Below, piece after piece: positions 1-64,000 of a DNA stretch of 64,000 bases. The DNA lies in assembly GCA_945865295.1 (NCBI GenBank), contig CAMBDE010000001.1, positions 1-64,000 of the forward strand. The letters run 5' to 3'. The position numbers and the translations under genes were made by a program. The notes below the pieces were generated by a model. That model saw nothing but the letters and a program-made list of their open reading frames with translations. It did no database searches and had not been told where the DNA came from. Each line of letters starts with the position of its first letter. Within the stretch, counting starts at the first letter, position 1. This DNA is from Chitinophaga pinensis. Its GTDB lineage: Bacteria > Bacteroidota > Bacteroidia > Chitinophagales > Chitinophagaceae.

Positions 1-393
1 TTCTTAGTAGATATCGGACATGAGCATATCGCATTAGCAGAAGCTAAGCGTTTAGGAATTCAAACTTTTGGAATGGTTGATACCAACTGTGATCCAAACA
101 AAGTAGATTTTTCTATTCCTGCAAATGATGATGCTACAAAATCAATTGCAATCATCACTAACTATATCACTGCTGCCATCGCAGAAGGTTTGGCTGAGCG
201 TCAAGCTTCTAAAGATGACGAAAGTGAAGTAGAAGAAGGAAATAACGAATTAGAAGTAAAGGCTAAGAGAATGGAAGCAGAAGCAAACGCAGAAGGCGGA
301 AGAGCTAAGCGTGGTGCGGGTGCTGCTCCTTCAGCTCCAGGTGCTCCTAAGCGTCGTACAACTACTGGTTCTCGTGGTCCAGTAAGAAAATAA
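1..393 (+). CDS. rpsB: 30S ribosomal protein S2, C-terminal part (5' end outside window)
   Basis: Frame 1 is open from base 1: FLVDIGHEHIALAEAKRLGIQTFGMVDTNCDPNKVDFSIPANDDATKSI is typical of S2; followed by tsf. Confidence 0.95.
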   Translation, partial: FLVDIGHEHIALAEAKRLGIQTFGMVDTNCDPNKVDFSIPANDDATKSIAIITNYITAAIAEGLAERQASKDDESEVEEGNNELEVKAKRMEAEANAEGGRAKRGAGAAPSAPGAPKRRTTTGSRGPVRK

Positions 394-403
394 TACATTA
401 TCC

Positions 404-450
404 CAATTGGGTTATTGGTATCTGATGGGTACCAATGACCCAATTGTATT
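404..450 (+). terminator. Long hairpin between rpsB and tsf (terminator or attenuator)
   Basis: CAATTGGGTTATTGGTATC-TGATG-GGTACCAATGACCCAATTG, near-complete 19-bp arms, then TATTTTAATTT. Confidence 0.7.
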
Positions 451-548
451 TTAATTTATGTATACCAAATTCAATAAAATGGATTTGTTATTATTAAGTT
501 AACCAACGAAATAAAAATTCAATTTTCATTATTTTTAAAAAAAAATTT

Positions 549-1379
549 ATGAGCGCAATAACTGCTGCAGATATTAATAAATTACGTCAAGCTACAGGTG
601 CTGGTATGATGGACTGTAGAAAAGCTTTGACAGAAACAAACGGAGATTTTGAAGCTGCGATTGATTGGTTACGTAAGCAAGGTCAAAAAGTAGCTGCTAA
701 ACGTAGCGATCGTGAAGCAAAAGAAGGTGTGATCATTGCACAAACTTCTGCTGACAATAAAACAGGTTTTGTGGTATGTATTTCTTGTGAAACAGATTTC
801 GTTTCTAAGAACGCCGAGTTCGTTGCATTCGCACAAACTATTGCTGATGCTGCGGTTGCAAACAATGTTAAAACAGTGGACGAATTAAATGCAGTGAGCA
901 TTAATGGTACAACTGTTGCCGATATGATCAATGATAAATTAGCATCTATCGGTGAAAAGATTGCTGCTAAATTAGAAAGAGTCGATGCGCCATTTGTGGC
1001 TTCTTATATTCACGGTTCTTACAGAATGGGTGTATTGGTAGGATTATCTACCGAAGCAGCTGAATTAGGTAGAGACTTAGCAATGCAAATTGCTGCAATG
1101 AATCCTGTAGCAGTAGATGCTGATTCAGTGCCTGCTGAAACTGTAACGCGTGAAAGAGCAATCATCATTGATACTATGAAAGAAGATCCTAAAATGGCAG
1201 GTAAGCCAGAAGAAATGATTGTAAAAATTGCCGAAGGTAAGATTGCAGCATTCTTTAAGGAACAAACTTTATTAGCTCAGTCTTTTGTTAAAGACGGTTC
1301 TAAAACAGTGGGTGACCATGTTAAGAGTGTTGGTGCAGATATCAAAGTAATCGAATTCAAGCGTGTAGCATTGGGATAA
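549..1379 (+). CDS. tsf: Translation elongation factor Ts
   Basis: MSAITAADINKLRQATGAGMMDCRKALTETNGDFEAAIDWLRKQG, canonical EF-Ts N-terminus. Confidence 0.98.
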   Translation: MSAITAADINKLRQATGAGMMDCRKALTETNGDFEAAIDWLRKQGQKVAAKRSDREAKEGVIIAQTSADNKTGFVVCISCETDFVSKNAEFVAFAQTIADAAVANNVKTVDELNAVSINGTTVADMINDKLASIGEKIAAKLERVDAPFVASYIHGSYRMGVLVGLSTEAAELGRDLAMQIAAMNPVAVDADSVPAETVTRERAIIIDTMKEDPKMAGKPEEMIVKIAEGKIAAFFKEQTLLAQSFVKDGSKTVGDHVKSVGADIKVIEFKRVALG

Positions 1380-1423
1380 GCCTGGTGCAGATTCCTAGAA
1401 ACTAGCCGTTTAAACGAATATCC

Positions 1424-1457
1424 AAAAGGGAGGTCAATGACCTCCCTTTTTCTTTTT
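1424..1457 (+). terminator. Rho-independent terminator after tsf
   Basis: AAAAGGGAGGTCA-ATGACCTCCCTTTTTCTTTTT stem-loop with T tract. Confidence 0.85.
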
Positions 1458-1504
1458 AATCCTTATTCAAAATTTGTATCTTGCAAGTATAAATCTCAAC
1501 GACT

Positions 1505-2221
1505 ATGGAGCCAAAGTACAAACGCGTCTTGTTAAAATTATCGGGGGAAGCCTTATTGGGAAATGAAAGAAATGGCGATCCATTTAACCCAAAAATTATA
1601 GAACAATACGCCAATGAAATCAAGCAATTGGTGGACTTGGGTGTTGAAGTAGCGATTGTGATTGGTGGTGGTAATATTTACAGAGGGATGAACGAGGCGG
1701 ATAGTGGTATTGAAAGAGCACATGGAGATTATATGGGCATGCTAGCAACTGTGATCAACGCCATGGCGATTCAAGCCATGCTAGAAAAAATTGGTGTCTA
1801 TACTAGATTACAATCTGCGATCAATATGGAGCAAGTGGCAGAACCTTATATCAGAAGAAAAGCATTAAGACATTTAGAAAAAGGACGTGTAGTCATTTTT
1901 GGTGCAGGCACAGGTAATCCTTATTTCACAACAGATACAGCCGGATCATTAAGAGCCATAGAGATGAAGGCGGATGTAATCTTAAAAGGTACCAGAGTAG
2001 ATGGGGTATATGATGCAGATCCAGAGAAAAATCCAAATGCAAAAAAATTCGAGACCATCAGTTTCCAAGATTGTATCTCAAAGAATTTGAAAGTAATGGA
2101 TATGACGGCATTTACCTTATGTATGGAGAATAAATTGCCAATCATTGTCTTTGACATGAATCAGCCGGGTAATTTAATGAAGATTGTACAGGGTGAATCA
2201 GTAGGAACCCTCGTAAAATAG
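1505..2221 (+). CDS. pyrH: UMP kinase
   Basis: [25 protein letters not shown] and [12 protein letters not shown] motifs of bacterial UMP kinase; follows tsf. Confidence 0.97.
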
Positions 2222-2305
2222 AACTTAAGTCAATTCCAATCCGCCGCTGATGTAAAAAACCCTGCTAAATTGCATTTTTTACAATCGCTGGATTAAATTT
2301 ATAGT

Positions 2306-3616
2306 ATGCAAAAAAATAGTTTCATCGTCTTATTATTGGTGCTTTTATTTTCACAAGAAAAAATTGCTGCACAAAATAATTTAAGTTTAAAAGAGGCAGT
2401 GACCATTGCCATCCAAAATAGTTACGATATTAAGTTGGTAGAAAACTCCTTATCAATCGCCCAAAATAATAACAATTACGGCGTTGCTGGGGGATTACCA
2501 ACTGTTACTGCAAATGGTACCAACAACAATACACTCACTACAATCAACCAAACATTTCCTGATCCATCCAGGAATACCACAAGAAATGGCGTGGATGGAT
2601 CTACATTAAATGGAGGTTTATCGGCAACAATGATCTTGTTCAATGGCTATAGAATTGCTGCCACTAAAGATCGTCTAGCAAGTATCCAAAAACAAACAGA
2701 AGCTGTATTGCAAGTTCAAATGTTGAACACGAGTTCAACAGTGATGCAACAATATTATAATGTCATCAGACAGACTGCGTTTTTAAAAACAATCGAAAAA
2801 TCAATTGAAGCTTCTGAACAAAGAGTTGCGATTGTAAAAACAAGACAAGAACTTGGTGTAGCCAATCAAGCAGATTTATTACAATCTAGTTTAGATTTAA
2901 ATGCCTTATTACAAGCCAAGCAAAATCAGTTACTGGTATTAGATCAAGTAAAAGCAGATTTATACAATAGCATGGTGGTGCCAGCAAATTCAAATTATAT
3001 TTTCACTGATATTATTCAGGTAGATCAAAAAATGATTTTGTCTGATGTAGAATCTAAAATGAAAGCGCACCCATTGCTACAATCTGCACAGCAATTGATC
3101 AATGTCAATCAGTTTTTAGAAAAAGAAACAAAAGCATTGATGTATCCAACCTTGAGAGCAAATACAGGATTCAATTACAATAGCAATAAATCAGCAGCGG
3201 GTTTTATCTTATTAAATGAAAGCTATGGTCCATTCTTGGGATTCAATTTGAGTATTCCAATTTATACAGGTAGTTCAAACAAGCGTGCTTATAAAAATGC
3301 ACAGATTAATACGGTGAGTGCAAAAATACAATATGACAATACTGCACAAAATTTAGCAACAGAATTATTTAAAACCTATCAGAACTATCAAAATAGTTTA
3401 AAGCAAACGCCAACCGAAATACAGAACTATGAAATGTCAGATGCTTTATTGACCTTGGTGATGGATAAATTTAAATTAGGACAAGCCACTATTGTAGATG
3501 TAAAACAAGCACAACAAAGTTTTGAAACAGCCGGCTTTAGATTAACAAGTTTAAGATTCAGTGCAAAAATTGCTGAGATCGAATTAAAGCGTTTATCTAA
3601 TCAATTGACATTTTAA
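2306..3616 (+). CDS. TolC family outer membrane efflux protein
   Basis: Signal peptide, NNLSLKEAVTIAIQNSYDIKLVENSL, C-terminal VDVKQAQQSFETAGFRL typical of outer membrane efflux proteins. Confidence 0.85.
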   Translation: MQKNSFIVLLLVLLFSQEKIAAQNNLSLKEAVTIAIQNSYDIKLVENSLSIAQNNNNYGVAGGLPTVTANGTNNNTLTTINQTFPDPSRNTTRNGVDGSTLNGGLSATMILFNGYRIAATKDRLASIQKQTEAVLQVQMLNTSSTVMQQYYNVIRQTAFLKTIEKSIEASEQRVAIVKTRQELGVANQADLLQSSLDLNALLQAKQNQLLVLDQVKADLYNSMVVPANSNYIFTDIIQVDQKMILSDVESKMKAHPLLQSAQQLINVNQFLEKETKALMYPTLRANTGFNYNSNKSAAGFILLNESYGPFLGFNLSIPIYTGSSNKRAYKNAQINTVSAKIQYDNTAQNLATELFKTYQNYQNSLKQTPTEIQNYEMSDALLTLVMDKFKLGQATIVDVKQAQQSFETAGFRLTSLRFSAKIAEIELKRLSNQLTF

Positions 3617-3634
3617 CTAATACATATAAGTAAT

Positions 3635-3668
3635 AAAAAAAGGGCGCATCTTGATGCGCCCTTTTTTT
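3635..3668. terminator. Bidirectional terminator
   Basis: Perfect 16-bp stem AAAAAAAGGGCGCATC-TT-GATGCGCCCTTTTTTT. Confidence 0.9.
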
Positions 3669-3686
3669 GCAATAATATCTTTTATC

Positions 3687-3728
3687 TTAATAACCCCTCG
3701 AATAATTCGAGGGGTTATTAATTTTTTT
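3687..3728 (+). terminator. Second adjacent hairpin with + strand T tract
   Basis: TTAATAACCCCTCGAA-TAA-TTCGAGGGGTTATTAA followed by TTTTTTT. Confidence 0.75.
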
Positions 3729-6700
3729 AAAACCATGAGCCGTTGAATGTGGTATCGCCATTCGCATTGTTTTTTGCAGCCCTTCTTTTCACTTGTCTAT
3801 TGTGTATCCATGTGCTTACAAACATCAATGGAATGAATACAAAAGTTAAAGGAGGAATACCCAACATGCTAATCCACTTGCCACCAAATTGACGACGCAT
3901 TGGACGACGCAATCTTTCTGCAATTAAATACATAGCAGGAACAATGAACAAAGTCATAAAGAACGCAAAAGCCAATCCAAAGATAATGGTCCAGCTTAAA
4001 GGCTTCCAGAATGCAACGTTATCGCCACCAAAGAAGATATGTGGGTTGAGTTCACTAAATAAAGTCACAAAGTTGATATTGAATCCAACTGCAATTGGAA
4101 TGAAGCCAAGGATGGCTGCAAGTGCGGTCAACATTACAGGAATAATTCTTGTCTTACCAGCCTGGATCACAGCCTCTCTTGTTTTGTAACCACGGCTTCT
4201 TAATTCGTCCGCAAATTCAATTACAAGGATACCGTTTTTAACAACGATACCAGCTAGTCCAACAATACCAAGACCAGTCATGATACCAGACACTTTCATC
4301 CCAGTTAAAGCAAATCCTAACAAGACACCAATGATACTAAATAAGATCTCTGTTAGGATAATCACAGACTTAGAGATAGAGTTGAATTGTAAGACTAAAG
4401 TGAACAAGATCAACATCAATGCAATGATCAAGGCTTTTCCAAGGAATGCAACAGTTTCTAATTGTTGTTCATTCTCTCCGGTTTGTTTTACGGTCACACC
4501 TTCTGCAATACCTTTATAGTTTTCAATGTATTGTGCAATGACTGCGTTCACAGCAGTTGGGTTATACCCTTCGTTCGTCAATACATTCGAACGTAATTGG
4601 ATTTGTCTTTTTTGATTTTTTCTTTTTACGCTTCCTAAAGTACTTGTAGGTTCTACTTTCACTAAAGAACTGATTGGGATATTTTTTACCATACCACCTG
4701 CAGCCATATCACGGAAAGACAAACGCATATTTAATAAGTCTACTAAATTTTTACGTTGCATCTCTTGGTTACGTAATTGAATTTTATATTCGTCTTTGCC
4801 ATCTTTTATTTTGGAAATCTCTTTACCAAATAAGGCCGTACGAATTTGCATACCCACTTGTGCAGACGAAACACCTGCACTTAATGCACGATCTCTATCA
4901 ATGGTTAAGGTTAATTCAGGATTTTGCAAGTCCACATCCATTTTTAATTCTTCGATACCTGGAATCTGCGCAGCGTCTAAATAGTTCTTTAAGTCAACAG
5001 AAGTTTTGATTAATTTATCAAAATCTTCGCTCTGAATTTCAATGTTTACCGGAGGATCTGTTGGCGGGCCATTAGATTCTTGTGTGACTGTAATTTCCGC
5101 ACCAGGTATGCCTTTCATCTCCTTACGCACTGCATCTAGATAAGGTAAGGTAGAAACGCCATCACGTTTTTCATACTCCACAAAATTCACCTGTATACGA
5201 CCCAATTCAGATCGAGTACTTCTGTCTCCACTCTTTGGATCGCTGGCTCCAATTGCAATATTGGCAATAGTAGATTCTACTAGTGGATTTTTTTTACCAT
5301 TATCAGTACCCAATACTTTATTGACTCTTGCTTCTAAAACCTTCGTGATGGAATCGGTATGTTTCACTTCAGATCCAACTGGTAATTTTATATAAACATA
5401 AATTTCGTTAGGATCTGCTTGAGGGAAAAACTCAATACCTGTTCTTCCTGTACCAACGCTAATACCAAATAGGATAAAGGATAAGATCAATAATCCAAAA
5501 GTGGCAAATAATAAATTTACAGGCCTCCATCCAGTTAAAGACCTTCTTAAAATACGCTCATATAAATTCATCATATTCGGCAAGGTCTTTTCTTGGAATT
5601 GTTTGATTGCAGCTGCAATAAAATATTTATTTGCTACAACTAAAATCATAAAGAAGATGACTAAGTTCCCTAAGAAAGTGGCACCCATAATATCTAATAC
5701 GATTCCAAAACCAATTGGAATCCAGAAAGTTTTTTTCTTAAAGAGGGCAGATTTTGGTTCATTGCTATCATGCTCCTCGTGGTTCATAAAGTCTACTGCA
5801 AAAACCGGGTTCATAATAAAGGCTACTACTAAGGATGCGGTTAATGTAAAAATCAACATCGCAGGTAAGTAGACCATGAATTTACCAATGATACCAGGCC
5901 AGAATAACAATGGGAAAAACGGTGCTAAGGTCGTAATCGTTCCCGCTAATACAGGAATAAATACTTCACCTGCAGCCATTTTAGCCGAAGTCGTCGCAGT
6001 TAATTTACCCTTGCCTTGCACAAAAATACGGTGGGTGTTTTCAATCACTACAATGGCGTCATCCACAATAATACCCAATCCAAATAAGAGGGCAAAGAGC
6101 ACCATAAAGTTTAAAGTAATATTGGTGCCAATTAATAAGTTACCTGCTGGTAAAAATACAAAGGCAACAAACATACTCAATGGAACAGACAAGGCCACAA
6201 AGAAAGCATTGGTCACACCCATAAAGAACATGAGTACAATCAATACCAATATAAATCCAATCACAATGGAGTTCACTAATTCTGTGAAGGAAGACCTGGT
6301 TTTAATACTTTGATCTCCAGTAATCACCGTTTTTAAGTCTTTTGGTAAACTTGTTAATTTAGCTTCATCTATAATCTTCTTGACTGCATCAGAAGTTTCA
6401 ATTAAATTTTCACCACTACGTTTAATGATATTTAAAGTCAATACATTTTTACCATCTAAACGAGCATAGCTTTCATTTTTCTTTACGGTATCCACAATCG
6501 TTGCCACATCTTTTAGATAGATTGGCGCGCCGCTTGTATTTCGAACAATAATGTTGGCAATGTCGTTGGCATTCTTAAGTTGCCCTTTTAATTGAAGGTT
6601 ACGTTGCATGGTGCCTACTTCTAAAAGTCCACCAGATAAATCAAGGTTCTCTCTTTGAATCGCAAAAGTGATATCGTCGAATGTGATGCCTGAGCTTTGC

Positions 6701-7320
6701 ATTCTAAAATTGTCTACATTAATTTGAAACTCACGCTCAGGGGCACCCACTAAGTCTATACGATTCACTTGTGGAATACTTTCTAATTGATCTTTTAAGT
6801 CATCTGCATATTTCTTTAATTGCACCGAACTATAATTACCACTTATGTTCACATACATAATTGGCTGCTCACTAAAGTTCACTTCAATTACACGAGGCGC
6901 TTGTGTTAAATCATTTGGCAAGTCACTCTTTGCTTTATCTACTGCATCCTTTACTTTTTGTAGTGCAATGTCAGGTTTTACACTGGTGTTGAATTCAACG
7001 GTGATGGCAGAGAAGTCTTGTTGAGACACCGAAGTGAACTTACTGATTTTTACACCTGTGATGGCTTTGATTTGTTTTTCTAGGGGACGTGTTACTAAGT
7101 TTTCAATATCCTTAGGTGAATTACCTACATAAACCGTTTGCACGTACATCGTAGGAATCACAATCTCAGGAAATTGTTCTTTAGGAAGGGTTAGGAATTG
7201 GTAGATACCACCAAGACTAATAAACAACATCAATAAATAGATGGATGTTTTATTGGTGATACTCCAAGAAGTTGGTTTAAATTCTTTAAACTTTTCTTTG
7301 ATATTATTAAGTGTCGACAT
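3727..7320 (-). CDS. RND-type efflux transporter permease (AcrB/HAE1-like)
   Basis: 1197 aa; FPEIVIPTMYVQTVYVGNSPKDIENLVTRPLE, GIIVDDAIVVIENTHR, GLAGIVVKNGILVIEFADELR. Confidence 0.95.
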   Translation of the reverse strand: MSTLNNIKEKFKEFKPTSWSITNKTSIYLLMLFISLGGIYQFLTLPKEQFPEIVIPTMYVQTVYVGNSPKDIENLVTRPLEKQIKAITGVKISKFTSVSQQDFSAITVEFNTSVKPDIALQKVKDAVDKAKSDLPNDLTQAPRVIEVNFSEQPIMYVNISGNYSSVQLKKYADDLKDQLESIPQVNRIDLVGAPEREFQINVDNFRMQSSGITFDDITFAIQRENLDLSGGLLEVGTMQRNLQLKGQLKNANDIANIIVRNTSGAPIYLKDVATIVDTVKKNESYARLDGKNVLTLNIIKRSGENLIETSDAVKKIIDEAKLTSLPKDLKTVITGDQSIKTRSSFTELVNSIVIGFILVLIVLMFFMGVTNAFFVALSVPLSMFVAFVFLPAGNLLIGTNITLNFMVLFALLFGLGIIVDDAIVVIENTHRIFVQGKGKLTATTSAKMAAGEVFIPVLAGTITTLAPFFPLLFWPGIIGKFMVYLPAMLIFTLTASLVVAFIMNPVFAVDFMNHEEHDSNEPKSALFKKKTFWIPIGFGIVLDIMGATFLGNLVIFFMILVVANKYFIAAAIKQFQEKTLPNMMNLYERILRRSLTGWRPVNLLFATFGLLILSFILFGISVGTGRTGIEFFPQADPNEIYVYIKLPVGSEVKHTDSITKVLEARVNKVLGTDNGKKNPLVESTIANIAIGASDPKSGDRSTRSELGRIQVNFVEYEKRDGVSTLPYLDAVRKEMKGIPGAEITVTQESNGPPTDPPVNIEIQSEDFDKLIKTSVDLKNYLDAAQIPGIEELKMDVDLQNPELTLTIDRDRALSAGVSSAQVGMQIRTALFGKEISKIKDGKDEYKIQLRNQEMQRKNLVDLLNMRLSFRDMAAGGMVKNIPISSLVKVEPTSTLGSVKRKNQKRQIQLRSNVLTNEGYNPTAVNAVIAQYIENYKGIAEGVTVKQTGENEQQLETVAFLGKALIIALMLILFTLVLQFNSISKSVIILTEILFSIIGVLLGFALTGMKVSGIMTGLGIVGLAGIVVKNGILVIEFADELRSRGYKTREAVIQAGKTRIIPVMLTALAAILGFIPIAVGFNINFVTLFSELNPHIFFGGDNVAFWKPLSWTIIFGLAFAFFMTLFIVPAMYLIAERLRRPMRRQFGGKWISMLGIPPLTFVFIPLMFVSTWIHNRQVKRRAAKNNANGDTTFNGSWF

Positions 7321-7344
7321 ATGGATCGATTGTGCTTTTATGAA

Positions 7345-8523
7345 TTATTTAATGCTAGTACTGATTAGTTGACCCTCATAAATTGATTGATATCCTTCTG
7401 AGACCAAGATGTCGCCAGCAGCTAAACCGCTAAGCACTTCGATATTATTGCCATAGAATTCACCAGTGATAACCATTTTCTTACGTGCAAACATTTTACC
7501 GGCTTCCATGACAGCTACATAAACAAATTTACCTTTCTCATCGGTTTGTAATAAGTTCACCGGGATACTAATCGCATCCTTCTTTTCGTAGTCTTTGATT
7601 TTAACTTGTGCCAATAAATTTGGTCTAAAGTTGTTATCAATCGGCAACTTTGATTCAATATAAAAGCTTCTGCTTAATGGGTCAATGATATTGCCTAATA
7701 CATTCACTTTATTGTTGATTGTTTTTTGAATATCAGGGAAGGTTAAAGTTAGTTCGGTACCTACTTTTACTTTACCAGCATAATTTTCTGGTACCTGTGC
7801 AGTTAATTTTAGTTTAGAGGTATTCACTATTTTGATTTGACCAGGTCCCATGAATAAATCACCTACTTTCACATTCACTTCTTCTGCCACACCGTCTACA
7901 TCGCTATAAATACTTGTAAATGCCAATTGGTCTTTTACCATGCCAAGTTGCTCATTCGCTGCTCTTAATTGGCTAGCCAATGCGTCTGCATTGGTTTTAG
8001 CAGTCATCAATTGAATTTCACTACCAATATTTTGTTCCCAAAGGTTCTTTTGTTTTTCATATACCGCTTTTGCTAAAGCTGCTTGAGATTTTAAAGTCTC
8101 AATATTTTGTGTTGCAGCAGCAGCGCTTTGTTTAATCAAGGTATTGTCTAATTGTAAAATCAATTGACCTCTTTTTACCCTGTCGCCTCTTTTAATATAG
8201 ATTGCTCTCACTTGGCCACCGCCTGCACGAGGCGTAATATAAGAAACACTCTCAGATTCCACTTTACCTTGCAATTCGATATAATGTGTAAATGTTTCTG
8301 TTTGGATGGTATCTGTAGCAACCAAGATGGCTTTAGCTGCAGAAGCGCCTCCAGCTTTTTCTACTTCTTTTTCCAATGCTACTATTTGTGCATTCAAATC
8401 GAGTGCTTGCTTTTTTAAGCTTGCCAAAGATTTTTGTTTTGCTTCTACAGTATTGTCACCACCACCACAGGCAGTTACAAGAACAAGTAGGCTAAGGGTA
8501 AATAATGTTGCGAATGATTTCAT
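7345..8523 (-). CDS. RND efflux periplasmic adaptor (HlyD/MFP family) lipoprotein
   Basis: Lipobox LVTACGGG; GQVRAIYIKRGDRVKRGQLILQLDN biotinyl-lipoyl-like region; adjacent to RND gene. Confidence 0.93.
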   Translation of the reverse strand: MKSFATLFTLSLLVLVTACGGGDNTVEAKQKSLASLKKQALDLNAQIVALEKEVEKAGGASAAKAILVATDTIQTETFTHYIELQGKVESESVSYITPRAGGGQVRAIYIKRGDRVKRGQLILQLDNTLIKQSAAAATQNIETLKSQAALAKAVYEKQKNLWEQNIGSEIQLMTAKTNADALASQLRAANEQLGMVKDQLAFTSIYSDVDGVAEEVNVKVGDLFMGPGQIKIVNTSKLKLTAQVPENYAGKVKVGTELTLTFPDIQKTINNKVNVLGNIIDPLSRSFYIESKLPIDNNFRPNLLAQVKIKDYEKKDAISIPVNLLQTDEKGKFVYVAVMEAGKMFARKKMVITGEFYGNNIEVLSGLAAGDILVSEGYQSIYEGQLISTSIK

Positions 8524-8561
8524 TGTATCTAAATTTTATATTAATTGTGTATTTGTTTTAA

Positions 8562-9896
8562 TTATAGTTTTCCGCTTGCTTTTAATAGGTCTACTTTAGA
8601 AATTAAAGCAGTATATAGGGCATTCATAAAATTATTCTGAGCAGCCACTAAATCTGCCTGAGCAGCAGAGATCTCTGTATTAGAACCGGCACCTGCTTCG
8701 AATTTCTTTTTGGTTTGGCTGTAGACATTTTCTGCTAGTTGCATGTTCTTTTTTTGAAAGTTCACAGTGGCTACAGACGACATATAGTTCAACTTAGCTT
8801 GGCTCAATTCATTGTCAATATTATTTTTTAAAGCAGTCATTTGATTGTCTACCTGTTGTAGTTCAAGCTTTGCCTTATTGACTTTAGCGACCCTTGCACC
8901 TCCGTTGAACAAAGGAAAATTTAGATTTAATCCAATGAGTGCAGTTTCAAACCAGCTCCCCTTTTTATCAAAAAAATCAAATTTGGTTCTTTGTGCATTT
9001 TTAGTGTAGGCGCCATTCATTGTGATGGTTGGTAAAAAACTCAATTGGTAACGCTTAATATTGAACTCGCTTAATTTTTTGATTGTTGTTAAATACTGAA
9101 AATCTTTACGAATGCCATATTCAAAATTGTCTTCGTAAAGCACATCAGCACTCAAATTGTTTTCATTAATTACATCAGTTAAAACAAGGCTGTCTTTAAC
9201 AGGCATACCCATTAACATTTTTAAACCCATAAAGCCAATCGTTACACTATTATTTGCTTTCAATTTCTCTGTCTGTAAATTATTTAATTGCACATTGACT
9301 TTGTCTACATCTAATTTTTCTGCAAAACCACTTTTATACATTGCTGCTGCATCTTTTGCTAATTTTTCTAAACGTTCAATATTGGCATCTAAAATATTTA
9401 ATTGTGTTTTACTAGCAGACAACTGGTAGTAAATTTTATAAATATTTGCTTTGATGTTTTCTTCGGTTAAGGCAGCATTTTTTCTCTTCCAATCTAAAGA
9501 AGTTGCCCTTGCTTGTAATGCAATAAATACCTGGCCATCAAATAGTATTTGATTAAAATTAGCTCCATAATTTGCATTGAACTTAGTGCCAAACTGAACA
9601 GGGATAAAAGTTCCAGGAGCTCCACCAAAAATTTGACCAGGTAATAAAGAAGTAGGGATGGTAAGAAAATCTGTACCACCTACGCTGCTACCAATAGAAG
9701 GTAAAGCTGCCGATGCAATTTCTTTATTGGTTTGTATTTGAATGTCAATATCCAATAATGAGTTTTTAACTTGTAAATTATTTTTTTGTGCATAGCTCAC
9801 AGCGTCAGCTAGAGAAAATGCATGTACCGTTTTTTGTTCCTGCGCGAATGCTGCAGATGCAAAAAATACCGTTACAAGTAAGAGATTTTTTTTCAT
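8562..9896 (-). CDS. TolC family outer membrane protein
   Basis: Signal peptide, FSLADAVSYAQKNNLQVKNSLLDIDIQ; efflux operon context. Confidence 0.92.
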   Translation of the reverse strand: MKKNLLLVTVFFASAAFAQEQKTVHAFSLADAVSYAQKNNLQVKNSLLDIDIQIQTNKEIASAALPSIGSSVGGTDFLTIPTSLLPGQIFGGAPGTFIPVQFGTKFNANYGANFNQILFDGQVFIALQARATSLDWKRKNAALTEENIKANIYKIYYQLSASKTQLNILDANIERLEKLAKDAAAMYKSGFAEKLDVDKVNVQLNNLQTEKLKANNSVTIGFMGLKMLMGMPVKDSLVLTDVINENNLSADVLYEDNFEYGIRKDFQYLTTIKKLSEFNIKRYQLSFLPTITMNGAYTKNAQRTKFDFFDKKGSWFETALIGLNLNFPLFNGGARVAKVNKAKLELQQVDNQMTALKNNIDNELSQAKLNYMSSVATVNFQKKNMQLAENVYSQTKKKFEAGAGSNTEISAAQADLVAAQNNFMNALYTALISKVDLLKASGKL

Positions 9897-9904
9897 GTGT
9901 ATAT

Positions 9905-10516
9905 TTAGATTGCTTGTTTGTGTAATTTTTTATATTTATCCATTAGTTCATGCCCTTTAATGGTCATAAGACCATACACAAAATGTTCCATCAATTGCGT
10001 ATGCACTTCTAAAGAGTTGAATTTGTCTAAAGGAAATAGGCGAAGGTTAAAAGGAATAAAAACGGTTTCTAAACGAAATTTAGAAACGATATCTATATCA
10101 AGATCGGCCCTATAACATCCTTCCTCCATACCCTTGCTTAAATTTTGTTTGATCAAGGAGAATAAAAATTCATCCTTATGATTTTTAATGATTTCAAAAA
10201 CAGTAGGAAAATGTTTTTCCAATTCCATCATCGAGTTTGGATTCATTGTTTGTGTCATGGCCTTCATGTTCTCCATCACTAAAAACATTTCGTGAATGGC
10301 ATTTTCTGCTTTGCTCTCACAAGCAACACAAGAACTCTGATGATTTTTTAATTCCAGGTTGACGACCGCTTTTACCAAATCATCCTTATCCTTATAATAT
10401 TGATAAATGGTCTTTTTGCTGATCCCCAATTGATGGGCTAAATCGTCCATGGTCACCTGTCTCAAACCGGACTGGAGCATCAAATCCCTGGCCTTTAATA
10501 ATATTCTTGTTTCCAT
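9905..10516 (-). CDS. TetR/AcrR family transcriptional regulator
   Basis: ILLKARDLMLQSGLRQVTMDDLAHQLGISKKTIYQYYKDKDDLV, TetR HTH; first gene of the efflux operon. Confidence 0.95.
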   Translation of the reverse strand: METRILLKARDLMLQSGLRQVTMDDLAHQLGISKKTIYQYYKDKDDLVKAVVNLELKNHQSSCVACESKAENAIHEMFLVMENMKAMTQTMNPNSMMELEKHFPTVFEIIKNHKDEFLFSLIKQNLSKGMEEGCYRADLDIDIVSKFRLETVFIPFNLRLFPLDKFNSLEVHTQLMEHFVYGLMTIKGHELMDKYKKLHKQAI

Positions 10517-10542
10517 AGTTTCAGTTGAAGGCGCAAAACTAA

Positions 10543-10569
10543 GGAAACTTTATAAGTTTGCAAAGTTCC
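10543..10569. promoter_or_regulatory. Candidate TetR operator / operon promoter dyad
   Basis: GGAAACTTTATAAGTTTGCAAAGTTCC contains the perfect palindrome AAACTT-TAT-AAGTTT (10545-10559), about 30 bp upstream of the TetR start codon. Confidence 0.5.
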
Positions 10570-10641
10570 CAAGCATGAAATTTGTATTATTTCTTGATAA
10601 ATGGTCAAAATGAGTGAAATTTGTAACTAAATCATTATAAA

Positions 10642-11382
10642 ATGGGCATTTTTGGGCAAAATTTTAAGAGAAAATCGATTTTAAGCCTATTAGCAAGATT
10701 TTTTTTCCAAGGTATTATTGCCTTAGCACCTATCGGAGTGACCCTTTGGATTGTGGTGACTTTGTTTAATCTGGTAGACAATTTTTTACCGAATCTATTA
10801 AATAGTTTATTTCCAATCCGATTTGCTGCAGTCAATGGAGAAATTCCAAAAGTAACTGGATTGGGATTTTTAGTTGCTTTATTTTTAGTATTATTTGTAG
10901 GCTGGTTATCGTCCTTGTTTTTTGTTGAAAGGCTGGTATCCATTTTTGATAAATTATTGGAACGTACACCTGGCGTTAAAATTATTTACTCTTCTGTAAA
11001 AGATTTTTTAGAAGCGTTTGCTGGCAATAATAAAAAATTTGATAAACCAATTTTGGTTTCAATTGACGGGAATGATATATGGCGCATTGGATTTATTACA
11101 CAAGAAAGTTGTGAGCATTTAGGTTTAAAGGATCATGTGACAGTGTATGTCCCCCATTCCTATGCTATTTCTGGTATTTCATTTATTGTACCATTGGCCA
11201 ATACTAAAAAATTACCAAAGCATATGAATGCTGCAGAAGCCATGAAATATGCCATCTCAGGAGGTGTAACGACTACTGTTGATGAAGTAGTGAAAGAAGA
11301 GAAAGATGCAGTGCATCTTTCGATGGGAAGCACGAGCCCTTCGATTGAAAGTAAAGACACTTCGATGGGAAGCACAGATTAA
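10642..11382 (+). CDS. DUF502 family membrane protein
   Basis: FFQGIIALAPIGVTLWIVVTLFNLVDNFLPNLL, ERTPGVKIIYSSVKDFLEAF; DUF502 pattern. Confidence 0.85.
   Translation: MGIFGQNFKRKSILSLLARFFFQGIIALAPIGVTLWIVVTLFNLVDNFLPNLLNSLFPIRFAAVNGEIPKVTGLGFLVALFLVLFVGWLSSLFFVERLVSIFDKLLERTPGVKIIYSSVKDFLEAFAGNNKKFDKPILVSIDGNDIWRIGFITQESCEHLGLKDHVTVYVPHSYAISGISFIVPLANTKKLPKHMNAAEAMKYAISGGVTTTVDEVVKEEKDAVHLSMGSTSPSIESKDTSMGSTD
11319..11375 (+). repeat. Three-copy degenerate 21-nt tandem repeat in the DUF502 3' end
   Basis: TTCGATGGGAAGCAC at 11319-11333 and 11361-11375, degenerate copy TTCGATTGAAAGTAA at 11340. Confidence 0.7.
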
Positions 11383-11405
11383 TTTTCAAAAAATAGTATT
11401 CTCTA

Positions 11406-12464
11406 ATGCAATTACATAATTTTAATTCAGGCCCTTCCATTTTACCCAAAGAAGTATTAGATCAAGCGGCAGCTGCCATTCATGATTTTAATGGAATAGG
11501 ATTGTCTATTTTAGAAATCGGACATAGAACAACACATTTTGTTGCAGTTGTAGAAGAAGCAAAACAAATTGTAAAAAGATTGATGGATATTGGCGACGAT
11601 TATGAAGTCTTATTTTTACAAGGAGGTGCCACGATGCAGTTCATGCAAGTGCCCATGAATTTATTGGATGAAAATGGATTGGCTGCAATTTGTGACAATG
11701 GAATCTGGGGGCATAAAGCAGTGAAAGAGGCACAAATTTTTGGACCAGTCGAAGTGGTATCAGACACCACAGCAGACAAGCATACGCATATCAATAAGGC
11801 CCTTGAATTGCCCTCAAATACCAGTTATTTGCACATTACGACCAATAATACGGTGGAGGGAACCCAATGGCATAGCTACCCACAGGCTGGTGTGCCCTTA
11901 ATTGGCGATATGAGTTCGGATATCTTTTGTAGACCCACACCCTTTCATCAGTTTGATTTAATTTATGCAGGCGCACAAAAAAATATGGGTGCAGCGGGTG
12001 TGACCATGGTGGTGGTTAAAAAATCCATCCTTGGAAAAACGAATAGATCCATCCCTGCAATTTTAGATTATCAAAAACACATTGAGGCAGGCTCTTTATT
12101 AAATACGCCTCCGGTATTTTCGATTTATGTAAGTCTACTCACATTAAGATGGATTGAAAAAGAAGGTGGACTAGTAGAGATGGAAAAAAGAAATACTGCA
12201 AAAGCAAAATTATTATACGATACCATCGATGCATCTGAACATTTTTATTGTCCCATTGCAAAGGAAGATAGAAGTATTATGAATGCGGTTTTCTTTTTAA
12301 AAGATCAAACAAAAGAAGCAGATTTTTTAATTTTGTGTAAAGAAAAGGGCATGATTGGTGTGAAAGGTTATAGAACGGTGGGTGGCATAAGAGTAAGTAT
12401 GTACAATGCCATGCCTATGTCAAGTGTAGCTTCATTTTGCGAATTAATAAAAGACTTTCATTAA
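11406..12464 (+). CDS. serC: Phosphoserine aminotransferase
   Basis: HNFNSGPSILPKEVLDQAA, GGATMQFMQVPMNL, YAGAQKNMGAAGVTMVVV. Confidence 0.97.
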   Translation: MQLHNFNSGPSILPKEVLDQAAAAIHDFNGIGLSILEIGHRTTHFVAVVEEAKQIVKRLMDIGDDYEVLFLQGGATMQFMQVPMNLLDENGLAAICDNGIWGHKAVKEAQIFGPVEVVSDTTADKHTHINKALELPSNTSYLHITTNNTVEGTQWHSYPQAGVPLIGDMSSDIFCRPTPFHQFDLIYAGAQKNMGAAGVTMVVVKKSILGKTNRSIPAILDYQKHIEAGSLLNTPPVFSIYVSLLTLRWIEKEGGLVEMEKRNTAKAKLLYDTIDASEHFYCPIAKEDRSIMNAVFFLKDQTKEADFLILCKEKGMIGVKGYRTVGGIRVSMYNAMPMSSVASFCELIKDFH

Positions 12465-12555
12465 GGCTATTGTTTGTTTCAAAAAATATTTTATTTTGAC
12501 GAATCAATGGCTATCAAGTCGATTATATTCGACAAAATGAACGATATTTGCCTTC

Positions 12556-13797
12556 ATGGCAAAAATCAGTCCCTTTGAGGCATTGCGTCCTCAGCCTCAA
12601 TTAGCGAAGCAAGTTGCAAGTAAACCTTATGATGTTTTAAATAGTGCAGAAGCAAAAGCGGAAGCTGTTGGCAACGCGTATTCTTTTTTACATATCACTA
12701 AAAGTGAAATTGATTTACCAGAAACGGTAGACATCCACAGTCAACAAGTCTATGATATTGCATTGGATAATTTAAATGCATTCATGCAAAGAGATGTGTT
12801 GTTTAAAGAATCAAAACCTTGTTATTATATTTATCAATTGATCATGGATGGTCGTGCGCAAACTGGATTAGTTTGTGTGAGCAGTTTGGATGATTATGAA
12901 AATGGTATTATCAAAAAGCATGAGTTTACACGTCCCGAAAAAGAGCAGGATAGAATCAATCATATTAAAACGACTGGCGCACAAACTGGGAATGTTTTTT
13001 TAGCGTACCGCAATCAGGCTGCTATTGATACTTTGATAGAAAAATGGAAGACGACTAAAAATGCAGTCTATGATTTTACTGCAGAAGATGGCATCCAGCA
13101 TACGGTTTGGGCAGTGAGCGATACCGATACCATTGCACAAATCACCCAATTATTTGAAACAGAAGTACCATGCACGTATATCGCAGACGGGCATCACAGA
13201 GCAGCATCGGCTGCAAAAGTAAGAACGGCGATTGGCAAGCAAAATACAAGCGCCGACTATTTTTTAACGACTTTGTTTCCATCTAACCAATTGGCGATCA
13301 TGGATTACAATCGAGTGGTGAAAGATTTGAATGGACATGAAGCAACTGCTTTTTTAACTGCATTGGCGCAAGACTTTGATGTTCAAACAATGGACGCTGC
13401 ATTTAAACCAGATGCTTTACATCGTTTTGGATTGTATATGCAACATCAATGGTATGCATTGACTGCAAAGCCAGGCACCTACAATGATGCAGACCCTATT
13501 GGTGTGTTAGATGTCACCATTTTATCTAATCATATTTTAGATAAATTATTAGGTATCAAAGACCAACGTGTCGATAAAAGAATTGATTTTGTGGGCGGTA
13601 TCCGTGGTATGGAAGCGCTAGAAGCGAGAGTGGATAGTGGCGATATGGCATTGGCAATCAGTTTATATCCAGTTACGATTGACCAATTATTCAATATCTC
13701 AGATGCGGGCGAGGTGATGCCACCAAAAAGCACTTGGTTTGAGCCAAAATTAAGAGATGGCTTATTGACCCATCTGATTTACGATTCAAACGATTAA
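12556..13797 (+). CDS. DUF1015 family protein
   Basis: ISPFEALRPQPQLAKQVASKPYDVLNSAEAKAEA, YIADGHHRAASAAKVR; DUF1015 hallmarks. Confidence 0.9.
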   Translation: MAKISPFEALRPQPQLAKQVASKPYDVLNSAEAKAEAVGNAYSFLHITKSEIDLPETVDIHSQQVYDIALDNLNAFMQRDVLFKESKPCYYIYQLIMDGRAQTGLVCVSSLDDYENGIIKKHEFTRPEKEQDRINHIKTTGAQTGNVFLAYRNQAAIDTLIEKWKTTKNAVYDFTAEDGIQHTVWAVSDTDTIAQITQLFETEVPCTYIADGHHRAASAAKVRTAIGKQNTSADYFLTTLFPSNQLAIMDYNRVVKDLNGHEATAFLTALAQDFDVQTMDAAFKPDALHRFGLYMQHQWYALTAKPGTYNDADPIGVLDVTILSNHILDKLLGIKDQRVDKRIDFVGGIRGMEALEARVDSGDMALAISLYPVTIDQLFNISDAGEVMPPKSTWFEPKLRDGLLTHLIYDSND

Positions 13798-13862
13798 ACA
13801 ATCTTAAATAGTCGACTTAAATAAGTTTTATTTAAACGACGAGTAGCGCATAATTCCTTTAT

Positions 13863-13890
13863 AAAACCAGTCAAAAGACTGGTTTTTTTT
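13863..13890 (+). terminator. Rho-independent terminator after DUF1015
   Basis: AAAACCAGTC-AAAA-GACTGGTTTTTTTT. Confidence 0.9.
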
Positions 13891-13918
13891 GTATTTTGTT
13901 GGACAAATCACTTGATAT

Positions 13919-15703
13919 ATGGAATCTAAAAGACTCTTTGATTGTATAGAACATCAGCTAACAAATTTTCCTCAGGAAGCCATGTTTGCTGCAAAAGAAA
14001 ACGGCGCTTGGAAAAAATATGCTACGACTGAAGTTGCTTCAACCGTGAATGCTTTAAGTGCAGGATTATTAAGTCTTGGTTTATCTGGACATGATTTTAC
14101 GCCAGAAGGCTCAGATAAAATCGCCATCATTAGTAGCAATAGACCAGAATGGTTGATGGCCGATATGGCCACACAACAAATTGGTGTTATCTGGGTGCCA
14201 GTGTATCCTACCACTAATCCATTAGAATTAACTTTTATCTTGAATGACGCATCTGTACAATACATGTTTGCGAGCAATCAAGAATTATACAATAAAGTGA
14301 TGTCTATTAAAGACAAAGTGCCTTGTTTAAAAGAGGTTTACACTTTTGATCATATTACTGGTGCAAAGCACTGGAGTGAATTATGTTTAAATGATGCAGA
14401 TTTATTACAACAAGTGGATGTGATTAAAAAAACAATTCCAGTAGAACAGGTGGCTACTTTTATTTATACTTCGGGCACAACGGGTACACCAAAGGGTGTG
14501 ATGTTGACACACCATAATATTTATTTCAATTTACAATCGGGTAAAAATAGTTTTCCTTTTCCAGACAAGCCCGATCAAAAAGTATTGAGCTTTTTACCGT
14601 TGAATCATATTTTTGAAAAAGTGGCTTCTTATATTTATATGTATAGTGGGATGAGTATCTATTATGCTGAATCTATGGATACCATTGGCGATAACTTAAA
14701 AGAAGTTGCACCAGACGCATTCTCCACCGTACCAAGATTATTGGAAAAAGTATTCGAGAAAATTATGATGAAGGGCGAAGAGTTAACGGGCCTTAAACGC
14801 AAATTATTTTTCTGGGCAGTGGCTTTAGGAGAACAGTATGATAATTTAAAACCAGGGTCTGCATGGTACCAGTTCCAATTAAAGCTGGCGAATAAAATTA
14901 TTTTTAGTAAGTGGAGAGAAGCATTAGGGGGCAATGTAAAATTCATTGTTACTGGCGGTGCGGCATGTCAGGTCAAATTATTGCGCATTTTTAATGCCGC
15001 TCAAATACCAGTGTATGAAGGATACGGTCCAACAGAGAACAGTCCTATCATCAGTATCAATTATAGAACACCTGGTGATATGAAATTTGGGACTGTGGGC
15101 TTGCCAATACAAGGTGTTCAAATGAAATTAGAGGCAGACGGAGAAATTTGTGTAGCAGGACCAAGTGTGATGAAGGGCTATTATAAACTACCAGAATTAA
15201 CTGCAGAAGCCATTATCGATGGTTGGTTACATACTGGAGATATTGGTGAAATTATTGATGGCAAGTTTTTAAAAATTACAGATCGCAAAAAAGAATTGTT
15301 CAAAACAAGCGGCGGAAAATATGTAGCCCCACAACCAATCGAAAACAAGATGAAGGAAAGTCCTTTCATCGAGCAGATTGTATTAATTGGAGACAATAAA
15401 AAAATGGTGAGTGCGTTGATTGTACCAAGTTTTGCTAAATTAAAAGATTGGGCCAAACAGCGCAGTATAGCATATACAAGTAATGAGTCCATCATTCAAC
15501 ATGAACAAGTACAGACACTATTTGAAACAGTAGTAGCACAGTACAATCAATTTTTCAATCAGGTAGAACAAGTGAAAAAATTCACTTTATTACCTAGAGA
15601 GTTGACTATTGACCAAGGAGAGATGACGCCTAAGTTAAGTGTACGCCGTAAGCAAGTACTTGCGAATTTTGAAAAAGAGATAGATATAATGTACCAAGGA
15701 TAG
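13919..15703 (+). CDS. AMP-dependent synthetase / long-chain acyl-CoA ligase
   Basis: FIYTSGTTGTPKGVMLTHHNI, YGPTENSPIISIN, GWLHTGDIGEIIDGKFLKITDRKKELFKTSGGKYVAPQPIE. Confidence 0.95.
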   Translation: MESKRLFDCIEHQLTNFPQEAMFAAKENGAWKKYATTEVASTVNALSAGLLSLGLSGHDFTPEGSDKIAIISSNRPEWLMADMATQQIGVIWVPVYPTTNPLELTFILNDASVQYMFASNQELYNKVMSIKDKVPCLKEVYTFDHITGAKHWSELCLNDADLLQQVDVIKKTIPVEQVATFIYTSGTTGTPKGVMLTHHNIYFNLQSGKNSFPFPDKPDQKVLSFLPLNHIFEKVASYIYMYSGMSIYYAESMDTIGDNLKEVAPDAFSTVPRLLEKVFEKIMMKGEELTGLKRKLFFWAVALGEQYDNLKPGSAWYQFQLKLANKIIFSKWREALGGNVKFIVTGGAACQVKLLRIFNAAQIPVYEGYGPTENSPIISINYRTPGDMKFGTVGLPIQGVQMKLEADGEICVAGPSVMKGYYKLPELTAEAIIDGWLHTGDIGEIIDGKFLKITDRKKELFKTSGGKYVAPQPIENKMKESPFIEQIVLIGDNKKMVSALIVPSFAKLKDWAKQRSIAYTSNESIIQHEQVQTLFETVVAQYNQFFNQVEQVKKFTLLPRELTIDQGEMTPKLSVRRKQVLANFEKEIDIMYQG

Positions 15704-15736
15704 GCGCTAAGCATCCTTTACTAAAATAGTTTGTTA

Positions 15737-15759
15737 ATTGTTTATTGTATGTAAACAAT
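15737..15759. promoter_or_regulatory. Inverted repeat upstream of the cyanophycinase gene
   Basis: ATTGTTTA-TTGTATG-TAAACAAT, perfect 8-bp arms ending 14 bp before the probable ATG. Confidence 0.5.
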
Positions 15760-15773
15760 CTAAATGCTGCTTT

Positions 15774-16616
15774 ATGAAAAAATCGATGCTACTAATTGGT
15801 ATGCTGTTTCTATTTGTTTTTAATATAAACGCACAGGCCCCTTCTAATCCCTATTTTAATTACAAAGGCAAATTAATTATTATTGGAGGCGGGTCCATTC
15901 CAGATTCTTTATTTGAATTTTTCGCAGCACATTGTGGTGGCAAGGATCAACCAGTTGTATATATACCTACAGCTACATCGGATGAAAAATATATTCAGGA
16001 GGGAGGGCATTTGGTAAAATTTAGCTCCCGAGGTTTTACAAATTTATCAACCATACACACAAGAGACAAGGTCAAGGCAGATGCGCCAGAAAATATTGCA
16101 CTCATGAGAAAGGCTAAAGGCATTTTCTTTGGCGGAGGCGACCAGGATTTAATTGCCGAAGCTTATGGCAATACGCAATTGTATCAAGAGATGCTTGCTT
16201 TATTAGATCGAGGTGGTGTGATTATGGGCACTTCTGCAGGCGCCACCATTATGGGTGCATTATTAGTTGGTGGAGATGCAAGAAAAGACCTCACTAAAAA
16301 TTTTCCTTTTCAACCCGCATTTTCATTTATACAAAACGTAGATCTTGACCAACATGTATTGGTGCGCAATAGACAGTTTGATTTAATCCCAGTGATTGAA
16401 AAATATCCAACACATTTAGGTGTAGGCATAGATGAGTCTACTGCGATTATTGTGGAGGGCCATCAATTTAAAGTGTGGGGTAATTCTTATGTGATGGTGT
16501 ATGACGCAAAAGATTGGGCGAATCAAAAAGCAACCTATGGCAAAGTACTCAAGCCATTTAAAATGATGTACAGCGGACAGTCATTTGATTTGAATACGCA
16601 TCAAGTAAAAAAATAG
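15774..16616 (+). CDS. Cyanophycinase (peptidase S51-like), exported
   Basis: Start taken at MKKSMLLIGMLFLFVFNINAQA (signal peptide); GKLIIIGGGSIPDS, FFGGGDQDLI, IMGTSAGATIMGALLVGGDA nucleophile motif. Confidence 0.9.
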   Translation: MKKSMLLIGMLFLFVFNINAQAPSNPYFNYKGKLIIIGGGSIPDSLFEFFAAHCGGKDQPVVYIPTATSDEKYIQEGGHLVKFSSRGFTNLSTIHTRDKVKADAPENIALMRKAKGIFFGGGDQDLIAEAYGNTQLYQEMLALLDRGGVIMGTSAGATIMGALLVGGDARKDLTKNFPFQPAFSFIQNVDLDQHVLVRNRQFDLIPVIEKYPTHLGVGIDESTAIIVEGHQFKVWGNSYVMVYDAKDWANQKATYGKVLKPFKMMYSGQSFDLNTHQVKK

Positions 16617-16620
16617 ATCA

Positions 16621-18186
16621 TTATTTAACTGCACTCTTTTCTCTAATAATGGTTTGCACATCCTTATTTTGAATACGGCTTTGTAACCAAGAGATAACAT
16701 CTAAATACATAAAGGCGCGGCTCTCTAATTTATTATGCTCCAATGGACCTAAGATGGCTAATAAATTTTCAAAAGCCAATTTCAATTCTTCTTTGTTGAT
16801 ACCGGCCACACCTGCACGACCATATTTCTGAATGGATTGTTTCAAGAAGTTGAATAGTACTTCCTCCACCGTGCTAAGGTTATCCATCTTACCCATAAAG
16901 CGATACACCGATTTAGATAAATAGTTCACCACTTCCATATTGCCCAATTCAAAATGCGCAATTAAATGTAATAAGCGCGCGTAGCATTGCAAATCGTCAC
17001 GAAGATTCAATTTCCAATTGATGATATTATTTAAATAATCAATGGCTTTTGCAGGCTCCCCTGCACCAAAATACAAACAAGCAATTTTATAATAAAACAC
17101 CAGTACGCGGTGGCTATCAATGAAAGGCTCAATCTCTTGTAATTGCGCCTCCATCATAGGTATCATCTTTAAGCCTTCGCTGAAACTACCTTCTAAAAAG
17201 TGTTGGTTGATTTTAGCAATATAGATATACACAAAACATTGAATCTGGTTATTTTTATTATTCAATACAATAGTTTCTTGACTAAATTCTTCAAGTAACG
17301 CAATCGTGTCTTTAAATTTTTGAAGGTTACGTAAATCAAAAAACGCACTAATTAAATTGTGCAATCCTTTAATATATTGTGCGGTCTCAATACCTTTCAT
17401 ATTTTCATTCGCCTCGTATAAGTCAACCCATTTTTGACTGTACCGATAATGCATTAAAAAATCTTGGTTGATAAAGCTATGCCAGCACATGCATTGGTAA
17501 CGGTACAGCTGTTCATAAAATCCTGTCGAAGATTTGATGGCCTCTAACACAGGATCTTGCATCATTTTATCTAAGATGGTGCGATCCTCGTCATTGCGTG
17601 CATGACCATGTTGAATATACCAACCATATAATTGTAAAGACAGGTTAGATGCTTTTGCAATCAATTCTAAACGTAGGTTCACGTCATCAATTTCTTCGCT
17701 CAACTGTTTAGCACGATCTTGCATGCTGCGGGTGATATGTAGGGACTCAATCTTCTTTTCTAAAAACAACACTTGTAATAAATAAGTGACTTGGTTGTTT
17801 TGTTTGGTCAATATTTTTATTTTCTCCAACAAGCGTAAACTCTGTAGGTAAAGTCCTTTGTTGTATAAAATTTTTGCATGATCCAATTGTTCATGAATCT
17901 GTAAGTCGATATTCTCGTGTTGTTTCAATACCCTAAGGCTCGATAAAATTTGATCGTATAAATGTGCTTTTAAGTTGGAGAGCTGTTGCTTCTGAATGGA
18001 CTCATTTTTTCTTAAAAGCTCCTCCTCATCATAATCCTTCATTTTGTCCAAGGCATCAAAAAGATGGATGATCTTTAAGTCAGTCGTCGCAGAATTACGG
18101 GTAACGTACAATTTGAAGTTGCGTTTTTCGGCCCTTTCAAGGGATTTTAACAAAATAAAAAGCGCATCTGTACTCAGGTTGGGCAT
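16621..18186 (-). CDS. Hypothetical helical-repeat (TPR-like) protein
   Basis: 521-aa ORF rich in amphipathic helices, e.g. AKILYNKGLYLQSLRLLEKIKILTKQ; no catalytic motif seen. Confidence 0.7.
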   Translation of the reverse strand: MPNLSTDALFILLKSLERAEKRNFKLYVTRNSATTDLKIIHLFDALDKMKDYDEEELLRKNESIQKQQLSNLKAHLYDQILSSLRVLKQHENIDLQIHEQLDHAKILYNKGLYLQSLRLLEKIKILTKQNNQVTYLLQVLFLEKKIESLHITRSMQDRAKQLSEEIDDVNLRLELIAKASNLSLQLYGWYIQHGHARNDEDRTILDKMMQDPVLEAIKSSTGFYEQLYRYQCMCWHSFINQDFLMHYRYSQKWVDLYEANENMKGIETAQYIKGLHNLISAFFDLRNLQKFKDTIALLEEFSQETIVLNNKNNQIQCFVYIYIAKINQHFLEGSFSEGLKMIPMMEAQLQEIEPFIDSHRVLVFYYKIACLYFGAGEPAKAIDYLNNIINWKLNLRDDLQCYARLLHLIAHFELGNMEVVNYLSKSVYRFMGKMDNLSTVEEVLFNFLKQSIQKYGRAGVAGINKEELKLAFENLLAILGPLEHNKLESRAFMYLDVISWLQSRIQNKDVQTIIREKSAVK

Positions 18187-18244
18187 CGTAACTGAATTTG
18201 ATTCAAATTATTGAAAATCAATGTATTATCCAAAAATCGGATCC

Positions 18245-18259
18245 TTTACACAGTGTAAA
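18245..18259. promoter_or_regulatory. Palindrome in the leuA divergent intergenic region
   Basis: TTTACAC-A-GTGTAAA, perfect 15-bp dyad. Confidence 0.5.
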
Positions 18260-18316
18260 ATAGGCATAAAAATGATCTAAAACACCCAGTTTGAATCGAT
18301 AAATTTGATCAGTAAG

Positions 18317-18335
18317 CGGGCATTTAGCCCGTTTT
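18317..18335 (+). promoter_or_regulatory. Terminator-like hairpin in the leuA leader
   Basis: CGGGC-ATTTA-GCCCG-TTTT, about 30 nt before the leuA ATG at 18365. Confidence 0.45.
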
Positions 18336-18364
18336 GTATCTATAATCTATTCAAAATCAATAAG

Positions 18365-19531
18365 ATGAACGAAAAAGTCTTCATATTCGATACGACCCTT
18401 AGAGATGGGGAACAGGTACCAGGTTGTAAATTAAACACCAAGGAGAAGCTAGCCCTAGCTGTAAGGTTAGAGGAGCTAGGCGTGGACATTATAGAAGCAG
18501 GATTCCCCGTGTCAAGCCCAGGCGATTTTGACTCGGTGCACCAAATTGCAAAGACCTTAAAAAATACGGTGGTTTGCGGATTGACAAGGGCGGTGCAAAA
18601 TGATATCGAGGTGGCTGCCCAAGCATTGAAGCCAGCGGCACGTTTTAGAATCCACACAGGCATCGGCACTTCCGACTTACACATAAAATATAAATTCAAT
18701 AGTACAAGAGAAGCGATCATCGAGCGCGCAGTGCAAGCAGTGAAGATGGCAAGAAATTTCACAGACGATGTAGAATTTTATGCAGAAGATGCAGGACGAA
18801 CAGACAATGTGTTTTTAGCACAAGTGATAGAAGCAGTTGTGAAAGCAGGCGCAACGACTTTAAATATACCAGATACCACTGGTTATTGTTTGCCTTATCA
18901 GTACCAAGAGAAGATGGCATTTCTATGGAACAATGTGCACAATATTGATAAAGCAGTTTTGTCTTGTCATTGCCATAACGATTTAGGATTGGCTACCGCG
19001 AATTCCATTGCAGGCGTGATGGGAGGTGCAAGACAAATAGAATGTACTATTAATGGATTGGGTGAGCGCGCGGGTAATACCGCATTGGAGGAAGTGGTGA
19101 TGATTTTAAATCAACACAAAGACTTAGGTTTTTATACATGTATCAATCCAAAATTATTAAATCCAATTAGTCGTGAAGTGTCGGATGTGATGCGCATGGC
19201 AGTACAACCTAATAAAGCGATTGTAGGATCTAATGCGTTTTCGCATTCATCGGGTATTCATCAGGATGGATTTTTGAAAGAAGCACAAACCTATGAGATC
19301 ATGAATCCTGCAGAAGTAGGTGCAGAAGATACTAAAATTGTATTAACAGCAAGAAGTGGAAGATCAGCGCTAGCACACCGTTTGCACAAATTAGGATTTG
19401 AATACAACAGAAATGACATTGATGCATTGTATGCAATGTTTGTAGAAGTAGCAGATAAAAAGAAAGAAGTAGTGGAATCAGATTTACAAGCAATGGCAAA
19501 AGCCTACAATACCACTTTAGTGTCTCAATAG
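18365..19531 (+). CDS. leuA: 2-isopropylmalate synthase, short form
   Basis: [59 protein letters not shown]; start at internal ATG of the 18305 ORF. Confidence 0.92.
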
Positions 19532-19559
19532 GGAGACACTGAAAATAAAACATTCAACA

Positions 19560-20963
19560 ATGGGGAATACATTATTCGGAAAAATTTGGGACAAGCATGT
19601 GGTCAAGCAAATTCAAGATGGTCTATCGGTATTGTATATTGATAAACATTTTATTCATGAAGTGACGAGTCCGCAAGCATTTACTGGTATTGAAAAAAGA
19701 GGCGCAAGTATTTTTCGTCCAGCACAAATTGTGGCAACAGCAGATCACAATGTGCCCACTATAAATCAGCATTTACCTATTGCCGATCAGCTATCTCGTT
19801 TTCAGGTAGACACATTGATTGACAATTGTGCAAAGCATGGCGTGACATTATACGGACTAGGACATCCGAACCAAGGGATTGTGCATGTGATAGGACCAGA
19901 ATTAGGAATCACGCAACCAGGCATGACCATTGTATGTGGAGACAGTCACACGTCTACACATGGTGCGTTTGGATCGGTGGCATTTGGTATTGGCACAAGT
20001 GAAGTAGAAATGGTTTTTGCAGCACAATGTATTATGCAAACTAAGCCAAAATCAATGCGCATCAATATCGAAGGCCTATTGAATCAAGGCGTGGTATCAA
20101 AAGATATTATTTTATACATCATTGCAAAAATATCTGCAAGTGGTGCAACAGGATATTTTGTAGAATATGCAGGATCCGCCATTCGTGCATTGAGCATGGA
20201 AGCAAGAATGACTATTTGTAATATGAGTATCGAGATGGGTGCGCGCGGAGGCATGATTGCACCAGACCAAACCACTTTTGATTATATCCAAGGAAGAATG
20301 TTTGCACCAAAGGGCGCAGACTGGGAGCAACAATTAACGGAATGGGAAACATTGTACAGCGATGCAGAGGCACATTTTGATATGGAAATTCATATTGATG
20401 CAGCAGACATTGAACCAATGATCACTTACGGAACCAATCCTGGTATGGGCTTATCGGTAACTGGTGCTTTGCCTACGATGGAAAGTTTTGCAGACGCCAC
20501 AGAAAAACAAAATTATGAGAAGGCATTAAAGTACATGGGCTTAACAGCAGGACAAAGTTTATTAGGTATGCCAGTACAAAATGTATTCATTGGGTCTTGT
20601 ACCAATTCAAGAATCGAAGATTTTAGATTGGTGGCAAATATTATTAAAGGCAAACAAAAAGATCCAGCAGTGAAAACATTGATTGTGCCAGGCTCGCAGG
20701 AAGTTGCCAAGCAAATTAAGCAAGAGGGATTAGATAAAATATTTGAAGCAGCAGGTATTGAAATTAGACAAGCAGGATGTAGTGCTTGTTTAGGTATGAA
20801 CGAAGATAAAATACCTGCAGGAGAATATTGCGTGAGCACGAGTAACAGAAATTTTGAAGGACGACAGGGTGCGGGAGCAAGAACCATGCTAGTGAGCCCG
20901 CTTACAGCAGCAGCGGCATTATTAACAGGCAAGATCACAGACATTAGAACCTTATTAAATTAA
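19560..20963 (+). CDS. leuC: 3-isopropylmalate dehydratase large subunit
   Basis: [84 protein letters not shown]. Confidence 0.98.
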
Positions 20964-20995
20964 AAGTTAAAGACGAACTATAGAATCATAGACAT

Positions 20996-21595
20996 ATGCA
21001 ATCATTACAAACTATTAGGAGCAAATTTATTCCACTACGTATCGAGAATATTGATACGGATCAGATTATTCCTGCGCGTTTTTTAAAAGCCACGACGAAA
21101 GATGGTTTTGGTAAAAATTTATTTAGAGACTGGAGATATGAAAATGATGATGAGACAAATCCAAAAGCAGATTTTGTTTTGAATCAAGCACAATACAGTG
21201 GTGCTATATTAGTCGCAGCAAAGAATTTTGGATGTGGTTCATCAAGAGAGCATGCAGCATGGTCTATTTTAGATTATGGTTTTAAGGTAGTCGTGTCTAG
21301 CTTTTTTGCAGATATTTTTAAAAACAATGCTTTGAACAATGGTGTATTGCCAGTGACGGTAAGTGATGCATTTTTACAACAAATTTTTGCACAGGGTCCT
21401 AATGATACTTTATCCATTGATTTAGCAGCACAAACCATCACCATTGATGCAACAGGCGCAGTGGAAACATTTGAAATCAATGCCTATAAAAAAACTTGTT
21501 TGTTGAATGGCTATGATGACATTGACTATCTATTAAGCATGAGAGCAGAGATTGCAGCATTTGAAGCAAAAAATAAAAACTATAACCTATCATAA
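20996..21595 (+). CDS. leuD: 3-isopropylmalate dehydratase small subunit
   Basis: [55 protein letters not shown]. Confidence 0.98.
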
Positions 21596-21599
21596 TAGT

Positions 21600-22715
21600 A
21601 TGGAAAAGAAAATTGCGGTGATATTGGGAGATGGCATTGGTCCAGAAGTAACCCATCAGTCTATTAAAGTGTTGAACATGATTGCAAAACAATATGGTCA
21701 TCAGTTTAGTTATGAGTATGGTTTGATGGGCGCGGTGGCCATAGACGAAACGGGTAATCCTTTGCCAGACGAAACTATTGCTATATGTAAAAATAGTGAT
21801 GCCATTTTATTTGGCGCCATTGGTGATCCAAAATATGACAATGACCCAACAGCTAAAGTAAGACCAGAGCAGGGCTTATTAAAATTGCGTAAGGAGTTAC
21901 AATTGTTTGCGAATATCCGTCCGGTAAAAACCTATCCTTCTTTACAACACTTGTCACCGTTAAAAGCCAAGTATTTAGAAGAGGTTGACTTTGTTATTTT
22001 CAGAGAGTTAACTGGGGGAATTTATTTTGGTGCAAAATCACTCAGCGAAGACGGCACAGTGGCTAAAGACGATTGTTCTTATAGTGTGATGGAGATAGAA
22101 CGTGTAGCACATTTAGCATTTCAGTATGCGCAAAAAAGAAAACAACATCTAACATTGATCGATAAAGCCAATGTATTAGAAACATCTAGACTATGGCGCA
22201 AAGTCGTGCAAGCAATTGCAAAAGAATACAATGATGTGCAAGTAGATTATTTATTTGTAGACAATGCAGCCATGCAAATTATATTAAACCCTGCACAGTT
22301 TGATGTGGTGTTAACAGAAAATTTATTTGGTGATATTTTAAGCGACGAAGCATCCGTATTAGCTGGTTCTTTGGGCTTATTGCCATCGGCATCAGTTGGT
22401 AATACAGCAGCTTTGTTTGAACCAATCCATGGTTCTTATCCGCAAGCAAAAGGGAAAGACATTGCCAATCCAATGGGCTCTATTTTATCAACTGCTATGT
22501 TATTAGATCATTTTGGATTAACTGAAGAAGCTGTTAGTGTGCGCACTGCAGTGGACTGGTGTTTGAATAATGGGTTTGTGACAAAAGATATAGACAGTAG
22601 TAATAGTTATACGACTACAGCCATTGGTGATATGGTATCAGAATTTATTGAACGACACGCAAAGGGCGAAAAGCATCCTATTCATGAACGTTTACATAAA
22701 TCAACAATAATATAA
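21600..22715 (+). CDS. leuB: 3-isopropylmalate dehydrogenase
   Basis: [46 protein letters not shown]; start set at 21600 to avoid overlap with leuD. Confidence 0.97.
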
Positions 22716-22720
22716 ACTTT

Positions 22721-24400
22721 ATGGAACTTAATAAATATTCAAAGACCATCACATTAGATACAACGCAACCCGCTGCGCAGGCGATGTTTTATGGTATAGG
22801 ACTAACCGATGAAGATTTGCATAAGGCACAAGTAGGTATTGTAAGTATGGGTTTTGATGGCAATACTTGTAATATGCATTTGAATGACTTAGCTGCAGAT
22901 ATTAAAAAAAGTATTTGGGAAAATAATTTAGTGGGATTGACCTTTCACACCATTGGTGTGAGTGATGGCATGAGTAATGGAACACCGGGTATGCGTTTTT
23001 CGCTAGTGAGTAGAGATGTGATTGCAGATAGTATTGAAACTGTTTGTGGCGCACAATATTATGATGGATTGATTGCAGTGCCAGGCTGTGATAAAAATAT
23101 GCCAGGATCAATTATTGCGATGGGAAGATTGAACCGCCCATCGATTATGATTTATGGTGGCACTATTGCACCAGGACATTATAAAGGACAAGACTTAAAT
23201 ATTGTTTCTGCATTTGAAGCATTAGGACAAAAATTAGCAGGACAATTAGATGAAGCAGATTTTCAAGGTATCATTAAACATGCATGTCCGGGGGCTGGCG
23301 CATGTGGTGGGATGTATACTGCGAATACGATGGCTGCAGCGATTGAGGCATTGGGTATGAGTTTACCCTACTCTTCTTCTAACCCTGCATTGAGCGAAGC
23401 CAAGCAACAAGAATGTAAGGATGCAGGAAAAGCCATTCGATATTTATTAGAAAAAGACATTAAGCCAAAAGACATCATGACGCGCAAAGCATTTGAAAAT
23501 GCGATTGCACTGATCATGGTATTGGGAGGTAGCACCAATGCGGTATTGCATATGATTGCTATGGCAAAAAGTGTAGATGTAAGTATTACGCAAGACGATT
23601 TCCAAACAATTAGTGATAAAACGCCGGTCTTAGCAGACTTTAAACCGTCTGGAAAATATTTAATGCAGGACTTGCATCAATATGGCGGTGTACCAGCAGT
23701 CATGAAATACATGTTGGCGCAAGGATGGTTGCATGGAGATTGTTTAACTGTTACTGGGAAAACCCTTGCCGAAAATTTAGCGACTGTTCCTGATTTAGAT
23801 TTTGATCAACAAAAAATTATTCTTCCAAAAGAAAATCCAATCAAAGCAACGGGTCATTTACAAATTATGTATGGCAATTTAGCAACGGGGGGGAGTGTGG
23901 CAAAAATTTCTGGAAAAGAAGGCGATTTATTTGAAGGACCGGCACGCGTATTTGATGGAGAGCAATCCTTGATTGAAGGCATCAATACAGGAAAAATTAA
24001 AGAAGGGGATGTGGTGGTGATTAAAAATGTAGGACCTGTTGGTGCACCAGGTATGCCCGAGATGTTAAAACCAACTTCGGCCATCATTGGTGCGGGCTTA
24101 GGAAAATCAGTGGCACTTATCACAGACGGAAGATTCAGTGGAGGCACACATGGCTTTGTGGTAGGACATATCACACCTGAAGCTTATAAAGGAGGATTGA
24201 TTGCATTGGTGCAAGACAATGACATCATTGAATTGAGTGTGCAAAAACATACCATGACTTTAAAAGTAGCCGAAGCAATTATTGAACAAAGAAGAGCGGC
24301 TTATCAACAACCTGCATTAAAAGCAACAAAAGGGATATTATTTAAATACGCAAGATTGGTCAAGGACGCAAGTGAAGGATGTGTAACTGACCAGGATTAA
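22721..24400 (+). CDS. ilvD: Dihydroxy-acid dehydratase
   Basis: [58 protein letters not shown]. Confidence 0.98.
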
Positions 24401-24407
24401 AAATTGT

Positions 24408-26108
24408 ATGATGGAAACAAAACAACTTACAGGATCAAAAGCATTACTAGAAGCATGTATTGCAGAAGGCGTAGATACCATATTTGGTTATCCGGGTGGA
24501 GCGATCATGCCTATTTATGATGCATTGTATGATTATACAGAAAAATTAAAGCATGTACTTGTAAGACATGAGCAAGGCGGGATTCATGCTGGACAAGGTT
24601 ATGCAAGAACATCGAGTAAAGTGGGTGTGGTGTTTGCAACAAGCGGACCAGGTGCAACCAATTTAGTGACTGGACTAGCAGATGCAATGATTGATAGCAC
24701 ACCATTGGTTTGTATTACTGGACAAGTGTTCGCACATTTATTAGGAACAGATGCATTTCAGGAAACAGATATCATCAATATCACGATGCCTGTGACAAAA
24801 TGGAATTATCAAATCACAGATGCGACAGAGATCCCACATATATTAGCCAAAGCTTTTTATTTAGCAAAAACTGGAAGACCAGGACCCGTATTAATTGATA
24901 TCACTAAGAATGCACAATTTCAATCCTTCGATTATCAAGGGTACACTGTGTGCAATCATGTAAGATCTTACCGACCAAAACCCATCATCCGAAAAGAATA
25001 TATCAATGAAGCAGTGCAACTTATTAATGAAGCAAAAAAACCATTGGTAATTTTTGGACAGGGTGTGATTTTAGGAAATGCAGAAAATGAGTTTAAGGAA
25101 TTTATAGAAAAATCTGGTATGCCAGCGGCATGGACCATTTTAGCATTGAGTGCAATGCCAACAGATCATCCGCAAAACGTAGGTATGCTTGGGATGCATG
25201 GCAACTATGGTCCAAATGTATTGACTAATGAATGTGATGTATTGATTGCAGTGGGGATGCGTTTTGACGATCGTGTGACAGGAAGATTGGATAAGTACGC
25301 GAAGCAAGCAAAAATTATTCATCTAGATATTGATCCATCCGAGATTGATAAAAATTTATTGGCCCATGTGGGTGTATGGGGTGACTGTAAAGAAACCCTA
25401 CCCTTATTAACTGAGGGCATCGAACAAAAAGATAGAAGCGAGTGGTTACAAGTTTTTGCTGGATATGCAAAAGAAGAATACGAGCAATGCATCAAAGACG
25501 AGATGCATCCTAGCAGTGAAGAAATGACGATGGCCGAAGTGATTCATGCGGTGAATGAAATTACAAAAGGAGATGCCGTGATGGTGACCGACGTGGGACA
25601 ACATCAGATGGTGACTTGTAGGTATGCAAAATTTAATCAAACAAGAAGCAATGTGACATCGGGTGGATTGGGTACCATGGGATTTGGATTGCCAGCAGCC
25701 ATTGGTGCCAAGTTTGGCGCACCAGAAAGAACAGTCATTGCAGTCATTGGAGATGGCGGCATACAAATGACTTTACAAGAATTTGGTACCATCATGCAAA
25801 CGGGCATCAATGTGAAAGTGATGATTTTAAACAATCAATTTTTAGGGATGGTGCGTCAGTGGCAGCAATTGTTCATGGACAAGCGCTACAGTTTTGTGGA
25901 TATAGAAAGCCCTGATTATGTGATGCTCGCTAATTCCTATAAGATAGCAGCAGCAAAAGTTAGCAAGCGTGAAGACCTAGTGTCTGCAGTCACAAAGATG
26001 TTAGCACATCCAGGGTCTTATGTATTAGAGGTGATGGTGGGTAAGGAAAACAATGTATTCCCAATGGTACCACAGGGGTGCTCGGTCTCTGAAATCAGAT
26101 TGAAGTAA
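24408..26108 (+). CDS. ilvB: Acetolactate synthase large subunit
   Basis: FGYPGGAIMPIYDAL, VFATSGPGATNLVTGLADAMIDSTPLVCITGQV, ThDP region GDGGIQMTLQEFGT. Confidence 0.97.
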   Translation: MMETKQLTGSKALLEACIAEGVDTIFGYPGGAIMPIYDALYDYTEKLKHVLVRHEQGGIHAGQGYARTSSKVGVVFATSGPGATNLVTGLADAMIDSTPLVCITGQVFAHLLGTDAFQETDIINITMPVTKWNYQITDATEIPHILAKAFYLAKTGRPGPVLIDITKNAQFQSFDYQGYTVCNHVRSYRPKPIIRKEYINEAVQLINEAKKPLVIFGQGVILGNAENEFKEFIEKSGMPAAWTILALSAMPTDHPQNVGMLGMHGNYGPNVLTNECDVLIAVGMRFDDRVTGRLDKYAKQAKIIHLDIDPSEIDKNLLAHVGVWGDCKETLPLLTEGIEQKDRSEWLQVFAGYAKEEYEQCIKDEMHPSSEEMTMAEVIHAVNEITKGDAVMVTDVGQHQMVTCRYAKFNQTRSNVTSGGLGTMGFGLPAAIGAKFGAPERTVIAVIGDGGIQMTLQEFGTIMQTGINVKVMILNNQFLGMVRQWQQLFMDKRYSFVDIESPDYVMLANSYKIAAAKVSKREDLVSAVTKMLAHPGSYVLEVMVGKENNVFPMVPQGCSVSEIRLK

Positions 26109-26109
26109 A

Positions 26110-26180
26110 ATTCGACCGAATAAAATGAGGTCAAATATTATGACTACAACATTCGACCGAATAAAATGAGATCAAATATT
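26110..26180 (+). repeat. Two-copy 30-bp direct repeat between ilvB and ilvN
   Basis: ATTCGACCGAATAAAATGA(G/A)GTCAAATATT-type unit: ATTCGACCGAATAAAATGAGGTCAAATATT (26110-26139) and ATTCGACCGAATAAAATGAGATCAAATATT (26151-26180); one mismatch, offset 41 bp. Confidence 0.95.
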
Positions 26181-26196
26181 TTTATAAAGTAAAATT

Positions 26197-26793
26197 ATGG
26201 AAAACGAAAAACAAGAATTTACAATCACGGTGTATACCGAAAACCAAGTTGGTTTATTAAATCGTATTGCCATTATTTTTTCGAGAAGAAAAATAAATGT
26301 GGAGAGTTTAAATACCTCTCCTTCGGAAGTGCAAGGCATACACCGCTTTACCATCGTCGTGGTAGAGTCCAGAGATGTGGTGCTTAAAATTGTGCGACAA
26401 ATTGAAAAGCAGGTAGAAGTTTTAAAAGCCTACTATAATACCAACGATGAAATTGTATGGCAGGAATTGGCATTGTATAAAGTTTTATCGGATGAGATCA
26501 CAGAGAAAGTAAAAGTAGAAAGATTGTTGAGAGAGTTTGGCGCAAGAGCGGTGGCCATTAGAAAAGACTTTATTGTTTTTGAAACGACAGGGCATAGAGA
26601 GGAAACCAATAAATTAATGGAAGCATTGGTACCATTTGGTTTGGTAGAATTTGTAAGAAGCGCTAGAGTGGCCATTATTAAAGAAAGTGCAGGCTTTCAC
26701 GAAAAACTAAAAGACTTTGAAAAAAGAGAACCAGGAGACGAATTGGCAGAAAACGAATACTTAGGAAAAAGCGCGACAGTATTTACGATGTAA
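26197..26793 (+). CDS. ilvN: Acetolactate synthase small (regulatory, ACT) subunit
   Basis: EFTITVYTENQVGLLNRIAIIFSRRKINVESLNTSPSEVQGIHRFTIVV. Confidence 0.95.
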   Translation: MENEKQEFTITVYTENQVGLLNRIAIIFSRRKINVESLNTSPSEVQGIHRFTIVVVESRDVVLKIVRQIEKQVEVLKAYYNTNDEIVWQELALYKVLSDEITEKVKVERLLREFGARAVAIRKDFIVFETTGHREETNKLMEALVPFGLVEFVRSARVAIIKESAGFHEKLKDFEKREPGDELAENEYLGKSATVFTM

Positions 26794-26835
26794 AATTTTA
26801 AAAATTAATAAGCATTCATTAATGTATAAATGTAC

Positions 26836-26859
26836 AAACATATAAACATATAAACATAC
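26836..26859 (+). repeat. Three tandem 8-nt units in the ilvC leader
   Basis: AAACATAT AAACATAT AAACATAC within an AT-rich, G-depleted intergenic region. Confidence 0.7.
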
Positions 26860-26920
26860 AATTATACAAAAACACAAATAAATAAATAAACAAATATTCA
26901 ATTCATAAATTAAACAAATC

Positions 26921-27976
26921 ATGGCAAAATTAAATTTCGGAGGAACCGAAGAAAATGTGGTCACACGCGAAGAGTTTCCATTAACAAAAGCACAAGAAGT
27001 ATTAAAGAACGAAGTAGTTGCTGTGATTGGATATGGTGTGCAAGGACCAGGCCAAGCTATGAACCAAAAAGAAAATGGGGTAAATGTCATTGTTGGTCAA
27101 AGAAAAAATTCAAAATCATGGGATAAGGCCATTGCGGATGGATTTGTTCCAGGTCAAACCTTATTTGAAATAGAGGAAGCATTGGAGAAAGGCACCATTA
27201 TTTGTTATTTATTGAGCGACGCTGCGCAAATCGCTATGTGGCCAACAGTTAAGAAACACTTAACGCCTGGTAAGGCATTGTATTTCTCTCATGGCTTCGG
27301 CATCACTTATAAAGAGCAAACAGGTATCATACCTCCCACAGATGTGGATGTGATTTTGGTGGCACCAAAGGGATCAGGTACTTCTTTAAGAAGAATGTTT
27401 TTACAAGGACGTGGCTTGAATTCAAGTTACGCGATCTTCCAAGACGCCACTGGAAAAGCACATGACAGAGTCATTGCATTGGGTATTGCAGTTGGGTCTG
27501 GTTACTTATTTGAAACCAATTTCAAAAAAGAAGTGTATTCGGATTTAACTGGAGAGCGTGGCACATTGATGGGCGCGATTCAAGGTATTTTTGCAGCACA
27601 ATACGAAGTGTTAAGAAAGAACGGACATAGTCCCTCTGAATCTTTCAATGAAACAGTAGAAGAATTAACACAATCTTTAATGCCACTCGTTGCAGAAAAC
27701 GGAATGGATTGGATGTATGCCAACTGTTCAACAACAGCACAAAGAGGTGCATTGGATTGGTGGAAAAAATTTCGTGACGCTACTTTACCAGTGTTCACCG
27801 AATTATATGATAGCGTTGCTGCAGGAAAAGAGTCTGCACGTTCGATTGACTCTAATAGCAAATCAGATTACCGTGAGAAATTAGAAGTGGAATTAGCAGA
27901 ATTACATAATAGTGAAATGTGGCAGGCAGGAAAAACTGTAAGAAGTTTACGTCCAGAGAATCAGCCAGGAAAATAA
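26921..27976 (+). CDS. ilvC: Ketol-acid reductoisomerase
   Basis: EVVAVIGYGVQGPGQAMNQKENGVNVIVGQRK, LSDAAQIAMWPTV, YSDLTGERGTLMGAIQGIF. Confidence 0.96.
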   Translation: MAKLNFGGTEENVVTREEFPLTKAQEVLKNEVVAVIGYGVQGPGQAMNQKENGVNVIVGQRKNSKSWDKAIADGFVPGQTLFEIEEALEKGTIICYLLSDAAQIAMWPTVKKHLTPGKALYFSHGFGITYKEQTGIIPPTDVDVILVAPKGSGTSLRRMFLQGRGLNSSYAIFQDATGKAHDRVIALGIAVGSGYLFETNFKKEVYSDLTGERGTLMGAIQGIFAAQYEVLRKNGHSPSESFNETVEELTQSLMPLVAENGMDWMYANCSTTAQRGALDWWKKFRDATLPVFTELYDSVAAGKESARSIDSNSKSDYREKLEVELAELHNSEMWQAGKTVRSLRPENQPGK

Positions 27977-27993
27977 ATGCTGAAAAACAAGAA

Positions 27994-29019
27994 ATGAACG
28001 AAACTAAATTTGTAAACGATTCTGCGCTAGATATAGATGGAGCAATGCAAAGACTCAAGTCGGTGGTAACGCATACCCCATTAGAGTTCAATGCAAATCT
28101 ATCCAGAAAATATCAGTGCAAAGTTTATTTGAAAAGGGAAGACCTGCAAATTGTACGTTCTTATAAATTAAGAGGCGCTTACAATATGATGTGTCAACTT
28201 GCTCTGGAACAATTGGCAAAAGGGGTGGTGTGTGCTAGCGCAGGCAACCATGCACAAGGCTTTGCTTATAGCTGTAAACTTTTGCGAGTAAAAGGGGTGG
28301 TGTTTATGCCAATTTCAACACCAAAACTAAAGGTTGCACAAACAAAAATGTTTGGAGAAAATTTTGTTGAGGTAAAATTAGTGGGGAACTCATTTGATGA
28401 GACAGCAGTGGTAGCAAAAGCCTACACCACAGAATATGATTTGACGTTTATTCCACCATTTGATCATCCAGCTATTATTTCGGGACAAGCCACAGTTGGC
28501 GTTGAAATTTTAGAAGACCTTCCACAGTTCACCAAGGATGCATTGGATTATCTATTCTTACCAATTGGAGGAGGCGGATTGAGCGCAGGCGTAGGTGCTT
28601 ATTTTAAATCAACATCACCCAATACAAAGATCATTGGGATAGAGCCAGCAGGTGCGCCAAGTATGCATGCTGCAATGCAAGCAGGCCGTCCGGTTGAGTT
28701 AGATAATATAGATTATTTTGTAGATGGTGCTTCTGTAAAGCGTGTTGGTGATTATACTTTCGCCATCTGTAAAAATGTGTTGGATGAAGTACACTTGGTA
28801 CCAGTAGGTAAAATTTGCTCTACCATTTTAGAGATGTACAATGAGGAAGCAATGATTGTGGAGCCCGCAGGCGCCATGTCTCTTGCGGTACTAGATGCTT
28901 ATGCAGATCAGATTAAAGGAAAGCAAGTATTGTGCATTGTGAGTGGAGGCAATAATGATATCGCAAGAATACAAGAAATACAAGAGCGTTCTTTCATTTA
29001 TGAAGGCTTGAAAAACTAA
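27994..29019 (+). CDS. ilvA: Threonine dehydratase, catalytic domain only
   Basis: YLKREDLQIVRSYKLRGAYNMM, CASAGNHAQGFAYSC, PIGGGGLSAGVGAYF; start set at ATG 27994, downstream of the ilvC stop. Confidence 0.93.
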   Translation: MNETKFVNDSALDIDGAMQRLKSVVTHTPLEFNANLSRKYQCKVYLKREDLQIVRSYKLRGAYNMMCQLALEQLAKGVVCASAGNHAQGFAYSCKLLRVKGVVFMPISTPKLKVAQTKMFGENFVEVKLVGNSFDETAVVAKAYTTEYDLTFIPPFDHPAIISGQATVGVEILEDLPQFTKDALDYLFLPIGGGGLSAGVGAYFKSTSPNTKIIGIEPAGAPSMHAAMQAGRPVELDNIDYFVDGASVKRVGDYTFAICKNVLDEVHLVPVGKICSTILEMYNEEAMIVEPAGAMSLAVLDAYADQIKGKQVLCIVSGGNNDIARIQEIQERSFIYEGLKN

Positions 29020-29070
29020 TATATGACTTAACTTTGTGGTCATTTTATAGTACAAAGGAAAATAAATTAT

Positions 29071-31536
29071 ATGCAGGTTTTAAAATTTGGAGGAAGTTCA
29101 GTAGGTAAACCAGATGCCATCACAAAAGTGATTGCAATTGTAAAAAAGCTTGTACAAGCCAAGCCTGCTATTGTAGTGGTGTCGGCGATGAGTGGTGTAA
29201 CGGATCAGTTGATTTTACTTGCACAGAGTGCTTCACAGGGAAATGAAGCCTATAAGACAATCATTCAAAATTTAGAACAAAAACATTTAGATGCCGTACG
29301 TGCACTGTTGCCAATACAACAACAATCAGGTACATTGAGCATGGTCAAACAATTGATCAACGAAATTGAATCCAATTGCGAAGGTTTATTTATGCTTAGA
29401 GAATTGACTATGCGCATGCAGGATCGTTTAATTAGTTATGGAGAAATTTTATCTTCAAAAATTATTGCTGCAGCTTTTGAGGCTGAGGGCGTCGATCAGG
29501 TTTGGGTGGATTCAAGGGCATTGATTAAAACCAATAGTAAATATTTTAGTGCAGTAGTAGATAAAGCATTAACGAATCAAACCATTCAAGCTTATTTTGT
29601 ATCATCATCTAATCAACATGCATTGTATATCGCACCTGGCTTTATTGCATCAGATGCAGAAGGTAATACGACCACATTAGGAAGAGGTGGATCAGATTAT
29701 ACAGGAGCAATTTATGCCGCAGCATTAAAAGCATCGGTTTTAGAAATTTGGACGGACGTCAGTGGTATGATGACTGCAGATCCAAGAATGGTGCAAAATG
29801 CAAAAGAGATTCCAAAAATTTCTTACCAAGAAGCTATGGAGTTATCGCATTTTGGTGCTAAAATCATTTATCCGCCAACGATTCAACCAGTGATGTACGA
29901 AAATATTCCTGTGCGAATCAAAAATACTTTTGAGCCGGAGCATCCAGGCACTTTGATTGAAAACGAATCACCTAAAGATGATAATTTTATTCGTGGTATC
30001 TCTAGCATCAAAGACATTTGCTTATTAAGCTTAGAGGGCGCGGGTATGGTTGGTATTCCAGGCTTTTCAAAAAGATTGTTTGACGCCCTGGCGAAAAATA
30101 AAATTAATGTTATTTTAATTACGCAGAGTTCTTCGGAGCATTCTATCTGCGTTGGTGTGAATGTACAGGATACACATTTAGCAAAAATTGCTGTGGATGC
30201 AGAGTTTGAACAGGAGATTAATACACAAGTGGTAGAGCCATTAATTATAGAAAAGGATTTATCTATAATTGCATTGGTGGGAGAGCAAATGCGAAACCAT
30301 CCAGGTGTCAGTGGTAAAATGTTTGGAGTGCTGGGACGTAATGGGATCAATGTGCGCGCGATCGCACAGGGGTCATCAGAAAAAAACATAACGGCAGTGA
30401 TTGCATCACAAGATGTACGTAAGGCCATCAATGTATTGCATGAAGAATTTTTTGAAACATCTTATAAGCAAGTTAATGTGTATGTGGCTGGTGCAGGGAA
30501 TGTAGGGGGCAAGTTAATAGAACAAATTAAAAAACAGGTACCTTATTTGCAATCTACATTAAGACTACAAATTAAAATTGTTGGCATTGCCAATAGTAAA
30601 AAACAATTGATCAATTCAGAAGGTATAGATTTAAGTAATTGGAGAGCGCAATTGAGTGCTGCACCCAACGGTACCATCACAGATTATGTAGCTGCAATCC
30701 TAGATAATAATTTACGTAACTCAATTTTTGTAGATGTTACTGCCCATGCGACTGTTGCAGACACTTATGCGCAATTATTGAGCAAGGCAATATCGGTGGT
30801 GGCTTGTAATAAAATTGCATGTTCATCTCCTTATGTTCATTATGCTAAATTAAAAACATTAGCAAGAACTTATAGTGCAGCCTTTCTTTTTGAAACCAAT
30901 GTTGGTGCAAGTTTACCCATCATTGGCACATTAAATGATTTAATTCGTAGTGGAGATAAAGTCAATAAAATAGAAGCGGTATTGTCGGGCACATTGAATT
31001 TTGTATTTAACAATTATGATGGTACAACATCTTTTGCAAAGGTTGTAAAGCAAGCACAGGATGAAGGTTATACAGAGCCAGACCCTAGATTGGATTTAGG
31101 TGGAACAGACGTGATGCGAAAAGTGATGATCTTGGCGCGTGAAGCGGGACATCCATTAGAAATTGAAGACATAGCAAACGAATCATTCTTACCAGCAGCA
31201 TGCTTTAACGGATCAGTTGCAGATTTCTATATAGAAATGGAAAAGCAAGAAGCACATTTTAAAAAATTATATGATGCAGCCGAAGCGGCAGCATGTAAAT
31301 TAAAATTTGTAGCAAAGTTCGAAAGAGATGCAAATGGACAAGTTGCAGCAAAAGTGGGATTGCGACATATTCAGCCAAGTTCAGATTTTTATCATTTATA
31401 TGGGAAGGACAATTTAGTCTTATTCTATTCTGATCGATATCCTGAATTACCATTGGTGATTAAAGGCGCAGGCGCAGGTGCGGATGTAACAGCATCGGGT
31501 GTATTTGCAGATATTATTAGAGCAGCAAGGGTATAG
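29071..31536 (+). CDS. thrA: Bifunctional aspartokinase / homoserine dehydrogenase
   Basis: MQVLKFGGSSVGKPDAI (aspartokinase) fused to VYVAGAGNVGGKLIEQI ... GASLPIIGTLNDLIRSGDKVNKIEAVLSGTLNFVFN (HSD). Confidence 0.97.
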   Translation: MQVLKFGGSSVGKPDAITKVIAIVKKLVQAKPAIVVVSAMSGVTDQLILLAQSASQGNEAYKTIIQNLEQKHLDAVRALLPIQQQSGTLSMVKQLINEIESNCEGLFMLRELTMRMQDRLISYGEILSSKIIAAAFEAEGVDQVWVDSRALIKTNSKYFSAVVDKALTNQTIQAYFVSSSNQHALYIAPGFIASDAEGNTTTLGRGGSDYTGAIYAAALKASVLEIWTDVSGMMTADPRMVQNAKEIPKISYQEAMELSHFGAKIIYPPTIQPVMYENIPVRIKNTFEPEHPGTLIENESPKDDNFIRGISSIKDICLLSLEGAGMVGIPGFSKRLFDALAKNKINVILITQSSSEHSICVGVNVQDTHLAKIAVDAEFEQEINTQVVEPLIIEKDLSIIALVGEQMRNHPGVSGKMFGVLGRNGINVRAIAQGSSEKNITAVIASQDVRKAINVLHEEFFETSYKQVNVYVAGAGNVGGKLIEQIKKQVPYLQSTLRLQIKIVGIANSKKQLINSEGIDLSNWRAQLSAAPNGTITDYVAAILDNNLRNSIFVDVTAHATVADTYAQLLSKAISVVACNKIACSSPYVHYAKLKTLARTYSAAFLFETNVGASLPIIGTLNDLIRSGDKVNKIEAVLSGTLNFVFNNYDGTTSFAKVVKQAQDEGYTEPDPRLDLGGTDVMRKVMILAREAGHPLEIEDIANESFLPAACFNGSVADFYIEMEKQEAHFKKLYDAAEAAACKLKFVAKFERDANGQVAAKVGLRHIQPSSDFYHLYGKDNLVLFYSDRYPELPLVIKGAGAGADVTASGVFADIIRAARV

Positions 31537-31558
31537 CATTTTTAAAAAAAGGTATACA

Positions 31559-32578
31559 ATGTTTGAAATCAATCAATGGATAAAAATAAAGGCTCCGGCC
31601 ACTGTAGCCAATATGGTGTGCGGTTTTGATATATTGGGTTTTGCCGTAAACAATCCTTATGATGAAATGGAAATGCGAAGAGTAGAAAGTAGTATAAGCA
31701 CTTCCACTGAAACTGCTGCAAGTTCTATTGCTGCAGCGATTAAGATTATTAATATCGATGATTATAATTTACCAACCGATCCCGAAAAGAATGTTGCTGG
31801 TGTGGCCTTGATCGCATTGATTGAAGCCTACGAAGAACAAGTGCAATTAGGTCATCCAAAAGCAACTATACCCATTGGACAACTAGCTTTTGAAGTTAAA
31901 ATTAATAAATTAATCAAACCCGGTTCTGGTGTTGGATCCAGTGCAGCAAGTTCTGCAGGAGCGGTAGTAGGGGCAAATTATTTATTAGGGGACCTTTTTT
32001 CAAAAGACGATTTGGTTAGGTTTGCAATGCATGGAGAAAAATTGGCATCTGGTGTAAAACATGCAGACAATATTGCACCATGTATATTTGGTGGCGTGAC
32101 CTTGGTTAGAAGTATTTTTCCGCTAGAAGTGATTGCGCTTCCCTCGCCTATTTTACATGTAACTATTGTACATCCACAAATAGAAGTGAAGACCTCGGAT
32201 GCAAGAAGTATCTTAAAACAAAATATACAATTAAAAGACGCGATTAAGCAATGGGGGAACATAGCGGCCTTGGTAGCAGGTTTGATGAAAGAAGATTATG
32301 ATTTAATTGGTAGATCCTTGGAAGATGTAATTATTGAACCAGTTAGGTCTATTTTAATTCCAGGATTTGATGAACTGAAGTTAGCTTGTAAAGCAGCTGG
32401 TGCATTGGGAGGCGGCATATCAGGATCAGGCCCATCCATCTTTTTTTTAAGTAAGGAACAATCCACCGCTTTAGCAGTAGAGCAAGAAATGAAAAAATTA
32501 TATACCCGTATAGGTTTACCGCATCATACCTATGTGACTTCAATTAATGCTGCGGGTGTTGAAGTAAATCCATCCTAA
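31559..32578 (+). CDS. thrB: Homoserine kinase
   Basis: IKIKAPATVANMVCGFDILGFAV, KPGSGVGSSAASSAGAVVGAN; start set at 31559 to avoid overlap with thrA. Confidence 0.96.
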   Translation: MFEINQWIKIKAPATVANMVCGFDILGFAVNNPYDEMEMRRVESSISTSTETAASSIAAAIKIINIDDYNLPTDPEKNVAGVALIALIEAYEEQVQLGHPKATIPIGQLAFEVKINKLIKPGSGVGSSAASSAGAVVGANYLLGDLFSKDDLVRFAMHGEKLASGVKHADNIAPCIFGGVTLVRSIFPLEVIALPSPILHVTIVHPQIEVKTSDARSILKQNIQLKDAIKQWGNIAALVAGLMKEDYDLIGRSLEDVIIEPVRSILIPGFDELKLACKAAGALGGGISGSGPSIFFLSKEQSTALAVEQEMKKLYTRIGLPHHTYVTSINAAGVEVNPS

Positions 32579-33930
32579 TGCAATATTATAGTTTAGGAAA
32601 ACAATCACCGAATGTGGCTTTTAAAACTGCAGCAATAACTGGACAAGCGCCAGATAAGGGATTGTATTTTCCAACTTCGATACCGCAGTTGACTCCTGAA
32701 CAAATAGAAAGATTCAAAACCTTGGATAAAGCGAGTTTAGCATTCGAAGTGATGCGTCCCTATATTGGAGGCACAATAGACGATGTAAGCTTGCAAAAAA
32801 TATGTAAAGAGACCATTGATTTTGATTTTCCTTTAGTACCTATCACAAAAAATATCCAATCACTTGAATTATTTCATGGACCTACTCTAGCATTTAAGGA
32901 TGTAGGTGCAAGATTCATGAGTAGGTGTTTGGGCTATTTTGCAAATGCAGAAAAAAAAAGTAGTTACGATACAACGAAACTAGCAAGTGATTTAACAAGC
33001 TTACAAAATAGCAATACCATACTCGTAGCTACCTCTGGAGATACAGGTGGTGCAGTGGCCAATGGTTTTTTAGGTGTAGAAGGTGTACAGGTCATTATTT
33101 TGTATCCAAAAGGCAAAGTGAGTCTAATACAGGAATTACAATTGACTACCTGCGGACAAAATATTACTGCCTTAGAAGTTGACGGAAGTTTTGACGATTG
33201 CCAGGCGATCGTAAAAGAAGCTTTTATGGATGTGGACTTAAATGCAACTTTTCACTTAACTTCTGCTAATTCAATTAATGTAGCTAGGTGGTTGCCTCAG
33301 CAATTGTATTATTTTTTTTCATGGCAACAATGGGTGGCACAATATGGAGATAATACACCTATGCACATCGTAGTGCCTAGTGGCAACTTTGGAAATATTT
33401 GTGCAGGCATGATAGCAAAAGCAAGCGGCTTGCCATTGGGGCATTTGGTAGCAGCATGCAATGCCAATAATGTGGTAACAAGGTATTTGAAAACCGGAAA
33501 TTACGAAGTGAAAAAATCGGTAGAGACTATTTCAAATGCGATGGATGTAGGCAATCCAAGTAATTTTGTGCGTATCCTTGAAATCATGCAACATAATTTT
33601 GATCAATTAAAAAATGGCTTGAGTAGTTATAGCTATGACGATGAAGCCACTAAATCAGCCATCACAAGGGTTTACAATGATTATGGCTATATCTTAGATC
33701 CACACGGTGCAGTTGCATTTTTAGCAGCAGAAGCCTTGATTCAAGAAAAAGGATATGCCGTTATTTTAGAAACAGCACATCCTGTAAAATTTCCCGAAGT
33801 AGTTGAAGCGGCTATTGGAAAAAAATTAAATATTCCTGCATCTGTACAATACTTATTGGATAAACCTAAGCAATCCAAACCACTTGAAGCGAATTACGCA
33901 TCGTTTAAAAATTGGATGTTAGGTCAATAA
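32578..33930 (+). CDS. thrC: Threonine synthase
   Basis: MQYYSLGKQSPNVAFKTAAITGQAPDKGLYFP, LELFHGPTLAFKDVGARFMSR. Confidence 0.97.
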   Translation: MQYYSLGKQSPNVAFKTAAITGQAPDKGLYFPTSIPQLTPEQIERFKTLDKASLAFEVMRPYIGGTIDDVSLQKICKETIDFDFPLVPITKNIQSLELFHGPTLAFKDVGARFMSRCLGYFANAEKKSSYDTTKLASDLTSLQNSNTILVATSGDTGGAVANGFLGVEGVQVIILYPKGKVSLIQELQLTTCGQNITALEVDGSFDDCQAIVKEAFMDVDLNATFHLTSANSINVARWLPQQLYYFFSWQQWVAQYGDNTPMHIVVPSGNFGNICAGMIAKASGLPLGHLVAACNANNVVTRYLKTGNYEVKKSVETISNAMDVGNPSNFVRILEIMQHNFDQLKNGLSSYSYDDEATKSAITRVYNDYGYILDPHGAVAFLAAEALIQEKGYAVILETAHPVKFPEVVEAAIGKKLNIPASVQYLLDKPKQSKPLEANYASFKNWMLGQ

Positions 33931-33960
33931 AAAAGGCCTCTAAATTAGGAGCCTTTTTTA
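33929..33960 (+). terminator. Terminator after thrC
   Basis: AAAAAAGGCCTCTAAATTAGGAGCCTTTTTT stem-loop with T tract. Confidence 0.85.
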
Positions 33961-34006
33961 TTAGATGTATTGATTATAAAAAATTGAATATATTTTGAAT
34001 TTAGGT

Positions 34007-36424
34007 TTATTTTCCCTTCAAGTATTTATCCAACCAACGACCTTGCTCATACAATAAGTGCAATACATTTTCTTTTCCTCTGTATCCATGCGCTTCATAA
34101 GGTAAGTATACAAAACGCACTGTACCTCCATGACCTTTGATGGCTGCATATAAACGCTCACTATTGATTGGGAAAGTACCTGTGTTATCATCCATCTCAC
34201 CGTGCGTTAATAAAATAGGCGTCTTGATTTTATTAGCATGTGCAAAAGGACTCATGTCTAAATACAATTGAGGTGCTTGCCAGAAAGTTCTGTCTTCGTT
34301 TTGAAATCCAAAAGGCGTCAAGGTTCTGTTATAAGCCCCACTGCGCGCAATACCTGCTTTGAATAAATTACTATGCGCTAATACGTTCGCTGTCATGAAT
34401 GCACCATAACTATGTCCACCAATTCCAAATTTATTACGATCACTCACGCCCATGCCCACTAATTTATCAATTGCTGCATTTGCATTTAAAATTAATTGAT
34501 TAACAAAAACATCGTTTGGTTTCTTGTCAGGAGAAGTAGCTACAATCGGCATTTCTGCATTGTCTAAGATCGCATAACCTTGTGTCACATAAAAGACAGG
34601 AGAACCCCAACTTAATGTAGTAAACTTATGTTGGTTCCCTCTAATCTGACTTGCATCGGCAGCACTTGTAAATTCTCTAGGATAAGCCCAAAGTAAAGTA
34701 GGCAAAGGGCCATCTTTTTCTTTGTTATAGCCCTTAGGTAAATACAAGTCGCCTGTTAAATCTACACCGTCGGCTCTTTTATATTTAATTTTTTCTTTTG
34801 TTACCCCTTCCATGCTCGCATAAGGATTGCTAAAATTCGTCAATGAAACAGAAGTATTGGCTTGTAAGGCTTTTAAATAATAATTAGGCACTTCTTTTTC
34901 TGTTTCTCTACGCGTGATGATTTTTAAAGTAGCAGCATCTAATACATCTACTACATATTCAAAACAATCTTCTTTACTGCGCCAAACAATCTCGTTTGTT
35001 TTAGTATCTAAGTTGTAGATAGATAAATAAGGAAGATCTCCTTTATCAGAAGCACCAGTGGTGTTGTTCATTAACACACTACGAGCATTGTTCACTGTGG
35101 CAATGACATCTTTACCGAATTTATTTTTATGCGTAACAGGATTACCCAAATTGGTATAGGCGTCTGTTAAGCTTCTTTCATATAAAGTGGTTAAGCTATG
35201 TGCAGCGTGATTGTATATGCTGACTTTATAACGTTGTTTGGTTCTTAGCACTTCGGTCACTAAAGCGAGTGTTTCATCACCCCAGCTGATATTTGAAAAA
35301 CGTGTAGCTGTTTTAAATAATTCTTTAGGCGCTTCGTTAAATGGTGCAGTCATCGCCATCACGGCATCATGAAAAGGTATAGCTTTTTTAATCAATCCAC
35401 TATCTAAAGGCATCGCATACACAATGGTAGCCGCTTCGTCATCCTTCCACTCAAAACCACGAGGTGCATTTTGTACGTTGTCATAACCACTCGCAGTACC
35501 TTCTGCAGAAGGCAATTGCGCAATTGTTTTTACCAAGGCACCAGCCTTATCCAATACTTGCATAGAAGATGCAAAACCATAAGCTGTTACTAAATAAGAG
35601 AAAGGTTTATTTAAAGTACGTGTAAGGATATAATTTTTATCAGGAGAGATACTAAAGCTATTGGTCAATGCAGGTGCACCAATTTTAGTTTCCACGCCAT
35701 TTTTATTTTTAACCAATTGACTCTTCGCTAAAAACTCAAATACATATTCATCAAAAGGAGATTTGATCAAGTCTTGATAAGTGACACTAGGAGCCGCTTT
35801 GCCTAAGTTCTCTTGAATAGTTGGGCCTTTAGGTGTGATAGGTCTTTGAGCTAAAGCAGATGCGGTGTTCACATTCACTTTATACATTAGGGTAGCGTCA
35901 TCTAACCAAACTAAGCTTGCGCCTAAAATTAAATTAGCAGCAGTTTTATTTATTTTTTGACAAGTCAAAGATGATAAATCAATCACGTATACGTCTACCG
36001 CATTTGCAGACACATTGTAAAAAGCAATTTTATTTTCTGCAGGATTCCATGTTGGACTCAATGCAGCAATGGTTGCAGGCATGCCTTTAATTACTAAAGC
36101 TTTATTTGTAGCAATCACTTTAATGGTCATGCCCTTGATATAATTCTGACGGGTAGGCGAAAAATTGTTTGGATTTAAACGAAGACCAGCAATTTTAAAT
36201 TCAGCTTGCCCAAGCTCTTCTACTAAAGGATAAGAAGGACGCTCCATTACAAGCATATGTTTTGCATTTCCATCTACACTAATAGATGGTGTAGGCGCTG
36301 CTAACAATAAGTCAGCAATTTCTTTTGGTGGAACTTGATAAGCAGTTGCATCTTGTGCAAAACTATTGATGCTCAATAAGGCTAGCATTAAAAAGCCAGT
36401 AACAGATCCTATGATTTTTTTCAT
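34007..36424 (-). CDS. S9 family serine peptidase (prolyl oligopeptidase fold), exported
   Basis: MKKIIGSVTGFLMLALLSINSFAQ signal peptide; GIGGHSYGAFMTANVLAHS nucleophile, THGEMDDNTGTFPINSERLYAAIKGHG. Confidence 0.92.
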   Translation of the reverse strand: MKKIIGSVTGFLMLALLSINSFAQDATAYQVPPKEIADLLLAAPTPSISVDGNAKHMLVMERPSYPLVEELGQAEFKIAGLRLNPNNFSPTRQNYIKGMTIKVIATNKALVIKGMPATIAALSPTWNPAENKIAFYNVSANAVDVYVIDLSSLTCQKINKTAANLILGASLVWLDDATLMYKVNVNTASALAQRPITPKGPTIQENLGKAAPSVTYQDLIKSPFDEYVFEFLAKSQLVKNKNGVETKIGAPALTNSFSISPDKNYILTRTLNKPFSYLVTAYGFASSMQVLDKAGALVKTIAQLPSAEGTASGYDNVQNAPRGFEWKDDEAATIVYAMPLDSGLIKKAIPFHDAVMAMTAPFNEAPKELFKTATRFSNISWGDETLALVTEVLRTKQRYKVSIYNHAAHSLTTLYERSLTDAYTNLGNPVTHKNKFGKDVIATVNNARSVLMNNTTGASDKGDLPYLSIYNLDTKTNEIVWRSKEDCFEYVVDVLDAATLKIITRRETEKEVPNYYLKALQANTSVSLTNFSNPYASMEGVTKEKIKYKRADGVDLTGDLYLPKGYNKEKDGPLPTLLWAYPREFTSAADASQIRGNQHKFTTLSWGSPVFYVTQGYAILDNAEMPIVATSPDKKPNDVFVNQLILNANAAIDKLVGMGVSDRNKFGIGGHSYGAFMTANVLAHSNLFKAGIARSGAYNRTLTPFGFQNEDRTFWQAPQLYLDMSPFAHANKIKTPILLTHGEMDDNTGTFPINSERLYAAIKGHGGTVRFVYLPYEAHGYRGKENVLHLLYEQGRWLDKYLKGK

Positions 36425-36538
36425 ACAATTGATTTTACCTAAATTAAGATAAAAATCTACATCCAAGCATACCTTCTATCAAAAAATCTCCCAATTGATT
36501 CTTAAATAATCCACGCATTTGGGTTAAAAATAGGCGTT

Positions 36539-36569
36539 TAAAAAAACGGCCCCTAAAATAGGAGCCGTC
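36539..36569 (-). terminator. Terminator for the nitroreductase gene (minus strand)
   Basis: Minus-strand ACGGCTCCTATTTTAGGGGCCGTTTTTTT. Confidence 0.75.
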
Positions 36570-36631
36570 TCAATTCAAAAGTATAGTTAACAGCTGGTAA
36601 TATTTTTTAAATAACTGCTAGCTAGTTTTAA

Positions 36632-37261
36632 TTATTTTCTGATGATCAATTTTTCAGGTGCTCTTCTTACTTTCTTAGCCCCTGATAAATAATCATTTGC
36701 AGCATCTCTGTAACCTAAAGTCACGGCTACTGCACTGTGTAAGCCTAATGCTGTTAAACCTAATATTTCATCGACTGCGTCTGGCTTAAATCCTTCCATT
36801 GGTGTTGCATCAATCTCCTCAGCAGCAGCAGCAACCAATGCAAATCCTAAAGCAAGATAAGCTTGCTTGTCTGCCCATACTCTTGCTTGTTCAGGCGTCT
36901 TGTTTTTGAATGAACCATTAATGGCACCAGAAAAATCATTTAAAGTATCTACTGCTACACCTCTTTCCGCTGCAATTTCTTGCATGTACTCTGCTATTTC
37001 TTTCTCAGAAATAGTATTCCAAGCTGCAAAAACAATGACAGCCGACCCGTCCACCACTTGTGCTTGATTGTAAAATGCAGGAAGTAATTTTTTTCTTGTT
37101 TCTTCATCTTCTACTACAATAATAGAATAAGGCGTTAAACCAAAGCCACTAGGTGCTAAGCGAGTCGCTTCAATGATGGTATCTAATTTTTCTGCAGGAA
37201 TTTTAGTTCCGTTCATTTTCTTTACTGCGTAGCGCCATTTAAGGCTGTCTAATAAACTCAT
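36632..37261 (-). CDS. NAD(P)H-dependent oxidoreductase (nitroreductase family)
   Basis: SLKWRYAVKKMNGTKIPAEKLDTIIEATRLAPSGFGLTPYSIIVVED. Confidence 0.92.
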   Translation of the reverse strand: MSLLDSLKWRYAVKKMNGTKIPAEKLDTIIEATRLAPSGFGLTPYSIIVVEDEETRKKLLPAFYNQAQVVDGSAVIVFAAWNTISEKEIAEYMQEIAAERGVAVDTLNDFSGAINGSFKNKTPEQARVWADKQAYLALGFALVAAAAEEIDATPMEGFKPDAVDEILGLTALGLHSAVAVTLGYRDAANDYLSGAKKVRRAPEKLIIRK

Positions 37262-37376
37262 TGTATGTTGTTTTATATTTATTTCAATGTTTGAACATCA
37301 AAGTTAAACTAATTAAGTGATCCTGCCTAATAAACAATCGCAATATGAAATAGTTTAAAACGAGTAACTTTATCGT

Positions 37377-37724
37377 ATGCTATTTAATAAAACCTTTAAG
37401 CAGTTTCTTGCACTAGCTATGCTAGTGGTTTTTGCATTTAGCATCACGCCACAAAAATCGATTCACGATTTAGTTGCGGAACATATGGATCCAACCAGTT
37501 GTTCAGTGCATAAGGATTTGCCCATTGAGCAAATTGAAAACGCAGCACTGCATTGTAGTTTTGATTTTCAGTTAGCCACGACGCCTTTTGTGGACTACGA
37601 TTTTAGTATAGAAATTGCAATACCTATTGTAGCAAAAGCGCGTAATATAAATTATGCTGCAGCGCCTATTGAGCAATACGCTATCATCTCTGACTCTCGT
37701 GGTCCCCCATCTTTTATTTGTTAG
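37377..37724 (+). CDS. Small exported Cys/His-containing protein
   Basis: 115 aa, hydrophobic N-terminus, CSVHKDLPIEQIENAALHCSFD, C-terminal SRGPPSFIC; directly upstream of a TonB-dependent receptor. Confidence 0.65.
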   Translation: MLFNKTFKQFLALAMLVVFAFSITPQKSIHDLVAEHMDPTSCSVHKDLPIEQIENAALHCSFDFQLATTPFVDYDFSIEIAIPIVAKARNINYAAAPIEQYAIISDSRGPPSFIC

Positions 37725-37827
37725 AAATATAATTGACTTATGAGTAAGTTGATTACGTATGAATAGGCATCCCTCTATTTACGGATAGTAGATGCAGATT
37801 GTGTTTGAATAACAAATAATAATAGTC

Positions 37828-40257
37828 ATGAAAAAATATTTATATGCTGCACTCTTAATGAGTATAGGATTGGTTTTTACAAGCTTAGCAATAGCGCAAC
37901 AATTTACATTAACAGGAAAAGTTTTTGATAAAGCCACAGGTAAAATATTACCAGGTGCAAGTGTCTATCTTCCAGAAATTAAAAAAGGCATCCTTGCAAA
38001 TAAAGAGGGTGTTTTCATAATCAATATCGAAAAAGGCTCGCATGTGTTGGAGATTAGTTATGTGGGCTATGCCACCGATGTAGAAAACATCAAACTGCAA
38101 AATAACTTAGAGCAAAATTTTTATCTAAATAGTTCGGTATTAGAAGGAGGCAATGTGATTGTCACTAGTTTTTTAAGAGCCACATCTACAAGACGCACGC
38201 CCACGCCAGTGACCATTATTAAAAAGGAAGAATTATTCCGAGGTGTGTCTAGTAATTTAATTGACGCCTTATCTAAAGTACCCGGTGTGTCGCAGATTTC
38301 AACAGGGCCAGCAATTTCAAAACCAATCATTCGTGGATTGGGTTACAACCGTGTGGTGGTGATGAACGACGGGATTAGACAAGAGGGACAACAATGGGGT
38401 GATGAGCATGGTATTGAAGTTGATGAATACAATGTTAGCCGAACAGAAGTATTGAAAGTGCCTGCATCCTTGATTTACGGGTCGGATGCCTTAGCGGGTG
38501 TCATCAATATTATTTCCAATGTCCCAGTGAGTGAAGGGGTGCTTAAAGGAAATGTATTTTCCAATTATCAAACCAATAATCGAATGATGGGGAATCATTT
38601 TGACATTGCAGGTAATAAAAATGGATTTATTTGGGGGGTTAATTATAGTGCAAAAAACGTAGGCGATTATAAAAATAAATATGACGGATCTGTTTTTAAT
38701 TCAAGATTTTTAGAACGCAATGGTGGTGGCTATATTGGTATTGAAAAAGACTGGGGGTATTTACAATTGTCTTTCAGTAATTTTTACCAACACCTAGGTA
38801 TTATAGAAGGTGATCGCGCTGCAAATGGTCGGTTTATGATGCTGAAGGATTTGGGTGGTATTGCAGAGGAAGTGATTGTAGATGCTGCAGAGGAAAAAAG
38901 ATTTACACCTCGTGTGCCAATGCAAAAAATCCAACACACTAAATACACTTTAGATAATAATGTTAAAATTGGCAATGACCGATTGAAAGCCACATTTGGA
39001 TTACAAAGAAACCAAAGAATGGAATTTGGCAATGCATTAGACTTAGATGAAAAAGAATTGTTTTTTGATTTAAATACATTCAATTACTCGGTACAATATT
39101 TACAAGCAGAAAAAAATAATTGGAAAAATACATTTGGTGTAAATGGTATGCGTCAAACCAATACCAATAGAGGTGAGGAAGCCTTGGTGCCAGATTATAC
39201 TAGTTTTGATATTGGTGCATTTTACTATACTCAAAAAAGAACAGACAAAACAAGTTGGAGTGGAGGGTTACGCTATGACCAAAAGTATATGAACTATATT
39301 GATCCTGCACAATTTGTATGTCCTCCAGGCTTAGCATGTATTGCGTTGTATGACCCTAAAGAGAGTAATAAACAATTCAATAATTTTTCGGGAGCAATAG
39401 GTGTAGCGCATGATTTGAGTGATCAGCTCACTTTGAAATTTAATATCGCACGAGGATTCCGCGCACCGAATATGGCGGAGTTGGCTTCTTATGGCGCGCA
39501 CGAAGGCACTAATAGATTCGAGTATGGTAATGAATTATTAAAATCTGAAAAGAGCTTACAATTTGATGCTGCAGTAGAATGGAGCAATGAACATATCAGT
39601 GTTGCAGGGAATGTATTTTATAATACGGTGAGCGATTATATCTTTTATCAAAAATTATCTGCAGTTGGTGGAGGAGATTCAATCATCATGGACTATGCAC
39701 ATAGTTTAGATGGAGATAAATTGTATGCTTTTGCATTTAGACAAAAAGATGCACACTTGTATGGTGCAGAATTCAATATCGATATTCATCCACACCCATT
39801 AGATTGGTTGCATGTAGAGAATAGTGTGAGTTTGATTCGTGGACAATTTAAAGAAGCATTAGATGACTCCAAAAATTTACCAGGTATTCCAAGTGCAAGA
39901 TGGTTGTCTGAAATTAGGATCGAACTATTCAAAAAATCAAAAGCGATCAAGAATAGTTTTATCAATGTACAATTAGACAATGTGTTTGCACAAAACAATC
40001 CTTTTACTGGATACAATACAGAAACACAAACACCAGCTTACACTTTATTGAATATTGGCTATAGCACGCAGATACAACATCGCAATAAAACATTATTCAG
40101 TCTGTCATTGGTGGGACAAAATATTACGGATGTGGCGTATCAACATCACTTGAATCGTCTAAAGTATGGTCCAGTGAATGAGGCCACCGGCCGCATGGGT
40201 GTATTTAATATGGGCCGCAATTTTAGTTTCAAAGTGAATATTCCGATTGGGAATTAA
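37828..40257 (+). CDS. TonB-dependent outer membrane receptor with carboxypeptidase-like N-terminal domain
   Basis: FTLTGKVFDKATGKILPGASVYLPEIKKGILANKEG, KPIIRGLGYNRVVVMNDGIRQEGQQWGDEHGIEVDEYNVSRTEVLKVPASLIYGSDALAGVINI. Confidence 0.95.
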   Translation: MKKYLYAALLMSIGLVFTSLAIAQQFTLTGKVFDKATGKILPGASVYLPEIKKGILANKEGVFIINIEKGSHVLEISYVGYATDVENIKLQNNLEQNFYLNSSVLEGGNVIVTSFLRATSTRRTPTPVTIIKKEELFRGVSSNLIDALSKVPGVSQISTGPAISKPIIRGLGYNRVVVMNDGIRQEGQQWGDEHGIEVDEYNVSRTEVLKVPASLIYGSDALAGVINIISNVPVSEGVLKGNVFSNYQTNNRMMGNHFDIAGNKNGFIWGVNYSAKNVGDYKNKYDGSVFNSRFLERNGGGYIGIEKDWGYLQLSFSNFYQHLGIIEGDRAANGRFMMLKDLGGIAEEVIVDAAEEKRFTPRVPMQKIQHTKYTLDNNVKIGNDRLKATFGLQRNQRMEFGNALDLDEKELFFDLNTFNYSVQYLQAEKNNWKNTFGVNGMRQTNTNRGEEALVPDYTSFDIGAFYYTQKRTDKTSWSGGLRYDQKYMNYIDPAQFVCPPGLACIALYDPKESNKQFNNFSGAIGVAHDLSDQLTLKFNIARGFRAPNMAELASYGAHEGTNRFEYGNELLKSEKSLQFDAAVEWSNEHISVAGNVFYNTVSDYIFYQKLSAVGGGDSIIMDYAHSLDGDKLYAFAFRQKDAHLYGAEFNIDIHPHPLDWLHVENSVSLIRGQFKEALDDSKNLPGIPSARWLSEIRIELFKKSKAIKNSFINVQLDNVFAQNNPFTGYNTETQTPAYTLLNIGYSTQIQHRNKTLFSLSLVGQNITDVAYQHHLNRLKYGPVNEATGRMGVFNMGRNFSFKVNIPIGN

Positions 40258-40320
40258 TATTAATTGTGAAATAACTCAATGGGTTGATTTTTTTACCCAT
40301 TGAGTTACTTCATTATACAA

Positions 40321-40584
40321 TTAAATCAGTTGCATAGTAAGATAGATAAAACCCAAATTCGCAATAGTTCTAAAGTAAAGCCAATTTTTAGTAGACTTTT
40401 CTATAGTTTCTTTGTCTTTTATTATTTTATAAATTAAATATATAATGAGACTTAGATTTATCGCCCATGCAATTGCTAATATGATAACAAGTGTTTGATT
40501 TAGATATAAGCGTTTACTAATTGAGTAAAAGATATATAATAGAAGCGTATTAAAACTTGTTAAATCATTTAAAGATTCTTTCAT
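40321..40584 (-). CDS. Small hypothetical membrane protein
   Basis: 87-aa ORF with two or three hydrophobic segments, non-overlapping position. Confidence 0.45.
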   Translation of the reverse strand: MKESLNDLTSFNTLLLYIFYSISKRLYLNQTLVIILAIAWAINLSLIIYLIYKIIKDKETIEKSTKNWLYFRTIANLGFIYLTMQLI

Positions 40585-40656
40585 AAATTTTCTTTCTTAT
40601 ACAATTTAATCCAGGACTTTCATAAAAAGATCGAACTTAGAATAGACTCTAAGCAT

Positions 40657-41112
40657 TTATTTTTCATTAGCAATTTCTAGTGCTTTAATAATCAAAGCAT
40701 CACTAATTCTAAAATTAGTAGTTTGTATTTTTTCTAAATAATATTTTACTGAATGAATGAAACCGAGTCTCTTTGCAGTTATTAAAATACCAACACTGCC
40801 AGTAAATCTTAAACTTAATGTAGTTGCAATTTTTCGTGCCTTTAAATCGTCAATTATTAAGAATCCATCATTTTCTAATGCATTCATGATAATACTAGAT
40901 TCTCCTGGCCCTAAATTAAAGTTCTTTAAAAAGGATTGCTCAAAATTATAAGCTGGCTCAATGATTATCCAAGAAGGTAAAGTTTCATTCCACTCTGCAT
41001 TAATAAAGTTTGTAATAAAAACATTACCATAAATCTTATTTAAAAGGTCTATGGCTTCGATTTTATTTAGAATGATAAGTGTGCTTGTATCAACGTATAC
41101 TTTCTCTTGCAT
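40657..41112 (-). CDS. DUF3368 / PIN-like toxin candidate
   Basis: VYVDTSTLIILNKIEAIDLLNKIYGNVFITNFINAEW, LGPGESSIIMNALENDGFLIIDDLKARKIA. Confidence 0.85.
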   Translation of the reverse strand: MQEKVYVDTSTLIILNKIEAIDLLNKIYGNVFITNFINAEWNETLPSWIIIEPAYNFEQSFLKNFNLGPGESSIIMNALENDGFLIIDDLKARKIATTLSLRFTGSVGILITAKRLGFIHSVKYYLEKIQTTNFRISDALIIKALEIANEK

Positions 41113-41332
41113 TGCTTACATCTGATTCTAAATCAGATGCAGGATGATTGATAACAGACACATTGTAATTTTTTAGTAAATCCATAAATTCTGAGATAGT
41201 GTAACCGGCACTTCTTGCAGCTTGACTCATAGTAAGTCTCCCAGCTTCAAAAAGCTTGGCAGCTAAAAAAGTTTTTAATTCTTGATTATCTGCTTTTAGC
41301 TCGTCAGGTAATTCCAATTCTATGGTTTTCAT
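41090..41332 (-). CDS. UPF0175 family antitoxin candidate
   Basis: MKTIELELPDELKADNQELKTFLAAKLFEAGRLTMSQAARSAGYTISEFMDLL; overlaps the DUF3368 gene. Confidence 0.85.
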   Translation of the reverse strand: MKTIELELPDELKADNQELKTFLAAKLFEAGRLTMSQAARSAGYTISEFMDLLKNYNVSVINHPASDLESDVSNARESIR

Positions 41333-41504
41333 TTTACTAAATTAATACTTATATCTTTTAAACAATCAATTTGTTTCCTGCATTTGATCGGGTGATAAAT
41401 ATGCCTGAAATTCAATTTTATTATAATGCACATTTAAAGTATTTCTACTTTAAATTTTTACTAACTTGTACCTACTTATTAGACTATTTTCTAAAACATC
41501 CACT

Positions 41505-42827
41505 ATGAAAAAAACATCCTTAATTCTTTTATCCATTCTCATTGCCATGACAAGTATTGCGCAGCAAGTGAAAACGCCTGCAGCTGCTGTATCCAAAGGT
41601 TTAACTAAAGAGGAACAGCAAGTGATGGCTTGGATTGATGCGCATATGCCCCAGGCAATTGAGATGCTTAAGGAGTCGGTGAATATCAATAGTGGGACTT
41701 TAAATATAGAGGGTGTAAAAAAAGTAGGTGCCTTGTTTGCGAAGGAATTTGAAAAAGCAGGATTTGCGACTGAGTGGGTTGCGATGCCGGACTCTATCAA
41801 ACGTGCGGGGCATTTAGTGGCGAGTCGTAAGTCAGGTAAAAGAAAACGCCTCTTCCTCATCGGACATTTAGATACGGTCTTTGAACCAGACATGCCAGCC
41901 AATCCGTTTACCATGTTGAACGATTCTACTGCAACGGGTCAAGGGGTGAACGATATGAAAGGTGGCGACGTGGTGGTGATTATGGCATTGCAAGCATTGG
42001 AGCAAGCGGGCTTATTAAAAAACACCGACATCACTGCTTATTTTACAGGTGACGAGGAGCATGCGGGTTATCCAAGAGAAGTGACAAGAGGCGATTTTAT
42101 CAATCGAGCCAAGCAGGCAGATATTGCTTTGGCATTTGAAGGGGCGAATGGATTGAACTCCGTGGCCACCGGAAGAAGGGGCGCGAGTGGATGGAAACTA
42201 GATGTGATCGGAAAAACAGGACATAGTTCGGGGGTATTCACGCCAGGCGCGGGTTATGGCGCTATTTATGAAGCTGCAAGAATCTTGAATCAGTTTAGAG
42301 AAACCCTTAGTAAAGAAAAATACTTGACTTTTAATCCCGGCATTATCATAGGTGGATCAGACATAGAATACAATGACGCCACTTCAAAAGGCGCGGCCAT
42401 TGCCAAAACCAATATTATTTCACCGGCGGTGACGGTGACTGGGGACTTAAGGTTCTTGACCGAAGACCAAAAAGACCGCGCCAGGGTCAAAATGAAGGAA
42501 ATTGTAGCGCAAAACCTAGCTCAAACCAGTGCCAAAATCAGTTTTGTGGACGGGATACCAAGTATGGCGCCGACCGAGGGCAATAACCAAGTTTTAAGTG
42601 TAATCAATTCAATATCAATGGATATGGGTGTTGGCGCCACTGTGGCGGGCGACCCAGGATCCCGCGGCGCAGGGGATATTTCCTATGTAGCGGCTTATGT
42701 GGATTGTATTGATGGATTGGGGGCATCGGGACGCGGCGCGCACGCGCCGGGCGAAACCATCCACTTAAATCAACTCCCATTTTTGATTAAAAGAGCGGCG
42801 TTGACGATTTATAGATTGAGTAGATAG
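41505..42827 (+). CDS. M20 family metallopeptidase, exported
   Basis: Signal peptide MKKTSLILLSILIAMTSIAQQ; LFLIGHLDTVFEPD, VNDMKGGDVVVIMALQAL, FTGDEEHAGYP. Confidence 0.93.
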   Translation: MKKTSLILLSILIAMTSIAQQVKTPAAAVSKGLTKEEQQVMAWIDAHMPQAIEMLKESVNINSGTLNIEGVKKVGALFAKEFEKAGFATEWVAMPDSIKRAGHLVASRKSGKRKRLFLIGHLDTVFEPDMPANPFTMLNDSTATGQGVNDMKGGDVVVIMALQALEQAGLLKNTDITAYFTGDEEHAGYPREVTRGDFINRAKQADIALAFEGANGLNSVATGRRGASGWKLDVIGKTGHSSGVFTPGAGYGAIYEAARILNQFRETLSKEKYLTFNPGIIIGGSDIEYNDATSKGAAIAKTNIISPAVTVTGDLRFLTEDQKDRARVKMKEIVAQNLAQTSAKISFVDGIPSMAPTEGNNQVLSVINSISMDMGVGATVAGDPGSRGAGDISYVAAYVDCIDGLGASGRGAHAPGETIHLNQLPFLIKRAALTIYRLSR

Positions 42828-42987
42828 AATAAGTTGAAGGAGGGATTCAAAATAGAAGGTCAAAAATGCGCTACAATTGTGAGCAAGCATTGTGCCATTT
42901 TTTATTTATACTAATTAAATTAGTTGAACCATTAACTGAATTATTTATGAAAAGTATGTTCAATTAATTTAAATCAAACTTAATTTT

Positions 42988-44013
42988 TTAATGCGTCGCT
43001 AAGTATTTTATTTCACTAAAACTTAGGGCTCTACTGTAAACTCTTACTTCATCAATTGCTCCTTTAAAAAACGAGGGATCATTTGGTGCAGAGCATTTTC
43101 CAATTTTTAATGGGCCGCCTTCTTTAGTATTCACTTTTAAAGTTAAATCATATTCTGCAAGTCTGCTTATTAGTAGGACTGCATCCTGATAAATTTTTAT
43201 ATTGTTTACTTTTGGATTATCAGTATCTATTAAGTAAACATAATGATGCCAGCTATTATCATTTATTTTAAAAGGTGTTTGGTAGGTAATGGCACTTGCT
43301 CCAATATTTGAAGTTGGACCTATTGCATCAAAATTAAAATAACCATCAAATCTGTGACCATCAGTAGCAGGGCCCCAAGATACAGCAGCCATAGGGCTTT
43401 TATAATTATTTGATAAATCTAATCTTGCCCAAAAAGCTAAAGTACGTTTTGAAGTACCTAATACACCTTGATAATTTGTTTGAATATAGTCAGATTTTCC
43501 ATTAAATAAATAGGCTGAATTTAGTTCATTAAATCGATCGGTTGTTAGAGTTGCTCCAATAATTGTTGAAGTATATTTTGAACTAGTAAAATTATTTGCA
43601 TTATTATTAAATGGGTAATAAACTTCAAGCGATGAAGATAATGTACCAGGAGAATTTGTCATTTCAAAAAATAATAAATTGATTGCTTCTAATACTAAAT
43701 TGTATTGCTCAATCAATGAATCTAGTTTTTTAGTAATAAATGCAACATCTGCATCTGGAGCATTAAGTTCACTCATTAAACCATTAACTTGAAGTTGAAT
43801 GATATTAAGTTGGTTATTTAAAGAATCAATTTTATTTGAAATTTTAGATATGGCTCCAATATTTAAAGCAATTGCCTTAGATAAAGAATCTGTTTTTTTA
43901 ATAAAAAAAAGAATCTCATCATTTGTTTTCTTTTTGTCTACAGTTGCACTTACTTGTTTCTCACAAGAACTTAATAGTATTAAAACAATTAAAGAAAGTA
44001 GAATGGATTTCAT
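42988..44013 (-). CDS. LamG/concanavalin-like domain lipoprotein
   Basis: Lipobox MKSILLSLIVLILLSSCEKQ, coiled-coil stretch, C-terminal LamG-like GAIDEVRVYSRALSFSEIKYLA. Confidence 0.8.
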   Translation of the reverse strand: MKSILLSLIVLILLSSCEKQVSATVDKKKTNDEILFFIKKTDSLSKAIALNIGAISKISNKIDSLNNQLNIIQLQVNGLMSELNAPDADVAFITKKLDSLIEQYNLVLEAINLLFFEMTNSPGTLSSSLEVYYPFNNNANNFTSSKYTSTIIGATLTTDRFNELNSAYLFNGKSDYIQTNYQGVLGTSKRTLAFWARLDLSNNYKSPMAAVSWGPATDGHRFDGYFNFDAIGPTSNIGASAITYQTPFKINDNSWHHYVYLIDTDNPKVNNIKIYQDAVLLISRLAEYDLTLKVNTKEGGPLKIGKCSAPNDPSFFKGAIDEVRVYSRALSFSEIKYLATH

Positions 44014-44082
44014 ATTAGTAAAAGTAGATAAAATTTGCAAAAAAAGTAACAGCTTATATTAGTGATTTGACATTATATAAAA

Positions 44083-44097
44083 TATTGATTATCAATA
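44083..44097. promoter_or_regulatory. 15-bp palindrome in the divergent region upstream of the capsule locus
   Basis: TATTGAT-T-ATCAATA. Confidence 0.4.
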
Positions 44098-44219
44098 ATA
44101 TATGATAAATTGAATTATAACTTAAGAACATAGTTTATTTCAATTGTTTTTTAGAAAATGGGTGAAGAACGACTAACAAAACAAAGTTAAAATCTTGAAA
44201 AAAATCTAAACGTAAATAA

Positions 44220-44279
44220 ACCCTATAAGGGTATTTTAATATGAAAAATCTATTTCATATGAGTAGTTTATATATGAAA
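44220..44279. promoter_or_regulatory. Dyad cluster upstream of the capsule locus
   Basis: ACCCT-ATA-AGGGT (44220-44232); ATATGAAA (44239-44246) / TTTCATAT (44253-44260) / ATATGAAA (44272-44279). Confidence 0.5.
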
Positions 44280-44352
44280 AAAAATTAGTATAATCTATGT
44301 CATCTGTCTATCTTTACAAGGTATTAAATGATTAAGATGAAACTGTGTTTAT

Positions 44353-45198
44353 ATGAATTCAAATAAAAATTTAGTAGTTGTAACTTGGAATGGCGGGGAT
44401 GAAATACCTTATTCTCATGTGCATTTTGATGTAAATAAAAATTTCGACCTTTTATTGTTTAATAATTCAGGTAAATCAGGTGATATTGAAAAATATAATG
44501 TACCATATGAACATTATATAACCGAGAAAACAGAGAATAAGGGTGAGATTTTTCATCATTTAACCAAATATTTATCGAGTCAACAATTGGAATACAACTA
44601 TGTTGGAGTGATTGACGATGATATCATCTTTAAAGTTTCTGACTTTAATTATATGTTACACATTGCAGAAATACATCAATTGGATGTTTTCCAGCCTTCA
44701 ATTTCTAAGGATAGCTTTTTTAGCCATAGAAAGTTTGTAAATAGATCTGATTTATTAGTCTCTATGATAGATTGGGTGGAAATTATGGCACCATTCTATA
44801 GACAAAATTTATTGTTGGCATGTGAACCCTATTTTTTGAAAACCATTTCTGGACAAGGAGTAGACTGCTATTTGATGCCAGTGCTTCAAATAATTCATAA
44901 TCAAACAGCAACAGGTATTATTCATGCTATTCAAATAAAGCATGCTAGACCAATTAGGAGTCATCAAAGAATTTATGGAAATGGTTTGAATAATGAACAA
45001 GAGATAGAAATAATTAGACAAGCTTCAATTTCATTAATTAATTTAAACGAAAATAAAAATCTGTTTAATAAAGATTTTAGAAGATTAATTTTAAAAGAAG
45101 GGAATGCAACTTTAATTGAAATAGAAATCAATTATAAAAAAGTTCGCAATTCAATTAAAAACTTAATTACCTTAATTAAGGAATTATCTCATTACTAG
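44353..45198 (+). CDS. Putative glycosyltransferase (DxD-like motif; possibly DUF707-like)
   Basis: NLVVVTWNGGDEIPYSHVHFDVNKNFDLLLFNNSG, YVGVIDDDIIFKVSDFN; first gene of the polysaccharide locus. Confidence 0.6.
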   Translation: MNSNKNLVVVTWNGGDEIPYSHVHFDVNKNFDLLLFNNSGKSGDIEKYNVPYEHYITEKTENKGEIFHHLTKYLSSQQLEYNYVGVIDDDIIFKVSDFNYMLHIAEIHQLDVFQPSISKDSFFSHRKFVNRSDLLVSMIDWVEIMAPFYRQNLLLACEPYFLKTISGQGVDCYLMPVLQIIHNQTATGIIHAIQIKHARPIRSHQRIYGNGLNNEQEIEIIRQASISLINLNENKNLFNKDFRRLILKEGNATLIEIEINYKKVRNSIKNLITLIKELSHY

Positions 45199-45211
45199 AA
45201 AAAAGAATTAA

Positions 45212-45832
45212 ATGAAAATAAATTCAATATTTGAAGCTGAAATTGCGGGCGTGAAGCTTATTCAATTTGAAAGATTTTTAGATAAACGTGGATATTTCTC
45301 CGAAACATTCAGGGATTCAGATTTTCTTGAAAAAAATCTTGGAATATTTCCTAATAGTATATTGCAAACAAATGAAAGTTATTCAAGAAGAAATGTTCTA
45401 AGAGGTTTGCACTTTCAATGGAACCAACCAATGGGCAAGTTGGTTAGAACAATTACTGGTCATATGGTTGATTTGATATTAGATTTAAGAATTGGCTCGT
45501 CTACACAAGGCAAAATAATGGCATTCAACATGCCAATTGCTCCACATGATACAACCTCAAATTGGATATGGGTTCCAGAAGGATGCGCCCACGGTAATTT
45601 CTTTTTAGAAGATTCATATATAGAATACTATTGCTCTGCTTCATATAATGGCAATTGTGAGTCTGGGGTATCTCCATTTGCTTCAGATATAGACTGGAGT
45701 ATTTGTGACTCCAAATTAAAGAATTTGTTCTTTGATATGAAAGACAGTTTCATTACTACAAGTAAAGATTTGAATGGTCATAGTGTAGAAAGTTGGATGA
45801 GCTCTTCAGACGCAGAAAATTTTAAATTCTAA
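45212..45832 (+). CDS. rfbC: dTDP-4-dehydrorhamnose 3,5-epimerase-like protein
   Basis: RFLDKRGYFSETFRDSDF, QTNESYSRRNVLRGLHFQWNQPMGKLVRTITG, WVPEGCAHGNFFLED. Confidence 0.85.
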   Translation: MKINSIFEAEIAGVKLIQFERFLDKRGYFSETFRDSDFLEKNLGIFPNSILQTNESYSRRNVLRGLHFQWNQPMGKLVRTITGHMVDLILDLRIGSSTQGKIMAFNMPIAPHDTTSNWIWVPEGCAHGNFFLEDSYIEYYCSASYNGNCESGVSPFASDIDWSICDSKLKNLFFDMKDSFITTSKDLNGHSVESWMSSSDAENFKF

Positions 45833-45835
45833 GCA

Positions 45836-46543
45836 ATGAGGCATATTCTTATTACAGGTGGAACAGGCAAGCTTGGAACTGCACTGACAAATATTATGGA
45901 AGGTGTTCATATTGGTACAAGACAAAATTTTGACTTTACGAATCATGCAATGATGTTGAATTTTTTAAATTGTAATTCTGATATCAATACAATAGTCCAT
46001 TGTGGTGCAATGGTTTCTCCACCTAAAGTGAATGAACAAGTTGATAAAGCTATTCATGATAATATTCTAGGTACTGCTTTATTAAGTTCAATCTGTTTTC
46101 AAAGAAATATTCGACTAATCTATATATCTACTGACTATGTTTTTTCTGGCGAGAAAGGAAACTATAATGAATTAGATGAACTCATGCCGCAGAATAAATA
46201 TGCATGGTCTAAATTAGGTGGAGAATGTGCTGTTCAAATGTTACATGATTTTGTAATCATTAGAATGTCTTTTGGTCCAGATATTTTCCCATATCCAGCT
46301 GCATTCATAGATCAATTTACTTCAAGAGAATCAGCATCAGAAATAGTAAAAAAAATAAAAAATATTGTATTATCCACTTTTAAGGGTGTTATTCATATTG
46401 GTGGTTCAAGAAAAAGCGTTTATGATTATGCATTGAGTATAGGAGCAAAGAACATTAATGCAATTAGTATAAATGACATGAATGTAAAAATGCCTAAGGA
46501 TACTTCACTAAATACAGACTTATATAAAAATACTTTTAAATAA
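45836..46543 (+). CDS. RmlD-like sugar-nucleotide reductase (SDR)
   Basis: ILITGGTGKLGTALTNIM, YISTDYVFSGEKGNYNELDELMPQNKYAWSKLGGE. Confidence 0.85.
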   Translation: MRHILITGGTGKLGTALTNIMEGVHIGTRQNFDFTNHAMMLNFLNCNSDINTIVHCGAMVSPPKVNEQVDKAIHDNILGTALLSSICFQRNIRLIYISTDYVFSGEKGNYNELDELMPQNKYAWSKLGGECAVQMLHDFVIIRMSFGPDIFPYPAAFIDQFTSRESASEIVKKIKNIVLSTFKGVIHIGGSRKSVYDYALSIGAKNINAISINDMNVKMPKDTSLNTDLYKNTFK

Positions 46544-47506
46544 ATGAAAAATATATTACTAGCTGGTGGCGCAGGTTACATTGGCACAGAATTATGTAAA
46601 AGATTATTAAGATTAGACTATCAAATTACTGTCATAGATGACCTGTGGTTTGGTAATAATTTAGATCCTGCAATTAAATTGATTCAAAAAGATATTTTCA
46701 AAGTTAACTACAAGGATTTAGAGGGCTTTGATATTGTAATTTTTTTAGCTGGTGTTTCTAATGATCCTATGGCTGAATTTAGTCCATCCGAAAATTTCAT
46801 ACAAAATGCAGCATGTCCTGCCTATTTATCATATGAAAGTAAACGTGCTGGCGTAAAGCGCTTTATCTATGGATCTTCTTGTTCGGTATATGGTTACACT
46901 GTTGATGAATTATACGACGAAAATTCTCCAACAACATGTGCCTATCCTTATGGAATATCAAAATTGCAAGGTGAGAATGGTGTGATGCAATTAGCAGATG
47001 AACAATTTTCTGTGATTTCTTTAAGACAAGGTACCGTTTGTGGATATAGCGATAGAATGAGGTTTGATTTAGTTATAAATACGATGTTTAAAAATGCTTT
47101 GATGCATGGGGAAATTACTGTGAACAACCCATCTATCTGGCGTCCAATTTTTCATATTCAAGATGCATGTACTGCTTATATCAGGGCTATTCAAGCGCCT
47201 GACAATATATCTGGGGTATTTAATGTGGCTTCGGACAATTATACATTGGGTCAAATTGGCGATGTTGTTAGTGTAGAAATGTCTAAGCTGTTAAACAAAG
47301 AAATAAAAGTGCATATAAATGATGTAAAGGACTTTAGAAATTATAAAGTATCGATACAGCATGCAAAGCTTACACTAGGTTTTACTCCAATTTATACAGT
47401 TAAGGACATTATTCATGACCTCTTTCAAAAGACCTCAAATATTACAAATTTAGAGGATGAAAAATTTTATAATATCAAAGTTTTTAAAAGTTTAGGTAAA
47501 ATTTAA
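46544..47506 (+). CDS. NAD-dependent epimerase/dehydratase
   Basis: ILLAGGAGYIGTELCKRLL, YGSSCSVYGYTVDELYDENSPTTCAYPYGISKLQGE. Confidence 0.92.
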   Translation: MKNILLAGGAGYIGTELCKRLLRLDYQITVIDDLWFGNNLDPAIKLIQKDIFKVNYKDLEGFDIVIFLAGVSNDPMAEFSPSENFIQNAACPAYLSYESKRAGVKRFIYGSSCSVYGYTVDELYDENSPTTCAYPYGISKLQGENGVMQLADEQFSVISLRQGTVCGYSDRMRFDLVINTMFKNALMHGEITVNNPSIWRPIFHIQDACTAYIRAIQAPDNISGVFNVASDNYTLGQIGDVVSVEMSKLLNKEIKVHINDVKDFRNYKVSIQHAKLTLGFTPIYTVKDIIHDLFQKTSNITNLEDEKFYNIKVFKSLGKI

Positions 47507-47510
47507 TTCA

Positions 47511-48359
47511 ATGAAAATATTTTTACAAATCATATTCTTTTCCTTGTTGAGTATTACAGTAATTGCGCAACATGATACTTTAAAAATTGGACAGTTTTTA
47601 ATTAGTAAGTCTCAATCTAACTTGAATAAGAGTTGGGAGCAAATCATTAGAAATAGAGACTTAAAAGCTGTAAAGGTTGTTTATGAAAAAAACAAAGATT
47701 TAGAATATAAACAATTTGAAACAAGTTGGTTTGCTTTTGATCTAGCACTTGTAAACTACCTTGATGAAACAAAATACCTAGAGAATAAGCCATTAAGTAA
47801 TCCGACGATTGGTGAACCAATGTCAAAATTAAAAATGCAACTAAACAATGGTAAATCAACCAATGTTAACATTTGGATAGTTCAACAAAAGTATAGATTT
47901 AAAGACCCATCATTTTATTTAAAATATGGTTTAGGTGTTGAGATGTTTAATTTTAGGCATGAGTATAGTATAAATTATAGAAAGCACGATGCGATGTTTA
48001 TTTATTTGAGTAAAGATAATTTTGAAAAAAATAAATTGTTTACAAGTTATATTTCTGCTCCAATACAATTAGGGTATGATTTTAAATTAAAAAATAATAA
48101 ATTAATTGGATTAAGTGGAGGATTCATAACAGGTTATTTATATAAATCTTATAACAAACAAATAAGTCGAGAACTAGGAAAAGAAAAGTATCATGGAAAT
48201 TATAGTTTAAGAGATATTAGACTAGCTGGTGTATTTGAAATCAGGATCGATCAGATAAAGTTCTTTGGAACAGCATCATTGCAAAATATGTTAGATAAGA
48301 TGAATACGAATCAGTCATTGTATCCATATAGCTTTGGACTAAGATTTAGTAAATTATAA
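47511..48359 (+). CDS. Putative outer membrane beta-barrel protein
   Basis: Signal peptide and alternating aromatic strands ending YPYSFGLRFSKL. Confidence 0.55.
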   Translation: MKIFLQIIFFSLLSITVIAQHDTLKIGQFLISKSQSNLNKSWEQIIRNRDLKAVKVVYEKNKDLEYKQFETSWFAFDLALVNYLDETKYLENKPLSNPTIGEPMSKLKMQLNNGKSTNVNIWIVQQKYRFKDPSFYLKYGLGVEMFNFRHEYSINYRKHDAMFIYLSKDNFEKNKLFTSYISAPIQLGYDFKLKNNKLIGLSGGFITGYLYKSYNKQISRELGKEKYHGNYSLRDIRLAGVFEIRIDQIKFFGTASLQNMLDKMNTNQSLYPYSFGLRFSKL

Positions 48360-48391
48360 GCTGGTATTTACGACTTTGAAATTAAAACAGA

Positions 48392-49972
48392 ATGATGATT
48401 TTTAGGAATAGATTTTTTTTAGTGCTTATAAGTATGCTTATTTTAGGTAAAGCATATACTCAGTCTATTCCTGTTGGTACAGTTGGCGATGAATATTTTA
48501 GAATCTTACAATTACAGGGTAAAATTGATCCTAAATACTCATTTTCTTCTAGACCAAATTTTTTAACTAATAAGTTTCCTGTCGATAGTTTTTATCAATT
48601 GATAGATTCGAATTTGAATACGAATATTGCATTAAAGACTAGGTTTGTAGAATTTAGGCCATTGCTTGCACAGATAAGGTCACAATACAATTCATTACAT
48701 CCTCATGGTTGGAATGATGAAGGTATGATCAAGGCAAAGGGAATTCAAACCATGGCAAGAATTGGTGTTTATACCAGAATTGGTCCATTGCATATTCAGT
48801 TTATGCCAGAGCATGTCAATGCAGAAAATCCTCCATATGAAATTAGTGATGAGTTTGGTACAATCACAAAAGATAGGTACGAACAAAACTTTATTGGACA
48901 GTCAAGCGTAAGATTAAATTTAAGTGCTGTATCAATAGGTTTTTCTAATGAAAATATTTACTGGGGACCTGGACAATATGGCGCTCTAATTATGAGCAAT
49001 AATGCCCCAGGGTTTGCACATTATACCTTTAATACAATTAGACCAATTAAAACATTTTTAGGAAGTTTTGAGTTTCAATTGGTTACTGGAAGATTAGAAC
49101 AAAATCCTATGGCTCCTTTTGAAACGATATCTCTTAAAAATAATCCGGTCTGGAAAGAACCTAGAATTTTTAATGGATTAAACATGGTCTTTCAACCCAA
49201 ATTTTTCCCTAATTTATTTATTGGTATCAATCGTGCATACCAATATTCTGAATTAAATATAGAGCAACAAGGCAATGGTTTTGTAGATAAATATTTGCCC
49301 GTCTTTTCAAAAGTGTTTAAATCTTCTGTTGGCGGTACTGATGAAGATAAAATTGAAAGGGATCAACAATTGAGTTTTTATACAAGATGGTTATTTCCAA
49401 AATCAAATGCCGAAATGTATTTTGAATATGGCTGGAATGACCACAAAGATAATTTTAGGGATTTTTGGATAGATCCAGAACATGCAGCTACTTACCTAAT
49501 TGGATTCAAAAAATTAAAACCATTATCTAAGAATCGTTGGCTTGAATTAAATGCTGAAATTATTCAAACTGCACAAACAATAGATTATTTAGTTAGAACC
49601 GCAGGAGACTGGTATATATATCCTAATGGCGGTTATAATCATTTTAACCAAATTTTAGGTGCTGGTACTGGACGAGGAAATAATGTTCAAACTTTGAATG
49701 TAAATATACTCAAAGGGCTATCTAAATTAGGGATGAAATTACAACGTATTCAGCACCAGCCAACACCAGCAAATAATAGCTACGCGTTTGAGTCTCTAGG
49801 ATTAAGGCCATTAAGATGGACTGATATTGGTATAGGCTTTAATGCACAAAAGCGTTGGAAAAATCTAATTATTGCGCCAGAAGTGAATTTTATTAATTCA
49901 ATGAATTATGCCTGGACATTTAGATCAAATTTTAATTTATTCGCACAACTCAATGTAACCTACCTATGGTAA
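48392..49972 (+). CDS. Capsule assembly Wzi family protein (copy 1)
   Basis: SVRLNLSAVSIGFSNENIYWGPGQYGALIMSNNAPGFAHYTFNTIRPIKTFLG. Confidence 0.8.
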   Translation: MMIFRNRFFLVLISMLILGKAYTQSIPVGTVGDEYFRILQLQGKIDPKYSFSSRPNFLTNKFPVDSFYQLIDSNLNTNIALKTRFVEFRPLLAQIRSQYNSLHPHGWNDEGMIKAKGIQTMARIGVYTRIGPLHIQFMPEHVNAENPPYEISDEFGTITKDRYEQNFIGQSSVRLNLSAVSIGFSNENIYWGPGQYGALIMSNNAPGFAHYTFNTIRPIKTFLGSFEFQLVTGRLEQNPMAPFETISLKNNPVWKEPRIFNGLNMVFQPKFFPNLFIGINRAYQYSELNIEQQGNGFVDKYLPVFSKVFKSSVGGTDEDKIERDQQLSFYTRWLFPKSNAEMYFEYGWNDHKDNFRDFWIDPEHAATYLIGFKKLKPLSKNRWLELNAEIIQTAQTIDYLVRTAGDWYIYPNGGYNHFNQILGAGTGRGNNVQTLNVNILKGLSKLGMKLQRIQHQPTPANNSYAFESLGLRPLRWTDIGIGFNAQKRWKNLIIAPEVNFINSMNYAWTFRSNFNLFAQLNVTYLW

Positions 49973-51648
49973 ATAAAAGTACAAAGTTGTTAGTGCGACT
50001 TTCGTTATTACTAGCTACATTATTATGGAGTCAATTACAAGCACAGCAAATTGATTTAAATAATATTGCGCTGATGGATGTAAATAGGGTATCGTCATTA
50101 CTTGACACTTCATCTAGCTCAAATTCATACACAATACGAAATAGTTCTGTAGTATTTAATGCAAATGTAAAGAGTTGGAAAAAAGTATTTGTAAATCATT
50201 TTTCCGCAATGAGTCATTTGCAAGAAAATTCTAATCTTCCATTTGGTTTCAATGATGGATCGATGATTCCTTCTGTTGGGAAACAGCATTTTTATAACTT
50301 TCAAGTAGGAGTGCAGTGGGGAAATTTTACTTTACAATTTGCACCTGAAAAAGTGAATGCAGAAAATTTCGCTGTCCAAGGTTTAGGGAATGATTTTGAC
50401 GGGTCTGCTAATGGAAATCCTGGAAACTTTTGGAGAAGATATTATGAAATCTCAGAAAATATAATAGAAGCCCCTAATACACATTTTAACAAAAAAAGTG
50501 ATGAGAATTTCATTGGACAAACAAGTATTAAGTATCACACAAAAAATGTCAGCTTTGGTATTTCAACCGAAAACCTATGGTGGGGCCCAGGTATACATTA
50601 TTCACTCGTTTTAACTAATAATGCACCTGGATTTTTGCATTACAGTATCAATACAAATAAACCAATTCATACGTTTATAGGAAATATTGAAGTGCAGTTT
50701 ATCGGCGGAAGTTTACAAAATGGGTTTTTAAAACCTTCTGAAAATAATAATCCATATGCGGCGCAATGGTATACTCCTAAGGATCCTAATGAGCGATATA
50801 TCACTGGGATGATTTTAACTATAAATCCCAAATGGACAAAAAATTTGTTTTTAGGCTTAAGTAATATGGCATATATCTATCAAAGAGATATGAATGGCCT
50901 AGAAGATGCAACAGCTCTAAGTAATTTTTCTAAATATACTAGTTTAAAGAAAAGACCAGCTTTGGGAGCAGTTTTTTTAAGGTATGCATTACCGAAAGAC
51001 CATGCAGAAGTTTTTTTTGAATATGGAAGAAATGATAGAGGAGCCACACCAATCAACATATTATATGATAGTGTAGCAACAGGTTACGTAGCTGGAGTAA
51101 GAAAGTTGTTTCCTTTATCAAGCAACTCAAAATATGGGGCTATATCATTAAATATTGAAATTGTTCAACTAAAGATGCCTCAGGCTAATTTAATTTGGGA
51201 TGCTAACCTAATGTCAAAACAATCAAGCTGGTATACCAATAAGCAAGTAAGGCAAGGCTATACCAATAAGGGACAAATTCTTGGATCTTACGTAGGTCCG
51301 GGCGGAAGTGGTCAGATTATGCAGCTTGCTTGGGTAAAAGGGATGAATAAAATAGGTGCTGGTATCGAAAGAGTCAGTCACAATAAGGATTTTTATTACT
51401 ATAATTATTTTAATGGACTTACCTATCCAGGCCCAAATTTTAAATATTGGTCAGATTTTATATATTCCTTCTATATGAGAGTTAAAGTTGGTAATTTTAT
51501 CTTGGCTTCAGAAGTAAAGAAATCGGAATCTTATAATTATTTATGGACAAAAACAGGTAATGGAGGATTGTATGGACCTTCAGACACAGATAGAACAAAC
51601 ACTCAATTTAATATTTCTTTGAGGTATCTTTTTAACAGAAAATTTTAA
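49966..51648 (+). CDS. Capsule assembly Wzi family protein (copy 2)
   Basis: SIKYHTKNVSFGISTENLWWGPGIHYSLVLTNNAPGFLHYSINTNKPIHTFIG; overlaps copy 1 by 7 bp. Confidence 0.8.
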   Translation: MVNKSTKLLVRLSLLLATLLWSQLQAQQIDLNNIALMDVNRVSSLLDTSSSSNSYTIRNSSVVFNANVKSWKKVFVNHFSAMSHLQENSNLPFGFNDGSMIPSVGKQHFYNFQVGVQWGNFTLQFAPEKVNAENFAVQGLGNDFDGSANGNPGNFWRRYYEISENIIEAPNTHFNKKSDENFIGQTSIKYHTKNVSFGISTENLWWGPGIHYSLVLTNNAPGFLHYSINTNKPIHTFIGNIEVQFIGGSLQNGFLKPSENNNPYAAQWYTPKDPNERYITGMILTINPKWTKNLFLGLSNMAYIYQRDMNGLEDATALSNFSKYTSLKKRPALGAVFLRYALPKDHAEVFFEYGRNDRGATPINILYDSVATGYVAGVRKLFPLSSNSKYGAISLNIEIVQLKMPQANLIWDANLMSKQSSWYTNKQVRQGYTNKGQILGSYVGPGGSGQIMQLAWVKGMNKIGAGIERVSHNKDFYYYNYFNGLTYPGPNFKYWSDFIYSFYMRVKVGNFILASEVKKSESYNYLWTKTGNGGLYGPSDTDRTNTQFNISLRYLFNRKF

Positions 51649-51650
51649 TT

Positions 51651-52703
51651 ATGGAACAAAATAATGCCTTAAAATTATCAGATGTTTTTTTATTGGTAAA
51701 AAAGTTTTTTAACTTATATAAGTCATTTAAAACAATTAATTATATTCTAATTATCTCTTTTACAACAGCCTGCTTATTATTTTACTTCATAGAAAAGCCA
51801 AAATACGAGGCAAATGCATCTTTTGTATTAATGGAGGGCTCTGGATCAAAAGGCGGTGGATTAGCTAGCCTAGGTTCTCAGTTTGGTATTGATATAGGTT
51901 CATTAGGTGGTCAATCAAATAGTATTTTTACCGGCGATAATATTTTTGATATTTTTAAAACAAGAAGAATTATTGAAAATGTTTTATTAAGTGAATTTAA
52001 TGACGAAATAAAAGGTGCTGAAAAGAAAACATTTGCAGACGCCTATTTAAAAATGTACCCCTCATTTATAAAAACTGTTATTTTAGGTAAACAATCAAAT
52101 ATTGGAACCTTTTATGGGTATGATAATAAACTATATGCCGATAGGACAAAAGATAGTATTTTAAGTAAGATTTTTGAAAAAATGATAAAGAACAATCTAA
52201 TTGTTCAACAGTCAAATAAAAAAGGCTCAATTATACAGGTTAAATTAACAACAAATAATGAATTATTTTCAAAGCTTTTCACAGAAAAATTAATCGAAGA
52301 GGTTAAAACATTTTATTTAAATATTAATAATACGAATACTCAGATTGTCTTATTGAACTTACAAAAAAAAGCAGATTCACTTCAAGGCCTACTTTATCAA
52401 AAATCATTACAATCAAACAGGTTACTTAATGCTAATAATGGGCTAACGACCTATTCAGCAACAGAAGAGATTTCACAAAAAGATAAAACAGTTACTTATA
52501 CACTTTATTCAGAAGTCATTAAAAATATTGAACTTACAAAAATGTCTCAGGCTCAACAAACTCCTATTTTTGAAATTGTTGAAACACCAAGACTGCCATT
52601 AGAAAATAATAAATTAGAGTTTTACGAACTGCTTTTATTTGGGTTAGTGGGCGGCTATATTTTAAGTTTATTACATGCTATTATAAAATATATTTTCATC
52701 TAA
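51651..52703 (+). CDS. Wzz/chain-length determinant-like protein
   Basis: Two terminal TM segments; KPKYEANASFVLMEGSGSKGGGLASLGSQFGIDIGSLGG; C-terminal PRLPLENNKLEFYELLLFGLVGGYILSLL. Confidence 0.85.
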   Translation: MEQNNALKLSDVFLLVKKFFNLYKSFKTINYILIISFTTACLLFYFIEKPKYEANASFVLMEGSGSKGGGLASLGSQFGIDIGSLGGQSNSIFTGDNIFDIFKTRRIIENVLLSEFNDEIKGAEKKTFADAYLKMYPSFIKTVILGKQSNIGTFYGYDNKLYADRTKDSILSKIFEKMIKNNLIVQQSNKKGSIIQVKLTTNNELFSKLFTEKLIEEVKTFYLNINNTNTQIVLLNLQKKADSLQGLLYQKSLQSNRLLNANNGLTTYSATEEISQKDKTVTYTLYSEVIKNIELTKMSQAQQTPIFEIVETPRLPLENNKLEFYELLLFGLVGGYILSLLHAIIKYIFI

Positions 52704-53554
52704 TGCATATTTTAGCACTTAGAAGTTATGGAGATTATGTTATTTTGTTGAATTCAATAAAAAATGCTGATTTAAAGCAAGATGTACAAATAATTGCCTC
52801 CAATCATCTGAAGCCTATACACGAAGCTCTGAATGTCAATTTTTCAACTAATTTCAATTTTATTTTTAAAGATCTTGGCATTAAAAATGGCTTGTTGGGT
52901 TTTTTCACAAACAAACATTTTTTTAGTTTCAACACGATTCATGAAATTTTAAAACTATCAAAATCTTTAAAAAGTTTGAAAATAAATAAAGAAAAATTAT
53001 TTTTAGAACATCATACAAGAAAGTTTTTACTAAGTGTTTTTTTAAGTAGAAAGCTGGATTTTTTATATAAAAGTGGAAATGTGTATGATGCACTTGGACG
53101 TTTTTTTGGATTCGAATCAATTGATAAAACATTTCAATTATCAGAAGTACATCCCAAAAACAAAGTGTTAATTTTTCCTGATTCTCGTAAAAAGCATAAA
53201 GTAATCAACGAAGAAACAATGAGGCAATTAAGTAGCAGCTTGAATAATTTAAATGTTGAATTTAAGATTGCTAAATTTTGTCAAAAAAATAAAGAATATA
53301 GTGCTTTAAATAATCAAATCGTGTATAGAGACTTTAAAGAGTTAATTTTATTGATATCAGAATGTGATTTTGTAATTGCAAGTGATAGTGTTCCTGTACA
53401 TATAGCTGAATTTCTAGAAAAACAACATATCATTTTATACAATGATAAAATTAATTATAATTGGTTAACGCCATTCGCTAAAAAGTATCATAGGTTTACT
53501 ACTTTCAAAGAAACACCAATTTTTATCAACAAATATTTTAACTCAACATGTTAA
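52703..53554 (+). CDS. GT9-like glycosyltransferase (heptosyltransferase superfamily)
   Basis: MHILALRSYGDYVILLNSIKNA, LLISECDFVIASDSVPVHIAEFLEKQHIILY. Confidence 0.65.
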   Translation: MHILALRSYGDYVILLNSIKNADLKQDVQIIASNHLKPIHEALNVNFSTNFNFIFKDLGIKNGLLGFFTNKHFFSFNTIHEILKLSKSLKSLKINKEKLFLEHHTRKFLLSVFLSRKLDFLYKSGNVYDALGRFFGFESIDKTFQLSEVHPKNKVLIFPDSRKKHKVINEETMRQLSSSLNNLNVEFKIAKFCQKNKEYSALNNQIVYRDFKELILLISECDFVIASDSVPVHIAEFLEKQHIILYNDKINYNWLTPFAKKYHRFTTFKETPIFINKYFNSTC

Positions 53555-54252
53555 CATATTTAGTGTCATCTAAAGACGAGTTAGAGCGTTTAACGCATAT
53601 AGAAGCACTTAAAATGCTTTTTCCGGATGTAATTACTATAGAAGCAATCTATCCTAACAAGACATATATTCCATTTTATAGCCAAATCAAGTCTATTTCT
53701 AAAACCAGAACAGGAGCTGCTTTATCTGACGGTGCATTAGGATGTTTATTATCCCATAGGCTAATTTGGAGACATTTTATAAACCAACAAGACCAAGATT
53801 TCTGCTTAATATTGGAATCTGACAGCAAAATTGACAATCTGAATATAATTCAAACCCAAAAAGAAAGTATAAGTGCGCAATATGACTTATTTTTTTGGGG
53901 TGCTTTCGACAACAGAATGAAATTATTACAATCAACTAAAATGCGTTTATCCGATCAGTATCAAATTGGAACTCCTTTAGTTCATTCTTTATATTGCACT
54001 TATGGTTACTCTGTTAATAAAGCAAGCGCTAAATTCTTATTAGAAAGTACTAAAAAGTTCAATTATCCTGTTGATTATTGGAAATTGAGATTAAAAGACA
54101 GCTCTTTAAGGGTTGGCGGTATCTTACCCAATATTATTACAACTGTAACTACATTTAAAAGTACTATCAGTTATTCGAATGAGGGTATACTTAAAATATT
54201 ATTTGATAGAATGATTAACTTTAAAAACAGCATCATTTCATTTTTTAAGTGA
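53548..54252 (+). CDS. Glycosyltransferase family 25-like
   Basis: GAALSDGALGCLLSHRLIWRHFINQQDQDFCLILESDSKI; GT25 pattern. Confidence 0.85.
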   Translation: MLTYLVSSKDELERLTHIEALKMLFPDVITIEAIYPNKTYIPFYSQIKSISKTRTGAALSDGALGCLLSHRLIWRHFINQQDQDFCLILESDSKIDNLNIIQTQKESISAQYDLFFWGAFDNRMKLLQSTKMRLSDQYQIGTPLVHSLYCTYGYSVNKASAKFLLESTKKFNYPVDYWKLRLKDSSLRVGGILPNIITTVTTFKSTISYSNEGILKILFDRMINFKNSIISFFK

Positions 54253-55541
54253 ATAAAATACTACAACTATATAAAACAATTTTTATTAGCACGCTAGCTT
54301 TATACATTTATCTTGGAAAAGGTATTGCTTATGGTTATTTTGCAGAGTTTTTATTACTTATAGGAATTCTATTATTAATAAAACATCGGAGGTCAGTTAG
54401 CCTAATAAAAGGAAGCAGCTCTTATATTTTATACTTCCTACTTTTGATTAATATATTATATCTGGCACGGGGAATAGTGCATTTTGGTTTTATAGACACA
54501 ATTAGAGATAGTTTTATTCTTAATTATATTTATTTTGTCTTTATTCTTCTTTTATTTCAAGATACTATATCAGATTTATTAAAATCAATTTTTAATATAT
54601 ATAAATACTATCCACTTGTGTTATTTTCCTTATACATCATTTCGTTGAATGACTTTATAGGTAACATTAGTTTTTTTGGAAATGTACATTTATTGTTTTT
54701 TAAATTTGGAGATATTGCCGTACATCTTTTTGTAGCTTTTATTTTACAATTAACTAATTTAAATCGATATAAGAAACCGTTTGATTTATTAAATTACTTA
54801 TGCATCTTTATTTTATTTTCAGTAGCATCTTCCTATAGCCGAAGTGGTATGCTGTCTTTTATTACTGCTTTTTTTGTTTTTTTTTATTTTCTAAATGATA
54901 AGACTGTAAAAAATCAATTAAGAAGTTTTGTAAAGTTTGTTCCAATTATCTTCGTAATTTCTTTATTGTTTTTATCAAAATTTAAAGTAGCAGATAATTT
55001 TCAAGGAAGGACAGTAGGAGTTGAACAAGTTGCGTTAAATTTTACTAGTATTTTTTCAACATCTGAGGAAGGTGGTCTAAATGACAATAAGATTTGGAGA
55101 TTAATATGGTGGGGTCAAATCATTGACTATACATTTAACGGCCCATATTTTATTGCTGGTAAAGGCTTAGGTATAAGCTTGGCAGATGATGATCAAATAT
55201 TAACTACGGACCTTGAGGGTGATTTGAGATCGCCACATAATTTTAGTTTATCAGTCCTAGCAAGGTATGGGGTCTTTATATTTTTTCTTTGGTTGTATTG
55301 GAACATTATGCTGTTTAAAAGCATCAAAACTATTAATCTATCTAGGCTTCAATTGGTTATCATTTGCATACAAATAGCTTTCTTATTCAATGCTAATTTT
55401 GATGTCTTTTTAGAGGGGCCAATGGGTGCCTTTCCATTTTGGGTATTTGTTGGAATTGATTTAATTTTTAGTTACTTTAAATTATATAATTCGTCTCTAG
55501 AATATAGTTTATTCAATAATCCATTGGAATTAAATGATTAA
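54249..55541 (+). CDS. O-antigen polymerase/ligase-like (Wzy candidate)
   Basis: About ten TM segments; SSYSRSGMLSFITAFFVFF, FIAGKGLGISLADDDQ, SPHNFSLSVLARYGVFIF; GTG start overlapping the preceding TGA. Confidence 0.8.
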   Translation: MNKILQLYKTIFISTLALYIYLGKGIAYGYFAEFLLLIGILLLIKHRRSVSLIKGSSSYILYFLLLINILYLARGIVHFGFIDTIRDSFILNYIYFVFILLLFQDTISDLLKSIFNIYKYYPLVLFSLYIISLNDFIGNISFFGNVHLLFFKFGDIAVHLFVAFILQLTNLNRYKKPFDLLNYLCIFILFSVASSYSRSGMLSFITAFFVFFYFLNDKTVKNQLRSFVKFVPIIFVISLLFLSKFKVADNFQGRTVGVEQVALNFTSIFSTSEEGGLNDNKIWRLIWWGQIIDYTFNGPYFIAGKGLGISLADDDQILTTDLEGDLRSPHNFSLSVLARYGVFIFFLWLYWNIMLFKSIKTINLSRLQLVIICIQIAFLFNANFDVFLEGPMGAFPFWVFVGIDLIFSYFKLYNSSLEYSLFNNPLELND

Positions 55542-56808
55542 TTTAAAAACATCAATACTAAATAATAAGAGATATTTATTAAATGTTGGAGCAACATTTT
55601 TTTCTCAATTTGCGAATGCAATAACATTAATCATCCTAACTCCTTTGCTTACTCTTCATTTAGGGCTGAATAACTTTGGAACATATGGTGTTGTAATTAA
55701 TGTGATTGCTTTTTCTGTTATTTTAGATTTTGGATTAAATATAGGATTAGTTAGGTCTTTCATACATAAAACAACTAGAATAAACGAACAATTGAATAGT
55801 ATATTTATTTTTTTCCTTTCACTATTTATATTTTTATTTCCATTTTACATTTTTTTTTATTTTAATTATTTTCATACCAAAAGCTTCGATTTAATTAAGA
55901 TTGCAGGACTAACATCAATCATAGTTGTACAAAATATTTTATCTGGTTATTTTGATGCATTAATACAAGCTCAAAATAAGATATATATTAGTAAAATAAT
56001 TAGAGCATTTAAGTTGTTATTAGAATTGTCCATTATTTTTATTTTCTTAGAAAATATTAATCTAATCACTTTACTAACAATCATGTTATGTGTTAATTTA
56101 CTTTATTTATGTACTTTATATTTTTACCTTAAAAAAAGTATAAATTTAACCATCAGTTTCATAGCTTTTAAATTTAGCATTGTATTAGAACACTTTAAAT
56201 ATAGTTTTTGGTATTTTATTTCATCGTTAGCTACAGTTTTAGTTTTCAATACACAGGTTTTAATTTTAAATTACTACAATGGACCTATTATAGCAGCAAA
56301 GTATTTAGTGATGGTTCGTTTTTTTGATATCATTAGGATTGCTTCAACAAATTTCACACAAGTTTTATTTCCTAAAATTATTGAGGTGGAGGTTTTAAAT
56401 GACTGGTATCAATTAAAGCGTATGTTAATTAGCGTATATTCAAGAATTGCTATATTTACAGGGGTCATTTTCATCCTATTTTATGCATTCGGCTATCATT
56501 TATTTGTTTTTTGGAGTGGGCTGAATGATCCATCTTTAATGGTATTATTTCAGTTTTTTTTAATTTTTACCATTTTAGTTATATTAGACAATGTGTCAGT
56601 TATATTCTTATCAGCTTTAAAAATGAATAAAGTACCAACACTATTGTCTATTCTTCAGGGTATCTTAGGAATTTTTCTATCAATTTTACTTTTAAAGTTG
56701 ATCGGATATGTTGGGATATTAATAGGTTTTTTAGTCTCTTTTATACTAACCAATCTGTTTTTCAATCCTTATTATTTGATAAGATCCATAAATAAGAAAT
56801 TAGAATAA
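55534..56808 (+). CDS. Oligosaccharide flippase (Wzx candidate)
   Basis: Polytopic; FFSQFANAITLIILTPLLTLHLGLNNFGTYGVVINVIAFSVILDFGLNIG. Confidence 0.88.
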   Translation: MINLKTSILNNKRYLLNVGATFFSQFANAITLIILTPLLTLHLGLNNFGTYGVVINVIAFSVILDFGLNIGLVRSFIHKTTRINEQLNSIFIFFLSLFIFLFPFYIFFYFNYFHTKSFDLIKIAGLTSIIVVQNILSGYFDALIQAQNKIYISKIIRAFKLLLELSIIFIFLENINLITLLTIMLCVNLLYLCTLYFYLKKSINLTISFIAFKFSIVLEHFKYSFWYFISSLATVLVFNTQVLILNYYNGPIIAAKYLVMVRFFDIIRIASTNFTQVLFPKIIEVEVLNDWYQLKRMLISVYSRIAIFTGVIFILFYAFGYHLFVFWSGLNDPSLMVLFQFFLIFTILVILDNVSVIFLSALKMNKVPTLLSILQGILGIFLSILLLKLIGYVGILIGFLVSFILTNLFFNPYYLIRSINKKLE

Positions 56809-56819
56809 AATATGATTTG

Positions 56820-56836
56820 AAGTAATTTTATTACTT
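56820..56836 (+). promoter_or_regulatory. Hairpin just upstream of the sugar-transferase gene
   Basis: AAGTAAT-TTT-ATTACTT, perfect arms, in the 28-bp wzx-wcaJ gap. Confidence 0.4.
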
Positions 56837-58267
56837 TTGATAAAATCTTATTTTATTTTGATTCAACTAAAAAAGAAATATTTTTATTTATTAAGATTAT
56901 TATTTGACTTATTGGCTATTTCAATTGCCTATTTTGTTGCAATATTACTTACGACTTATTTATTAAATTATACCCATTCATTCACCTCAATACAGCCTGT
57001 TTATTTTGCAAGTTTATTAATTTGGTATATATCAAGTAAAGTTTTCTATCTATATAATGATATCACACTAGTTTCATTCTCTCAAGAAATTGTAAGTTTA
57101 ATCAAGGTTGCAATTTTTCATATTTTACTGGTTGTATTTTTATTATTCATCTTCAATTTACAAGATTTATTTAGAGGATTTATTATTATATATGGCTTTT
57201 TACTATTCTTAATAATCGTAATTGAAAAGTATTTATATAGAGTTATATATGCTAAAACTAGAAAGAATAATGAGAATATAAAATCAACATTAGTTGTAGG
57301 CAATAAGAATATTGCAAATTTTTTAAATGGTTCAAACCTTTCTAATAATAATTTAAATTTAAATATTGTAGGAATTTTGAACGACGATGATGATGGTAAA
57401 AACGGGTATAAACTACTTGGCTCAATTCATTCAATAAATCAAATTTTACAAGAAATACCAGTCGATCAAGTATTAGTTTGTTTACCAATTGATGAAGAAG
57501 AAAAAATTGATTTTATCGTTTCGGCTTGTGAAAAAGAAAATATATTGGTAAGTATATTAACATCTCCTACTAATCAGTTTGGAATATGTACTAAGCGTGT
57601 TATGAACTATGCCAATATACCAATATTATTTTTTAAAAATTATCCATTAGATGATTATGAAAATCAATTATTCAAAAGAATTTTTGACATTATCTTCTCA
57701 ATATTTGTTATCATATTTATTTTTTCATGGTTATTCCCAATTGTATTTATTTTAATTAAACTTACTTCCAAAGGACCTGTTTTTTTCAATCAATATAGAT
57801 GGGGCATTAATAATGAAAGAATTAAATGCTATAAATTCAGAACTATGATTATTGGTAGTAATGAATTAGCGACAGACGGAAGCTATATGCCAGCAAAAAA
57901 GGATGACCAAAGAATTACAGCTATTGGTAAATTTTTAAGAAAAACTAGTATTGATGAAATGCCACAGTTTCTCAATGTGCTTATAGGTAGCATGTCTGTT
58001 GTTGGACCTAGGCCACATCCCATCCCATTGAATATACAATCTAAAGAACAAATTCATAATTATCTTTTACGACATTTAGTAAAACCTGGCATAAGTGGCT
58101 GGGCTCAAGTAAATGGCAATAGAGGAGAGGTTAAAGAACTTTCAGATATGCAAGACCGGGTTAATTTTGATATATGGTATATTGAAAACTGGACTTTATG
58201 GTTAGATATCCAAATCATATTTCAAACAATCATTAATTTAATTAAAGGAGACGAAAAGGCATTTTAA
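56837..58267 (+). CDS. Undecaprenyl-phosphate sugar phosphotransferase (WcaJ/WbaP-like)
   Basis: KRIFDIIFSIFVIIFIFSWLFPIV, GPVFFNQYRWGINNERIKCYKFRTM, RKTSIDEMPQFLNVLIGSMSVVGPRPHP; start codon (TTG) uncertain. Confidence 0.93.
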   Translation: MIKSYFILIQLKKKYFYLLRLLFDLLAISIAYFVAILLTTYLLNYTHSFTSIQPVYFASLLIWYISSKVFYLYNDITLVSFSQEIVSLIKVAIFHILLVVFLLFIFNLQDLFRGFIIIYGFLLFLIIVIEKYLYRVIYAKTRKNNENIKSTLVVGNKNIANFLNGSNLSNNNLNLNIVGILNDDDDGKNGYKLLGSIHSINQILQEIPVDQVLVCLPIDEEEKIDFIVSACEKENILVSILTSPTNQFGICTKRVMNYANIPILFFKNYPLDDYENQLFKRIFDIIFSIFVIIFIFSWLFPIVFILIKLTSKGPVFFNQYRWGINNERIKCYKFRTMIIGSNELATDGSYMPAKKDDQRITAIGKFLRKTSIDEMPQFLNVLIGSMSVVGPRPHPIPLNIQSKEQIHNYLLRHLVKPGISGWAQVNGNRGEVKELSDMQDRVNFDIWYIENWTLWLDIQIIFQTIINLIKGDEKAF

Positions 58268-58281
58268 TCCAAATATTTATT

Positions 58282-59841
58282 GTGAAAAAAATAATCATTG
58301 CTTTACTATTTCTTTCTTTATTAAATACATTAAAAGCTCAACAAGTTTACGAAAGAAATAGCTTAGAAGTACATCAATTCCTTGCGACGATGTCTCAAAA
58401 AGGTTATGTTGAATGGAATGATTTAATTTTTCCAATCACCAAAGAAAAAATACAAAAAGCATTAGTCAAATTACAATATTTTAAAGCATTAAATCATTTA
58501 GAGCAACATGAATTAGATTTTTACTTAAAGGAATATAATAAAGAAAGAAACAAGCTGTATTATAAAACTGATAGTAATTTTTCTATACACTTAGATCCAA
58601 TTATAACTGCTAATATTGTTAGTGGAAGTATTAAAAACTATACTGAAAGAAGTGTTGGTGTTTCTGCCTGGGGAAGTATCGGAAAAAAATTTGGGTATCA
58701 ATTTTCATTCCATGACATCAATCAGAATGGTTCACAATTTGATACTGTAATTAATTCTATTTTTCAAGAAGCTAACAGAGGTATTGTTACATTGAACGAT
58801 CCAAATGTAAAAAGACAAGTTAATTTTACCGACCTAAGAGCAAGTTTAATGTATGCGTTTAAAAATGGCACTATTAGTGTTGGTCAAGATGCATTGACAT
58901 GGGGTTATGGAGAAAATGGGCAATTGGTTTTATCTAATAAGGCTCCATTTTATCCATATATAAGATTAGATTATCAACCATTTAATTGGTTTACATTTAA
59001 CTATACTCATGCTTTTCTTCAATCAGAAATTATAGATTCTGCAAATATCTATCCAATTCCTAGTAGGGTATTTCCTGCTTCAAGAGAGGTTTTTATAAAA
59101 AAATACATGGCCTCTCATAGTATAGATATAAGACTAAAGAAAGGCTTGCATTTAAGTTTTGGGGAGTCCATCATTTACAATGATCAACTACAATTAGGTT
59201 ATTTATTACCAATCATGTTTTTTAAGGGTTATGACAATATGATTAACAAAGGGATTATTCAAGCCGGATCTAATGGGCAATTTTTTGGACAGTTGAACAC
59301 AAAAAATTTAATTTTAAAAAAATCTCAATTCTATGCTACACTATTTATTGATGAAATTAGATTGGCCTCTATCCTAAATCCTGAAAAATCAAGAAACCAA
59401 GTTGGATTCAATTTTGGAGTTGTTAAACAAGATTTCTTAGTTCCTAATTTAATCGCTGGTTTTGAATACACAAGACTCAACCCATTTTTGTACCGTAATT
59501 TCCTTCCAGCACAAAATTATACGAGTAATAGGTATGTTTTAGGGGATTGGATAGGACAAAACAGTGACAAACTTTTGGTTTTTCTTAAATATAGCCCTTT
59601 ACCAAGGTTAAAAACCTATTTAAGGTATCAAAAACTTAGAAATGGGCCAGAAGGCTCTATGAATGATCAATATTTTGGTAAGCCTCAAATGCGTTTTATG
59701 AACTATGTTCAAATGGAACAAAATACACTTTTTTTTAAAGCAAGTTATGAGTATAAAAACAGGCTATTGTTAAACTTTAGTTTTAATGATTATGGGCTGG
59801 CTAATAAACAATACTCCATAGGCTTAAGTTATGGTTTATAA
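58282..59841 (+). CDS. Wzi-like outer membrane protein (divergent copy 3)
   Basis: Signal peptide; GTISVGQDALTWGYGENGQLVLSNKAPFYPYIRLDYQPFNWFTFNY resembles the WGPG...NNAPGF core of copies 1 and 2. Confidence 0.65.
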   Translation: MKKIIIALLFLSLLNTLKAQQVYERNSLEVHQFLATMSQKGYVEWNDLIFPITKEKIQKALVKLQYFKALNHLEQHELDFYLKEYNKERNKLYYKTDSNFSIHLDPIITANIVSGSIKNYTERSVGVSAWGSIGKKFGYQFSFHDINQNGSQFDTVINSIFQEANRGIVTLNDPNVKRQVNFTDLRASLMYAFKNGTISVGQDALTWGYGENGQLVLSNKAPFYPYIRLDYQPFNWFTFNYTHAFLQSEIIDSANIYPIPSRVFPASREVFIKKYMASHSIDIRLKKGLHLSFGESIIYNDQLQLGYLLPIMFFKGYDNMINKGIIQAGSNGQFFGQLNTKNLILKKSQFYATLFIDEIRLASILNPEKSRNQVGFNFGVVKQDFLVPNLIAGFEYTRLNPFLYRNFLPAQNYTSNRYVLGDWIGQNSDKLLVFLKYSPLPRLKTYLRYQKLRNGPEGSMNDQYFGKPQMRFMNYVQMEQNTLFFKASYEYKNRLLLNFSFNDYGLANKQYSIGLSYGL

Positions 59842-60069
59842 AGGGATGAAAATTAACTGCTTATTTAGTTTGAAAATTTACATTATTACCTATCTTCGCT
59901 TCAAATTCCCCCCAAAAATTTAAGGCAAAATTACAGCTCAAAATAAACACAGATTACACAGACTTTTATATGTAATTTGAGATGTTGTTTTTATGTTTGC
60001 AATCATAAAACTATGTCCAATTTGGGACTTAGAGTGGCTATGCCATATTAAAAATCAAAGATTCACAAT

Positions 60070-62631
60070 ATGAATTTAATCAAAAGTGCCTTACTATGTT
60101 TTTGTTTTCTAATGTTAAACAGTTCAGTAGTGAACGCGCAAAGTGGCGCTAACTTATTGGCTGGCAAGGACTTAACAACGTTAAAAGTAGATGCTTTGTC
60201 AGACTCAGAAATCGAAAAAATTCAAGCACAATTAAAGAAATCAGGTGCCACAATTGAAATGCTAGAATCTCAGGCCATTGCAAAGGGAATGTCGCCAGCA
60301 GAGTTTGCAAAGCTAAAAGCTAGGTTATCCAGTGGGACAGGCATCAAAAAAGCTTCTCCGCTTACAAAAAGAACCGTTAATAATTCAGATACGAAGATTA
60401 AAGATACCGCTGAACAATATAGTTTTATCACATCTTCTATTAATCCATTGATTTACGGCTATGAACTTTTTGCAAATAACCAAGGCTTTAAAAACAATGA
60501 AAATATAGCAACTCCATTAAACTACGAAGTTGGCACCAACGATGTTTTAGAATTAGTGGTTTATGGGGTACAAGAATACAGTGCAGAACTAGATGTGAGC
60601 AAAGAGGGAACTGTTTTAATAGAAAATGTGGGACGCATTAAAGTTGCAGGATTGTCCATAGAAGCAGCTACTACCAAAGTAAGACAGCAAATGGCCAATA
60701 CGGCTTATCCAAGCTTAAGAACAGGTGAATCTAAAATGGCTTTAACCGTTGGCGATACAAGAACCATCCAAGTGACTATTATTGGCGCACAAAGAAGCGG
60801 TAATTACAATTTATCTTCTTTGTCCAATGTATTAAGTGCTCTGACTGTAGCAGGTGGTCCAAGTGATATTGGTTCATTTAGAAACATTGAGCTTATTCGT
60901 CAAAACAAAGTGATTAAAACTTTTGACCTATATGCTTTTATGCAAAATGGCGATCAGTCACAAAACATGGGCTTAAAAGACCGTGATGTGATTAAAGTAC
61001 CACCTTATAAAGGGAGAATCGAAATCAAAGGACAAGTAAAACGCCCAGGTATCTTTGAATTGAATGGTACTGAAACTTTCAAACAGTTTTTGCAATATGC
61101 AGGTGGGTTTGATGACACTGCTTATACAGCTTGGGTTAAAGTGATTCAAAAGAACGATAAAGAAAAATCGGTTAAGGATTTATCTGCAAAAGAATTTACA
61201 AGTTATTTACCTCAGGGTGGCGATATTATCCAAGTGTCTAAAATTTTAGATCGTTTTCAGAACAGGGTTAAATTAACTGGTGCTGTATTTAGACCAGATG
61301 TGTATGAATTAACACCGGGTATGCGCATTAGTGATTTAGTGCAAAGAGCAGATGGTTTAACAGAAGACGCGTTTATAGGTAGAGCGCAATTAATAAGATT
61401 AAAACCTAATTTATTAAAAGAATTAGTGACAATTAATTTATCTAAGGCATTGCAAAAAGATCCTAACGAAAATATTCTTTTACAAAGAGAAGATGAGTTG
61501 TACATCAATTCAGTGATAGATTTAAGAGAAGTATTAACCGTAGATTTATTAGGCGAAGTTAGAAGCCAAGGTCGTTTTAACTATGTGGATAGCATGACTG
61601 TGAAGGATTTAATCTTAATGGCAGGCGGATTTACTTTTGCGGCCAACAAACAAATAGAAGTTGCTCGTTTGATTCAGTATGGCGAAAAAATTACCGATAA
61701 CCAAGTAGCCACCATTTTAAAAACAGAAGTGAATGGTGATTTAAGCTTTAATGTAGGACAAGAAAATTTTGTGTTACAACCTATGGACGTGGTGACCATT
61801 ACTAAAAAAGTAGGTTATACTAACCCAGAAGTGGTAAGCATTAATGGTCAGGTTCAAAATGTAGGTAAATATACTTTAAGCTCTCGTGTAGAAAAGGTAA
61901 GTGATATTGTTAAACGCGCAGGTGGATTAATTGGAGAAGCTTATGGCGAAGGGGCTTACATTAAAAGAAGCAGGTATCAGATAGATACTTTAAAAGCAGA
62001 TGAATCAAAAACATCAATCGAGGAAGCTTATAATAGAAAGTTTAAAGCACAACAAGAAGCAGAAAAACAAAGCGTAAACGCTTTATTAAATGGTGGAAAC
62101 AATAGTGCCCAATCCAATTTAGCAGGTCTTAATACACAAAAGAAATCCTTAAAGGACACTTTGGATCTTTTATTTAAAGATTTAAATGAAGACACATACC
62201 AGATTGCGATTGACATTAATAAAATTATGCAAAAACCAGGTTCCGAAATTGACTTGGTGTTAAGAGATAAAGATGAAATTGTGATTCCTAAAACAGATAA
62301 CCGTGTAAAAATTAGTGGTGGGGTGTTAAGACCAACCAATATTGTATACAGAGACGGATTAACTATTGGTGAGTGCATTAGTGCGGCTGGTGGTATTAGT
62401 GAATATGCAAAAAGAGGCAGGGCCTATGTAATTTACGCCAATGGAAAATCAGCGAGAACAAAACATTTTGGTTTGTTTAGGTTTAACCCAATCATTAAGC
62501 CAGGCGCCGAAGTGGTTTTGCCAGAAACGAATGAGAAAAAAGATAAGCCTTTAACAACATTGATTCAGTTTACAACAGTGCTTGCACAAATTGTATCCGC
62601 TATTGCTACCGTATCCATCTTAAACAGATAA
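60070..62631 (+). CDS. Polysaccharide export outer membrane protein (Wza-like, multiple SLBB domains)
   Basis: Signal peptide; YEVGTNDVLELVVYGVQEYSAELDVSKEGTVLIENVGRIKVAGLSIEAA; repeated SLBB-like segments (IEIKGQVKRPGIFEL, VKLTGAVFRPDVYEL, VSINGQVQNVGKYTL, VKISGGVLRPTNIVY). Confidence 0.93.
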   Translation: MNLIKSALLCFCFLMLNSSVVNAQSGANLLAGKDLTTLKVDALSDSEIEKIQAQLKKSGATIEMLESQAIAKGMSPAEFAKLKARLSSGTGIKKASPLTKRTVNNSDTKIKDTAEQYSFITSSINPLIYGYELFANNQGFKNNENIATPLNYEVGTNDVLELVVYGVQEYSAELDVSKEGTVLIENVGRIKVAGLSIEAATTKVRQQMANTAYPSLRTGESKMALTVGDTRTIQVTIIGAQRSGNYNLSSLSNVLSALTVAGGPSDIGSFRNIELIRQNKVIKTFDLYAFMQNGDQSQNMGLKDRDVIKVPPYKGRIEIKGQVKRPGIFELNGTETFKQFLQYAGGFDDTAYTAWVKVIQKNDKEKSVKDLSAKEFTSYLPQGGDIIQVSKILDRFQNRVKLTGAVFRPDVYELTPGMRISDLVQRADGLTEDAFIGRAQLIRLKPNLLKELVTINLSKALQKDPNENILLQREDELYINSVIDLREVLTVDLLGEVRSQGRFNYVDSMTVKDLILMAGGFTFAANKQIEVARLIQYGEKITDNQVATILKTEVNGDLSFNVGQENFVLQPMDVVTITKKVGYTNPEVVSINGQVQNVGKYTLSSRVEKVSDIVKRAGGLIGEAYGEGAYIKRSRYQIDTLKADESKTSIEEAYNRKFKAQQEAEKQSVNALLNGGNNSAQSNLAGLNTQKKSLKDTLDLLFKDLNEDTYQIAIDINKIMQKPGSEIDLVLRDKDEIVIPKTDNRVKISGGVLRPTNIVYRDGLTIGECISAAGGISEYAKRGRAYVIYANGKSARTKHFGLFRFNPIIKPGAEVVLPETNEKKDKPLTTLIQFTTVLAQIVSAIATVSILNR

Positions 62632-62632
62632 C

Positions 62633-63708
62633 ATGACCGAACAACAACCGCAAATAGATAATGATGAAATTTCTTTAAAGGAATTGATTCAAAAAATACA
62701 AGAGTGGATTGTGTTTTTAAAAACGCAGTGGAAAATTATTCTTACCATTGCAACTTTTGGTAGCGTCATTGGTTTTGCTTACGCAAGTTTTGTTAAACCA
62801 ACCTATTCAGCAACTACAACTTTTGTGTTGGAAGAGGATAAGGGTGGAAGTGGAATTGGTGGTGCCTTAGGTTTGGCAAGTAGTTTTGGTATTGATATAG
62901 GCGGTGGCGGCGGCGGTTTATTTAGTAGCACTAATATTATAGAATTAATGAAAAGCCGCTTTGTAGTAGAAAAAACTCTACTCAATCCAGTAAAAATTGC
63001 AGGCAAAGAAATTAGTTTAGCAGATTATTTATTCAAGTAAATGAATTAAAGGAAGAATGGGCTAAAAAACCAGCACTCGCAAATATTAATTTCCCAGTAA
63101 ATGCTGATAGAACAAAATTTAGCTTAGAGCAAGATTCAATATTAGAAACAATCTCTGCAGAATTAAAAGAAAATAATTTAACAATTATACAGAAAGATAA
63201 AAAAATTACCATTATTAGTTTAACAGTTAAAAGCGAAAACGAATTATTTTCTAAATTTTTTTGTGAACAATTATTAAAAGAAACTTCAGATTTTTATATT
63301 GAAACAAAAAGTAAAAAAGCTAGATTGAATGTTGATGTTTTACAAAATCAGGCTGATAGTATTAGAGCGGAACTCAATAGTGCCATTACAGGTGTTGCTG
63401 CTGCAAATGATAATGTTTATAATTTGAATCCAGCTTTTAATGTAAAAAGTTCCCCAAGTAGAAGAAAGCAAGTAGATGTGCAAGCTAATACTGCAATATT
63501 GACTCAATTGGTAGCACAATTAGAATTGTCTAAAGTAAGTTTAAGAAAAGAAACCCCATTGGTGCAATTAATAGATCACCCGATTTTGCCATTGGAGAAA
63601 GAAAAACCAGGCACATTAAAATCATTGATATTAGGTTGGCTCATAGCAGGTTTCTTAGCAGTGTTTTATTTGGTTTTTGGACAGTTCTACAGAAAAATGG
63701 TTGCGTAA
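62633..63708 (+). pseudogene. Second Wzz-like gene, interrupted by a frameshift near 63016-63040
   Basis: N-terminal half VKPTYSATTTFVLEEDKGGSGIGGALGLASSFGIDIGGGGGG (62633-63040) continues in the -1 frame as IQVNELKEEWAKKPALANINFPVNADRTKFSLEQDSILETISAELKENNLTIIQKDKKITIISLTV and ends PILPLEKEKPGTLKSLILGWLIAGFLAVFY. Confidence 0.85.
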
Positions 63709-63877
63709 CATTTGGATTTATGTTACCCAGACCAATAAAAGGTATTTTTTTATATACGTAAATCACTAATATATTGATTTAAAGAAAATAAATAGGTTTA
63801 TATTTTTTCTCATGCAATTAATAAATATTAAAAATAAAGATGATAGGTCGCAGTTTGGTGCGCAAAATATTTAAACT

Positions 63878-64000
63878 TATGAAAAAAAAAGCAATCATAG
63901 TAAGCGGTTATTTTAACCCAATACATAAAGGACACATTGAGTATTTTAACAACGCAAAAGCCAATGGAGACATGCTCATTGTTATTGTTAATAGCGACCA
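63878..64000 (+). CDS. Nucleotidyltransferase (cytidylyltransferase-like) family protein, 3' end outside window
   Basis: MKKKAIIVSGYFNPIHKGHIEYFNNAKANGDMLIVIVNSD, HxGH motif. Confidence 0.88.

Follow-up and report, generated by a model that had tools for sequence, protein, structure and literature searches.

In the cip-cel operon of Ruminiclostridium cellulolyticum, stem-loops in the gaps between genes were shown to direct cleavage and to set transcript stability and subunit stoichiometry (PMC10311766). REP elements of the GTAG and CGTC superfamilies (PMC3733652) are palindromes of 20-40 bp lying downstream of a gene, possibly in tandem, and hairpins created or mended by template switching (PMC8794818) show arms that change together between sister species and stay perfectly paired. 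The literature on ilvB-ilvN intergenic hairpins yielded only the uORF motif of Corynebacterium ilvB-II, which lies upstream, in a different place.

The element described here occupies the gap between ilvB and ilvN, two branched-chain amino acid synthesis genes that encode the catalytic and regulatory subunits of acetolactate synthase, in a 64,000-nucleotide stretch of Chitinophagaceae DNA (hereafter the window). Like the cip-cel structures it consists of stem-loops in an operon gap, and it may work like other intercistronic stabilising or processing stem-loops, with no membership of a defined family claimed; unlike them, it uses the ilvB coding end and stop codon as a 5' arm, conserves tandem G.A mismatches and is frequently lost. 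It shares with REP elements a short palindrome downstream of a gene, possibly in tandem; unlike them, it is found at a single locus per genome, in fixed orientation, and in genomes in which no RAYT transposase was found. Assignment to the REP elements was rejected, as the window genome has two copies at one locus in place of a high interspersed copy number, and the RAYT (Y1) transposase domain PF01797 is missing from 16/16 bearing genomes, which are drafts, so that this absence is not absolute. Concerted arm changes between sister species are shared with template-switch hairpins; unlike those, the ilvB-ilvN element keeps its tandem G.A, and the bias among its wobble pairs suggests that one strand is under selection. 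Among the structured RNAs of Rfam, the whole window matched no family at the gathering threshold, and this gap and that of the relative L070 gave no significant match, only chance matches of the miRNA/lncRNA level; the element is absent from Rfam at threshold.

The doubled unit of the window

Two copies of a 30-mer fill most of the 88 bp between the ilvB stop and the ilvN start codon (Table 1). As described in the first-pass annotation, they form a near-perfect direct repeat, identical at 29/30 positions with starts 41 bp apart (94% in a 33-nt register). This is the best 30-mer direct match of the window at offsets of 10-100, the runner-up reaching 23/30, and 20 first-order Markov resamples of the window gave best matches of 21-23/30. 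The short dyads previously noted, TTCG-AC-CGAA and TGA-GG/GA-TCA, are present, and both are parts of one 19-nt hairpin (H2), GACC-GA-AT-AAA-AT-GA-GGTC, which was overlooked, as was the 10-bp direct repeat bracketing the insert. The outer ATT/AAT pairing of copy 1 spans a C.A mismatch, and its 30-mer is identical to the sole copy of the relative L036; in copy 2 a single G>A substitution leaves C.A where the stem had a C-G pair. The local fold of the 111-nt stretch is modestly better than that of shuffled sequences (z -1.59, 16/200), compared with z -4.86 for L070.

The tiny ORF reported earlier does exist, and is a by-product of the duplication. Farther downstream, the gap between ilvN and ilvC holds an 8-bp satellite, AAATATAC, in about nine copies (26828-26901).

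Table 1. Features in and around the ilvB-ilvN gap, in window coordinates
Feature	Position	Strand	Remarks
ilvB	24408-26108		
ilvB end, GAAATCAGATTGAAGTAA (E-I-R-L-K-stop)	26091-26108	+	5' arm of hairpin H1 in 11 relatives; 3' arm missing in the window
Flanking direct repeat, left, 10 bp, AAGTAAAATT	26103-26112	+	
H2 copy 1	26110-26139	+	Core GACCGAATAAAATGAGGTC at 26114-26132; 49.9 bits (covariance model R1)
14-codon ORF, MRSNIMTTTFDRIK	26125-26169	+	Created by the duplication; no 14-codon ORF in single-copy relatives
Spacer between copies, 11 nt, ATGACTACAAC	26140-26150	+	New; none seen in the relatives read
H2 copy 2 (duplicate)	26151-26180	+	Core at 26155-26173; 45.9 bits (covariance model R1)
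8-codon ORF	26166-26192	+	ATG overlaps TGA of the 14-codon ORF (ATGA); ends 4 nt before ilvN
Flanking direct repeat, right, 10 bp, AAGTAAAATT	26187-26196	+	Adjoins the ilvN start codon
ilvN	26197-26793		

Occurrence among relatives

A search of the window genome (a 2.0 Mb draft in 101 contigs) for the 30-mer with up to three mismatches returned only the two known copies, and the unit is therefore not an interspersed repeat, a possibility that had been raised before; the remainder of the window likewise gave no R1 match. The window genome falls within a clade of Sediminibacterium-like Chitinophagaceae that have small genomes and include many freshwater metagenome-assembled genomes. Across the 49 distinct ilvB-ilvN junctions read from this clade, window included, the unit is present in 16, always in the same gap and orientation. 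It is usually single (14 genomes); the window has two copies and L070 has two in an independent tandem of 57-bp period. The earlier suggestion of a recent local duplication holds for the doubling, which among the genomes read is specific to the window genome (L036 and L037 have a single copy and near-identical flanks), and that of an RNA element holds for the single unit, a covarying hairpin at the same spot in relatives. The other 33/49 close relatives lack the unit, some of them being sisters at a few percent divergence, and the shortest element-free gap measures 4 nt (L038).

When covariance model R1 was run across 147 genomes of the genus, strong matches fell in the ilvB-ilvN gap, except for two matches of 33 bits (G131:C154, L191; G017:C116, L122) and weaker ones. 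The matches L122, L189 and L191 resemble glycosyltransferase-like coding sequence by eye and were treated as noise, and additional low-scoring matches fall on a second family of tandem-GA hairpins. No credible copy was found at any other locus of the 16 bearing genomes. An order-wide scan of 399 sampled genomes (the window's own included) under strict filters matched the window genome alone, and two scans of viral contigs gave no match, on which a phage source was rejected.

The second tandem-GA repeat, AAAGGAWGACCGA-N-GAGGTCNATCC, was observed at G000:C34:6362-6392 on the minus strand (L172) and at L173-L179. A strong terminator directly follows its 1-3 copies, which lie at about 51 bp; its GA/GA strand is antisense to the upstream gene, and its strict pattern matches 10/147 genomes of the genus. 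In Niastella, Longitalea and other Chitinophagaceae (L075-L079, L081, L085, L088 and others), the ilvB-ilvN gap extends to 500-900 nt or more, so that another gene may lie between the subunit genes.

Hairpin structure, strand and turnover

Across relatives, H2 follows a constant layout of GACC, GA, inner stem, loop, inner stem, GA and GGTC, in which the letters of the stems vary. The outer stem appears as GACC/GGTC, GAGC/GCTC or AACC/GGTT, which are covarying Watson-Crick pairs, and the inner stem as AT/AT, AC/GT, GTC/GAC, GTCT/AGAC or GTCC/GGAC. The opposed GA dinucleotides, which form two G.A mismatches, persist throughout the first alignment (A1), in 16/16 copies of H2; outside that alignment, L009 has AA opposite GA. 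No general surplus of GA/GA hairpins was found in the window genome (9 in 470 kb, against a mean of 6.6 over all mismatch types). An intrinsic terminator was rejected from the sequence, as AAATATT-type sequence, and no U run, comes directly after the core stem.

In 11 relatives a further hairpin, H1, is formed by the final ilvB codons and stop pairing with sequence just before H2, so that the stop lies at the hairpin tip or close to it. Examples are AATCAGACTCAA-GTAGCGAAGCTT-TTGAGTCTGATT in L070, AATAAGACTTAAAT-AGCGAAGC-ATTTAAGTCTTATT in L048 and GATAAGATTGAAAT-AGT-ATTTCAATCTTATC in L064, the last being a perfect 14-bp stem with a 3-nt loop; in L065 the partner is a duplicated copy of the last ilvB codons. 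The encoded EIRLK end is constant, and synonymous codon changes are matched in the H1 3' arm. H1 arms pair better with their own partners than with swapped ones (4/100,000 permutations; 16/40,320 when restricted to distinct arms), and a perfect stem of at least 10 bp around the stop occurs at 5/49 ilvB ends compared with 0/246 ORFs that were 250 codons or longer and came from sampled parts of the window genome. A third hairpin, TTTTAAC-GAA-GTTAAAA, was seen by eye downstream of H2 in L009, L014, L064 and L188, which have long gaps.

In the joint alignment of H1 and H2, 93.6% of the cells of 24 pairs are paired, and two-sided changes affect 10 pairs (25 cells), giving a covariation score reached by 0/500 shuffles. 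Slid registers gave 0-2 two-sided pairs, a control that somewhat favours the proposed structure because this was drawn from the same sequences. A secondary structure conserved through compensatory changes, with placement and direction fixed relative to a gene, is what is expected of a structured cis-acting RNA, and the persistence of the fold while its letters change suggests that the hairpin matters as RNA. Wobble pairs read on the mRNA strand comprise 10 G.U and 0 A.C, partly shared by descent and amounting by our own count to about seven separate changes, and 16/16 mismatched cells are purine-purine; folding of the opposite strand would be expected to leave A.C and pyrimidine-pyrimidine mismatches instead. 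This asymmetry speaks for selection acting on the mRNA. Sequence comparison among the junctions shows where and in which orientation the element lies, as well as its covariation and its strand asymmetry.

Presence of the element requires 13 changes on the ilvB+ilvN tree, as often as with shuffled labels (mean 14), which together with its lack in 33/49 junctions indicates that it is dispensable. Elements do not resemble each other in step with their genes (rho 0.08): sister pairs carry different element types (L064/L188, with genes 93% identical, and L010/L048, 91%, both over the ilvB and ilvN stretches), and near-identical elements are shared by more distant species. Between L064 and L188, the H1/H2 block differs within otherwise near-identical flanks. 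Direct repeats surround the element, AAGTAAAATT in the case of the window and AAGTAG in that of L070; the element-free L038 has a single AAGTAAAATT and resembles a join there, and L106 resembles a join at AAGTAG. Labile presence, type swaps and joins together indicate that the block was often lost, swapped and perhaps regained. The flanking repeats fit target duplication and deletion by slippage alike.

In the window, the H1 3' arm has been lost, H2 has been tandemly duplicated and a stem pair of copy 2 is broken. Given these changes and the modest fold, the doubled form is read as a partly decayed element and not as a tandem regulatory site, and the element of the window is probably weak or redundant.

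Candidate role and competing explanations

The reading favoured here, at a probability of roughly 0.55, is that the ilvB-ilvN junction carries an intercistronic hairpin element with a candidate function on the operon mRNA. Its full form would consist of two adjacent hairpins, H1 at the ilvB end with the stop near its tip, followed by H2 with the tandem G.A. A distance of about 20 nt nearly abolishes termination-reinitiation coupling in Escherichia coli and Haloferax (PMC10666635), which makes direct coupling unlikely across a gap of 88 nt, and stem-loops in the gaps of another operon direct processing and set stoichiometry (PMC10311766). We therefore infer that the most likely role is that of a processing or stability barrier at the ilvB 3' end, which would also uncouple the translation of ilvB from that of ilvN; barrier and separation together could set the ratio of catalytic to regulatory subunits. 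An improbable elaboration is an RNA switch embedded around the stop codon, in which ilvB translation would choose between two folds controlling ilvN output. The ribosome ending ilvB would open H1 and free its 3' arm TGATTC, which could instead lengthen H2 through GATT/AATC pairing; ilvB translation, and hence amino-acid supply, would decide the fold, and the ilvB coding end would co-evolve through synonymous codons.

The main rival to an mRNA element, which we consider possible and clearly less probable, is a dispensable palindrome kept paired by mutation, its arms being rewritten by template switching or short-tract interspecies recombination and its flanking repeats allowing deletion. Template switching is able to create and maintain hairpins (PMC8794818), and the perfect 14-bp H1 of L064, set against the other H1/H2 type of its sister L188 between near-identical flanks, is in keeping with this; the labile presence, the independence of element and gene identity and the joins at AAGTAAAATT and AAGTAG agree with it as well. 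Such mending would, however, perfect the stem and erase the tandem G.A mismatches, so that their persistence argues against pure template switching, neutral decay predicts equal numbers of G.U and A.C pairs where 10 and 0 were observed (about seven events, not all independent), and confinement to one gap is left unexplained. Insertion of a REP/MITE-like mobile palindrome behind ilvB is strongly disfavoured. In its favour, a short palindrome follows a stop codon, copies can stand in tandem, direct repeats flank the element, presence is patchy, and in several relatives the Lys codon and stop form GTAG, but the 16 bearing genomes have no credible copy at another locus, the Y1 transposase was not found in the window genome or the 15 other bearing drafts, viral contigs gave no match, and H1 takes its 5' arm from the coding region of ilvB.

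Two further explanations concern the mini-ORFs and the doubled dyads. It is very unlikely that the mini-ORFs act as a reinitiation relay handing ribosomes from ilvB to ilvN: their ATGA overlap and the stop 4 nt before the ilvN ATG are suggestive, and the 8-codon ORF beside ilvN can also be read at the same place in L036 and L037, but GAGC-type elements do not conserve the arrangement, there would be no 14-codon ORF without the duplication, and the first start lies 16 nt past the ilvB stop. A tandem regulator site had been among the earlier suggestions, and the two closely similar dyad units, spaced by about four helical turns, speak for it, but an operator of this kind, bound for example by an Lrp-type protein, is hardly credible. 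That phasing is not conserved, the sole other doubled case (L070) having its own 57-bp period and most relatives a single unit; the inner stem and loop length vary, the unit lies inside the operon and was found nowhere else in the window or the genome, and the strand asymmetry of mismatches and wobble pairs agrees with folding of the mRNA.

The ilvB-ilvN junction offers a natural test case of how hairpins in RNA come into being, keep their pairing and disappear. It is a useful system in that one arm is coding and free to change only synonymously, sister species that differ by a few percent occur with and without the element, and selection on mRNA structure and template switching predict different outcomes. 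If functional, the element would represent post-transcriptional control of the balance between the catalytic and regulatory subunits of acetolactate synthase in freshwater bacteria.
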